DNA of 40,187 bases from Phycisphaerae bacterium (GTDB taxonomy: Bacteria > Planctomycetota > Phycisphaerae > UBA1845), in assembly GCA_030429365.1 (NCBI GenBank), contig JAUIEW010000014.1, forward strand, positions 1 through 40,187. The letters are read 5' to 3'. Positions 1-40,187 of the stretch are shown in pieces; position 1 is the first letter of the stretch, and the number at the start of each line of letters is the position of its first letter. The notes below the pieces were generated by a model. The model ran no database searches. It saw only the letters and a list, made by a program, of their open reading frames with translations, and was not told where the DNA came from. The translations under genes and the position numbers were made by a program.

Positions 1-2
1 TG

Positions 3-347
3 GAAAAGTCGACGCGCAACAAGAATCCCTCTGCCGAGTTGGTCAACCATTCCATTGGTTTTTGGAAGGACTCGCTCTCAATTCTCGCTCCAAAGCATAT
101 CGTCGCATGTGGCGCGAAAGCTCGAAAAATCCTCGAGTCAATACAAGGGACATGGAAACAGACTTGGCTTAAGTCGCCTTCCCCTCTCATGCTCTCACGT
201 GTTTCTGGAATGTTTCCGGAGAGTGATCTGCTAGCGAGGTTTCCTGAAGTGGAACAAGTGGCGCAAGCCCATCCTGAATGGCTCCAGAAATTCCGGCAGA
301 ATAAGATATTCTTTGCCTGTCACGCCGTTTGTGTGGCCAAGAGTTGA
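3..347 (+). CDS. Hypothetical protein, 5' end outside the window; possibly UDG-fold-like
   Basis: The reading frame is open from the window edge to a TGA at 345-347, so the true start lies upstream. I do not recognise the family with certainty. A stretch reading LAPKHIVACGAKA followed by SPSP some 30 residues later resembles the C-terminal half of uracil-DNA-glycosylase-fold proteins, in which a hydrophobic strand ends in a Gly-x-x-Ala segment and a later (H)PSP motif contacts DNA. That comparison is by eye only. The base composition is more AT-rich than the rest of the window. A protein-like reading continues in another frame just after position 305, so the gene may be frameshifted (see the pseudogene entry). 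Confidence 0.45.
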   Translation, partial: EKSTRNKNPSAELVNHSIGFWKDSLSILAPKHIVACGAKARKILESIQGTWKQTWLKSPSPLMLSRVSGMFPESDLLARFPEVEQVAQAHPEWLQKFRQNKIFFACHAVCVAKS

Positions 348-475
348 ATGATTTTATAGTGGGCATTGAACAGCGGATTAAGGCAGGACAATTACCAATC
401 TTTCGTGTCCCCATTTTCCCAAACTGGCCAAAATTGAGCCCAGGTGGTTCTCGATCATTTGTGCCTACTCTTTGA
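305..475 (+). pseudogene. Possible frameshifted 3' continuation of the first gene
   Basis: Frame 2 is open from 305 to the TGA at 473-475, overlapping the end of the first gene. It reads like real protein: an amphipathic stretch (VGIEQRIKAGQLPIF) followed by a proline- and aromatic-rich tail (NWPKLSPGG, then SRSFVPTL). It has no plausible start of its own. A one-base indel near 300-330 would join it to the upstream frame and give a longer C-terminus. Either the gene is decaying or the assembly has an indel here. I infer continuity only from the quality of the translation and the lack of any other gene between 348 and 512. Confidence 0.35.
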
Positions 476-512
476 AACGGATTACGAGCGACTTAATTGC
501 GGAGAACGACAG

Positions 513-902
513 ATGGGCAGTCTTCCTTCTGGGGCTGAGTTGGCGCGGCCTTTTTTGCCTTCTATCGACTTTGACTTGTCGATGGCGTTTTATGAGGCGC
601 TTGGGTTTGAGGTGCTTTTGCGTGATGAGGTTGGCATCTTCGCGGTTGGGGCTGGCGGGTTTATCTTGCAGCGGTTCTATCAGAAAGAGTGGGCTGAGAA
701 TTTCATGATGCAGCTCATGGTGGACGACCTCGATGCGTGGTGGGCGCACATCGAACGTCTGGATTTACCGGGCCGGTTTGGCGTTCAGCCGCCCAAGCCG
801 CCGGCGATGCAGCCATGGGGTTTGCGTGTCGCGTATGTTTATGACCCGTGCGGTGTTCTCTGGCACGTGACACAGCGGCTCGACGGGGCGGTTCAGGATT
901 GA
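513..902 (+). CDS. VOC-family (glyoxalase/bleomycin-resistance-like) protein
   Basis: A 129-residue protein, the usual length of a single two-module VOC protein. The N-terminal module has the typical LPSIDFDLSMAFYEALGFE pattern (about 15-33), in which a strand leads to a helix and then a GF turn. The C-terminal module ends in DPCGVLWHV (111-119), the usual 'D-P-x-G-x-x-(W/H)' closing strand of the family. Family members bind a metal and act as lyases, dioxygenases or drug-binding proteins. The residues here do not identify the substrate. The ATG at 513 is chosen because GGAG lies 8 nt upstream (501-504); an upstream GTG at 444 would add 23 residues that do not look like this family. It stands alone, followed by a REP palindrome. 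Confidence 0.75.
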   Translation: MGSLPSGAELARPFLPSIDFDLSMAFYEALGFEVLLRDEVGIFAVGAGGFILQRFYQKEWAENFMMQLMVDDLDAWWAHIERLDLPGRFGVQPPKPPAMQPWGLRVAYVYDPCGVLWHVTQRLDGAVQD

Positions 903-964
903 GTGGTTGCGATGTTTCTTGCGATGGTGATGGCCTTGCTCTTGTTGTGGTGATGTTTGCTTCT

Positions 965-991
965 GGATTCCCGCCTGCGCGGGAATGACGG
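965..991. repeat. REP-like 27-bp palindromic repeat, copy 1
   Basis: GGATTCCCGC-CTG-CGCGGGAATGACGG forms a hairpin with a GATTCCCGC/GCGGGAAT-type stem. The same 27 bases occur, inverted, at 11718-11744 and 34521-34547 without a mismatch. Sequences of this kind are widespread intergenic REP elements, usually spread by REP-associated transposases. No such transposase is in this window. Here it lies between a VOC gene and the 3' end of the opposing phosphoesterase gene. Confidence 0.85.
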
Positions 992-1009
992 CTTGGGGGG
1001 ATTCGGAAT

Positions 1010-1435
1010 TCATTTCTTACTTCTAGGGCGCCAGGTCCATTGGTTGTCGTTGGTACCTCGTAGTTCGTATTGGCCGACTAGTTTCCTTCCCTTTAGTTCT
1101 ATGATCCAGTTGGTGGCGGTTGATTCTCTTACGACGCACGTGCCGCTTTCGATTTGTTGGACTTGGCCGCGGTTTTGGCTTACTGGGCCTTCGTATTCCA
1201 GGTAGGCTTTTCGATGGTCGGCGATGCGCTTGGCTTGAATTTCTGAATTTGAGTTTTGCGTCGGGTTTTCAAGGAGTTGCCAGGTGGCCAGCGTTTCGGC
1301 TTGTTCGATCATGAAGTCCCAATGTTCTTTGAATTGATGATCCTTCTGCTCGCCGTCGCCTTGGTGGTGGTGTAGTATAACGAAGCGAACACGCATCGGT
1401 GTTTGGGCGTCCTTGTTGTTGTGCGCTGTGTTCAT
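1010..1435 (-). CDS. Stand-alone LigD-type 3'-phosphoesterase domain protein
   Basis: A 141-residue protein resembling the N-terminal 3'-phosphoesterase domain of the NHEJ ligase LigD, which trims 3'-phosphates and ribonucleotides at DNA breaks. The matching features are RFVILHHH (17-24), then HWDFMIE (38-44) in place of the family's HYDxRLE, then DHRKAYLEYEGPVS (73-86) and a following RG turn. No ligase or polymerase domain is attached, as in the single-domain phosphoesterases found in several bacteria and archaea. The start is uncertain: ATGs at 1498, 1435 and 1396 are in frame, and none has a clear Shine-Dalgarno at good spacing. I use 1435, which leaves about 16 residues before the conserved strand. 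The gene is divergent from the TPR lipoprotein. Activity is inferred from the family. Confidence 0.7.
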   Translation of the reverse strand: MNTAHNNKDAQTPMRVRFVILHHHQGDGEQKDHQFKEHWDFMIEQAETLATWQLLENPTQNSNSEIQAKRIADHRKAYLEYEGPVSQNRGQVQQIESGTCVVRESTATNWIIELKGRKLVGQYELRGTNDNQWTWRPRSKK

Positions 1436-1540
1436 GGGCGACTTGTGCTCAACGGGCGTGCTTTGCGGTGCCTGCGAATTCCTTGGGCGGTATCGCATCC
1501 TGCAAACATCGGGCGTTGGTTTGAATCAGGGGGCAATCTC

Positions 1541-2245
1541 ATGCAATCCACAATTTCTCGACGAATCGTTTGGGGCCTGTCGGTTTCACTGTTCAGTTTA
1601 ACCATCGTGTCCGGGTGCGGTCCAACGTACAAGGAACTGCGCATCGAGGGGCAGAACCAATTCGCCCTGGATCGGTACGGGACGGCTCGCCGGTTGTTTG
1701 AAGAAGCCCACCTCAAATCGCCGGAAGATCCGGAAAACCTCCACGACATCGCCGCGTGTTGCGTGATGCAGGCGAAGGCGCAGTTGAAGGAAGGCAATCC
1801 GGCAGCGGCTGAGCGCGATCTGGATCGGGCGATCGATTTCTACAATCGGGCGATCAACGCCCATCCGGGTTTCAAGCCGGCGCTGATAGGCAAGAATCGG
1901 GCGTTGGAGTTGAAGGGCCAAACGGAGGAGGCGTTGCGGTCGGCGCATTGGGCGGCAAAGTATGTCGGTCCATCGGCGGATCAGTACGTTTTCCTCGCCA
2001 ACGAATACGAGCGGCGGGGCGATCTCGATACGGCTCTGCTGCATTACCGTCAGGCGCGGGCGATGGAACCGAACAATGCCAACGTCCACAAGGGGCTCGG
2101 TATGTTGCATCACAAAGCCGGTCGGCACGACTTGGCCGTCAAATCGCTGCATCGGTCGCTCGAATTGAACCCCAGCCAGCAGGACGTCGTCGAAATGCTG
2201 CGCGAAATGGGCGAGTCGGTTCCGAGCGTGGAGTATGGGCCGTAA
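1541..2245 (+). CDS. TPR-repeat lipoprotein
   Basis: A 234-residue exported lipoprotein. It starts with a basic N-region, a hydrophobic stretch and a lipobox ending VSGC, with Cys26 as the predicted lipidated residue. The rest consists of tetratricopeptide repeats from about residue 40: helices with the W/L-G-Y-A-F-P spacing, for example the units around AERDLDRAIDFYNRAINAHP and GDLDTALLHYRQARAMEP. TPR lipoproteins usually act as scaffolds at the envelope; the partner cannot be read here. The ATG at 1541 is preceded by AGGGGG (1528-1533), and upstream codons in frame do not look like protein. A palindromic repeat follows the gene, and asnB lies beyond it on the same strand. Confidence 0.85.
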   Translation: MQSTISRRIVWGLSVSLFSLTIVSGCGPTYKELRIEGQNQFALDRYGTARRLFEEAHLKSPEDPENLHDIAACCVMQAKAQLKEGNPAAAERDLDRAIDFYNRAINAHPGFKPALIGKNRALELKGQTEEALRSAHWAAKYVGPSADQYVFLANEYERRGDLDTALLHYRQARAMEPNNANVHKGLGMLHHKAGRHDLAVKSLHRSLELNPSQQDVVEMLREMGESVPSVEYGP

Positions 2246-2277
2246 TGCCGCGAGGCGTTTGACGGCGAGAGGTCGTT

Positions 2278-2342
2278 GTAGGGTGGGCCGTGCCCACCGC
2301 CGTTCGCAGGTTTAACGACATGGTGGGCACGGCCCACCCTAC
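2278..2342. repeat. Long-arm palindromic repeat family A, copy 1
   Basis: Two 21-bp arms (2278-2298 and 2322-2342) are perfect reverse complements, starting GTAGGGTGGGCCGTGCCC, around a 23-nt loop. The same element, with identical arms and a similar loop (GC[C/A]GTTCGCA...GACAT), is at 30141-30204. It would form a very stable hairpin in RNA and could act as a terminator or mRNA stabiliser between the lipoprotein gene and asnB. It codes for nothing and has no target-site duplication that I can see. Confidence 0.9.
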
Positions 2343-2432
2343 GCTGTCGCTGGCCAATTGTTTCATCGTGGAAACGTGGTCAACTTCGCGCGAAGACTCG
2401 ATCAATTCTCTTGCGGCTGATACCCTTCGCAT

Positions 2433-4346
2433 ATGTGCGGGATTTCCGGGATCATCGATTATTCGGGCGCGGTTATCGACAAGTCCGTTTTGGAGCGGGC
2501 GTGCGCGACGATGCGCCACCGCGGTCCTGATGATTTCGGCACGTGGCAAAGTACTGACGACGCGATGTCGATCGGGCTGGCTGCGGTGCGGCTTGCGGTC
2601 GTCGATCCCACCCCTCAAGGGCATCAACCCTTCATCTATCAAAACCGCTGGGTGCTGGTCTTCAATGGTGAAGTGTACAACCATCGGACGCTTCGCGGTG
2701 AGCTGGAGCGCGAAGGTTGCCGGTTCGAGACGCAAACCGATACGGAAGTGGTGGCCGCAGCATGCGCGACATGGGGAATCGAAGCGTTGCGGCGATTCAA
2801 CGGCATGTGGGGGTTGTGTTTCTTCGATCGCGAGGACGGCAGGGGATTTCTGGCGCGCGATCGATTTGGGATCAAGCCAATCGTCTATGCGAACGACGGG
2901 TCGCGGACTTATTTCGCCAGCGAATCGCAGACGCTGCGGGGGCTTGGGGATTGGGATCGCGGTGTGGATACGCAGTCGCTGCTGCACTACGTGCGGTTTG
3001 GGTTTACCGCCCCGGATGCATCGATCTATCGAAACGCGCGACGACTTTCGCCCGGTGGTTACCTCGAATTCGATCGGCAGGGCGTTCGTGCGCCGCAGCG
3101 GTACTACGCGCCGGTGGCCGAAGCCAAGCGCGGTGCGTCGGCTGACTATGGTGATGCATGCGCCAACGTGCGGCGCGGGATTTTTCAATCGGTGGCGCGG
3201 CGACGGCATGCGGATGTTCCGCTGGGGGCGTTTCTTTCCGGAGGAATCGATTCATCGATCATCGCGACGCACCTAGCCGAGTGCACTCCGGGCAAAATAG
3301 CGACGTTTTCGGTCGGGTATGCGGGCCAGCGTGCATACGACGAATCCAGTTACGCGCGGCAGATGGCCAACCACATCGGCAGCGATCATCACGAACTATC
3401 GGTGACAGCCGACGACGTCATCACGCTGATTCCGCAACTTCTCGATCACTTGGGTGAGCCGTTCTTTGACAGCTCGCTGATTCCGACGGCGATGGTGTCG
3501 CAGTTGGCGCGCAAGCACGTGACGGTGTGCCTGTCGGGCGACGGTGCGGACGAGTTGTTTGGCGGGTATTGGCGGTATTTGGGGCACGATTCGCTGCACA
3601 TGTACGACCGTATACCGGCGATGATTCGACGGCGCGTGATCGAACCGCTCTTGGCGTTGGGGCCAAGGTCGAAGCGGTCGGTGATGGGCCGGCGTCTGGG
3701 GCAGATGCGAAAGCTCTTGTGGGCGTCGACCGCATCGATGCAGGCAAGGCACCTGGCGTGGTCGCAGATTCTTTCGCGCGATGCGATGGGCGTCATTGAT
3801 TCCAAAAGTGTCACGGATCTGACACTCAAGCATGCGTATCAGCAGATCGAGGCGTTGGCCGGCGGTTTCGCGGACGGAGATTTGAATCAAATTCTCGCAT
3901 TCGATCTGCAGTATTCGCTGCCGGCAGACATGCTGCACAAGATGGATATCGCGAGCATGCGGCATTCGCTGGAGGTGCGCACGCCGTTTCTCGATCACGA
4001 GTTGGTCGAGTATGTGTTGGGACTGCCCGCGCGGTTCAAGGTGTCGCGGGGGTTGCGCAAGCGGCTGCTTGTCGATGCGTATCGCGATGTGATTCCAGAT
4101 GCGATTCTTGATCGCGGGAAAATGGGCTTTGAGGTTCCGGTTGGCGAGTTCTTCCGGCGCGAACTGCGCGAGATGTTTTTGGACACGGTGACGCGCGAGC
4201 GGCTTGACGGGTTCGGCGTGTTTGACTCGGGGGCGGTTTTGAAGCTTTACGACGACCATTGTGCGTTTCGCGGTGAGTACACCGACCTGCTCTTTGCGAT
4301 TTTATCGCTGTGTTGGTGGCAGATGCGCGGTGGGGCGACTGGCTGA
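2433..4346 (+). CDS. asnB: Asparagine synthase, glutamine-hydrolysing (AsnB type)
   Basis: A 637-residue two-domain enzyme. The N-terminal class-II glutamine amidotransferase domain begins MCGISGI with Cys2 as nucleophile, and has RHRGPDD (29-34), FNGEVYN (77-83) and TDTE (102-105). The C-terminal synthetase domain carries the PPi-loop SGGIDSS (269-275) and then the DGADELFGGY segment. It adenylates aspartate, or another carboxylate, and transfers ammonia from glutamine. This length and an isolated copy beside envelope-polysaccharide genes are typical of the AsnB paralogues found in exopolysaccharide and PEP-CTERM/exosortase loci, where they may amidate a sugar acid instead of making free asparagine. 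That role is inference. The ATG at 2433 is fixed by Cys2. Upstream lies a palindromic repeat. Confidence 0.93.
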   Translation: MCGISGIIDYSGAVIDKSVLERACATMRHRGPDDFGTWQSTDDAMSIGLAAVRLAVVDPTPQGHQPFIYQNRWVLVFNGEVYNHRTLRGELEREGCRFETQTDTEVVAAACATWGIEALRRFNGMWGLCFFDREDGRGFLARDRFGIKPIVYANDGSRTYFASESQTLRGLGDWDRGVDTQSLLHYVRFGFTAPDASIYRNARRLSPGGYLEFDRQGVRAPQRYYAPVAEAKRGASADYGDACANVRRGIFQSVARRRHADVPLGAFLSGGIDSSIIATHLAECTPGKIATFSVGYAGQRAYDESSYARQMANHIGSDHHELSVTADDVITLIPQLLDHLGEPFFDSSLIPTAMVSQLARKHVTVCLSGDGADELFGGYWRYLGHDSLHMYDRIPAMIRRRVIEPLLALGPRSKRSVMGRRLGQMRKLLWASTASMQARHLAWSQILSRDAMGVIDSKSVTDLTLKHAYQQIEALAGGFADGDLNQILAFDLQYSLPADMLHKMDIASMRHSLEVRTPFLDHELVEYVLGLPARFKVSRGLRKRLLVDAYRDVIPDAILDRGKMGFEVPVGEFFRRELREMFLDTVTRERLDGFGVFDSGAVLKLYDDHCAFRGEYTDLLFAILSLCWWQMRGGATG

Positions 4347-4369
4347 TTTTCGCAATCGCGGCGAAGCTC

Positions 4370-4375
4370 TATAAT
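4370..4375 (+). promoter_or_regulatory. Candidate -10 box for the pduO gene
   Basis: A perfect TATAAT lies 44 nt before the pduO start, giving a predicted leader of about 38 nt. No convincing -35 lies 17 nt upstream (TTTTCG), so the promoter is probably weak or needs an activator. The 73-bp gap after asnB is too short for a cobalamin riboswitch. Confidence 0.4.
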
Positions 4376-4419
4376 GGTTGGATTGCAGTCGAATCACCGC
4401 ATAACTGGGCAGGGCGTTC

Positions 4420-4965
4420 ATGAAGATTTACACCAAAACGGGCGACGATGGGAATACCGGATTGATCGGCGGCGCGCGCGTTCCGAAGGATCATGCCCGG
4501 GTGTCGTGCTATGGCGCGGTCGATGAACTCAACGCCTCGATTGGGTGGGCTGTCGTCGCGTGTGATGTCGCGCAGTGGTGCGAAGAACTCCAGCAGATTC
4601 AAAACGACTTGTTCGTGCTTGGCACCGAGTTGGCAACCGCCGACGGCGATAAGATGATGCTGGCATTGGATGGCGACGCGGCGCTCCGGCTGGAATCGCA
4701 GTTGGATGCGATCATGGCCGACGTGGAACCGCTCAAGAATTTCGTGTTACCCGGTGGGTGCGAGTTGGCCGCCCGGTTTCACGTCGCGCGCACGGTTTGC
4801 CGACGGGCCGAACGCGAAGTGGTTGGGTTGGCTGCCCAATCGTCAGTGTCGCCCACGGCGATCGTTTATCTGAATCGTCTGAGTGATTTGTTGTTTGCCT
4901 ATTCATTGGGTGCGAACCATCGAGCTGGCGTCGCCAACGTCATTTGGAATGCGCCCAAGGCATAA
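4420..4965 (+). CDS. pduO: Cob(I)alamin adenosyltransferase, PduO type
   Basis: A 181-residue PduO-type ATP:cob(I)alamin adenosyltransferase, which makes adenosylcobalamin. The N-terminal ATP site YTKTGDDGNTGLIGG spans 4-18. DELN (35-38), LPGG (110-113), RTVCRRAERE (124-133) and YLNRLSDLLF (150-159) are all family signatures, and the length is normal for the bacterial single-domain form. The enzyme is a cytoplasmic trimer with active sites between subunits. Its product is the cofactor of the acyl-CoA mutase encoded at 18656-20254 on the other strand, so a functional link is likely although the genes are not in one operon. The start is supported by GGGCAGGG upstream. A TATAAT box precedes it. 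Confidence 0.95.
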   Translation: MKIYTKTGDDGNTGLIGGARVPKDHARVSCYGAVDELNASIGWAVVACDVAQWCEELQQIQNDLFVLGTELATADGDKMMLALDGDAALRLESQLDAIMADVEPLKNFVLPGGCELAARFHVARTVCRRAEREVVGLAAQSSVSPTAIVYLNRLSDLLFAYSLGANHRAGVANVIWNAPKA

Positions 4966-5004
4966 AAGCGTTTCCTCTATCCGCAAGAATCGTAGAGTGA
5001 ATTC

Positions 5005-8000
5005 ATGTCGCGTTTGATTCGCATCGTCAATCCCAATGAATTGAAGCCTGTGCATGTCGTGATGTTGGCGCTTGTGGCGCTGGCGCTCGCAGGCAACTGT
5101 CTGCTGACCAGTGCCGGAAAACCGAGCGTGCTGCAAGATGGAGCCAACGCCTGGCCGCCCAATTCTCTGCTGCTCGCGATTGTTGAAATCCTCGACTTGC
5201 AATACGCCCAGCCAACCCCCAACGGCATCGCGATCAAATCGTTGATTGCGGGGACGGCGGCTGGCGTTGCGATCATTGTGGCTGCGTTTGGCCTTCTGTT
5301 TCGCGTGCGAAGTCGCGACGAAGCCACCGACGATGACGCAGTGATCGCCCTTGATGGTGAAAGTTCGGAAGGGGCCGAACAATCCGATTCGCAAGGACGC
5401 ACCAAGAAGCACATCGACCCCATTCTCGCCTCGCAGGTTTTGATGCTCCTTTATCTGGGGTGGGCATTTGCAGCGACGCTTTGGTCCAATGCGCCGGGGT
5501 TTGCATTTGGCGGGGCTGTTTCTATGGGGATTCATTTGACTTGGGCGTTTGCCTTGGCGTTTTGTTTGAATCGTCGGGCGGCGGTGATCTCCGGACACAT
5601 CCTGATGGGCGTGTTGGTGCTGACCGGCGGGTTGGCATGCTGGTATTTCTATGAGCGGAATTCGATCCTGCGGGCGGCGTATCCGATCGGCAACGCGTTG
5701 TTCTTAGCCGCATGTCTGATCCCTGGCGTGCTCATTGCGATTTCGTTTGTTTTGCGCGGGTTCGCAGCCATACGAAATCAGCAGACGGCGCGCGGTTTGC
5801 TGACGATCCTGGTTTTTGCGCTTGGATGCGCGTTGATCTTGTGGGCGTTTTATCTCACCCGTTCGCGCGGTCCGGCGATCGCGTTGGGCTTGGGTGTGTT
5901 TGCGGTGTTCGCGTTTTCTGGCGGGCGCGATGTGAAGTTGATTGCGGCGGTGATGGGTGTCATCGGTATCGCGGTGGTTGGAATTTACTTCATAAACCAG
6001 CAGAACGCGCCGTCGGTCACCGGGCGCAGCCAATCGATGCGCGTCCGGATTTACACCTGGAATTACGCGATGGACCTGCTCGGCGAACGACCCATGACGG
6101 GGCATGGTCTCGGGGGTTACGCGCTGTTGGCCGACGGGTTGGCCAAGCAGGATGTGTTGAACGATCCGGAAGCGCTGGGAAGTCGCATCAGTCATGCGCA
6201 CGGTGAGTGGCTGGAGGTTGCGAGCGATCTTGGCGGCATCGGTCTGGTTCTTGTGTTGGGGGCACTTTTCCTGGCGATCTACGGCGCGACGAGTGTGATC
6301 CCGGAGATCGGTGAAGCGGCGCCGAGGTGGATGCTGATTGCGATGTGCTCGGCGCTTGGTGCGCTGATCGTGGAAGAATGCTTTGACGTTGGACTGCAAA
6401 TCAGCGGACTGCCTTTTGTGTTCTATACGGTGTTGGGTTTGGTGTGGGCGTTGGCCCGCCCGTTGCCGGATGCGGTGGTTTCGCATCTCGCGAGGCGGCA
6501 GCTCGTCGCCTGGCTGCTGGTGGTTGGCGCGGTTGTGTGTGGGGTCGGTGCGTTGGAGTATTCGCGGCGGGATTTTGTCGCAGCCCGTTCGCTGTATGAC
6601 GTTGAGGGCGCACTCACGGAGAGCGATTGGAACAAGGCGGCGCTCTTGGCAGACGCCGCCTACGAGGGGCGCTTGCGTCCGCAGCGCAAACTCGTCGCCT
6701 TGATCCAAAGAATCGCGGCGAAACTGTATATCGCAGAGCAGCACCAGATCAGATACATCCGGCGGCTGCGAATTCAGGGAAGTGCGGTTCAGCCCGATCC
6801 CGAACTGGACTTGCGTTTGCAAGCCGATCGTCATGCGTGCGAAGAAAGTCTCGCCGAAGCGCAGGCTGATATTGAGTTCACGCGGTCTATCGTCAGTAGC
6901 GAAATGGGCATCGGAATGCTCGAATTCAAACTCCGCACAATCCGGGCGGTTTTCGCCGAAATCGATGGACGACCTGAGGATGTCAAGCAGGAAGGTTTGT
7001 TGGCCGCCGAAGCGTTGGGCGCTCAACTTGAGCGGCAACCGTTTGAATCGGAACTCGCGACCAAATTCGTCATTGCGTCGATCGGGCGTTTGGATGTTTC
7101 GACGGCGATAGAAGTGTTGGCCCGTCCGCTGCGGTTGCGGATTGCCTCGGATAAATACATCCAAGCCATCGCGGTGTTGTTGGCAAATCCGGACGCGAAG
7201 TTGCAGGCGATGACTCGCATTGATCGTGAACTCGAGCCCACCGAAGACAAGGGCATTACCGATCGACTCGCATCCTGGTCGCCCGAGATTCTTCGCGTGG
7301 GGGCGGTCGCAGCCTATGTGCAAGGGATGCATGAGTCCGCGGTTAAATACCTGCGAGCGGCGGTTGCGCAGTACGAAGAAGCAGGGCATGCCAAAGAGCG
7401 CGTTTCGTTGATCGCGTATGCTGGGGCTTACGCGGAGTTGGCAGACGCACTCTTCTTGTCGCATCCGGACGATCCTCAGGAAGCGATCAAAGCGGCTGAG
7501 ACATCGCTCAACCTGGCGCCGAGGTCGCAGGATGGTCGCGCTCTCGTTGCTGCGCTTCGTGAACGGATGATGGCGTATCATCTTGCCGCAGACCATGAGT
7601 CGTTTGTGCGGGAGCGGTTGACCAGCCAGATGCCATCACTCAATGAAAGCGAACTCGATGCCGAGTTGGCCAACCGATACATGAAGATGTGCTACAGCGT
7701 GCTCGAACGTGCGTATGCCCGCGTGCCCTATAAGCTGAACCAGTGGAGTCAGCGGGCGTTGGCGTTGGATCCGGAGTCGGCTGCCAATTGGTTTTTGGCT
7801 GCGGATATCGCGATCCTGGTAGGCGACGAATCGCAGGTCGTTGAGCGCATCAATCGGGCGATTGAATTTGGCGGGGATGCCCAGGATGTCTATGCGATCG
7901 CGCTTCGGGCATCGAATACGTTGCCGAACAGTACCCTCATCGCCGGCATGCGCTCGCACATCGAGCGTGAGTTGGGCGTGACATCAGGCGCCGAAATCGC

Positions 8001-8115
8001 ACCAGGCGCCGAAACCGAGCCGGACGCAAATCCGCCTCCGTCCGACGAGGCCCCCAAGATCAACGAAGATCCGGTGGGCGGCGAACCCATCGTCGAAGAG
8101 CCGGCTGAGCCATAA
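5005..8115 (+). CDS. O-antigen ligase/polymerase-like membrane protein with a long C-terminal helical-repeat domain
   Basis: A 1036-residue protein in two parts. Residues 1-510 hold about ten or more hydrophobic segments and the Wzy_C/O-antigen-ligase signature. A periplasmic loop contains RIYTWNYAMDLL and GHGLGGY, then SHAHGEWLEVASDLGGIG around 396-413, including the His-x-His and Glu-Trp seen in the family. Residues about 525-1000 are soluble, rich in Ala, Leu and Glu, and look like TPR-type helical repeats. The last 40 residues are Pro/Glu/Ala-rich. Family members join or polymerise lipid-linked glycans at the outer face of the inner membrane. A Wzy domain followed by TPRs is also seen in protein O-glycosylation ligases. 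A 40-residue acidic insert (about 105-140) separates early membrane segments. The start has only a weak GAGTG upstream. Confidence 0.85.
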   Translation: MSRLIRIVNPNELKPVHVVMLALVALALAGNCLLTSAGKPSVLQDGANAWPPNSLLLAIVEILDLQYAQPTPNGIAIKSLIAGTAAGVAIIVAAFGLLFRVRSRDEATDDDAVIALDGESSEGAEQSDSQGRTKKHIDPILASQVLMLLYLGWAFAATLWSNAPGFAFGGAVSMGIHLTWAFALAFCLNRRAAVISGHILMGVLVLTGGLACWYFYERNSILRAAYPIGNALFLAACLIPGVLIAISFVLRGFAAIRNQQTARGLLTILVFALGCALILWAFYLTRSRGPAIALGLGVFAVFAFSGGRDVKLIAAVMGVIGIAVVGIYFINQQNAPSVTGRSQSMRVRIYTWNYAMDLLGERPMTGHGLGGYALLADGLAKQDVLNDPEALGSRISHAHGEWLEVASDLGGIGLVLVLGALFLAIYGATSVIPEIGEAAPRWMLIAMCSALGALIVEECFDVGLQISGLPFVFYTVLGLVWALARPLPDAVVSHLARRQLVAWLLVVGAVVCGVGALEYSRRDFVAARSLYDVEGALTESDWNKAALLADAAYEGRLRPQRKLVALIQRIAAKLYIAEQHQIRYIRRLRIQGSAVQPDPELDLRLQADRHACEESLAEAQADIEFTRSIVSSEMGIGMLEFKLRTIRAVFAEIDGRPEDVKQEGLLAAEALGAQLERQPFESELATKFVIASIGRLDVSTAIEVLARPLRLRIASDKYIQAIAVLLANPDAKLQAMTRIDRELEPTEDKGITDRLASWSPEILRVGAVAAYVQGMHESAVKYLRAAVAQYEEAGHAKERVSLIAYAGAYAELADALFLSHPDDPQEAIKAAETSLNLAPRSQDGRALVAALRERMMAYHLAADHESFVRERLTSQMPSLNESELDAELANRYMKMCYSVLERAYARVPYKLNQWSQRALALDPESAANWFLAADIAILVGDESQVVERINRAIEFGGDAQDVYAIALRASNTLPNSTLIAGMRSHIERELGVTSGAEIAPGAETEPDANPPPSDEAPKINEDPVGGEPIVEEPAEP

Positions 8116-8141
8116 TCGAAAATTCGCGGGCGGACTATGCC

Positions 8142-9944
8142 TTAGTGCGTGTTCCGCCGGATGATCACGACGGGTTTGTTGGCCCAACTGATCTTGCCCC
8201 GTGGTAACCACCTTGGCCGATTTTCGAACACTTCTATCGTGACCCTGTTTGGTAGGTCGAGTTCGCTGACGGTTTGTTCAGGTTTGTCGATTGCGGCAAC
8301 CATCACATCGGGCGCATTGGCTCCGTCGTCTGCCGTCCATCGCTTCAATCGTTGCTTAATCGGTTCGTCCGGTCCCGAACGATAGAGCACGATGTCGGTT
8401 TTCTGAAAGTTCAGGGGCGGGCATGAATAGGGCGCCGGCTCAGCGATGACCGCGACACGCGACGCATCCTCAAGATCGAGTGCTGCCAAAGCCCGGCTTC
8501 CTTTAGCGCTGGCGTCGACGTGGAAACTCCACAGGTAACCGGCAGAGTAGTACGCACTGCCGGCGCACACGGCGATGCCGACGATGATCGCCGCCGGGCG
8601 CGAGCGTTTGCCGACATCCACCATGAGCCAGGCGGTTGCGATCGCCAACGCGCATTCGTAAAAAATTCCAAAGCGGCCATACTCGTCGGGTTTGCCTGCG
8701 CCGATCAGCACGAACTGCAGTGCAAAGGTAGCCGCCGCCACGGTGAGCGGAAGCGCGACGCGAGACTTTCGGTTGATTGCGACAACACACGCGACCACGC
8801 CCAGTACAGCGACGGGCAGCGTGCTCCCTTCGACGGTTAACTGGGCGACGCGCCACAGACCTTCGGGCACGCGGGCGATTTCGTACATCGCCATCGAATT
8901 GCCAAAATTGCTCGCGAGCACGGGGCGATTGATGAAGAGGTTGATTGCGATGTATGGGTTGGTGATGAGGTAGGTCAGGCTCGCGACGATCAGTCCGCCA
9001 GCTGTCGCTCTGATAAACACCGGACGATAGTCGACGTGGCGATTCGAGCAGGTGGGCAATTCATGCACCTGGCGAAGGTGTTGGTTGCGACAGTGGATGC
9101 CGAGTGCAAGCGGAATCAGGATCATGATCGGTGCGGATGACAGCACCATGCCGAACGCCGCCCCGCATGACACGAACAACCCAGCCCAGTCGACAAATCG
9201 CTGCCGATCCAGTGCCCGCATCGCAAACCAGACGGCGGCCAACATCAAGACCGCACCGGGCAGATGCGGTTTGGCTTCGTGCGACATGCACGTGACGACG
9301 GGCAGCAGAATGAACATCGTCGCGGAAAGCAGTCCGACCTTGGCGCCAGCGATGCGTTTACCGATCGCGAACATCAGCAGGATTCCAACGATGCCCCACG
9401 CTGCGACGTATGCACGGGCGACCCAATAGAACCGGGCGAAATCCTGCGGGTGCGATAGATAATGGGCTGAATCGCTCGACACGGTTGTGATGCCCAGTGC
9501 GCCCGCAATGCGAATGAACGCACCGACCGGATAGATGAACAATCCGCCGTATTGATAGAGTTTCGGGTCGAGTTGCAGGTTGGACGGACTCATCGACGAG
9601 AGGGCCATCATGGTGATCATCTCGTCGGGTTGATGCGTGAAGAGTCGATAGCGGCGGTAGATTTCGAACTGGGTGGCTTCGCTGGTGTTGAGAACCGTTG
9701 CGCCGCTTTGCATGTCGACGGGATTGACGTCCACGTCGGCGCCGACAGCTGCATCGCTCCGGGCGAGTTCACTCTTCGATGCGACCAGTTTGGCGATCGC
9801 GTCTTGCGGATGGTCGCCAAATAGAAGGGCGTTCGACTCGCTGCCGGGAAGCCCCCAGGTGAATCCGGTCAACGACATGGCGATGTAGATCAGGATCAAC
9901 GCGGCTAAGCCGACGATCTCGTTCGTGCGCTTCTGAGTGTGCAT
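8142..9944 (-). CDS. GT39-like polytopic membrane glycosyltransferase
   Basis: A 600-residue integral membrane protein with about ten or more hydrophobic segments in the first 480 residues and a soluble C-terminal domain of about 110 residues. After the first membrane segment a large loop contains HQPDE (104-108) and then LQLDPKLYQYGGLFIYP, the pattern of the acidic first extracytoplasmic loop of GT-C enzymes such as the PMT/ArnT families, in which Asp/Glu binds the metal or acceptor. These enzymes move sugars from polyprenyl-phosphate donors. Donor and acceptor here are unknown. The gene converges with the O-antigen-ligase-like gene (26-bp gap) and diverges from the VanZ-like gene. The start has no Shine-Dalgarno; an internal ATG at residue 23 is a less likely alternative. 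Confidence 0.75.
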   Translation of the reverse strand: MHTQKRTNEIVGLAALILIYIAMSLTGFTWGLPGSESNALLFGDHPQDAIAKLVASKSELARSDAAVGADVDVNPVDMQSGATVLNTSEATQFEIYRRYRLFTHQPDEMITMMALSSMSPSNLQLDPKLYQYGGLFIYPVGAFIRIAGALGITTVSSDSAHYLSHPQDFARFYWVARAYVAAWGIVGILLMFAIGKRIAGAKVGLLSATMFILLPVVTCMSHEAKPHLPGAVLMLAAVWFAMRALDRQRFVDWAGLFVSCGAAFGMVLSSAPIMILIPLALGIHCRNQHLRQVHELPTCSNRHVDYRPVFIRATAGGLIVASLTYLITNPYIAINLFINRPVLASNFGNSMAMYEIARVPEGLWRVAQLTVEGSTLPVAVLGVVACVVAINRKSRVALPLTVAAATFALQFVLIGAGKPDEYGRFGIFYECALAIATAWLMVDVGKRSRPAAIIVGIAVCAGSAYYSAGYLWSFHVDASAKGSRALAALDLEDASRVAVIAEPAPYSCPPLNFQKTDIVLYRSGPDEPIKQRLKRWTADDGANAPDVMVAAIDKPEQTVSELDLPNRVTIEVFENRPRWLPRGKISWANKPVVIIRRNTH

Positions 9945-10146
9945 GTGGAGAAGGATACGCGAGAAGGGTTATCGGCGGCAAGGTGCACGATCGATTGACG
10001 ATATCGCCCCATAATAGACGGCTTCAAGTCGCTTCATGTCTGCTGGCAGATGCAACCTCAGCCGGCCCGCGCGTCACCCGATATCCGAGTCGGGGCGTGT
10101 CCGCGCAGTTGGCGGGCACGTCGGTTTCTGATGAGGATCGCGGACG

Positions 10147-11688
10147 TTGCATTGGCTTCGGCGAAACATCCTGGAATTGGTGACGGCTTCCTACGCGCTG
10201 GTTGTGCTTTGGGGCGGGTTGGTGCCGTTTGATTTTTCTCTCCACACCGCAGCATTTAGCGGGCAGTGGTGGTTCGGGTTGCCGGTTCAACCTCCGCATT
10301 GGACGGACCTTGCTGCCAACGTGGCGCTGTTCTTGCCTTTGGGGGCATTGGTTCGCGCGACGCTGTGGAAGCGTGGATGGTGGCCGCCATTGTCCTTGAT
10401 CGTGAGCGTCCTGTTCTGCGCAGTGATGACGTACGGGATCGAAGTAACGCAACTGCTTTCTGAGATTCGGATATCGTCGTCGTCGGACTTTGGGGCGAAT
10501 CTGTTGGGCGCACTTGGGGGCGTTGTTCTCGTTACGCTGATTCGCTCAGCCGGTTATGTCTGTCGAGACATGCTGTGGTCAGCGGGCCGGCGCATTCGGG
10601 AAAGCATCGTTGAACGTCCATCGGCGGTGTTGGCGCAGTTGTGTGCGGCGTTCCTATTCTTGTCCGCGGCATCTCCGTTCGACCTTACGTTTGCCCCCAA
10701 CTTGGTCTACCGGTCGGTTTGCGAGTCGCACCTGGTTCCATTCACCAACGACGCCCGTCTCAGTTCGACGATCACCAGCACGCAGACCGACGTCGACGGA
10801 CGCACCGAATCGCGGCGGCGAAACGATCGCTGGCAACGATCGCTCGACCACGCGTCGACGGCTGCGGGTTATGGCCTACTGGCGATCTTGATCTGCTATT
10901 ACCTCAAGAACCATTGCAAGGTTGTGGGCCAGCAACGGACGGCCTGGTGTTTGCAGGCGTGCGGACTGCTCGCGTTGTTTTCTTCGGGAGCACAACTGTT
11001 CGTGCTTTCGCGTTCGCTGGATACGACGGATATTCTGATGGCGCTGGTTGGTGCGTCGCTTGGAATCATGGTCGCCGACCGGTGCGCGATGCTTTGGGTG
11101 CGGGCGTTTGACGAGGGGCAGTCGGCTGACCGGATGACGCTGCTGCGTGTTGGGTGTGCGGTGATGCTGGTGATGGTCGTCGCGCGGGAGTTGGCGCCGT
11201 TTCATTTTGCGACGGACACCGCGCACGTTCGCGCGCAGCTGGGCGATGTGGAGTTGCTGCCGTTCAAGTCGTATCAAACAGCCCGCCTGCCGATCGCGGT
11301 TGAAGACATTTTGGCCAAGCTAGGACGACTCGCATTCTTCGGGGCGGCGCTCGCCGCGTGGCGCAGCGGCGGCCGATTCACCCGCGACATGGGAAGCATC
11401 AAGCGAGCCGCGATTGGCATCGGCGCGCTGGTGGCCGCTTTGGAAGTCATTCAGATATTCTTACCTGCCCGCACGCCTGCGATGACCGACGTGTTGCTCG
11501 CAGTGGTTGGCGCGTCGGCTGGCGTTGCGCTACTTCGTATGGCCGTGGTGGTTAGCGTGATGGCCCGGGAATTTGCCTACAGCACCTTCGATCAGCCGAT
11601 CTTCAACGTCACGTTTGATGAGGACGAAGCGGCACCGAAAGAGCGCGTGCCCAGTCCTGATGAATTTGGCGTGCCGCCGCTTCACTAG
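10147..11688 (+). CDS. Membrane protein with two VanZ-like domains
   Basis: A 513-residue polytopic protein. The first VanZ-like unit (about 10-135) has LWGGLVPFDF, DLAANVALFLPLG (54-66), GIEVTQL and a following SSSDFGANLLGALGG. The second unit (about 385-480) has ILAKLGRLAFFGAALAAW, LEVIQIFLPARTPAMTDVLL and VGASAG. The middle of the protein (about 150-380) is also membrane-spanning. VanZ-like domains occur in teicoplanin-resistance proteins and, often, in exopolysaccharide and exosortase loci, where their role is not settled. The start is a TTG at 10147 with GAGGA 9 nt upstream; no better start is in frame. The gene ends shortly before a REP palindrome that may serve as its terminator. Confidence 0.75.
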   Translation: MHWLRRNILELVTASYALVVLWGGLVPFDFSLHTAAFSGQWWFGLPVQPPHWTDLAANVALFLPLGALVRATLWKRGWWPPLSLIVSVLFCAVMTYGIEVTQLLSEIRISSSSDFGANLLGALGGVVLVTLIRSAGYVCRDMLWSAGRRIRESIVERPSAVLAQLCAAFLFLSAASPFDLTFAPNLVYRSVCESHLVPFTNDARLSSTITSTQTDVDGRTESRRRNDRWQRSLDHASTAAGYGLLAILICYYLKNHCKVVGQQRTAWCLQACGLLALFSSGAQLFVLSRSLDTTDILMALVGASLGIMVADRCAMLWVRAFDEGQSADRMTLLRVGCAVMLVMVVARELAPFHFATDTAHVRAQLGDVELLPFKSYQTARLPIAVEDILAKLGRLAFFGAALAAWRSGGRFTRDMGSIKRAAIGIGALVAALEVIQIFLPARTPAMTDVLLAVVGASAGVALLRMAVVVSVMAREFAYSTFDQPIFNVTFDEDEAAPKERVPSPDEFGVPPLH

Positions 11689-11717
11689 AACACTCCCAAT
11701 CCAACCGTAGCACCGCG

Positions 11718-11744
11718 CCGTCATTCCCGCGCAGGCGGGAATCC
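11718..11744. repeat. REP-like 27-bp palindromic repeat, copy 2
   Basis: An identical copy, in the opposite orientation, of the REP at 965-991. It begins 29 nt after the stop of the VanZ-like gene. Its G+C-rich stem could stop or stabilise that transcript, although no T-tract follows on the plus strand. Confidence 0.85.
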
Positions 11745-11841
11745 AGGGGCAGATCGAAACCAATCCAGGTGAGTACCGACGCCCGTACTGTGAAGAGTCG
11801 ACGAGCAAAACGCCATGCTTGGATTGAGATCGCTCTCCTGT

Positions 11842-11916
11842 GCCACTGCTCTGTGAGCAGTGTTGGGCGTGCGGAGATCCTTGCATATCTACACTGCTCA
11901 CAGAGTAGTGGCACGT
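11842..11916. repeat. Long-arm palindromic repeat family B, copy 1
   Basis: Two 23-bp arms (11842-11864 and 11894-11916), starting GTGCCACTGCTCTGTGAGC, are reverse complements with one mismatch around a 29-nt loop. The other copy is at 18558-18631. The loops of the two copies are unrelated, while the arms are conserved. It lies 25 bp beyond the stop of the molybdenum-subunit gene, so on the minus strand it follows the end of the operon. Confidence 0.9.
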
Positions 11917-11940
11917 CTTGCGATCCTGCTTATTCGCGTA

Positions 11941-14292
11941 CTAGAAGACTTTGCTTAGCGGGTCGTTTTCACGCACATCGTTGATCAGTCGCCATGTGCG
12001 TTCCGGGTTCATCGGTAGTTCGCAGGGGGCTTTACCCGTTGCGTCATAGATCGCCGAGAGGATCGCGGGCACTGCGCCGATGAGGGGTGGTTCGCCGACG
12101 CCGTGAGCGCCGAACGGTCCGCCGGGGTCGTCGTGTTCGACGATGATGGCTTCGACTGGTGGGAGGTCTTTGATCGTCGGGATGATGTAATCGGTCAGCC
12201 CGGGGTTCATGATCCGCCCGTCTTTGTAAGTCACCTCTTCCATGAGGGCCATACCGAGCCCCTGCGCCACCCCGCCGACAATCTGCCCTTCGACCGACTG
12301 CGGGTTGACGGCTTTTCCGACATCGTGCGCGGCGATGTGGCGTTCGACTTTCACTTCGCCGGTCTCCATGTTGACGAGCACCTGCGACACGTGCGCGCCG
12401 AAGAGGTACGTGATAAACGCGCGCGGGGATTGGCCGGTCTGCGGAACTTCGGTGATGGTGCGCGGTTTGAATAGCGCTGTGGCTTTGAGGCTGTACCCGC
12501 GCGTCAAACCTTCGGTGCAGATCTGCTGGATGCTGACGCGGTTGTCGGGTTTCGCCGTCTCAAACGCCCAGCCTTGTTGCAGCGTGATTTCGTGTGGGTG
12601 GACTTTGAGTTTGATGCCGGCGATGTCGAGGACTTGCTCGCGCAGTTCGCTGGCGGCCATTCTGACGGCATTGCCCGTGAAATACGTTTGCCTGGTGGCG
12701 CTGGATGAGCCGGATTCGTCGGTGAGTTCGGTGTCCGCAGCTACGATGCGCATGTGCTCCATCGGCAGGCCGAGGTCTTCGCCCGCGATCTGCATCATCG
12801 TGTTGAGCAAACCCTGTCCGACTTCAACGCCGCCCGTGTAAACCGTTGCGGTGCCATCGTCATTCATCTCGACGCGGGCGCGGCTACAATCGGGAAATCC
12901 GTCGCCGTAACCGAGTCCGAAACAGATCGCGCTCATGCCCCAGCCGCGTCGCATGTAATCGGGCAGCTTGTCGTTTCCGGGGTATGGTCGCTCTTTGAAT
13001 TTCGCGATCGCTTTGCTCAGGCAGTGTCCGATGCTGACCGGGTCAACGTGCTGTCCAGTGGTGACGGTGTCGCCGCTTTGGATCAGGTTCTTGCGGCGAA
13101 ACGCTTCGCGATCCATGTTGAGGGCGCGGGCGATGCGGTCCATCATTCCTTCGTACGCGATTGCCATCTGGCACGCGCCGAATCCGCGCATCGCACCGGT
13201 CGGATTGTTGTTCGTGTGAACGCCGTACACGTCGACTTCAACATTGGGCACGCGGTATGGACCCGTCGCATGGCTGGCTGCTTTTCGCATGACCGCGATG
13301 CCGGTGGACGCGTACGCGCCCTCGTCACTGTGCACCACGATGCGGGCAGCCGTCAATGTTCCGTCGGCTTTGGCGCCAAACGTCGATTCGATTTTCAATG
13401 CGTGGCGTTTGTGACGGGCCCGCATCGATTCGGATCGGGTGTAGCGAAGCGCGATGGTCTTGCCCTGATGCTTGAGGGCAGCGAGCCCGAGATAGATTTG
13501 GATGCTGATGTCTTCGCGTCCGCCGAAAGCGCCGCCGGTGACGGGCTGAATGATGCGGATTTGTTCGACGGGCAGACCGAGTGCGAGCGCGATGAGGCGG
13601 CGCTCTTCGTGGACCCACTGCCCGGCTACATAGAGCGTTAACACCTGCCCGTCCCAATGACCCGTCCCGGCTTCGATGTCGAGGAAGGCGTGGTCAACGG
13701 TTTGCGTGAAGAACGTATCGGTGACGACGACGTGCGAGTTGGCCAGCGCGAGTTCGACGTCGCCCTTGCGGATGCGCTTGTCGCCCATCACGTTGCCTTC
13801 GGGGTAGAGCTTGCAAGCGCCGTCGGCGATCGCTTGCTCCATGGTGGCGATGACCGGCAGCGGTTCGTAGCTGACTTCGACGCGGTCGCGGCCTAGTTTC
13901 GCCGCACGTTCGGTCTTAGCCACCACGACGGCGATGGCGTCACCGAGGTAGCGCACCCGTTTTGAAGCGAGGGCTGGGTGGTCGCGGCGAATCAATCCGT
14001 GGATGTTCGTCCCGCCGACATCGGCGTGCGTGTAGACGCCGAGGACGCCCGCGACTTCGAGCGCCTTGGTGGTGTCGATCGCGGTGATATTTGCGTGGGC
14101 GTGTTGGCTTCGGACGACGCTGGCGAACAGTTCGGCAGAGTTGGGGAAAAGGTCGGCGCCGTAGAGTGCGGTCCCGGTGACTTTTTCTTTTCCATCGATG
14201 CGGCGACACGACTTGCCCACGAGATGATCGGGCGGCGCGATGGGCGCGTCCTGCGCTTTGTCGGATTCAGTTGTGGTGACTTGCTGAATCAT
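11941..14292 (-). CDS. Molybdenum-hydroxylase (xanthine dehydrogenase family) large, molybdopterin-binding subunit
   Basis: A 783-residue catalytic subunit of a xanthine-oxidase-family hydroxylase, which hydroxylates a heterocycle or aldehyde with water as oxygen source. An N-terminal hammerhead domain (about 25-150) precedes the molybdopterin-binding domains, with GGAFGGRED (253-261), PTGAMRGFG (364-372) and GVGEPPLIG near the end. In the last, Glu734 matches the conserved catalytic base. The active-site loop reads AMRGFG, as in xanthine/aldehyde-type enzymes, and lacks the Cys-Ser-Phe-Arg loop of carbon-monoxide dehydrogenase. The substrate cannot be assigned. The ATG overlaps the TGA of the iron-sulfur subunit (ATGA), so the two are translationally coupled. 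It is the last gene of the minus-strand train. Confidence 0.92.
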   Translation of the reverse strand: MIQQVTTTESDKAQDAPIAPPDHLVGKSCRRIDGKEKVTGTALYGADLFPNSAELFASVVRSQHAHANITAIDTTKALEVAGVLGVYTHADVGGTNIHGLIRRDHPALASKRVRYLGDAIAVVVAKTERAAKLGRDRVEVSYEPLPVIATMEQAIADGACKLYPEGNVMGDKRIRKGDVELALANSHVVVTDTFFTQTVDHAFLDIEAGTGHWDGQVLTLYVAGQWVHEERRLIALALGLPVEQIRIIQPVTGGAFGGREDISIQIYLGLAALKHQGKTIALRYTRSESMRARHKRHALKIESTFGAKADGTLTAARIVVHSDEGAYASTGIAVMRKAASHATGPYRVPNVEVDVYGVHTNNNPTGAMRGFGACQMAIAYEGMMDRIARALNMDREAFRRKNLIQSGDTVTTGQHVDPVSIGHCLSKAIAKFKERPYPGNDKLPDYMRRGWGMSAICFGLGYGDGFPDCSRARVEMNDDGTATVYTGGVEVGQGLLNTMMQIAGEDLGLPMEHMRIVAADTELTDESGSSSATRQTYFTGNAVRMAASELREQVLDIAGIKLKVHPHEITLQQGWAFETAKPDNRVSIQQICTEGLTRGYSLKATALFKPRTITEVPQTGQSPRAFITYLFGAHVSQVLVNMETGEVKVERHIAAHDVGKAVNPQSVEGQIVGGVAQGLGMALMEEVTYKDGRIMNPGLTDYIIPTIKDLPPVEAIIVEHDDPGGPFGAHGVGEPPLIGAVPAILSAIYDATGKAPCELPMNPERTWRLINDVRENDPLSKVF

Positions 14293-14789
14293 GACGATTG
14301 ACTCTCGCGATGGGCCCGTTTGACGGCTTCGATGATGGAAGCGTATCCCGTGCAGCGACAGATGTTGCCTTCGAGCGCGGTGAGCAGTTCCGTTTCGCTG
14401 ATGTCGGGGCGATCGTTGAGCAGCGCCCGAGCCGACATGATCAATCCCGGTGTGCAGTAACCGCACTGAGCGGCGCCGGTGGCGACGAAGCTGTCCTGAA
14501 TGACGTCGAGTTCCGCGCCCGACGCTAACCCTTCGATCGTGGTGATGCTTCGATTGTTGGCCTGCGCAGCGAGCATGAGGCAACTGTTGATGGTTTCGCC
14601 GTCGACGAGGACCGTGCAACTGCCGCATTCGCCTTCGAGGCACGCGCCCTTGGTGCCGGTCAGACCGAGCACATCGCGGAGGAACTCGAGCAGTGGACTG
14701 TCCACCGGAACGTCGCGCGTGAACGCTTCGCCATTGACCGTGCAGGCGACTTGCGTCATGGGGATTTCCATTGGAGTTGGATCAGGCAT
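14289..14789 (-). CDS. Molybdenum-hydroxylase 2Fe-2S subunit
   Basis: A 166-residue small subunit with both [2Fe-2S] clusters of the family. The plant-ferredoxin-type cluster uses Cys50, Cys55, Cys58 and Cys70 (C-x4-C-x2-C-x11-C). The second, in a helical domain, uses Cys109, Cys112, Cys144 and Cys146 (CGYC and CRC). It carries electrons from the molybdenum centre to FAD. I chose the ATG at 14789 because AAAGGAG lies 7 nt upstream, inside the last codons of the FAD-subunit gene, whose stop the ATG overlaps by 8 nt. Starts at 14771 and 14759 would also leave the clusters intact. The downstream overlap with the large-subunit gene is ATGA. Confidence 0.93.
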   Translation of the reverse strand: MPDPTPMEIPMTQVACTVNGEAFTRDVPVDSPLLEFLRDVLGLTGTKGACLEGECGSCTVLVDGETINSCLMLAAQANNRSITTIEGLASGAELDVIQDSFVATGAAQCGYCTPGLIMSARALLNDRPDISETELLTALEGNICRCTGYASIIEAVKRAHRESQSS

Positions 14790-15615
14790 CGGCGTCTCCT
14801 TTGGGATTGTCCTCCATCAGTTGCGTCAGCAGGCGCTTGGTCAGTGTCGAGCACATCGCCCGGCGATAGGCGGCTGACCCGCGTTGATCGTCGATCGGGC
14901 TGACTTCCTGCGCGACGAGGTTGGCCACATCGTCGATCAATTCGGCTGAAAGCGTTTCACCATTGAGTAGCGCCGAAGCTTTCGGCGCTGTTCTTGGAAT
15001 CGGACCGACGCATCCGAAAGCGAGTTGGGTTTTCTTGTCTTCGTTTTGCGACACGGCGCAACAGACGAGGCTGATGTTGACGGCTCCCCGCTTGCCGATC
15101 TTGTACCAGCGCGATCGCGGGTTGTAAGGGATGCGGACGGCTTGTATGAGTTCGTCGTCGGCTAGGGCGGTCTTGCGATAGTCGATGAAGTAGTCGACGA
15201 GCGGTATCCAGCGCTGCCCGCGATCCTTGCTACTTAGCTGTACGTCTGCACCGAGGGCCAGCAGCGCCACGCAGCCATCACCGGCTGGCGATGCGGTGGC
15301 GATGTTTCCGCCGATCGTGCCCATGTTGCGGATGGCCGGTCCGCCGACGGAAAGCGATGCTTCTTTCAGGGTGCGAACGTGCAGCTTGCCGAGTTGGGCG
15401 AAGGTCACGCCGGCGCCCAGAATCAGATGGCCATTGTCGCGATCGATCTTGCGGATGGCGTTGATGCCCGAGAGGTCGAGAAAGCACGTCGGCTTGATCG
15501 CGCCGTGATTCATCGCGACCACGACATCGGTGCCGCCGTTGATGACGGTGGCGTCAGCGCCCAACTCGCTGCGGAGTTCGAGGGCTTGTTTGAATGTCAT
15601 CGGTTGATGAAACAT
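14782..15615 (-). CDS. Molybdenum-hydroxylase FAD-binding subunit
   Basis: A 277-residue medium subunit (CoxM/XdhB type) that takes electrons from the 2Fe-2S subunit to FAD and on to an acceptor. The two FAD pyrophosphate-binding motifs are present: NGGTD (26-30) and TIGGN (100-104), the second within NMGTIGGNIATASPAGD. The length is normal for the family. The order in the operon is FAD, 2Fe-2S, molybdenum subunit, with overlapping ends, so one complex is made. The distance from the upstream zinc-ribbon gene is 87 bp. No accessory genes for molybdenum cofactor sulfuration (XdhC-like) are in the window. Confidence 0.92.
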   Translation of the reverse strand: MFHQPMTFKQALELRSELGADATVINGGTDVVVAMNHGAIKPTCFLDLSGINAIRKIDRDNGHLILGAGVTFAQLGKLHVRTLKEASLSVGGPAIRNMGTIGGNIATASPAGDGCVALLALGADVQLSSKDRGQRWIPLVDYFIDYRKTALADDELIQAVRIPYNPRSRWYKIGKRGAVNISLVCCAVSQNEDKKTQLAFGCVGPIPRTAPKASALLNGETLSAELIDDVANLVAQEVSPIDDQRGSAAYRRAMCSTLTKRLLTQLMEDNPKGDADA

Positions 15616-15702
15616 GAGGCGGATTGCACCCGTAATCTAAGTCTTCACTTGCTTTCGGTCTTCGCTGGCTGTCGATCTTCGATGACAGTTGGCGGTGAAC
15701 CC

Positions 15703-16584
15703 TTAGGGTTGCGATGGCTCACCCGGTTCAGCGCCCGCATCGTCAGCACCTTCGTCAGTCGGCTCGCCAGTTGCATCATCCGTTTGGCTCGTTGCAACCA
15801 CCGGCGATTCTTTGTTTTGATCGTCTTGCGTCGTCTGCACGCTCGTCGTAGCCGCTGGTTTCGCCGGTGTACCGCCGCCGCGCAGTTGAATCACCAGAAG
15901 CAGGATCGTGGTGGCCAGCAGAATAAAAAAGCCCGCGATCATCCACGCCGGTATGCGCTGCTGCGGCGGTGGGGCTGGCGTCGGTCGATCGCTGCCCGCC
16001 GACTTGATCGCGCTGCTGAGCAGTTCAAGTTCGGAGGATGTCTGCCGCACCGGTGCGGATTCGAGAATCTCTCCAGGCGGCCTGTCGAGGTTGACTGCGC
16101 AGTGGTGACAATATGTGTCACTTTCGGTGGCGGAACCCTGGCAGCTCCAACACATCCCGACATACTTGCATAGTTCAGGGGTCTGCGCGGCAAAGCGCCA
16201 TTGATGATCCGTGTAAGGGCCGCGGACGATCGTCGTCGCTGTCACAATGCCACGTCGCGCCTGGCGAATCAGTCGTTCCATATTTACGCCAGGGAAGGGC
16301 CGCACGTGCTCCAACACGTACCACGGGCCGCTGTGCTGCTGCATGCGGATGAGCATTTCGACCGACAGGTCCTGGTTGCAGTAGCGGCAGGTGTTGTCGG
16401 TGATGCGCACCAGTTCACCGCACGACACGCACGGTTTGGAATCGCCATGCCAGGCGCGCTGCCCCAGCGGGCTCATCGGTCCAAGTCCGATCTTTGCAGC
16501 CCGCTCGATGGCGCTGAGTCCATCGCCAAGCGGATGCCCCACGGGTCGCTGGGCGTTGGTCGGATTGGTGGTGGGGTCGGCCAT
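15703..16584 (-). CDS. Zinc-ribbon membrane protein, function unknown
   Basis: A 293-residue protein that I cannot assign to a named family. It has two CxxC...CxxC zinc ribbons: Cys52/55/66/69 and Cys145/148/159/162. Between them lies a segment of about 60 residues (GPWYVLEHVRPFPGVNMERL...) resembling a GYF-like protein-binding domain: a WYV strand, a helix with two leucines, and W-R-F-A near its end. A Pro-rich linker leads to one membrane helix (about 213-234) and a long acidic, Thr/Glu/Asp-rich tail. A cytoplasmic zinc/GYF head anchored to the membrane is the likely topology. It sits between the molybdenum-hydroxylase genes and the TPR-YggX-like gene, all on one strand. Confidence 0.7.
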   Translation of the reverse strand: MADPTTNPTNAQRPVGHPLGDGLSAIERAAKIGLGPMSPLGQRAWHGDSKPCVSCGELVRITDNTCRYCNQDLSVEMLIRMQQHSGPWYVLEHVRPFPGVNMERLIRQARRGIVTATTIVRGPYTDHQWRFAAQTPELCKYVGMCWSCQGSATESDTYCHHCAVNLDRPPGEILESAPVRQTSSELELLSSAIKSAGSDRPTPAPPPQQRIPAWMIAGFFILLATTILLLVIQLRGGGTPAKPAATTSVQTTQDDQNKESPVVATSQTDDATGEPTDEGADDAGAEPGEPSQP

Positions 16585-16660
16585 TGTTGGTTTCTTCTCT
16601 TACCCTGATCGTTCAAACGTCTGTCATGCTACTCATGTTGACGCGCGAGGCGCGCATCGT

Positions 16661-17257
16661 TTAGTCCATGATTTGCAGGAATTCTTTCATGTGTTCGTCG
16701 AAGGCTTTTTGTGATCGGGCGTCGGCGAGTTGGAGTCCCATCTCGTTGATCACTTTCGTCCCCATGCCGATCCACTCGCGCCAGCACGACTGGCACACAT
16801 GGTTCCAGACCTTTTCTCCCAGGTCGCCTTTGAAGGGTCGCTCGGGCATCTTCGCGGACGGACGCCCGCACCGGGAGCAGAAAAAGTCTGCGCCGTCTGC
16901 AGCTTTGGCGACGTCAGCGGCATTGGTCTTGGCTTCGGGAACGGTTCCGCCGAGTTCGGTGATGAGTTTGCCCATGGCGTCGCGGGGCATGAGGTCGCCT
17001 TTTTCGTCGGCGACTTCGAAACCGCGGGTCAGGGTTTGCACGGCTTGCTCGTCTTGACCGAGCTGCTTCTGCGCTTCACCAAGCAGGTGATAGGCCTTGG
17101 AGAACGATGGATTCAATTCAAGCGTTCGTTGCAGGGGGGCGATGGCATCCGCGAAGCAGTTCTCGTCCAGGTAGGCCTTCCCCAGACTGAAATGACCCAT
17201 CTCGTTTTGCGGGTCGGCTTCTGCCATTTTCTTGAATTGTTCGATGCGTTCGTTCAT
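16661..17257 (-). CDS. TPR protein with a C-terminal YggX-like (Fe(II)-trafficking) domain
   Basis: A 198-residue cytoplasmic protein. Residues 1-85 form two or three TPR units (ALGKAYLDENCFADAIAPL type, then KAYHLLGEAQKQLG). The C-terminal part (about 125-198) has two CxxC pairs (Cys127/130 and Cys155/158) and a pattern close to YggX: G-D-L-G-E-K-V, then W, then KVINEMGLQL, then a helix ending EFLQI. YggX protects Fe-S clusters from oxidants. The Cys pairs are an addition to the classical YggX fold and could bind zinc or iron. The ATG at 17257 has GAGGAA upstream; farther codons in frame are not protein-like. Its place between a B12 enzyme and an Fe-S/molybdenum enzyme fits a protective role, by inference. 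Confidence 0.7.
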   Translation of the reverse strand: MNERIEQFKKMAEADPQNEMGHFSLGKAYLDENCFADAIAPLQRTLELNPSFSKAYHLLGEAQKQLGQDEQAVQTLTRGFEVADEKGDLMPRDAMGKLITELGGTVPEAKTNAADVAKAADGADFFCSRCGRPSAKMPERPFKGDLGEKVWNHVCQSCWREWIGMGTKVINEMGLQLADARSQKAFDEHMKEFLQIMD

Positions 17258-17422
17258 GCGCTGATTCCTCGATGTTTGGGCGCGAATATTGGCCAATCCC
17301 GTCGCGCGGGCAAAGCGCAGTATCTTAGCACCCAAGCGCCCAGTCTCCAAGCAACGGAGTCCAACTGGCCTGCGTGCATGCGCGTTCGGTGATACCGTAA
17401 AAAGGACAGTATTTGAGGCTCG

Positions 17423-18523
17423 CTAAGCCAAAATGAGATCGGCTGCGGCTTCGATGCCTTCATTGCGGACGGTGCTGACGCGGCAAATCGGACGATCGGC
17501 ACCGACGGCGCTTTTGAGCTGGCCTTCGGTGGCGTCGGCGCCGGGCAGATCGCACTTGTTGATGATGAACATGTCGGCGATTTCCATGATGCCGGCTTTT
17601 GAAAACTGCACGCTGTCACCCGATTCGGGCATGAGAACGAGCAGCGTTTTGTCGACGACGTCGCGGATGGCCACATCGGACTGACCGGCTCCTACCGATT
17701 CGACGAGGATGTAGTCGAAGCCGTATCCATTCAGCGCGCGAATCACATCTGCACAGTGCGGGCCCAATCCACCGTATTCCTTGCCGCTTGAAAGGGAGCG
17801 GATAAAGAAATTGTCGCCAGGCTCGCCCCACATCATGCGCAGTCGATCGCCCAACAGCGCGCCGCCATGGACGGGGCTCGATGGATCAACCGCGACCACC
17901 GCGACTTTGAAACCCTTCTCGCACATGGCCTTTCCGAGCTTGCCGATCAACGAACTCTTACCGACGCCGGGAGCGCCGGTGATGCCGAAGACCTTGGCTG
18001 ACCCGGCTGGCGGGGTCCACTTGCCATCGACCTGGTCGCGCTGAATGTACGTGATCAGTTGGCCCAGCGCCGCGTTGTTTTTGCTTTCGTATCCGGCGAT
18101 CGCTTCAGACAGCGACAGGCGTTTGCGGTCAGCCGCTAATGTTTTGAACTTTTCAACGATGCCTTCGACGGAAGCGCCAGGGTTGAAGACGGCTGCACAT
18201 CCCATCTCGTAGAGAAGATGGTGTTCGTCTTCGGGGACGATGCCGCCGAGAACAACGGGCACGTTTTCGATGCCGAGTTCCTTGCGGTGTCGAAGCACTT
18301 CGGGCATGACCGTGAGATGGGCAGCCGACAACAGGCTCACACCGACGACGTCGATGTCTTCCTGCATCGCGGCGAGCATGGTGCTTTGTGCGGTTTGCCA
18401 GAGGCCCGTGTAGATCACATCAAAGCCGGCATCGCGAAATGATCTTGCGAGGACTTTGACGCCGCGATCGTGTCCGTCGAGTCCGATTTTTGCGAGCAGT
18501 ATTCGAATTGGGTGATCGGTCAT
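17423..18523 (-). CDS. Fused B12-binding domain and MeaB-type GTPase
   Basis: A 366-residue fusion. Residues 5-130 form the cobalamin-binding domain of acyl-CoA mutases, with the base-off/His-on motif D16-G-H18-D-R-G21 and GGIVPEDE later. Residues about 135-366 form a MeaB/ArgK G3E GTPase: Walker A GAPGVGKSS (183-191), VDPSSP (212-217), ESVGAGQSD (275-283, usually ETVGVGQSE) and NKCD (322-325) for guanine. MeaB gates cofactor loading and protects the mutase. IcmF carries these two domains in this order, followed by the mutase barrel. Here the barrel is a separate gene just upstream. The chain stops after the G domain and lacks the C-terminal dimerisation arm of stand-alone MeaB. It presumably forms the small subunit plus chaperone of the mutase. 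Confidence 0.9.
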   Translation of the reverse strand: MTDHPIRILLAKIGLDGHDRGVKVLARSFRDAGFDVIYTGLWQTAQSTMLAAMQEDIDVVGVSLLSAAHLTVMPEVLRHRKELGIENVPVVLGGIVPEDEHHLLYEMGCAAVFNPGASVEGIVEKFKTLAADRKRLSLSEAIAGYESKNNAALGQLITYIQRDQVDGKWTPPAGSAKVFGITGAPGVGKSSLIGKLGKAMCEKGFKVAVVAVDPSSPVHGGALLGDRLRMMWGEPGDNFFIRSLSSGKEYGGLGPHCADVIRALNGYGFDYILVESVGAGQSDVAIRDVVDKTLLVLMPESGDSVQFSKAGIMEIADMFIINKCDLPGADATEGQLKSAVGADRPICRVSTVRNEGIEAAADLILA

Positions 18524-18557
18524 TAATTACTCGTTTGATTGGTACGTTGCGATTGAG

Positions 18558-18631
18558 GTGCCACTGCTCTGTGAGCAGTGCGGGGTAAGTAGAGTCCACA
18601 TTCAATTACACTGCTCACAGAGCAGTAGCAC
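18558..18631. repeat. Long-arm palindromic repeat family B, copy 2
   Basis: Two 23-bp arms (18558-18580 and 18609-18631) pair with one mismatch around a 28-nt loop. It shares its arms with the copy at 11842-11916, and the mismatches fall at different positions in the two copies. It fills the 132-bp space between the mutase gene and the B12/MeaB gene, and could reduce or process the transcript between the two mutase components. Confidence 0.9.
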
Positions 18632-18655
18632 GTTTCGTTGTTTAAGGTCTTCTGG

Positions 18656-20254
<1,599 letters not shown>

Positions 20255-20259
20255 CCTGC

Positions 20260-21009
20260 TTACTCCATCCAGTTCGTGGAACGCCGTTCGAGAAAAGCGC
20301 TGATGCCTTCCTTCGATTCGGCATGGTCGAAGCAAGCCGCAAAGGCCCGCGTTTCGTCGCCTGTTTTGATGGCCCGCTTGATCTGGCTGATCGCATGCGG
20401 GCCACCGCGCCGACAACGGCGCATGAGCTCTTCGATTTTCGTATCGAGGTCGCCTTCGTCGCTGGCGATGATGTCAACCAGGCCGGATTGATGCGCTTCG
20501 GCTCCCTCGATCGCGTCGGCGGAGAACATCAGGCGCTTGGCTTGGTGCACGCCGACGCGGGCGCTGAGTCGTTGAATGCCTTTCCATCCCGGCACCAATC
20601 CGAGCGATGTTTCGGGCAGGCCCAGTTTCGCCGAACCGACCGCGGCTAAAAAGTCGCAGGCCATCGCCACTTCCAACCCGCCCCCGAGGGCTGCACCGTG
20701 CAATCGAGCGATCGTGATGCAGGGCAAATCGGCGATGGCGTCGAACGCTTTGTTGCCGCGATTGGAAAGTTCTGCGGCGCCGGCTGCATCGAGGTTGGAA
20801 AGCTCCTTGATGTTTGCGCCGGCGACGAACACTTTGCCTTCCGCGCCGAGGATGAAGTAGCGCACGTTCGGCGCGGACTTCACTTCATGCGCCACTTCGG
20901 CGATACGATCGATGACGCTGCTGCTTAGTACGTTTAAGCCGCCGTCGGTTTTGAACGTCGCCTCAGCCACGTCTTTGTTGATGGTTAGATCGAGTGTCGT
21001 TTCGCTCAT
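20260..21009 (-). CDS. Enoyl-CoA hydratase (crotonase family)
   Basis: A 249-residue crotonase-fold enzyme. Both catalytic glutamates are present: Glu113 in ALGGGLEVA and Glu133 in LPETSLG, 20 residues apart as in rat crotonase (144/164). The oxyanion-hole strand AGANIKEL and the C-terminal EGISAFLERR segment are normal. It would add water to crotonyl-CoA or a similar enoyl-CoA. It lies 9 nt after the hydroxyacyl-CoA dehydrogenase gene and 5 nt before the mutase gene, so it is clearly in the same operon. Other crotonase activities cannot be excluded, but two Glu residues and the neighbours favour hydratase. Confidence 0.9.
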   Translation of the reverse strand: MSETTLDLTINKDVAEATFKTDGGLNVLSSSVIDRIAEVAHEVKSAPNVRYFILGAEGKVFVAGANIKELSNLDAAGAAELSNRGNKAFDAIADLPCITIARLHGAALGGGLEVAMACDFLAAVGSAKLGLPETSLGLVPGWKGIQRLSARVGVHQAKRLMFSADAIEGAEAHQSGLVDIIASDEGDLDTKIEELMRRCRRGGPHAISQIKRAIKTGDETRAFAACFDHAESKEGISAFLERRSTNWME

Positions 21010-21018
21010 GTTTTCAAC

Positions 21019-21882
21019 TTACTCGTATTCGTAGAAACCGCGTTTGGTTTTGTTGCCCAATCGACCGGCGAGCACCATCTTGCGAAGCAGCGGCGCGGGG
21101 CGGTACTTGTCTTCGCCCAGGTCGCGGTGCAGGACGTTTAAGATATCATAGCATACGTCCAAGCCGATCAGATCCGCCAGCCGCAGCGGGCCCATCGGGT
21201 GGGCCATCCCCAGCTTCATGATGCCGTCGATCGCTTCCGGGGTGGCCACGCCATCCTGCAAACACAGAATCGCTTCATTGATCATAGGCATCAGGATTCG
21301 GTTCGACACGAAACCAGGATGATCGTTGGCCCGAAGCGGCGTTTTGCCGACGGCTTCTGCGAGCGCGTGAACGTTGTCGTAGGTCGCGTCGCTCGTTTCC
21401 AAGCCCATCACGATCTCGACAAGTTTCATCACCGGGACCGGGTTGAAAAAGTGCATGCCGATAAAGAGCGATGGATTCTTCGTGACCGCGGCTAACTCGG
21501 TGATGCTGATACTGCTGGTGTTGCTCGCGCGGATGGCGTCGTCAGCCAACAGGTCGTCGACCCCTTTGAAGATGCTCTTTTTGATGTCCGGTCGCTCGCT
21601 GGCGGCTTCGACAAACAGCTGCACAGGTTTGAACGCCGACAGTTCACTAACCGGTGTGATGCGTTTTAGCGCCGCGTCTTTTTCGTCGGCGGTGATGCGC
21701 TCTTTGCTGACGCTGCGCTCAAGCAGTTTTTCGATCGTCGCGATCGCCGAGTCGATGGCTGCAGCGTTGGCATCGTGGACCAAAACGTCGAATCCGCTTT
21801 GGGCGAAGACCTGGACGATGCCGCGTCCCATCGCGCCCGCGCCCACCACGCCGACCGGTTTGCTCTTGTCAATTGCACTCAT
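21019..21882 (-). CDS. 3-hydroxyacyl-CoA (3-hydroxybutyryl-CoA) dehydrogenase
   Basis: A 287-residue single-function dehydrogenase of the Hbd/PaaH type. The N-terminal Rossmann domain has GVVGAGAMGRG (11-21), and the His-Glu catalytic dyad is His144 in MHFFNPVP and Glu156 in LVEIV, 12 apart as in the human enzyme. The C-terminal dimerisation domain contains NDHPGFVSNRI and GPLRLADLIGLD and ends GRGN-like (GRLGNKTKRGFYEYE). It oxidises 3-hydroxybutyryl-CoA to acetoacetyl-CoA with NAD. I use the ATG at 21882, which overlaps the dehydrogenase stop as ATGA; an ATG five codons upstream is possible. Confidence 0.92.
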   Translation of the reverse strand: MSAIDKSKPVGVVGAGAMGRGIVQVFAQSGFDVLVHDANAAAIDSAIATIEKLLERSVSKERITADEKDAALKRITPVSELSAFKPVQLFVEAASERPDIKKSIFKGVDDLLADDAIRASNTSSISITELAAVTKNPSLFIGMHFFNPVPVMKLVEIVMGLETSDATYDNVHALAEAVGKTPLRANDHPGFVSNRILMPMINEAILCLQDGVATPEAIDGIMKLGMAHPMGPLRLADLIGLDVCYDILNVLHRDLGEDKYRPAPLLRKMVLAGRLGNKTKRGFYEYE

Positions 21883-23048
21883 CGATTTGTTTCCCATACG
21901 TTTTCAGCAGGGTCGAGCAATCCACGGGCGATCACCAACCGGTGGATTTCGCTGGTCCCTTCATAAAGCTCCGTAATTTTTGCGTCGCGATACAGACGCT
22001 CGACGGGATAGTCGTCGCAGAAACCGTAACCGCCATACACCTGGACGGCTGCACTCGCTGCCCGGTTGCACGCTTCGGCCGCGAAGAGTTTGGCCTGGGC
22101 GGCTTCGTAAGCGTATGGACGGTGTTGATCCTTCAGCCAAGCGGCGCGGTACACCAGCATGCGGCTGGCTGCAACGCTGACGGCGATGTCGGCGATTTTC
22201 TCTTGAATCGCGGGGAATGCGCCGATCGGTCGTTTGAATTGTTCGCGCTGACGGGCGTAGTCGATCGCGGCATCGAGGCAGGCTTCGGCGATCCCCAAGC
22301 CCTGAGCCGCGACGCCGATGCGCCCACCGTCGAGCGTGGTCAGTGCCACCCGCAGACCGTCGCCGCGATTGTCGATCATGTTGGCATTGGGGACGGCGCA
22401 GTTTTCAAAGAGGAACTCAGCCGTCGAAGTGCAACGGATTCCCATTTTGTGTTCGAGTTTGGCGATCGACAAACCATCGGTCGGTTGTTCGACGATAAAG
22501 GCGCTCATGCGGTGTCGCAGGTCGTCGGGATCGGTGACGGCGAAGAGCACGACGATGCCGGCTTCTGCGCCGTTGGTGACGAAAATCTTGCTGCCGTTGA
22601 CGATCCAGGCGTCGCCTTGTTCGACGGCCATGCATCGAGCCGCCCCCGCATCACTGCCGCTGCCCGGTTCGGTGAGCGAGAAGCACCCGATGGTTTTTCC
22701 GCTGGCGAGTCCGGGCAGGTATTTTTCTTTTTGCGCCTGCGTACCGAAGCCGAGGATCGGATCGACGCAGAGCGAGTTGTGGGCGCTGAGAAACACGCCG
22801 GTCCCTGCGCACGCTTTCGAAATTTCTTCAACAACGATGGTCGAAGCGACGCAGTCCATCCCCGAGCCGCCGAATTCCTGCGGGATGCAGATACCGAAGA
22901 ATCCCATCTCAGCCATCTGGGCGATGAGTTCGGGTTCGATCTTGTGCGCCTGGTCGCGGGCAGCTGCCCCTGGTGCGACCTGCGCGCGGGCAAACTCGCG
23001 AACGGTGTCGCGCAGCATCCGATGATCTTCGCTGAAATCAAAATCCAT
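21879..23048 (-). CDS. Acyl-CoA dehydrogenase 1 (short-chain type)
   Basis: A 389-residue FAD enzyme of the acyl-CoA dehydrogenase family, which oxidises acyl-CoA to enoyl-CoA and passes electrons to ETF. It has SLTEPGSGSDAG for FAD binding, the middle beta domain, YGGYGFCDDYPVERLYRDAKI, and YEGTSEIHR near the C-terminus, with Glu363 as the catalytic base in the position used by short-chain (butyryl) enzymes. It is 30 nt downstream of acyl-CoA dehydrogenase 2 and coupled to the hydroxyacyl-CoA dehydrogenase gene. In this operon it is a good candidate for butyryl-CoA dehydrogenase, but the three paralogues cannot be told apart by eye. No ETF genes are in the window. Confidence 0.9.
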   Translation of the reverse strand: MDFDFSEDHRMLRDTVREFARAQVAPGAAARDQAHKIEPELIAQMAEMGFFGICIPQEFGGSGMDCVASTIVVEEISKACAGTGVFLSAHNSLCVDPILGFGTQAQKEKYLPGLASGKTIGCFSLTEPGSGSDAGAARCMAVEQGDAWIVNGSKIFVTNGAEAGIVVLFAVTDPDDLRHRMSAFIVEQPTDGLSIAKLEHKMGIRCTSTAEFLFENCAVPNANMIDNRGDGLRVALTTLDGGRIGVAAQGLGIAEACLDAAIDYARQREQFKRPIGAFPAIQEKIADIAVSVAASRMLVYRAAWLKDQHRPYAYEAAQAKLFAAEACNRAASAAVQVYGGYGFCDDYPVERLYRDAKITELYEGTSEIHRLVIARGLLDPAENVWETNR

Positions 23049-23078
23049 GAAGGTTGCTCCACGGGCAGAGGTGTAACG

Positions 23079-24233
23079 TTATGCCCCGGGTAAATCGAGT
23101 AATGTTCGCGCGATCACGAGTCGCTGAATCTGGCTGGAGCCTTCACCGATTTCGCAAAGTTTTGCATCACGCAGCAGGCGTTCGACCGGTACATCTTTAA
23201 GGTAGCCATACCCACCGTGAATCTGAATCGCGTCGAGGCAGGCGCGGGTGGCCATCTCGCTGGCGAAGAGTTTCGCGGTCGATGCTTCGAGCAGGGCGTC
23301 TTTGCCTTCGTCCTTGAGGACCGCGGCTTTTCGCACCAGTAGGCGGGCGGCATCAATCTCCATGGCCATGTCCGCCAGCATGAACTGGATGGCCTGATGG
23401 CGGTTGAGCGGTTTGCCGAATTGCTCGCGCTCGCCGGCGTATCGCAGCGATTCTTCCAACCCACCGCGGGCCAACCCGACGGAAAGCGCCGCGATGGTGA
23501 TACGCCCGCGCTCCAGCACCATGAGCGTATCTTTGAAGCCGGCATTGAGTTCGCCAACCATGTTCTCTGCAGGTACGCGACAGTTCTCGAAGACGAGCGG
23601 GACGGTATCGCTCGCCCGCATGCCCATCTTGTCTTCCTTCGGGCCAATCTCCAGACCGGGCGTGCCCCGCTCGATGATGAACGCGCTGATGCCTTTGGTC
23701 TTGGGCGCGTCGGGGTCGGTGCGGGCCATCACGACGAACGTCCCTGCCCGAACACCGTTGGTGATGAAGTTCTTCGCGCCGTTGATGACCCATTCGTCGC
23801 CGTCGCGGACTGCCGTCGTGGTCAAAGCGGCTGCATCGCTTCCGCTGCCCGGTTCGGTGAGCGCCCATGCGCCGATTTTTTTGCCCGTCGCCAAATCAGG
23901 CAGGTACTTTTTCTTTTGCGCATCGTTCCCTGCGAGGAGGATGTGCCCCACGCATAACCCGTTGTGGGCGGCGAGCATGAGCGCCGTTCCGCCGCACTGC
24001 CTGGCGATTTCTTCCATGACCACAGTCATGCCGAGATAGGTCGCGCCGGCTCCTCCGAGTTCTTCAGGAACGAGCACTCCCATGAAGCCCAAGCCGGCCA
24101 GCTTGTCGATCGTGGCTTGCGGGATAACGCCTTCGCGATCCCATTCGCGCGCGTTCGGGGCGATTTCTTCGGCTGCGAACTTGCGGGCCATGTCGCGCAG
24201 CATCTTCAAGTCTTCGGGTAGTTCAAAATTCAT
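23079..24233 (-). CDS. Acyl-CoA dehydrogenase 2
   Basis: A 384-residue acyl-CoA dehydrogenase. It has ALTEPGSGSDAA, WVINGAKNFITNG, KMGMRASDT, and HGGYGYLKDVPVERLLRDAK, and the catalytic base is Glu364 in IGEGSSQIQR. The active-site segment differs from the YEGTSEI of its two neighbours, which suggests a different acyl chain, possibly a branched one. The start MNFELPEDLKMLRD aligns with that of dehydrogenase 1. It is separated by 64 nt from dehydrogenase 3 and 30 nt from dehydrogenase 1, so it is a middle gene of the operon. Confidence 0.9.
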   Translation of the reverse strand: MNFELPEDLKMLRDMARKFAAEEIAPNAREWDREGVIPQATIDKLAGLGFMGVLVPEELGGAGATYLGMTVVMEEIARQCGGTALMLAAHNGLCVGHILLAGNDAQKKKYLPDLATGKKIGAWALTEPGSGSDAAALTTTAVRDGDEWVINGAKNFITNGVRAGTFVVMARTDPDAPKTKGISAFIIERGTPGLEIGPKEDKMGMRASDTVPLVFENCRVPAENMVGELNAGFKDTLMVLERGRITIAALSVGLARGGLEESLRYAGEREQFGKPLNRHQAIQFMLADMAMEIDAARLLVRKAAVLKDEGKDALLEASTAKLFASEMATRACLDAIQIHGGYGYLKDVPVERLLRDAKLCEIGEGSSQIQRLVIARTLLDLPGA

Positions 24234-24297
24234 GATTCATTTCGCAATCTGTCGCGGTGCAGTGGCGGTGGCCACACGGTTTTCGCTGACGATTATT

Positions 24298-25443
24298 TCA
24301 AATGTTCTTGAGCAGTTCGCGCGCGATGACGACGCGCTGGATTTCGCTCGTTCCTTCGTAGATGGTCGTGATGCGCGCATCCCTGAAAAGCTGTTCGACG
24401 CGGCATTCATTGACGTAGCCCATCCCGCCGTGCAGTTGCACCGCGCGGTAGGCGATGCGGTTTGCGGCTTCGGTGGCGTAGAGCTTTGCTTTGGAGCTGG
24501 CCGACCGGTCGTCGCGACCCATGTCCTTGGACCACGCGGCGAAGTCGATCAATTCCTTGGCGGCTGCCAACTCGACGTGACTGTCGGCGATCATCTGTTG
24601 AATCGCAGGGAAGCCGGCGATCTTGGTGCCGAACTGTTCGCGTTCATGGGCGTAACTGATCATTTCGTCGAGGCACGCGCGGGCGATGCCTGCGGCTTGG
24701 GCGGCGATGCCGATGCGCCCGCCATCGAGCGCCGCAAGACTGGCTGACAAACCAGCCCCTTCTTCGCCGAGCAGATGGGTGGCTGGGACTACGACGCCAT
24801 CAAACGCGATGACGGCCGTCTCACTTCCGCGGATGCCCATCTTGCCATGGATAGGGGCTCGATCGATGCCCTTTGATTCGCCGTCCACCATCAACAGGCT
24901 CAGACCGGATTTTCCCACGCCGGGAAGCGTGCGGGCCAAGGTGACGAACCATCGAGCGGTAAGCCCGTTGGTGATCCACATTTTTTCGCCGGACAGGATG
25001 AAGTTGTCGCCGTTGCGGCCGGCTTTGGTTAGCGATGCGCCGGGATCGCTGCCGGCATTGGCTTCGCTGATGGCGAATGCGCCGAAGTTCTTGGCATCGC
25101 CCCAAAGTTCAAGCCAACTACGCCGCAGACTCGGATCGGCGAATCGATCGACGACCAAGCCAACCATGTTGTGCACGCTGATGGTGACGGCCGTCGATGG
25201 CGAAGCGTAGGCGATTTCCTGAAGGATCGCTGAGTACGTGCGATAGCTGCACCCGAGCCCGTCGACTTCTTCGGGCGTCATCAATGCGAGCAATCCCATT
25301 TCGGAAAGTTGGGGGAGGACGTCGGTCACGCAGCCGACACCGCGGTCCCATTGCCGATCACGATCGAGCAGCTCGGCGCGCGAGAAGTCTCGAGCTGCCC
25401 GGATTAGTAACGATTCGTCTTGTCCCAATGCGTGATCGGACAA
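24298..25443 (-). CDS. Acyl-CoA dehydrogenase 3, first gene of the operon
   Basis: A 381-residue acyl-CoA dehydrogenase with AISEANAGSDPG (a variant of the usual TEPGSGSD), MWITNGLTARW, KMGIRGSET and HGGMGYVNECRVEQLFRDARI. The catalytic base is Glu363 in YEGTSEIQR. I chose the TTG at 25443 because CAGGAG lies 7 nt upstream and because this start puts the catalytic Glu at 363, as in its neighbours (363 and 364). An in-frame ATG at 25467 would add eight residues and has no Shine-Dalgarno. A sigma-70-like promoter about 190 nt upstream would serve this gene and those after it. Confidence 0.88.
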   Translation of the reverse strand: MSDHALGQDESLLIRAARDFSRAELLDRDRQWDRGVGCVTDVLPQLSEMGLLALMTPEEVDGLGCSYRTYSAILQEIAYASPSTAVTISVHNMVGLVVDRFADPSLRRSWLELWGDAKNFGAFAISEANAGSDPGASLTKAGRNGDNFILSGEKMWITNGLTARWFVTLARTLPGVGKSGLSLLMVDGESKGIDRAPIHGKMGIRGSETAVIAFDGVVVPATHLLGEEGAGLSASLAALDGGRIGIAAQAAGIARACLDEMISYAHEREQFGTKIAGFPAIQQMIADSHVELAAAKELIDFAAWSKDMGRDDRSASSKAKLYATEAANRIAYRAVQLHGGMGYVNECRVEQLFRDARITTIYEGTSEIQRVVIARELLKNI

Positions 25444-25629
25444 ACAGTCACTCCTGAATTGCCACATTCGAAATGCCGCCGTCGTGTCGCAGGCCCTTCG
25501 GTAGACAAGCCGAATTCCCGCAACCCTAAAAGTCGCGAGAACCTCAAAACGGCGCGTTTGCGCCTGCAAGTCGGCTGGTCCGGCGGTGGGTAAAACGCCC
25601 AAAATCGTGCTACATCCAACTTTGAGCAA

Positions 25630-25649
25630 TGGGCGGAGTATATCGCCCA
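25630..25649. promoter_or_regulatory. Candidate operator overlapping the -10 of the acyl-CoA operon
   Basis: A perfect inverted repeat TGGGCG-N8-CGCCCA covers the -10 box and the predicted start of transcription. A repressor bound here would block the polymerase. Acyl-CoA catabolic operons are often controlled by TetR- or GntR-type repressors released by acyl-CoA. No such regulator gene is in the window, so the identity of the binder is unknown. Confidence 0.45.
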
Positions 25650-25666
25650 AGCTGTCATCAGGTCAA
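25637..25666 (-). promoter_or_regulatory. Sigma-70-like promoter of the acyl-CoA operon
   Basis: On the minus strand TTGACC (25666-25661) and TATACT (25642-25637) are separated by 18 nt, both close to consensus. Transcription would start near 25630 and leave a leader of about 190 nt before the TTG start of acyl-CoA dehydrogenase 3. The -10 lies inside an inverted repeat. Confidence 0.65.
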
Positions 25667-25891
25667 TGTGAGCTGGGGTGGCAGAATGCGTGCTTGAGTG
25701 CTGTCCGATTGATTCCAGTGGCAGCGTAAAGACGTCTTGAGTTGTTTGAAATTTGGTCAACGTCTAAACTTTGCACCGTAGTTGCCAGCCCGCGGGGATG
25801 GCGACTGTCCGGCAGGTCGCATCCTTGTCGATGAACGGATTCGTCGCAGGCGCGCTTGTTTCTGGTTGCTGGTGGAAAGGACGAGGGATTT

Positions 25892-26431
25892 ATGAAACTT
25901 CACCAATGGTTTAAGACATCTTGTGGACACACGTGCTTCGTGCTTTTCCTGGCATTGCTGACTATTTCGTCGGCTGCTTGCGATGTTGCGTTTCAGCCGG
26001 ACCCCAACGATGGCGGAGACGACGGTTCGGATCAGGATAATCCCACGCCCATCGCCGACACCGTGGAACTGCGTCTGCTTAACCTGACCTCGTCCGCGTT
26101 GGAAGCGCAGATCTTCCTAGGAACCAACGGGCCCGACGCGACGCCAGCGAGTTTGTTCGTCCCTTCGAATTTATTCACCGAGAGAATCGGGTTGGCCGCC
26201 ACTGGTTTAATTCAGCCGGCTGGCAGCGATACGGCGCTGATCGATTGCGTCGATGGACTGGTCATTGGTACGGACGGTGGGCGATTCCTCGATGTCGAAA
26301 CGGGGCAGCTTCTCGGTACGGGTGAGCCGCGACTCCTGCAGCGCGGGTTTGTGTTCGACTGCGACGACGAAATCACGTTGATCTATCGATTCACCAACGG
26401 CGGTTATCAGGTCGACGTGAATCTTGAATAG
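25892..26431 (+). CDS. Small lipoprotein, function unknown
   Basis: A 179-residue predicted lipoprotein. A hydrophobic N-terminal segment (about 14-29) ends SSAAC, making Cys30 the likely lipidated residue. An acidic, Gly/Asp-rich linker (DPNDGGDDGSDQDN) follows, as in many planctomycete surface lipoproteins. The rest is predicted beta-rich, with TVELRLLNLTSSALEAQIFL and two later cysteines (in LIDCVDG and FDCDD) that could form a disulfide. I do not recognise the family. The ATG at 25892 has GAGGG at good distance. It lies 33 bp before oleB on the same strand and may be co-transcribed, but nothing in the sequence ties it to that pathway. Confidence 0.75.
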   Translation: MKLHQWFKTSCGHTCFVLFLALLTISSAACDVAFQPDPNDGGDDGSDQDNPTPIADTVELRLLNLTSSALEAQIFLGTNGPDATPASLFVPSNLFTERIGLAATGLIQPAGSDTALIDCVDGLVIGTDGGRFLDVETGQLLGTGEPRLLQRGFVFDCDDEITLIYRFTNGGYQVDVNLE

Positions 26432-26464
26432 GCGCTCAATTCTACTGGCGTGCGATTGGAAGAT

Positions 26465-27400
26465 ATGAAGGCGGATGAAGCGTGCTGGCGACAGCACTAT
26501 CCATTCAAAAGCCGCTGGGCGACCATCGGCGGGTATCGGTATCACTACATTGACGAGGGCGCGGGCGAACCGATCGTCTGCGTCCACGGCAACCCGACGT
26601 GGTCATTCTACTTTCGAAACCTCGTCCGCGATCTTCGCAAACGATTCCGCGTGATTGCCGTTGATCACATCGGGTGTGGGCTTTCAGACAAACCGTCGTC
26701 CCATGATTACGACTACACGCTCAAGAACCGCATCGAGGACCTCGAATCGTTTCTCGACAGCCTCGAACTGACCCGCAACCTCACGCTTGTCATGCACGAT
26801 TGGGGTGGGATGATCGGCATGGGAGCGGCTCTTCGTCGTCCCGAACGGGTGCGGCGTCTCGTTTTCATGAATACGGCTGCTTTCATGTTGCCCGAAGGCA
26901 AGCCGCTGCCGCCATCGCTTTGGTTGGTGCGAAACGTCAGTCCGATGGCCGCTTTGCTGCTTCAGGGGATGAACCTCTTCACGATCGGTGCGAACGTGAT
27001 GGCGTCGGCCCGCGGGCTCTCGCCGTCGGTGAGTGCGGGTTATAAAGCCCCCTACGATTCCTGGTCAAACCGGATCGCGGTGCGGCGTTTTGTCCAAGAC
27101 ATTCCGATGCGCGCTGGCGATCCGAGCTACGAGGATGCCAAGTGGGTTGGCGATCATTTGAAGGACCTTGCCAACATCCCCAAGCTGATCTGCTGGGGGG
27201 AGCAGGATTTCGTGTTCGACCTGGATTTCCTCGCCGAGTGGCGCCGTCGCTGTCCCGAAGCGGAAATCCACACGTTCCCCAGTGCGGGACACTACTGTTT
27301 GGAAGACGATGGCGATCAGATCACCGCGCTTGTCCGCGCATTTCTCGACAGCCATCCGATCCATGGCATTAAGCCGGCGCTGGCAGAGAGTGCCATCTAA
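26465..27400 (+). CDS. oleB: OleB-like alpha/beta hydrolase (beta-lactone decarboxylase)
   Basis: A 311-residue alpha/beta hydrolase of the haloalkane-dehalogenase subgroup. HGNPTWSFYFR near residue 41 forms the oxyanion/halide-site loop. Asp112 in MHDWGGMIG is the nucleophile, Asp248 in WGEQDF a likely acid, and His276 in SAGHYCLEDD the general base. On its own it would be called haloalkane dehalogenase, but it directly precedes oleC (stop and start share one base) and oleD. In the Ole pathway OleB decarboxylates a beta-lactone to a cis-olefin. The ATG at 26465 is used, with GGAAG very close; a GTG at 26450 is possible. No oleA is next to it. Confidence 0.85.
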   Translation: MKADEACWRQHYPFKSRWATIGGYRYHYIDEGAGEPIVCVHGNPTWSFYFRNLVRDLRKRFRVIAVDHIGCGLSDKPSSHDYDYTLKNRIEDLESFLDSLELTRNLTLVMHDWGGMIGMGAALRRPERVRRLVFMNTAAFMLPEGKPLPPSLWLVRNVSPMAALLLQGMNLFTIGANVMASARGLSPSVSAGYKAPYDSWSNRIAVRRFVQDIPMRAGDPSYEDAKWVGDHLKDLANIPKLICWGEQDFVFDLDFLAEWRRRCPEAEIHTFPSAGHYCLEDDGDQITALVRAFLDSHPIHGIKPALAESAI

Positions 27401-29106
27401 TGGCACAAACGGCTCAGTATGATCTGGAGTCTGCCGCCGGCGCCTTGGTCAATGTCGCCGACATCCTACAAGCCGCGGCTCTTCGACTTCCCGATAAACC
27501 GGCCATCATCGTTCAACGTCCGCCATCTTCGCGACCATCTGACGCCAGCGCAGTCGCCGGTTGGCGTGGGCAGTCGGTGATTTCCTTTCGCGAATTGAAT
27601 GACGAAGTCGATCGCTTTGCGCGGGGTTTAAGCGAATATGGGATTGATCGCGGGATGCGCACCATCCTGATGGTCAAACCGGGGATTGCATTTTTTGTGC
27701 TGACGTTTGCCTTGTTCAAAATCGGTGCGGTTCCCGTCTTAATCGATCCTGGGATGGGGCGAAAGAAGTTGATTCAGTGTCTCGAAGAGATCGAAGCCGA
27801 GGCGTTTGTCGGGATTCCGCTTGCCCATGTCGCGCGGGTGATGTTTGCAAGATCGTTTCGCAGCGTGCGTAAGTGTGTCACCGTCGGACGGCGATTGTTT
27901 TGGGGCGGAGCGAATCTTAAAGACGTGCGTGCGCAAGACAGCCGATCGTTTGAGACGGCAGATGTAGGGGCAAATGATCTCGCTGCGATTCTGTTTACGA
28001 GCGGAAGTACCGGACCGGCGAAGGGCGTCGCGTACGAACACGGCATGTTCGCGGCCCAGGTGCGCTACCTGGCTTCTCATTTCAAATGTGGCGAGCATGA
28101 TACGGATGTGGCTACGTTTCCGCTGTTTGCGCTCTTTGATGTGGCGTTGGGGATGACGGCGATCATTCCCGATATGAATCCGTCGATGCCGGGGCACGTG
28201 AATCCCGAGCGGATTGTTTCGGCGATTCGCGATCACGATGCCACGCAGATTTTCGGCTCGCCAGCGCTGTTGGCGCGGGTTGTCGCCCACTGCGAATATC
28301 GAAAGGTTACACTGCCGACGCTACGACGGGTGCTGACGGCTGGTGCGCCGATACCGCCTTCGCTTCTTGCGCGACTTCGCAAGATCGTCAGCGACGATGC
28401 CGACATCTTCACGCCCTACGGTGCGACGGAATCGCTGCCGGTGGCTTCGATCGAATCGCGCGAGGTCATCGCCGAGACGGCTGCCGCAACCGAACAGGGC
28501 GCGGGCATTTGCGTCGGTCGCGTGCTGCCGGGGATGGAACTTCGCATCATTGAAATTTCCGACGAATCGATTGAAGACTGGTCGCAGTGCAAAGAGTTGG
28601 GCCCGGGCGAAATCGGCGAGATTTGCGTGCGCGGCCCCGTGGTGACCAAGTCGTATTTTAGAAAACCAGAAGCGACTCGACTGGCGAAGATCGCGGAGGG
28701 TGACACGGTGTGGCACCGCATGGGGGATGTCGGTTACCTCGATGACGCGGGGCGACTTTGGTTCTGCGGGCGTAAAGCCCATCGCGTGCAGACAGCTTCG
28801 GGCACGCTTTATACGATACCTTGTGAAGCCGTCTTCAACACGCATCCGCAGGTGGCTCGCACTGCGCTGGTGGGTGTGGGGGATGCGCCCAATCAAAAAC
28901 CTGTCCTTTGTGTCGAAGTCGCAATCGATGCAACGTTGGACAGCGAATCGCTGAAAGCCGAGCTGTTGGCGATCGGCGCGAAAAACGCGAAAACAGCGGG
29001 CATTCGGACGGTGTTGTATCATCCGCAGTTTCCAGTCGATGTGCGCCACAACGCCAAGATCAACCGCGAGGCCCTCGCCTTGTGGGCGTCTCGCCAATTG
29101 CAGTAG
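27400..29106 (+). CDS. oleC: OleC-like AMP-dependent beta-lactone synthetase
   Basis: A 568-residue ANL-superfamily enzyme. The P-loop LFTSGSTGPAKG is at 199-209, the adenylate-binding YGATE at 340-344, then MGDVGYLDDAGRLWFCGR with the hinge Asp. The catalytic Lys is probably Lys553 in RHNAKINRE. OleC turns a 2-alkyl-3-hydroxy acid into a beta-lactone using ATP. The segment FPVDVRHNAKINRE, the near-absence of an acyl-CoA-binding motif and the position between oleB and oleD favour OleC over an ordinary acyl-CoA ligase. The start ATG overlaps the oleB stop (TAATG), so translation is coupled. Confidence 0.88.
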   Translation: MAQTAQYDLESAAGALVNVADILQAAALRLPDKPAIIVQRPPSSRPSDASAVAGWRGQSVISFRELNDEVDRFARGLSEYGIDRGMRTILMVKPGIAFFVLTFALFKIGAVPVLIDPGMGRKKLIQCLEEIEAEAFVGIPLAHVARVMFARSFRSVRKCVTVGRRLFWGGANLKDVRAQDSRSFETADVGANDLAAILFTSGSTGPAKGVAYEHGMFAAQVRYLASHFKCGEHDTDVATFPLFALFDVALGMTAIIPDMNPSMPGHVNPERIVSAIRDHDATQIFGSPALLARVVAHCEYRKVTLPTLRRVLTAGAPIPPSLLARLRKIVSDDADIFTPYGATESLPVASIESREVIAETAAATEQGAGICVGRVLPGMELRIIEISDESIEDWSQCKELGPGEIGEICVRGPVVTKSYFRKPEATRLAKIAEGDTVWHRMGDVGYLDDAGRLWFCGRKAHRVQTASGTLYTIPCEAVFNTHPQVARTALVGVGDAPNQKPVLCVEVAIDATLDSESLKAELLAIGAKNAKTAGIRTVLYHPQFPVDVRHNAKINREALALWASRQLQ

Positions 29107-29120
29107 ACTCCCTTTCGACG

Positions 29121-30137
29121 ATGGAAAACAACGACCACTCATATTCTGGGCAGACAGCGCTGGTCACTGGCGGCGGAGGGTTTGTGGGCCGATCGATTGT
29201 CGAACGGCTCATCGCGCGGGGGATGCGCGTGCGGACGCTTGCCCGCGGTGCTTATCCCGAACTGGCAACGCTCGGTGTGCAGGTGGTGCAGGGGGACCTT
29301 CGCGATCGGCGGACGGTGCTTGCAGCGTGTCACGGATGCGATGTTGTTTTTCATGTCGCCGCTCGGGCTGGGGCTTGGGGGCGGTACGTTGATTTCTATG
29401 AGCCGAACGTCATCGGTACGGAGAATGTCATCGCCGGTTGTCGCCAACATGGCGTCGGGCGGTTGGTGTTTACGAGTTCGCCGAGCGTGATTTTTGGCGG
29501 TGACGATCAAACCGGCATCGATGAATCGGTGGGTTATCCGAAGCGTTTCGCCTCGCATTACAGCGCGACCAAAGCGCTGGCTGAGCAGTTGGTGCTGAAT
29601 GCGAATGATCGAGCGCTGCGAACAGTCGCGCTGCGGCCCCACCTGGTCTGGGGACCCGGTGACAATCACATCGTTCCGCGCGTCGTCGCGCAAGGGCGGT
29701 CGGGCAAGCTGCGGATCATCGGTGACGGTTCGCAGTTGGTTGACGTGACCTACATCGACAATGCAGCCGACGCCCATCTTTGTGCGTTCGACGCGATGAC
29801 CCAAGGCGATGCGGTCGGTGGGCGGGCATACTTCATCAGCCAGGGTGAGCCCGTCAAACTGTGGGACATCATCAATGGGATCTTGGAAGCGGCCGGTCTG
29901 CCCAAACTGACGAAACGAATTCCGCGCGGTGTCGCCATGACGGCGGCTGGCGCAATGGAATGCGCTCACAAGGTTCTGCGACTAAAGGGCGAACCGCGAT
30001 TGACGCGGTTTGTGGTCGAGCAGATGTCGACGACGCATTACTTCAACATCGATGCGGCTCGCAATGAATTGCGCTATCAGCCGAAGGTTCCGACGGAAGA
30101 GGGACTTGTAAGACTGCGCGAGTGGTTCAAGAAGTAG
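29121..30137 (+). CDS. oleD: OleD-like NAD(P)-dependent 2-alkyl-3-ketoalkanoate reductase
   Basis: A 338-residue extended short-chain dehydrogenase of the 3-beta-HSD group. VTGGGGFVG (15-23) binds the dinucleotide, TSSPSV (118-123) provides the catalytic Ser, and Tyr147-x3-Lys151 lies in HYSATKALAE. LRPHLVWGPGD and the later FISQGEPVKLWDII are typical of OleD and related sterol dehydrogenases. OleD reduces the 2-alkyl-3-keto acid made by OleA. It starts 14 nt after the oleC stop; upstream codons in frame are read-through of oleC in another frame. A palindromic repeat directly after its stop separates it from the convergent GT2 gene. Confidence 0.88.
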   Translation: MENNDHSYSGQTALVTGGGGFVGRSIVERLIARGMRVRTLARGAYPELATLGVQVVQGDLRDRRTVLAACHGCDVVFHVAARAGAWGRYVDFYEPNVIGTENVIAGCRQHGVGRLVFTSSPSVIFGGDDQTGIDESVGYPKRFASHYSATKALAEQLVLNANDRALRTVALRPHLVWGPGDNHIVPRVVAQGRSGKLRIIGDGSQLVDVTYIDNAADAHLCAFDAMTQGDAVGGRAYFISQGEPVKLWDIINGILEAAGLPKLTKRIPRGVAMTAAGAMECAHKVLRLKGEPRLTRFVVEQMSTTHYFNIDAARNELRYQPKVPTEEGLVRLREWFKK

Positions 30138-30140
30138 CGC

Positions 30141-30204
30141 GTAGGGTGGGCCGTGCCCACCGCAGTTCGCATATCAAAGACATGGTGGGCACGGCCCACC
30201 CTAC
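30141..30204. repeat. Long-arm palindromic repeat family A, copy 2
   Basis: Two perfect 21-bp arms (30141-30161 and 30184-30204) surround a 22-nt loop. The arms are identical to those of copy 1 at 2278-2342. It starts 3 bp after the oleD stop and its right arm contains the stop codon of the opposing GT2 gene (30201-30203). It could end both convergent transcripts. Confidence 0.92.
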
Positions 30205-31475
30205 GTCAGGACGACATCGCGCGACAGGTCGGGGATGGGTTTCTTCGGGATCGGCAGCGGACGGCGCGCTCGGGTTTGTTGCTCGACGCGCGATTGCCTC
30301 GTGACAAACCGTAGCCGAGCGATGTGAATCCGCACCAACCCGACGACGACCTTCGTTGTGATCAACTGACACAGCGTAAACGTCAGCAAGCCGGCTAACA
30401 CCACGCGCGACCAGTGAATGTAAACCTGCCGCTCAGCCACCCACGAGACAATGCCCGGTCCGACGAGCCAAAGGATCACCGGCGTTGTGATCGCACATAT
30501 TGCGGTGAGTCCGGTCTTCGAAAACAACCCGCGCAGTCCGCGCGCAACCAGCGAATCATCGTCGGGCCGATTGCGTTCCAACGAGCGCAATGTCTGGGCG
30601 ATGATCAATGCGGACAAACTCAGCACGCCAAGCGAACCGAGAAACGAGCAGAACAGCAGGCGATAGATCATCGATTCTTCAAGGCGTCGCTGCGTCAGCC
30701 ACATTTCGATGGGGTGGGCTGCGAAGAACACGGTGATCAGTCCGCACAGAATCGCGATCGAAAGAAACACCCGCGCCGGTTTCACGAAGAGAGTCATGTC
30801 GATGATCGTCTGCAGGAAGCGCACGCCGTCGCGCACCACGCTGAGTTTCGATTCGCCGACGCGCTCCTTGTATGACATGGGCCTTTCGACGATCGGCAGG
30901 CGCTCATCCAGAAGGGCTCGGGCGCTCATCGCAGGGGTGAAGTTCAGACCGTCCGGAAGGGGATAAAGTTCGTCGAGTGCTTCGCGGCGGATGACGCGCA
31001 TGCCGCTGGCTGTGTCGTGCACGATGCGGTTGGTGAGGACACTGAGGATCGTCGCGTAGATGCGGTTGCCCAGACGGCGGATCGGCGGCATTTCAGAATT
31101 CGGGCCAAGACGCGAACCGAGCGCGATCGCGGCGTTTTGATTGCAAAGGTCGCTGCAGAGTTCGGCGAAGAAGCGCGGGTCGCAGGTGCCGTCCGCATCG
31201 AGGAACCCGACGAGTTCGGATTGGTTGACGGAGAACCCGCGTTTGATCGCAGCGCCGTAACCCTGGTTCTTTTCGAACACGATCAGCGTGATGTCTTCGT
31301 AGCCCCGGGCGATATCGACGGTGCCATCGGTCGAACCGTCGCTGACCACCACGACGTCGACGCCGGTGACAGGTGAATGGCTGACGATGTGTTCGCGGGC
31401 AGCCAACGTGCGCTCGATGATCGAGGCGATGGCCTGCTCTTCGTTCAGTGCCGGGATGACGATGGTCAACCGCAT
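30201..31475 (-). CDS. GT2-family glycosyltransferase with C-terminal membrane segments
   Basis: A 424-residue protein. The N-terminal GT-A domain starts at once with LTIVIPALNEE and has SDGSTDGT (45-52), NQGYGAAIKRG (70-80) and the metal-binding DAD in FLDADGTCDP (91-100), the pattern of dolichyl/undecaprenyl-phosphate sugar synthases. Four membrane segments follow (about 236-254, 270-293, 322-345, 357-382), then a basic tail. It probably moves a nucleotide sugar to polyprenyl phosphate, which could feed the GT39-like enzyme of this window. The ATG at 31475 has GGAG 7 nt upstream. The stop codon is supplied by a palindromic repeat. Confidence 0.85.
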   Translation of the reverse strand: MRLTIVIPALNEEQAIASIIERTLAAREHIVSHSPVTGVDVVVVSDGSTDGTVDIARGYEDITLIVFEKNQGYGAAIKRGFSVNQSELVGFLDADGTCDPRFFAELCSDLCNQNAAIALGSRLGPNSEMPPIRRLGNRIYATILSVLTNRIVHDTASGMRVIRREALDELYPLPDGLNFTPAMSARALLDERLPIVERPMSYKERVGESKLSVVRDGVRFLQTIIDMTLFVKPARVFLSIAILCGLITVFFAAHPIEMWLTQRRLEESMIYRLLFCSFLGSLGVLSLSALIIAQTLRSLERNRPDDDSLVARGLRGLFSKTGLTAICAITTPVILWLVGPGIVSWVAERQVYIHWSRVVLAGLLTFTLCQLITTKVVVGLVRIHIARLRFVTRQSRVEQQTRARRPLPIPKKPIPDLSRDVVLT

Positions 31476-31632
31476 GTCTGGTCTCCGGGTTCTGGAGTTT
31501 GCGTGATGGTCACGTTGACTGTGCGCAAACCGATTCTGCCCGATAATTTCATCGGTTCGGGCGTGCTTTGCCTTGATTGACGGGAGGGTTGTTCGCGACG
31601 AAATCGCGCCCAAACCTGCGTCAGCCTTGCCC

Positions 31633-31651
31633 CGTTCATTTGAATTGAACG
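31633..31651. promoter_or_regulatory. Small inverted repeat in the divergent GT2/kinase-fold intergenic region
   Basis: CGTTCA-N7-TGAACG is a perfect 6-bp inverted repeat in an AT-rich spot of the 239-bp divergent region. Its size suits a dimeric regulator. No consensus promoter could be matched to it, so this is a candidate only. Confidence 0.25.
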
Positions 31652-31714
31652 CTTTCTGAACTAGACTTGCGGCGCAGGGTGTTTGATCGGTTCCGTTTCA
31701 CGGGGAACATCGTC

Positions 31715-32521
31715 GTGTCGAGTAAGAAAACCGCTACTACGAAAACCGATGGCAAGAAAACGCCGGCATGTCTGCTGGCGTTGGGACGCAGCGATATGCC
31801 GGCTAGCGTTGCGCTCGAATCGGGTGAGTATCGACTCGACAAGGTTTTCAAGCACGATTTCTTCGCGGCAACCGCACGCTACGTCGGTGATAATGGCAAG
31901 ATCGTGATCAAGATCGGCCGCAAGGCCTGGTTTTGGTTCGTACCGCTCGGGTGGATCGGGCGATGGCACGCGGGTCATGAATCCGGTTGCTACGAAGCGC
32001 TCGATGATTTGCCTGCTGTACCGAAATTCCTGGGCCGCGTCGGTAAGCACGGACTCGCCCACGCGTACATCGAAGGGCATCCGCTGCGCAAGGGCGAGCG
32101 CGTTCCCGATGACTTTTTCGACAAGTTGCGCGAGGCGATTGCAGCGATTCACGAGCGCGGGATGGCCTACGTCGATCTCGAAAAATGCGAAAACGTCATC
32201 GTCGGGGATGATGGCCAACCTTATCTGATCGACTTTCAAATTTCCTGGCGACTATCCAAGTGGTTGGGCGGTGAACTGTTTCCGATGCGCTTGCTGCGCA
32301 AACGATTGCAGCAGTCCGACTGGTATCACATTCGCAAGCTGCAGCGCCGCACGCGCCCCGATCTGATGAGCGAAGACGACTTGAAGGCGTCGTACCACAA
32401 ACCATTCTACGTTCGCGCGCACGGATACCTCACGCGCCCCATCACGAAGCTTCGCCGGCGCATTCTCAACAAAATCGATCCTGTACAGAAGCGCGGCGAG
32501 AGGGGCCGCGTCAACGAATAA
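31715..32521 (+). CDS. Atypical small kinase-fold protein (KdkA/RIO-like)
   Basis: A 268-residue protein with the core of a protein-kinase-like fold. IVIKIGRK (63-70) gives the strand-3 Lys (Lys66), and HESGCYEAL (88-96) has a Glu that may be the helix-C partner. IHERGMAYVDLEKCENVIV (145-163) gives catalytic Asp154 and metal-binding Asn160, and LIDFQ (171-175) stands for DFG. The HRD motif is replaced by YVD, as in KdkA, InaA and other lipopolysaccharide or small-molecule kinases. Such enzymes phosphorylate sugars of surface glycans or small substrates. The C-terminal 80 residues are very basic. I chose the GTG at 31715 because GGGGA lies 8 nt upstream; a TTG at 31667 is less likely. Confidence 0.65.
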   Translation: MSSKKTATTKTDGKKTPACLLALGRSDMPASVALESGEYRLDKVFKHDFFAATARYVGDNGKIVIKIGRKAWFWFVPLGWIGRWHAGHESGCYEALDDLPAVPKFLGRVGKHGLAHAYIEGHPLRKGERVPDDFFDKLREAIAAIHERGMAYVDLEKCENVIVGDDGQPYLIDFQISWRLSKWLGGELFPMRLLRKRLQQSDWYHIRKLQRRTRPDLMSEDDLKASYHKPFYVRAHGYLTRPITKLRRRILNKIDPVQKRGERGRVNE

Positions 32522-32551
32522 CGCGCGGCGCGTGTACCGTTTACGAATTCG

Positions 32552-33091
32552 CTATTCAGCCGACCATTCTTTGCGCAGGATGGCCATGTGGATGGCGTCG
32601 TGGTATTCGCCGTTGCGAAAGTACGCGTCGCGCATCACGCCTTCTTTGACGAAACCGGCTTGGGTGTAGACGTGGAAGCCCTTGGGGTGGTCGGCGAAGA
32701 CGCATAGTTCGATGCGGTTGAGGTTCAGTTCTTCGAAGCCGTATTGCACCATTAGCCGCGTGGCTTCGATGCCGTGTCCGTGGCCGCGATCCTGCTCGCC
32801 GCCGATCAGGATGCCGAAAGTGGCGCTGTGGGCGATCGCATCGATGCGGTGAAGTCCGCACATGCCGATGAAGCGGTCGCCGTCGAACAGGTTGATGCCG
32901 AGTACGATGTCGCCGTCGGGTTTGTATAGTGCGCTGATGTACTCGTCTTCACGAATCCGATTCAGCGGATTCATTTGCCCGAGCGTGCGCCAACTCTCCG
33001 GATCGTTTCGCCACGCGGCAATGATGGGGGCGTCTTCGATTTCGATGGCGCGAAAATAGAGGTGCTTTCCGGCATAGTAGACCTTATTCAT
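32552..33091 (-). CDS. GNAT-family N-acetyltransferase (RimJ/RimL-like)
   Basis: A 179-residue acetyltransferase. The N-terminal LYFRAIEIEDAPIIAAWRNDPE pattern and the acetyl-CoA-binding RGHGHGIEATRLM (Q/R-x-x-G-x-G/A region, about 102-114), followed by LNLNRIELCVFADHPKGFHVYTQAGFVKEG, are the usual marks of the RimJ/RimL/SpeG type. The substrate may be a protein N-terminus, a polyamine or an amino-sugar. The ATG at 33091 has GAGGA 8 nt upstream. It converges with the kinase-fold gene (30-bp gap). Confidence 0.85.
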   Translation of the reverse strand: MNKVYYAGKHLYFRAIEIEDAPIIAAWRNDPESWRTLGQMNPLNRIREDEYISALYKPDGDIVLGINLFDGDRFIGMCGLHRIDAIAHSATFGILIGGEQDRGHGHGIEATRLMVQYGFEELNLNRIELCVFADHPKGFHVYTQAGFVKEGVMRDAYFRNGEYHDAIHMAILRKEWSAE

Positions 33092-33355
33092 CGCTTGATC
33101 CTCGTCTGAAGTGCCTCGATGGGCCCGTTTTTCGGCTGCCGGTGTGCGGGTTTGGTACGCAAAACACCGTTGTGGCAGCCGACCGCGAATCTGGTTATGA
33201 TACCGCCACTCCTCGCCAAGTCCCATTCGGCTCACCACTGCGTTTCTAGTCGGCAAGCACTCCCGGGGCCTGAGACAGGTATCAACTAGTGATCAAACAA
33301 ATGTATAAGAATAGATTAGAAAGAATGGAAAGTAATGAAAGAAGGAAGTAACACC

Positions 33356-34399
33356 ATGCAGCATGCTCAATCGCCAGACCAAGTCGCACGTCGTCAAGCC
33401 CGCGGAGATGCCATCCGCACGTTCCTCGATGAATTCGCCCCCGGAGAAAACCAAGACCTGCTCGCCGAGATGATGGTCACCATCTGCCGTCTGTCGCAGG
33501 ACAATGCCAGCCGCGGCGACGTCAAGGTCTTGAACCAAGCCGTCAAAGAACTCCGCTACGCTTACAAGGTTTTTGCACCCTACGAACACATTCAAAAGTG
33601 CACGATTTTCGGGTCGGCTCGTACGCGTGAAGATCACCCGCAGTATTTGCAATGCGTGAAGTTCGCCCAGTTGATTCAGCAGCAGGGTTGGATGGTCATC
33701 ACCGGTGCGGGCGACGGCATCATGCGGGCCGGTCACCATGGCGCGACCCGTGAAGCCAGTTTCGGCGTGGCGATCAGTTTACCCTTTGAACAAAGCACCA
33801 ACGCGATCATCGAAGGCGACCCGAAGTGCGTCAACTTCAAGTATTTCTTCACGCGAAAGCTGATGTTCCTTAAGGAAGCCGAGGCCATCATCCTGTTCCC
33901 CGGTGGGTTTGGAACGCAGGACGAAGGTTTTGAATCGTTGACGTTGATCCAGACGGGTAAGTCGGTGCCGGTGCCCGTGATTCTGGTGGATGAGCCAGGC
34001 GGAACCTATTGGCAGCACTGGCGCACCTATGTGCAGTCGGAGCTTTTGCGCACGGGCATGATTGGCCAGGATGATATGTCGCTGTTTTCGATTACCGACG
34101 ACGCTCAGGAAGCCGTCGATGAGATCCTGCACTTCTATCGCCGCTACCATTCGTCGCGATTCGTCAATGAGGAGTTCGTCATTCGCATGAAGAGCCCATT
34201 GCCGGCAGAGATGCTCGACAAGCTCAACGACGACTATGAGAGCCTGCTCAATGGCGGGGATATTCGTCAGGTTGATGCGGCCTTACCCGAGGAAGCCGGC
34301 GAGTTTGCCGACCTGCCGCGATTGGTCTTCAGCTACGACAAGAAGAGTGCGGGCCGCCTCCGTCAGATGATCAACGAGATCAACGACTACGGCGCCTAA
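33356..34399 (+). CDS. LOG-family Rossmann-fold nucleotide-binding protein
   Basis: A 347-residue protein with a central LOG (TIGR00730-like) domain: FGSAR (85-89), GAGDGIM (117-123), RKLMFLKEAEAIILFPGGFGTQDE (about 167-190) with the PGG-x-GT-x-x-E motif, then PVILVD. LOG proteins cleave nucleoside 5'-monophosphates to base and ribose 5-phosphate; the larger PpnN-type members carry extra N- and C-terminal domains, as here (about 75 and 130 residues). The first 70 residues are helical. I use the ATG at 33356, with AAGGAAGT upstream; an ATG at 33335 is in frame. A good intrinsic terminator follows the stop. Confidence 0.8.
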   Translation: MQHAQSPDQVARRQARGDAIRTFLDEFAPGENQDLLAEMMVTICRLSQDNASRGDVKVLNQAVKELRYAYKVFAPYEHIQKCTIFGSARTREDHPQYLQCVKFAQLIQQQGWMVITGAGDGIMRAGHHGATREASFGVAISLPFEQSTNAIIEGDPKCVNFKYFFTRKLMFLKEAEAIILFPGGFGTQDEGFESLTLIQTGKSVPVPVILVDEPGGTYWQHWRTYVQSELLRTGMIGQDDMSLFSITDDAQEAVDEILHFYRRYHSSRFVNEEFVIRMKSPLPAEMLDKLNDDYESLLNGGDIRQVDAALPEEAGEFADLPRLVFSYDKKSAGRLRQMINEINDYGA

Positions 34400-34411
34400 G
34401 CCCAGCCTTTC

Positions 34412-34445
34412 GGGCGCGGGAAACCGCGCCCAACCCCTTTTTCAA
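34412..34445 (+). terminator. Intrinsic terminator after the LOG-family gene
   Basis: GGGCGCGG and CCGCGCCC form an 8-bp GC-only stem closed by a GAAA tetraloop, followed by AACCCCTTTTTC. It begins 12 nt after the stop codon. Confidence 0.7.
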
Positions 34446-34520
34446 GTCAGAACGATCAGGCCAATGCCGAAACCCCTGCCACGGGGCAACGGCTCAAGGT
34501 CTGCCATATGCCCGACCGGG

Positions 34521-34547
34521 CCGTCATTCCCGCGCAGGCGGGAATCC
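34521..34547. repeat. REP-like 27-bp palindromic repeat, copy 3
   Basis: Identical to the copies at 965-991 (inverted) and 11718-11744 (same orientation). It lies in the 299-bp gap between the LOG-family gene and the MerR-like gene. Apart from this and the terminator, the gap holds nothing that I recognise. Confidence 0.85.
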
Positions 34548-34698
34548 AGAGGAAAACAAGTCGCCCTCGGAAAGCACCAGAATCCACCGTAAAGCAATGC
34601 TATCAAAGTGCTTGCAACGAAATAGCTGTAAGTGTTGTCGTAGCGAAGCGTTTAAAAAACATTGATGTCGTTTAAGAGGCAATGACGACATAGTGGGC

Positions 34699-35373
34699 AT
34701 GGCGATGCTTGAGGGATTGGATACAGCCACTGTTGCCCGGCGGGTCGGTGTTTCCGTGCGGCAGTTGGGGCATTGGGATCGGCTGGGGATCGTTGCGCCC
34801 TCGCTGGTGCCGGCCCGCGGTTCGGGGACGCGGCGGATGTATGCCGAGGGCGATCTCGTTTACGTGCTGCTGGTGCAAGCCGTCAGGCGACTTGGCGGCA
34901 CGTTGGACCTGGCTGATGCCGTCGTGTCGGCTGTCCGGTTGGTGGAGCGCGACGGTGGCGGTCTGACGGACGTGCGGCTGGTGGCGGATGCCGATGCCGT
35001 CGCATACTGCGGGCCCGACCCGGCGAAGTCGCAAGCGACGATCGAGCAGGGGGCGGCGATGATGGTGTTTAATCTGGATGCAATCCATGCACGGGCCCGA
35101 CAGTTGGCTCGCCGTCCGAGTCGGCCCAGCGTCGAGATCCTTGAGTTGGCTGGTTCAGCGATACAGGTGGTGGTAGTTCCGGACGAGGTCGCATTCACCG
35201 CGACCGCGAAGAAGTTCCCGGGCCTGTCCGCGTCCGGGCGATCAATGTCAGCCGCAATTGACGCGCTGCGCAAGGCGATCGAGTCCGGGCCAACGATTGT
35301 CGATCGGGAGGAAGACGCACCTGACGTTCGCGTTCCCCAAAGCGGCGCATCGACCTGGGGCGGAGAATGGTAA
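34699..35373 (+). CDS. MerR-type regulator with a HicB-like C-terminal domain
   Basis: A 224-residue protein. Residues about 5-70 form a MerR-like winged helix-turn-helix: TATVARRVGVSVRQLGHWDRLGIV, then PARGSGTRRMYAEGDLVYV, which is the usual 'Y-x-x-x-D' wing and second helix. The C-terminal part (about 150-205) resembles a HicB antitoxin fold: a strand VVVVPD, then FTATAKKFPGLSASGRSMSAAIDALRKAIES. HicB domains usually bind a HicA toxin, but no hicA is next to this gene. The protein may bind DNA through the first domain and sense or bind a partner through the second. The start is unclear: GTG at 34693, ATG at 34699 and ATG at 34705 are all in frame with poor Shine-Dalgarno sites. Confidence 0.65.
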   Translation: MAMLEGLDTATVARRVGVSVRQLGHWDRLGIVAPSLVPARGSGTRRMYAEGDLVYVLLVQAVRRLGGTLDLADAVVSAVRLVERDGGGLTDVRLVADADAVAYCGPDPAKSQATIEQGAAMMVFNLDAIHARARQLARRPSRPSVEILELAGSAIQVVVVPDEVAFTATAKKFPGLSASGRSMSAAIDALRKAIESGPTIVDREEDAPDVRVPQSGASTWGGEW

Positions 35374-35442
35374 GACGCACAGGAACGCCCACAGGGAGTC
35401 GCGGTCAAATGGGGGATAACAGGGTTGCCAACGCCGCTTTGG

Positions 35443-35470
35443 TTGCGTTTTCGCCGGGTTCTGCTAGCAT
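35443..35470 (+). promoter_or_regulatory. Candidate sigma-70-like promoter of citrate synthase
   Basis: TTGCGT and TAGCAT are separated by 16 nt, followed by a leader of about 160 nt before the ATG at 35635. The boxes are moderate matches. The leader holds small G+C hairpins but nothing that I recognise as a known riboswitch. Confidence 0.4.
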
Positions 35471-35634
35471 CCGGGCCTGTTTTAGCGGTTCAATTCAGTT
35501 TGCGGCATGCTGCTCAAATTGCTGAGCGCGGTCCCACTTTTCGGACAACTTTTCAGACGTTTGGAGTCCGGGGTTTGGGTGATTGGCACGTCACGCCGCA
35601 ATGGTTTCGTGCCTCAGAATAAGGTGGTGGGAAT

Positions 35635-36915
35635 ATGGCTTCACTTCGGGATGCATTCAAAAGCAAGATCGCAAATCTTCGCGAGGATGTCGACCGGTTG
35701 GTGGCCGAACACGGCGACAAGGTCATCGGTGAATCGACCGTGGCCCAGGCGTACGGCGGTATGCGTGGCCTCAAATGCATGGTCTGTGACACGTCGATCG
35801 TCTCGCCCGAAAAGGGCCTGATCCTGCGTGGCCGACCGCTCTCCGAATTGACCCACCTCAGCCCCGAGCAGACCTTCTTCCTGCTGCTGACTGGCGATGA
35901 ACCGAACGAGTCGCAATCGAAAGATCTTCAATCCGAACTCGCATCCCGTGCTGATGTGCCGGGGTATGTGTTCGACACCATCAAAGCGCAACCGACAACC
36001 AGCCATCCGATGGCTGTCTTGACGATGGCGATCCTCGCGTTGGAGGATAAGTCAAAGTTCCGCGCCCGCTACAACGACGGCATGACCAAGAACGACTACT
36101 GGGAGCCGGCGCTGGAAGATTCGCTCGATCTGATCGCGAAGATGCCGACCATCGCTGCCGCGGTCTATCGCACGCGTTACGAGTTAGGCGACTTGATCGA
36201 TCGCGATCCGAACCTCGACTGGAGCGCCAACCTCACGCACATGATGGGCGTGCCCGATACGACCGGAACGCTTGGCGACCTGACGCGTTTGTATTTGATG
36301 ATCCACGCCGACCATGAAGGCGGGAACGTCAGTGCCAACTTGTGTCACACCGCGGGTTCGGCGCTGTCCGATCCGTACTACTCAGTAGCCGCAGGTCTTT
36401 GCGGACTTGCGGGTCCGCTTCACGGGCTTGCGAATCAGGAGTGTCTGCGATTCCACCTTGGGATCATGGATCGCTTCGGCAAGTTGCCGACAAAAGACGA
36501 ACTGCACGATTACGCGTGGGAGGTTCTCAATTCCGGCCGAGTGATTCCCGGTTTTGGTCATGCGGTTCTGCGCGACACGGATCCGCGTTACACCGCGCTG
36601 CATGACTTTGCGATGAAAGCTTGCCCCGATGCCGAGCTCTTTAAGTTGGCCGACCTGATGTACGAAGTGGTCCCGGACGTTCTCACCGAACACGGCAAAG
36701 CCAAGAACGTCAATCCAAACGTCGATGCGCTGTCCGGCGTGCTGCTCTATCAATACGGCGTCACCCAGCCAAGGTTCTACACCGCGATCTTCGGTGTCTC
36801 GCGTGCCCTGGGCATGCTGGCCCAACTCGTCATCAACCGAGCCATGCGCACGCCCATCACCCGACCCAAGTCGGTCTCCACGGCATGGATTAAGAATCAG
36901 GTGGGTGCGAAGTAG
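35635..36915 (+). CDS. gltA: Citrate synthase, eukaryote (mitochondrial)-like type
   Basis: A 426-residue citrate synthase that condenses acetyl-CoA and oxaloacetate. The triad is His263 in GPLHGLANQE, His309 in IPGFGHAVLRDTDPRY and Asp364 in NVDALSGVL. The distances 46 and 101 equal those of pig heart enzyme (His274, His320, Asp375). The segments HADHEGGNVSANLCHTAGS and SALSDPYYSVAAGLCGLAG are those of the mitochondrial-like group, unlike the NADH-inhibited hexameric E. coli type or the short Gram-positive type. Such enzymes are known from some bacteria, including planctomycetes and deltaproteobacteria. The ATG at 35635 has AAGGTGG upstream. It could use the acetyl-CoA produced by the acyl-CoA operon of this window. 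Confidence 0.93.
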   Translation: MASLRDAFKSKIANLREDVDRLVAEHGDKVIGESTVAQAYGGMRGLKCMVCDTSIVSPEKGLILRGRPLSELTHLSPEQTFFLLLTGDEPNESQSKDLQSELASRADVPGYVFDTIKAQPTTSHPMAVLTMAILALEDKSKFRARYNDGMTKNDYWEPALEDSLDLIAKMPTIAAAVYRTRYELGDLIDRDPNLDWSANLTHMMGVPDTTGTLGDLTRLYLMIHADHEGGNVSANLCHTAGSALSDPYYSVAAGLCGLAGPLHGLANQECLRFHLGIMDRFGKLPTKDELHDYAWEVLNSGRVIPGFGHAVLRDTDPRYTALHDFAMKACPDAELFKLADLMYEVVPDVLTEHGKAKNVNPNVDALSGVLLYQYGVTQPRFYTAIFGVSRALGMLAQLVINRAMRTPITRPKSVSTAWIKNQVGAK

Positions 36916-37029
36916 CCGATCGAATCTCGTAGTTTCCAGCGGATGCAGCCGTAGCTATTTGGCTTATCGTTGCGACGAGATTGTGCGAATGGGCCAAGCC
37001 GCGGTTCTGCGCGCTTAGGTGAGCTTGCG

Positions 37030-37656
37030 GTGAGATGCCTACGACACAATTCGATCGTCAGTTTTGCAAACGCCCAAGGGGCTGATCGAACCTTCGTATC
37101 TCAAACACCAAACGGCCATGTATTCGTCGTTGCAGACGGCGCAGCTGGTATTGCTGGCGGAAGCCATGCGGCAGAACAGTGCGTTGCGTTTGTTCAGAAC
37201 ATGATTGCAGCCAATGTGCCTCGTGACGAAGTGTATTGGATGGAGGCCCTGACTCGACTTGACGATGCCATGCTGCGAGATGGAAATGCTGGAGAGTCGA
37301 CATGCATCGTGATTGAAGTTAGGGACGGCGTTTGCTTTGGTGCGTGCGTCGGTGACTCCAGGGCGGTTCACTTTGATGGCGACGAATCAGTCGACTTGAC
37401 CCTTCAACAGTCACGTAAGCCTTTGCTTGGTAGCGGCGACGCTGTCCTTAGCCCGATACGTTTCGATTTGAAAGCTGGTCGGTTGTTGATGGCGACCGAC
37501 GGGCTATGGAAGTACGCATTGTGGAGCGACATTCTCGCAGTTCTCGATTCGCACGTTTGGGAGTCATTGCCCGTTCAACTTGTGGATTCGGTTCGGCTGC
37601 CATCTGGCAATCTTCAAGACGATGTTGGGGTAGTCGTTGTAGACATAACAAAGTGA
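37030..37656 (+). CDS. PP2C-like serine/threonine phosphatase
   Basis: A 208-residue protein with the metal-binding motifs of PP2C phosphatases: FVVADGAAGIAGG (32-44, Asp36), GESTCIVIEV (88-97), CVGDSRAVHF (106-115, Asp109), LLMATDGLWKY (152-162, Asp157) and LQDDVGVVVVD (195-205, Asp198). It is a little short for the family (usually about 240), and the N-terminal motif is shortened. Bacterial PP2Cs oppose Hanks-type kinases or act on anti-anti-sigma factors. I use the GTG at 37030 because AGGTGAG lies 6 nt upstream. The gene looks less GC-biased at third positions than its neighbours, which may point to recent acquisition. Confidence 0.75.
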   Translation: MRCLRHNSIVSFANAQGADRTFVSQTPNGHVFVVADGAAGIAGGSHAAEQCVAFVQNMIAANVPRDEVYWMEALTRLDDAMLRDGNAGESTCIVIEVRDGVCFGACVGDSRAVHFDGDESVDLTLQQSRKPLLGSGDAVLSPIRFDLKAGRLLMATDGLWKYALWSDILAVLDSHVWESLPVQLVDSVRLPSGNLQDDVGVVVVDITK

Positions 37657-37662
37657 AAGCGC

Positions 37663-37857
37663 GGGTGGCCCATGTTTTCAAACATGGGGGAGCCGATGAT
37701 ACGATTCAATTCGCGAAACGGGTATGATCTCGTAGGCGAACACTGTCACCCGTCGCTTGTTGATGATTCTATCGCGAAGGCTGGCGGGCTGGTGAACCCT
37801 TGGGGACATTGCGACGGCGATCATCGCCTCCCCGACCTCTGAAGAGGTGGGCCACCC
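37663..37857. repeat. Compound palindromic element (single copy in window)
   Basis: GGGTGGCCCA (37663-37672) and TGGGCCACCC (37848-37857) are perfect inverted repeats 195 bp apart. Each end carries its own small hairpin: CCATGTTT-TC-AAACATGG on the left, and ACCTCTGAAGAGGT on the right. The inside has no coding potential that I can defend. It begins just after the PP2C gene. It could be a small non-autonomous element or two solitary repeats lying close together. Confidence 0.5.
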
Positions 37858-37893
37858 TGCCTTGCTGACGCGAAGATTTATGCGCATGAAAAA

Positions 37894-37921
37894 CGAGCCG
37901 CTTCGTTCTTGAAGCGGCTCG
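37894..37921 (-). terminator. Bidirectional intrinsic terminator after the PEP-CTERM gene
   Basis: CGAGCCGCTTC and GAAGCGGCTCG form an 11-bp perfect stem with a 6-nt loop. Read on the minus strand it is followed at once by TTTTTC, 30 nt beyond the PEP-CTERM stop, so it is an ideal terminator for that gene. On the plus strand a weaker T-rich stretch (CTTTGTTTCTTTT) follows. Confidence 0.85.
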
Positions 37922-37950
37922 CTTTGTTTCTTTTGTTGGATTGGTTTTAC

Positions 37951-38745
37951 TTACTTGCGGCGACGGATCACCATCAAGCCGCCGATCGCGAGCATCGTGA
38001 GGCTGACGGGTTCGGGTGCAACGTTGAATCCGGAGACGACGTAACCTTCCATGCCCGACACGTAGTTGGCGAGCGTGTCACCGAAGACCCAGTTGAAACC
38101 GTAGGCCACCTCGGTACCGAGCACGTCCGGTGCACCCGAGCCGACGCCATTGGCGACGTTTTGGATGTAGGCGGCTGACGGGGCTGAGATTTCGAGCGAT
38201 GCGAGGTCGCTGAAGGTCAGCGGGTCATTGCCAAAAAGGTTGTGGACCCATGACGAGTTGGTGTTCCAGCCGGGGGTCTCATAGACCTTCACGGTCTTGT
38301 CGGCCAGGTCTGCATAGTCGAGGTCATAGGTCTTGCTGCCGTCGCCATTGACCGAGAACAGCGGTTGGAATGCGGGGTTGGATGGTTCGTTGGCGATGAC
38401 GGCGAAGTTGCCGAGTCCATCGGTCACCCACATGTTGAAGTACGGCGCGACAGCCGGTCCTGATCCATTGGAGAAGCGGGTGGTGTCGTCGTGACGCGTG
38501 ATGGTGAGTTGGGTGATGTCGCCGACGGTGATGCCGTTGATGTCGTTGGAACCGAGTGCGGCTTTCATTCCGCCCTGGCTGATGACGAATTCGGTGGCAC
38601 CGGGAACGTAAACATTGTTGGGTTGAATCGTCGGTGAACCGCTCGCACCATTGCGGATGACGAACGAATCGAAACCGGCTTGCGCGATGCTACCGGTAGC
38701 AAAGACTGCGAGTGAGAGAGCGACTGCGAGAGACTTCCTGTTCAT
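37951..38745 (-). CDS. PEP-CTERM sorting-domain protein
   Basis: A 264-residue exported protein. A signal peptide (MNRKSLAVALSLAVFATGS, cleavage likely after AQA near residue 23) leads to a Ser/Gly/Asn/Asp-rich beta-type body of unknown function. The tail is the PEP-CTERM signal: VAPEPVS (242-248), a hydrophobic stretch, and RRRK at the very end. Exosortases cut and process such tails, and the proteins go to the surface, often with exopolysaccharide. No exosortase gene is in the window, but the asnB, VanZ-like and O-antigen-ligase-like genes are of the kind found near exosortases. The ATG at 38745 has AAGGA 9 nt upstream. A terminator follows and a structured region precedes. Confidence 0.9.
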   Translation of the reverse strand: MNRKSLAVALSLAVFATGSIAQAGFDSFVIRNGASGSPTIQPNNVYVPGATEFVISQGGMKAALGSNDINGITVGDITQLTITRHDDTTRFSNGSGPAVAPYFNMWVTDGLGNFAVIANEPSNPAFQPLFSVNGDGSKTYDLDYADLADKTVKVYETPGWNTNSSWVHNLFGNDPLTFSDLASLEISAPSAAYIQNVANGVGSGAPDVLGTEVAYGFNWVFGDTLANYVSGMEGYVVSGFNVAPEPVSLTMLAIGGLMVIRRRK

Positions 38746-39221
38746 CTGAGAGATTCCTTTATTTACCGGAGTTGGCCGGCGACCGTTTTTCCCTTCCGAG
38801 AGAAAGGGGACCATTTTGCATGCCGGCGCCGAATCGCGCCGGAGAAATACGCGCATTTCCAAGCAGCCATTGCCCGGTGATTTCCGGGGCAATGCTTGAC
38901 GTTTGGTTAGTATGTAATGGTATGAACCTAAGTGGAGTGTGCTATTATCGGACGATGCTCCAACGTCTTACCTCAATACAGCTTTCCCCGCCCATAAACA
39001 AAAAAAGAGCCTGCGCGATGGCGCCGCTCTCTCGTCAGTACGATCGCTTCCGCGTGCATCACACAGAAAGCAGACTTACTTTTCCTCTCAACCCGGGGGC
39101 AAGTGTAGCGATCCCCAGTTTGGTTTTCAATCGCACAAGAGTGCAAAAACAAATTACAATTGCGCTGACAGTTTAGTTACCGGACCTTTGGCGATAAACG
39201 ATTCCTTGTCGAGTGCAGAAT
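38746..39221. other. Long intergenic region upstream of the PEP-CTERM gene
   Basis: This 476-bp divergent gap has no defensible gene. Read on the minus strand, the 150 nt before the PEP-CTERM start can form three hairpins: CATTGCCCCGG/CCGGGCAATG (around 38862-38895), GGAAAT/ATTTCC (around 38842-38860) and CCGGCGC/GCGCCGG (around 38822-38842). None matches a riboswitch class that I know. An orphan terminator lies farther upstream. I found no clear sigma-70 pair for either divergent gene; GATAAT- and TACAAT-like boxes occur without a -35. Confidence 0.45.
38998..39029 (-). terminator. Orphan intrinsic terminator on the minus strand, upstream of the PEP-CTERM gene
   Basis: On the minus strand GAGC-GCGC, a CATC loop, and GCGC-GCTC pair with small bulges, followed by TTTTTTTGTTT. 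No minus-strand gene ends before it; the nearest gene upstream is on the plus strand. It may end a small RNA or act as an attenuator in a long leader of the PEP-CTERM gene. Confidence 0.55.
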
Positions 39222-40187
39222 ATGAATACGCATCGCGACGCCGTGTTGACGTTTGAATACCCCGAGCACCTGAAGCAAAAGCGCGGGATGTATTTCTTTG
39301 AAGGCAAGAAGCGCGGCGGCGTTTTGGAAATGCTGGCCATCGAATTGTTTCCGAATGACGCGATGGTTGGGCAGCTCCGCAATTTCATTCTCAAAGCGCC
39401 GGTGATGAGCAATGCAGCAATCAATCTGACGATCGTTCGGCGCGGCGAATCCGGCATTCGTCCGGGCATGATCGAGTCCTTGCTTCAAACGCAGTACAAG
39501 ATGCAGGGGATCGAAGGCTATCAATGGGACATGATGTTTCCCGTCGGTGACAAGGTCGCCAAGGTGGCCATCGTCAAGACGTCGGGCAACCTCGACGAAG
39601 ATCAGCCGATGTGGGAGCGCGTGATTCAGAGCATTCAACCCGTCGGTGGCGATTTAGAAGCCCGTGCGGATTCGATGGAACAGCCTGACGCGGTGCGCAC
39701 CAGCGGAAACGTCCTCATCATGTCGGACGAAATGTCACCCCATGTTCTGCTGCCGGCTTCGTTGTGCTGCGAGTGGAAGGGGCTTGACGAAGAGGAATTG
39801 CTGGTTGGCGGAATGGTTGATCCGTTTGTGCTGTTGGACAAGAAAACGCATGTCGGTCAGGCATTGGGCATGGAGAATCGCTTTGAACTCTTGCCTGTCG
39901 GAGGAGGTTTCGGGCTGGTATTCAACGGCGCGCTGGCAACGGGTTGCGCGGTGGACGAGGCGGTAGGCGCACTGCGGATCGCGTCGATTGCCGAAGGTGC
40001 GGGCGACGAAGACGAAGTCGTGGAGGCGGCGATGTCGACAAGCGCAGCGGTGAAGCTCGCCGATAGCGGAAAGCAGTGGTCAATATCGGATGAGACGATG
40101 GTGCTGTTTGACGCAATTGCAGATACGCCTTCGGTCGATGTTTTGGAGAATGTTGTCCGCACTCAGGCCGGCGTGTACAAAATATTC
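39222..40187 (+). CDS. Hypothetical protein, 3' end outside the window
   Basis: The frame is open from the ATG at 39222 to the last base, giving at least 322 residues. Codon use matches the neighbouring real genes, and the reading frames that overlap it look like shadows. I do not recognise the family. The first 145 residues are a mixed alpha/beta domain starting AVLTFEYPEHL, with FEGKKRGGVLEMLAIELFP and a strand-rich stretch ending VIQSIQPVGGD; this resembles a small stress/secretion-type domain only loosely. From about 165 there is a second domain with hydrophobic strands (NVLIMSDEMSPHVLLP) and a Gly-rich turn (PVGGGFGLVF). No signal peptide or membrane segment is seen. It is divergent from the PEP-CTERM gene. 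Confidence 0.75.
   Translation, partial: MNTHRDAVLTFEYPEHLKQKRGMYFFEGKKRGGVLEMLAIELFPNDAMVGQLRNFILKAPVMSNAAINLTIVRRGESGIRPGMIESLLQTQYKMQGIEGYQWDMMFPVGDKVAKVAIVKTSGNLDEDQPMWERVIQSIQPVGGDLEARADSMEQPDAVRTSGNVLIMSDEMSPHVLLPASLCCEWKGLDEEELLVGGMVDPFVLLDKKTHVGQALGMENRFELLPVGGGFGLVFNGALATGCAVDEAVGALRIASIAEGAGDEDEVVEAAMSTSAAVKLADSGKQWSISDETMVLFDAIADTPSVDVLENVVRTQAGVYKIF

Follow-up and report, generated by a model that had tools for sequence, protein, structure and literature searches.

The YggX family is named for Fe(II) trafficking, and its mode of action is regarded as unsettled. Canonical YggX is described as protecting Fe-S clusters and as binding Fe(II) in the consulted sections of PMC1360075 and PMC3989283, the former of which also places the gene under SoxRS control in E. 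coli. The biochemistry on record concerns proteobacterial YggX, and in Salmonella the cysteine at position 7 is reported to be essential (a “critical Cys” in the consulted part of PMC11078426). By structure, YggX has already been classed as a treble clef, a structural zinc-binding fold in which two ligands come from a knuckle of consensus CPXCG and two from the N-terminal end of a helix, while the solved member is without zinc, according to the consulted sections of Kaur and Subramanian 2016 (PMC4999995). Supplementary File 2 of that paper, which describes YggX, could already list homologues that have the ligands.

Here we analysed a 40,187-nucleotide stretch of DNA from a Phycisphaerae bacterium (the window), which encodes a protein, TPR-YggX, in which tetratricopeptide-like repeats are joined to a YggX domain that carries four cysteines. 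The titles and abstract openings listed for PubMed Central (a set without subscription journals and supplements) yielded neither a TPR-YggX fusion nor a YggX gene in a SUF operon.

Domain make-up of the fused protein

The gene and its parts are located in the window as follows.

17266..17270, minus strand: GAGGA, ribosome-binding-like, 8 nt upstream of the TPR-YggX ATG, read in the sequence
16661..17257, minus strand: TPR-YggX fusion ORF, 198 aa
16955..17251, minus strand: N-terminal TPR-like part, residues 3-101 (Pfam TPR models and AlphaFold2 helices)
16673..16882, minus strand: YggX (Iron_traffic) domain, residues 126-195 (PF04362 and predicted fold)
16868..16879, minus strand: first pair, Cys127/Cys130, between two short strands (AlphaFold2 model)
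16784..16795, minus strand: second pair, Cys155/Cys158, at the start of helix 156-173 (AlphaFold2 model)

Five Pfam TPR models scored above cut-off over residues 21-79 (e.g. TPR_17 with 37.2 bits against a cut-off of 24.4, and TPR_1 with 32.7 against 27.8), and PF04362 (Iron_traffic) matched residues 126-195 with 57.5 bits (cut-off 27, E 1.1e-15). These matches bear out a sequence-only reading of the same DNA, in which TPRs had been proposed to precede a YggX-like domain. The gene provides the one PF04362 match found in its own genome, and in 13 of 14 loci a match to the protein extended across nearly its full length. A fifth cysteine, Cys34, lies within the TPR part.

TPR-YggX is a real, well conserved variant of a YggX-type protein. 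It shares with YggX (PF04362; 1yhd, 1xs8, 1t07, 2mzy) the sequence core, the predicted fold and the N-terminal cysteine, and differs from it in the TPR fusion, in three more cysteines and in its score of 61 bits against PRK05408, the NCBIfam YggX equivalog, for which the cut-off is 74. The equivalog is a stand-alone protein of ∼90 residues that is associated with Fe(II) binding and protection from superoxide, in contrast to 198 residues with TPRs. Because the score falls below the equivalog cut-off, the protein is not filed here as YggX itself, and canonical YggX function may not hold for it.

Predicted fold and cysteine layout

The whole protein was modelled with AlphaFold2 using 14 related proteins (mean pLDDT 88.2). 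The TPR part forms helices 3-14, 19-31, 35-48, 53-65, 69-86 and 89-101, i.e. three pairs, and a linker at residues 117-121 is poorly placed. Since the 50 Foldseek matches listed for the whole model were TPR proteins with no YggX among them, the domain was folded separately from the TPR part for the fold search (pLDDT 88.6). The top PDB matches of the domain alone were the four YggX entries 1t07, 2mzy, 1yhd and 1xs8, followed by a weak tail (E >2, probability <=0.14) in which LIM, GATA, RING and FYVE domains occur together with unrelated proteins. In VIA-align comparisons with 56 chains, Z values of at least 8 were obtained for the four YggX chains only (1yhd 12.2, 1t07 10.9, 1xs8 9.1, 2mzy 8.0), with the next chain at 2.6; the superposition on 1yhd had an rmsd of 2.6 over 79 residues. 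A fold unrelated to YggX, the outcome named beforehand as speaking against the assignment, was sought by structure prediction and was not obtained.

Cys127 aligns with the cysteine of 2mzy, 1xs8 and 1yhd (the 1t07 alignment begins after that position) and is the counterpart in this domain of Salmonella Cys-7. The earlier claim of two extra CxxC pairs was correct in its positions (Cys127/130 and Cys155/158) and needs amending in its count, since Cys127 is YggX's own cysteine and the extra ones relative to solved YggX are three, Cys130, Cys155 and Cys158. The AlphaFold2 model places CSRCG in a hairpin turn that joins two short strands and CQSC where a helix begins, and DSSP assignments give a knuckle pair and a helix-start pair. 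As modelled, the quartet has the layout of a treble-clef zinc finger, with the same CXXCG knuckle between strands and the same kind of CXXC opening a helix; TPR-YggX differs from such fingers in an extra helix (145-153) between the knuckle and the ligand helix. A Cys4 metal site in TPR-YggX is probable.

Distribution of the family and of the fusion

The genome survey was drawn from one phylum. With the window's own genome included in each case, PF04362 was found in 35 of 40 near-relative genomes, in 93 of 114 from the order and in 26 of 294 drawn across the phylum (25 over cut-off). A larger, overlapping draw gave 47 of 392 genomes (46 over cut-off). The family was also present in 3 of 12 genomes (2 over cut-off) in the class of G123, a genome whose YggX locus is described below, and, for the class of G156, in 10 of 29. 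Of the 94 domains from the order, 66 were TPR-fused. The TPR-YggX fusion is widespread in the order, and the survey of planctomycetes that had been suggested from the sequence accordingly returned the fusion well beyond the window.

One family of the order, f4, had a stand-alone, one-cysteine YggX in 25 of 25 domains, one of which (G334) is probably foreign DNA. This second PF04362 match of G334 (G334:C65:1716-1979, locus L129) lies on a separate contig and scored 145 bits, the next score in the order being 80.8; it looks like foreign DNA or contamination. In the stand-alone f4 proteins (L004, L005, L017, L024 and others), the cysteine is separated from the first helix by an insert of about a dozen residues. 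Among plasmid records, 19 domain matches were found, none above 60% identity, and those with annotation were ordinary YggX; whole-protein matches numbered 142, with none above 60% identity among the best 20 of 142, which were the matches listed.

Cysteine census and conserved core

Cysteines were counted in 140 domains from 139 genomes (119 loci reduced to 118, with 22 added), a set that includes near-copies such as G219 and G333. One locus, L055 (G104), scored 22.3 bits, under the Pfam cut-off, and was excluded from the census, and L069, with the TPR part only, was excluded from the alignments. Domains were called TPR-fused at more than 30 bits against an N-terminal profile that we built, which held for 107 of the 140.

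All four cysteines were present in 79 domains, which takes the arrangement in TPR-YggX beyond chance; 75 of these domains had TPR and in four no TPR was seen (one of the four, L026, starts at a contig edge). The first cysteine only was found in 28 domains with no TPR and in 22 with TPR, and none of the four in nine domains, all with TPR. Two exceptions complete the set: in G031 the domain has the first pair only and showed no TPR, and in G116 it is TPR-fused and has a single cysteine of each pair. The three extra cysteines were all present or all absent in 138 of 140 domains, and the four cysteines behave as one unit. Fused copies in which the extra cysteines were wholly or partly missing numbered 32 of 107, so that the metal would be dispensable in some lineages. 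Family f2 (L002 in G031, L003 in G024 and L006 in G035) shows three states: fused with four cysteines, fused with one, and, in G031, apparently stand-alone with the first pair only.

Whether fused or stand-alone, the 140 domains keep the YggX core: the second W of WxxW, the N-E and the L each stand at 1.00 after rounding, and the V and I of KVINE were kept in most. The nine domains without even Cys127 retained both tryptophans and the KVINE-L helix, which makes this helix, rather than the cysteines, the probable working surface.

Phylogenetic trees

Two trees were built after removal of the four cysteine columns. The tree of fused proteins (85 of 107 fused rows) required a minimum of one change of the four-cysteine state, and the domain tree (118 of 140 rows, 69 columns) a minimum of three; the latter is weak, with a short alignment and long-branch warnings. 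It set a group of 90 rows apart from 28 stand-alone YggX rows (SH-aLRT 98); the 90 take in every fused and every four-cysteine protein of the tree, plus a single stand-alone row with two cysteines.

Both trees are unrooted and were sampled from one phylum; being unrooted, they do not distinguish loss of the site from its gain. If the root is placed on the branch between the 90 and the 28 rows, a pair from family f71 and then the fused families f64, f77 and f83, all with four cysteines, diverge first (supports of 86 to 91 for these early branches, below the starred level), and under that rooting the site would have been lost once or twice within the 90-row group. That the four-cysteine site is ancestral to all YggX is a guess, given unrooted and short trees, the long-branch warnings in the domain tree and a single phylum.

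Gene neighbourhood in the window and its relatives

TPR-YggX is flanked in the window by the following genes.

18656..20416, minus strand: methylmalonyl-CoA mutase catalytic chain; genus-only neighbour
17423..18523, minus strand: B12-binding domain and MeaB GTPase in one chain; genus-only neighbour
15703..16584, minus strand: protein that carries a hydrophobic stretch and cysteine clusters resembling zinc ribbons; ribbon matches under Pfam cut-offs
11941..15615, minus strand: FAD and Mo subunits of xanthine-dehydrogenase type, enclosing a 2Fe-2S-type subunit; genus-only neighbours

The 2Fe-2S-type subunit within 11941..15615 is presumed to be such from the look of its sequence. The mutase catalytic chain has no B12-domain match, and the B12 domain is fused to the MeaB-type GTPase as a separate protein, an arrangement that we take to resemble IcmF cut in two. 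Contig JANQQE010000021.1 (L057) is syntenic with the window (92% identity for the B12-MeaB protein and 90% for the mutase). The zinc-ribbon-like protein has two cysteine clusters.

All five genomes from the genus, counting that of the window, have the B12-MeaB and xanthine-dehydrogenase-type genes beside TPR-YggX. The mutase is there in four of the five; in G003 the contig stops short of it. None of these genes was matched in the 55 loci outside the genus (several of which lie on short contigs), leaving uncounted two weak superfamily matches (ECH at 27% in L101 and g27400 at 22% in L118). These 55 loci comprise 47 that match the TPR-YggX protein and a remainder of mostly stand-alone YggX. The zinc-ribbon-like protein was present in the fetched flank of four of them (L076, L085, L086, L092). 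It had been proposed that a fused, cysteine-rich YggX beside Fe-S and B12 enzymes suggests a dedicated protector or metal carrier; the neighbours are present as described, yet they are confined to the window's genus (5/5 vs 0/55) and hence lend no support to a dedicated partner. As a general reading, a dedicated link to the B12 mutase or xanthine dehydrogenase was rejected on the same count.

Neither was a conserved operon found for the fused form, the largest clusters of neighbours covering 9, 7 and 6 of 51 loci; from the look of their sequences we take these to be an FHA-domain protein, urocanase and phosphoglycerate mutase, respectively. Pfam searches were run on 20 chosen neighbour ORFs from 15 loci (four with f4 stand-alone YggX and two with f71). 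They identified a radical-SAM/SPASM protein in L094 and, in the f71 loci, NifU_N and a class-V aminotransferase, with no further Fe-S or iron families among those 20 ORFs.

A SUF gene run beside stand-alone relatives

In both sampled genomes of family f71 (G123 and G141, which are incomplete at 77 and 79%), sufC, a sufD-like gene, sufS and sufU are followed by a stand-alone four-cysteine YggX.

L107:7900-12170, minus strand: sufC-sufD-like-sufS-sufU-YggX run
L108:7950-12236, minus strand: sufC-sufD-like-sufS-sufU-YggX run (the two loci representing two genera of one family)

The sufC gene was identified by TIGR01978 in L108 (337 bits) and by an ABC match plus a stretch of 83% identity in L107, and sufS by TIGR01979 in L107 (547 bits) and a 67% identical stretch in L108. 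The SufBD-core protein is nearest to sufD, its scores of 220.8 and 220.9 bits being just below the cut-off of 222. For sufU, TIGR01994 gave 156.8 bits in L108 (cut-off 92.5) and NifU_N matched in L107, where an indel seems to split the gene. As read from the sequence, the likely YggX ATG is one base past the sufU stop in L108 and 20 bases past the stop of the sufU frame in L107.

This SUF neighbourhood was seen at two loci, those of f71, among 77 context loci and the window, and around no fused copy; two weak matches, one SufS-like (L079, 26% identity) and one ABC (L064, 28%), were not counted. Whereas the stand-alone four-cysteine YggX directly follows sufU in the two f71 genomes, the window's TPR-YggX gene is not near SUF genes: queries with sufC, sufD, sufS and sufU had no match in the window, and a NifU_N match in its own genome is on a different contig (C121). 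The iron link of the family is nonetheless independently supported by these stand-alone relatives.

Proposed role and alternative explanations

Taken together, we consider that TPR-YggX may be a cytosolic adaptor, in which Cys127, Cys130, Cys155 and Cys158 would jointly hold one metal, most likely a structural Zn(II), and the N-terminal TPRs would serve to dock it to a partner protein. It would help to maintain Fe-S clusters or labile iron, as is supposed for canonical YggX; this part of the proposal draws on the canonical functions and on the f71 SUF run. The conserved W-(x2)-W and the K-V-I-N-E-x2-L helix, rather than the cysteines, would account for its action. To a structural zinc site in a TPR-tethered YggX domain that serves Fe-S or labile-iron upkeep we assign a probability of roughly 0.5.

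A different use of the same four cysteines would be to bind iron, either rubredoxin-like or as labile Fe(II), so that the protein would carry or donate iron to the SUF scaffold. The four-cysteine relative behind sufU in both sampled f71 genomes speaks for this, but the layout is that of the treble clef, described as a structural zinc fold in the consulted part of PMC4999995, with one pair built into a helix start. An iron carrier is also hard to square with the 32 of 107 fused copies that are without all or part of the extra cysteines, and we regard it as unlikely. The metal site or carrier foreseen in the sequence-only reading is accordingly retained as a probable Cys4 site, and the carrier part of it is less likely than structural zinc, because of the treble-clef layout and because elsewhere the extra cysteines are jointly missing while the domain is kept.

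Hsp33 is a model of stress-driven disulfide formation and zinc release. By analogy, the CXXC pairs could form a thiol redox switch, forming disulfides or releasing zinc under oxidative stress, whereupon the TPR part would bind or free its partner. Redox-active zinc ligands in C1B and Hsp33 (consulted part of PMC4999995) and the SoxRS control of canonical YggX in E. coli (consulted part of PMC1360075) are in keeping with this; however, nine of the 140 domains belong to fused proteins that have none of the four cysteines, so that a switch cannot be the general function, and we give this explanation little credence. Equally, the absence of a gene partner widely common to the fused copies and the score below the NCBIfam equivalog cut-off would suit a plain TPR scaffold of unrelated function, which has reused the YggX domain as a small stable module and has no iron role. 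This seems improbable to us in view of the YggX core (second W, N-E and L, with V and I mostly) that is kept over the 140 domains and of the SUF run in f71. A structural zinc site in a tethered YggX domain is the reading that we carry forward.

Implications for the YggX family

The four-cysteine form may reveal the origin of the usual, metal-poor YggX and the machinery that it serves. As a tentative extension, to which we attach appreciably lower odds than to the role proposed above, YggX might have its ancestor in a treble-clef accessory factor that bound zinc and belonged to the SUF Fe-S pathway; the planctomycete four-cysteine proteins would then retain the site, the essential cysteine of proteobacterial YggX would be the remnant of a zinc-ligand set, and the fused form would be a tethered SUF or iron adaptor. 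If true, the single conserved cysteine of canonical YggX would be explained. The intact ligand set, together with a relative placed behind sufU, sharpens two questions about this family, namely zinc binding and action on SUF.
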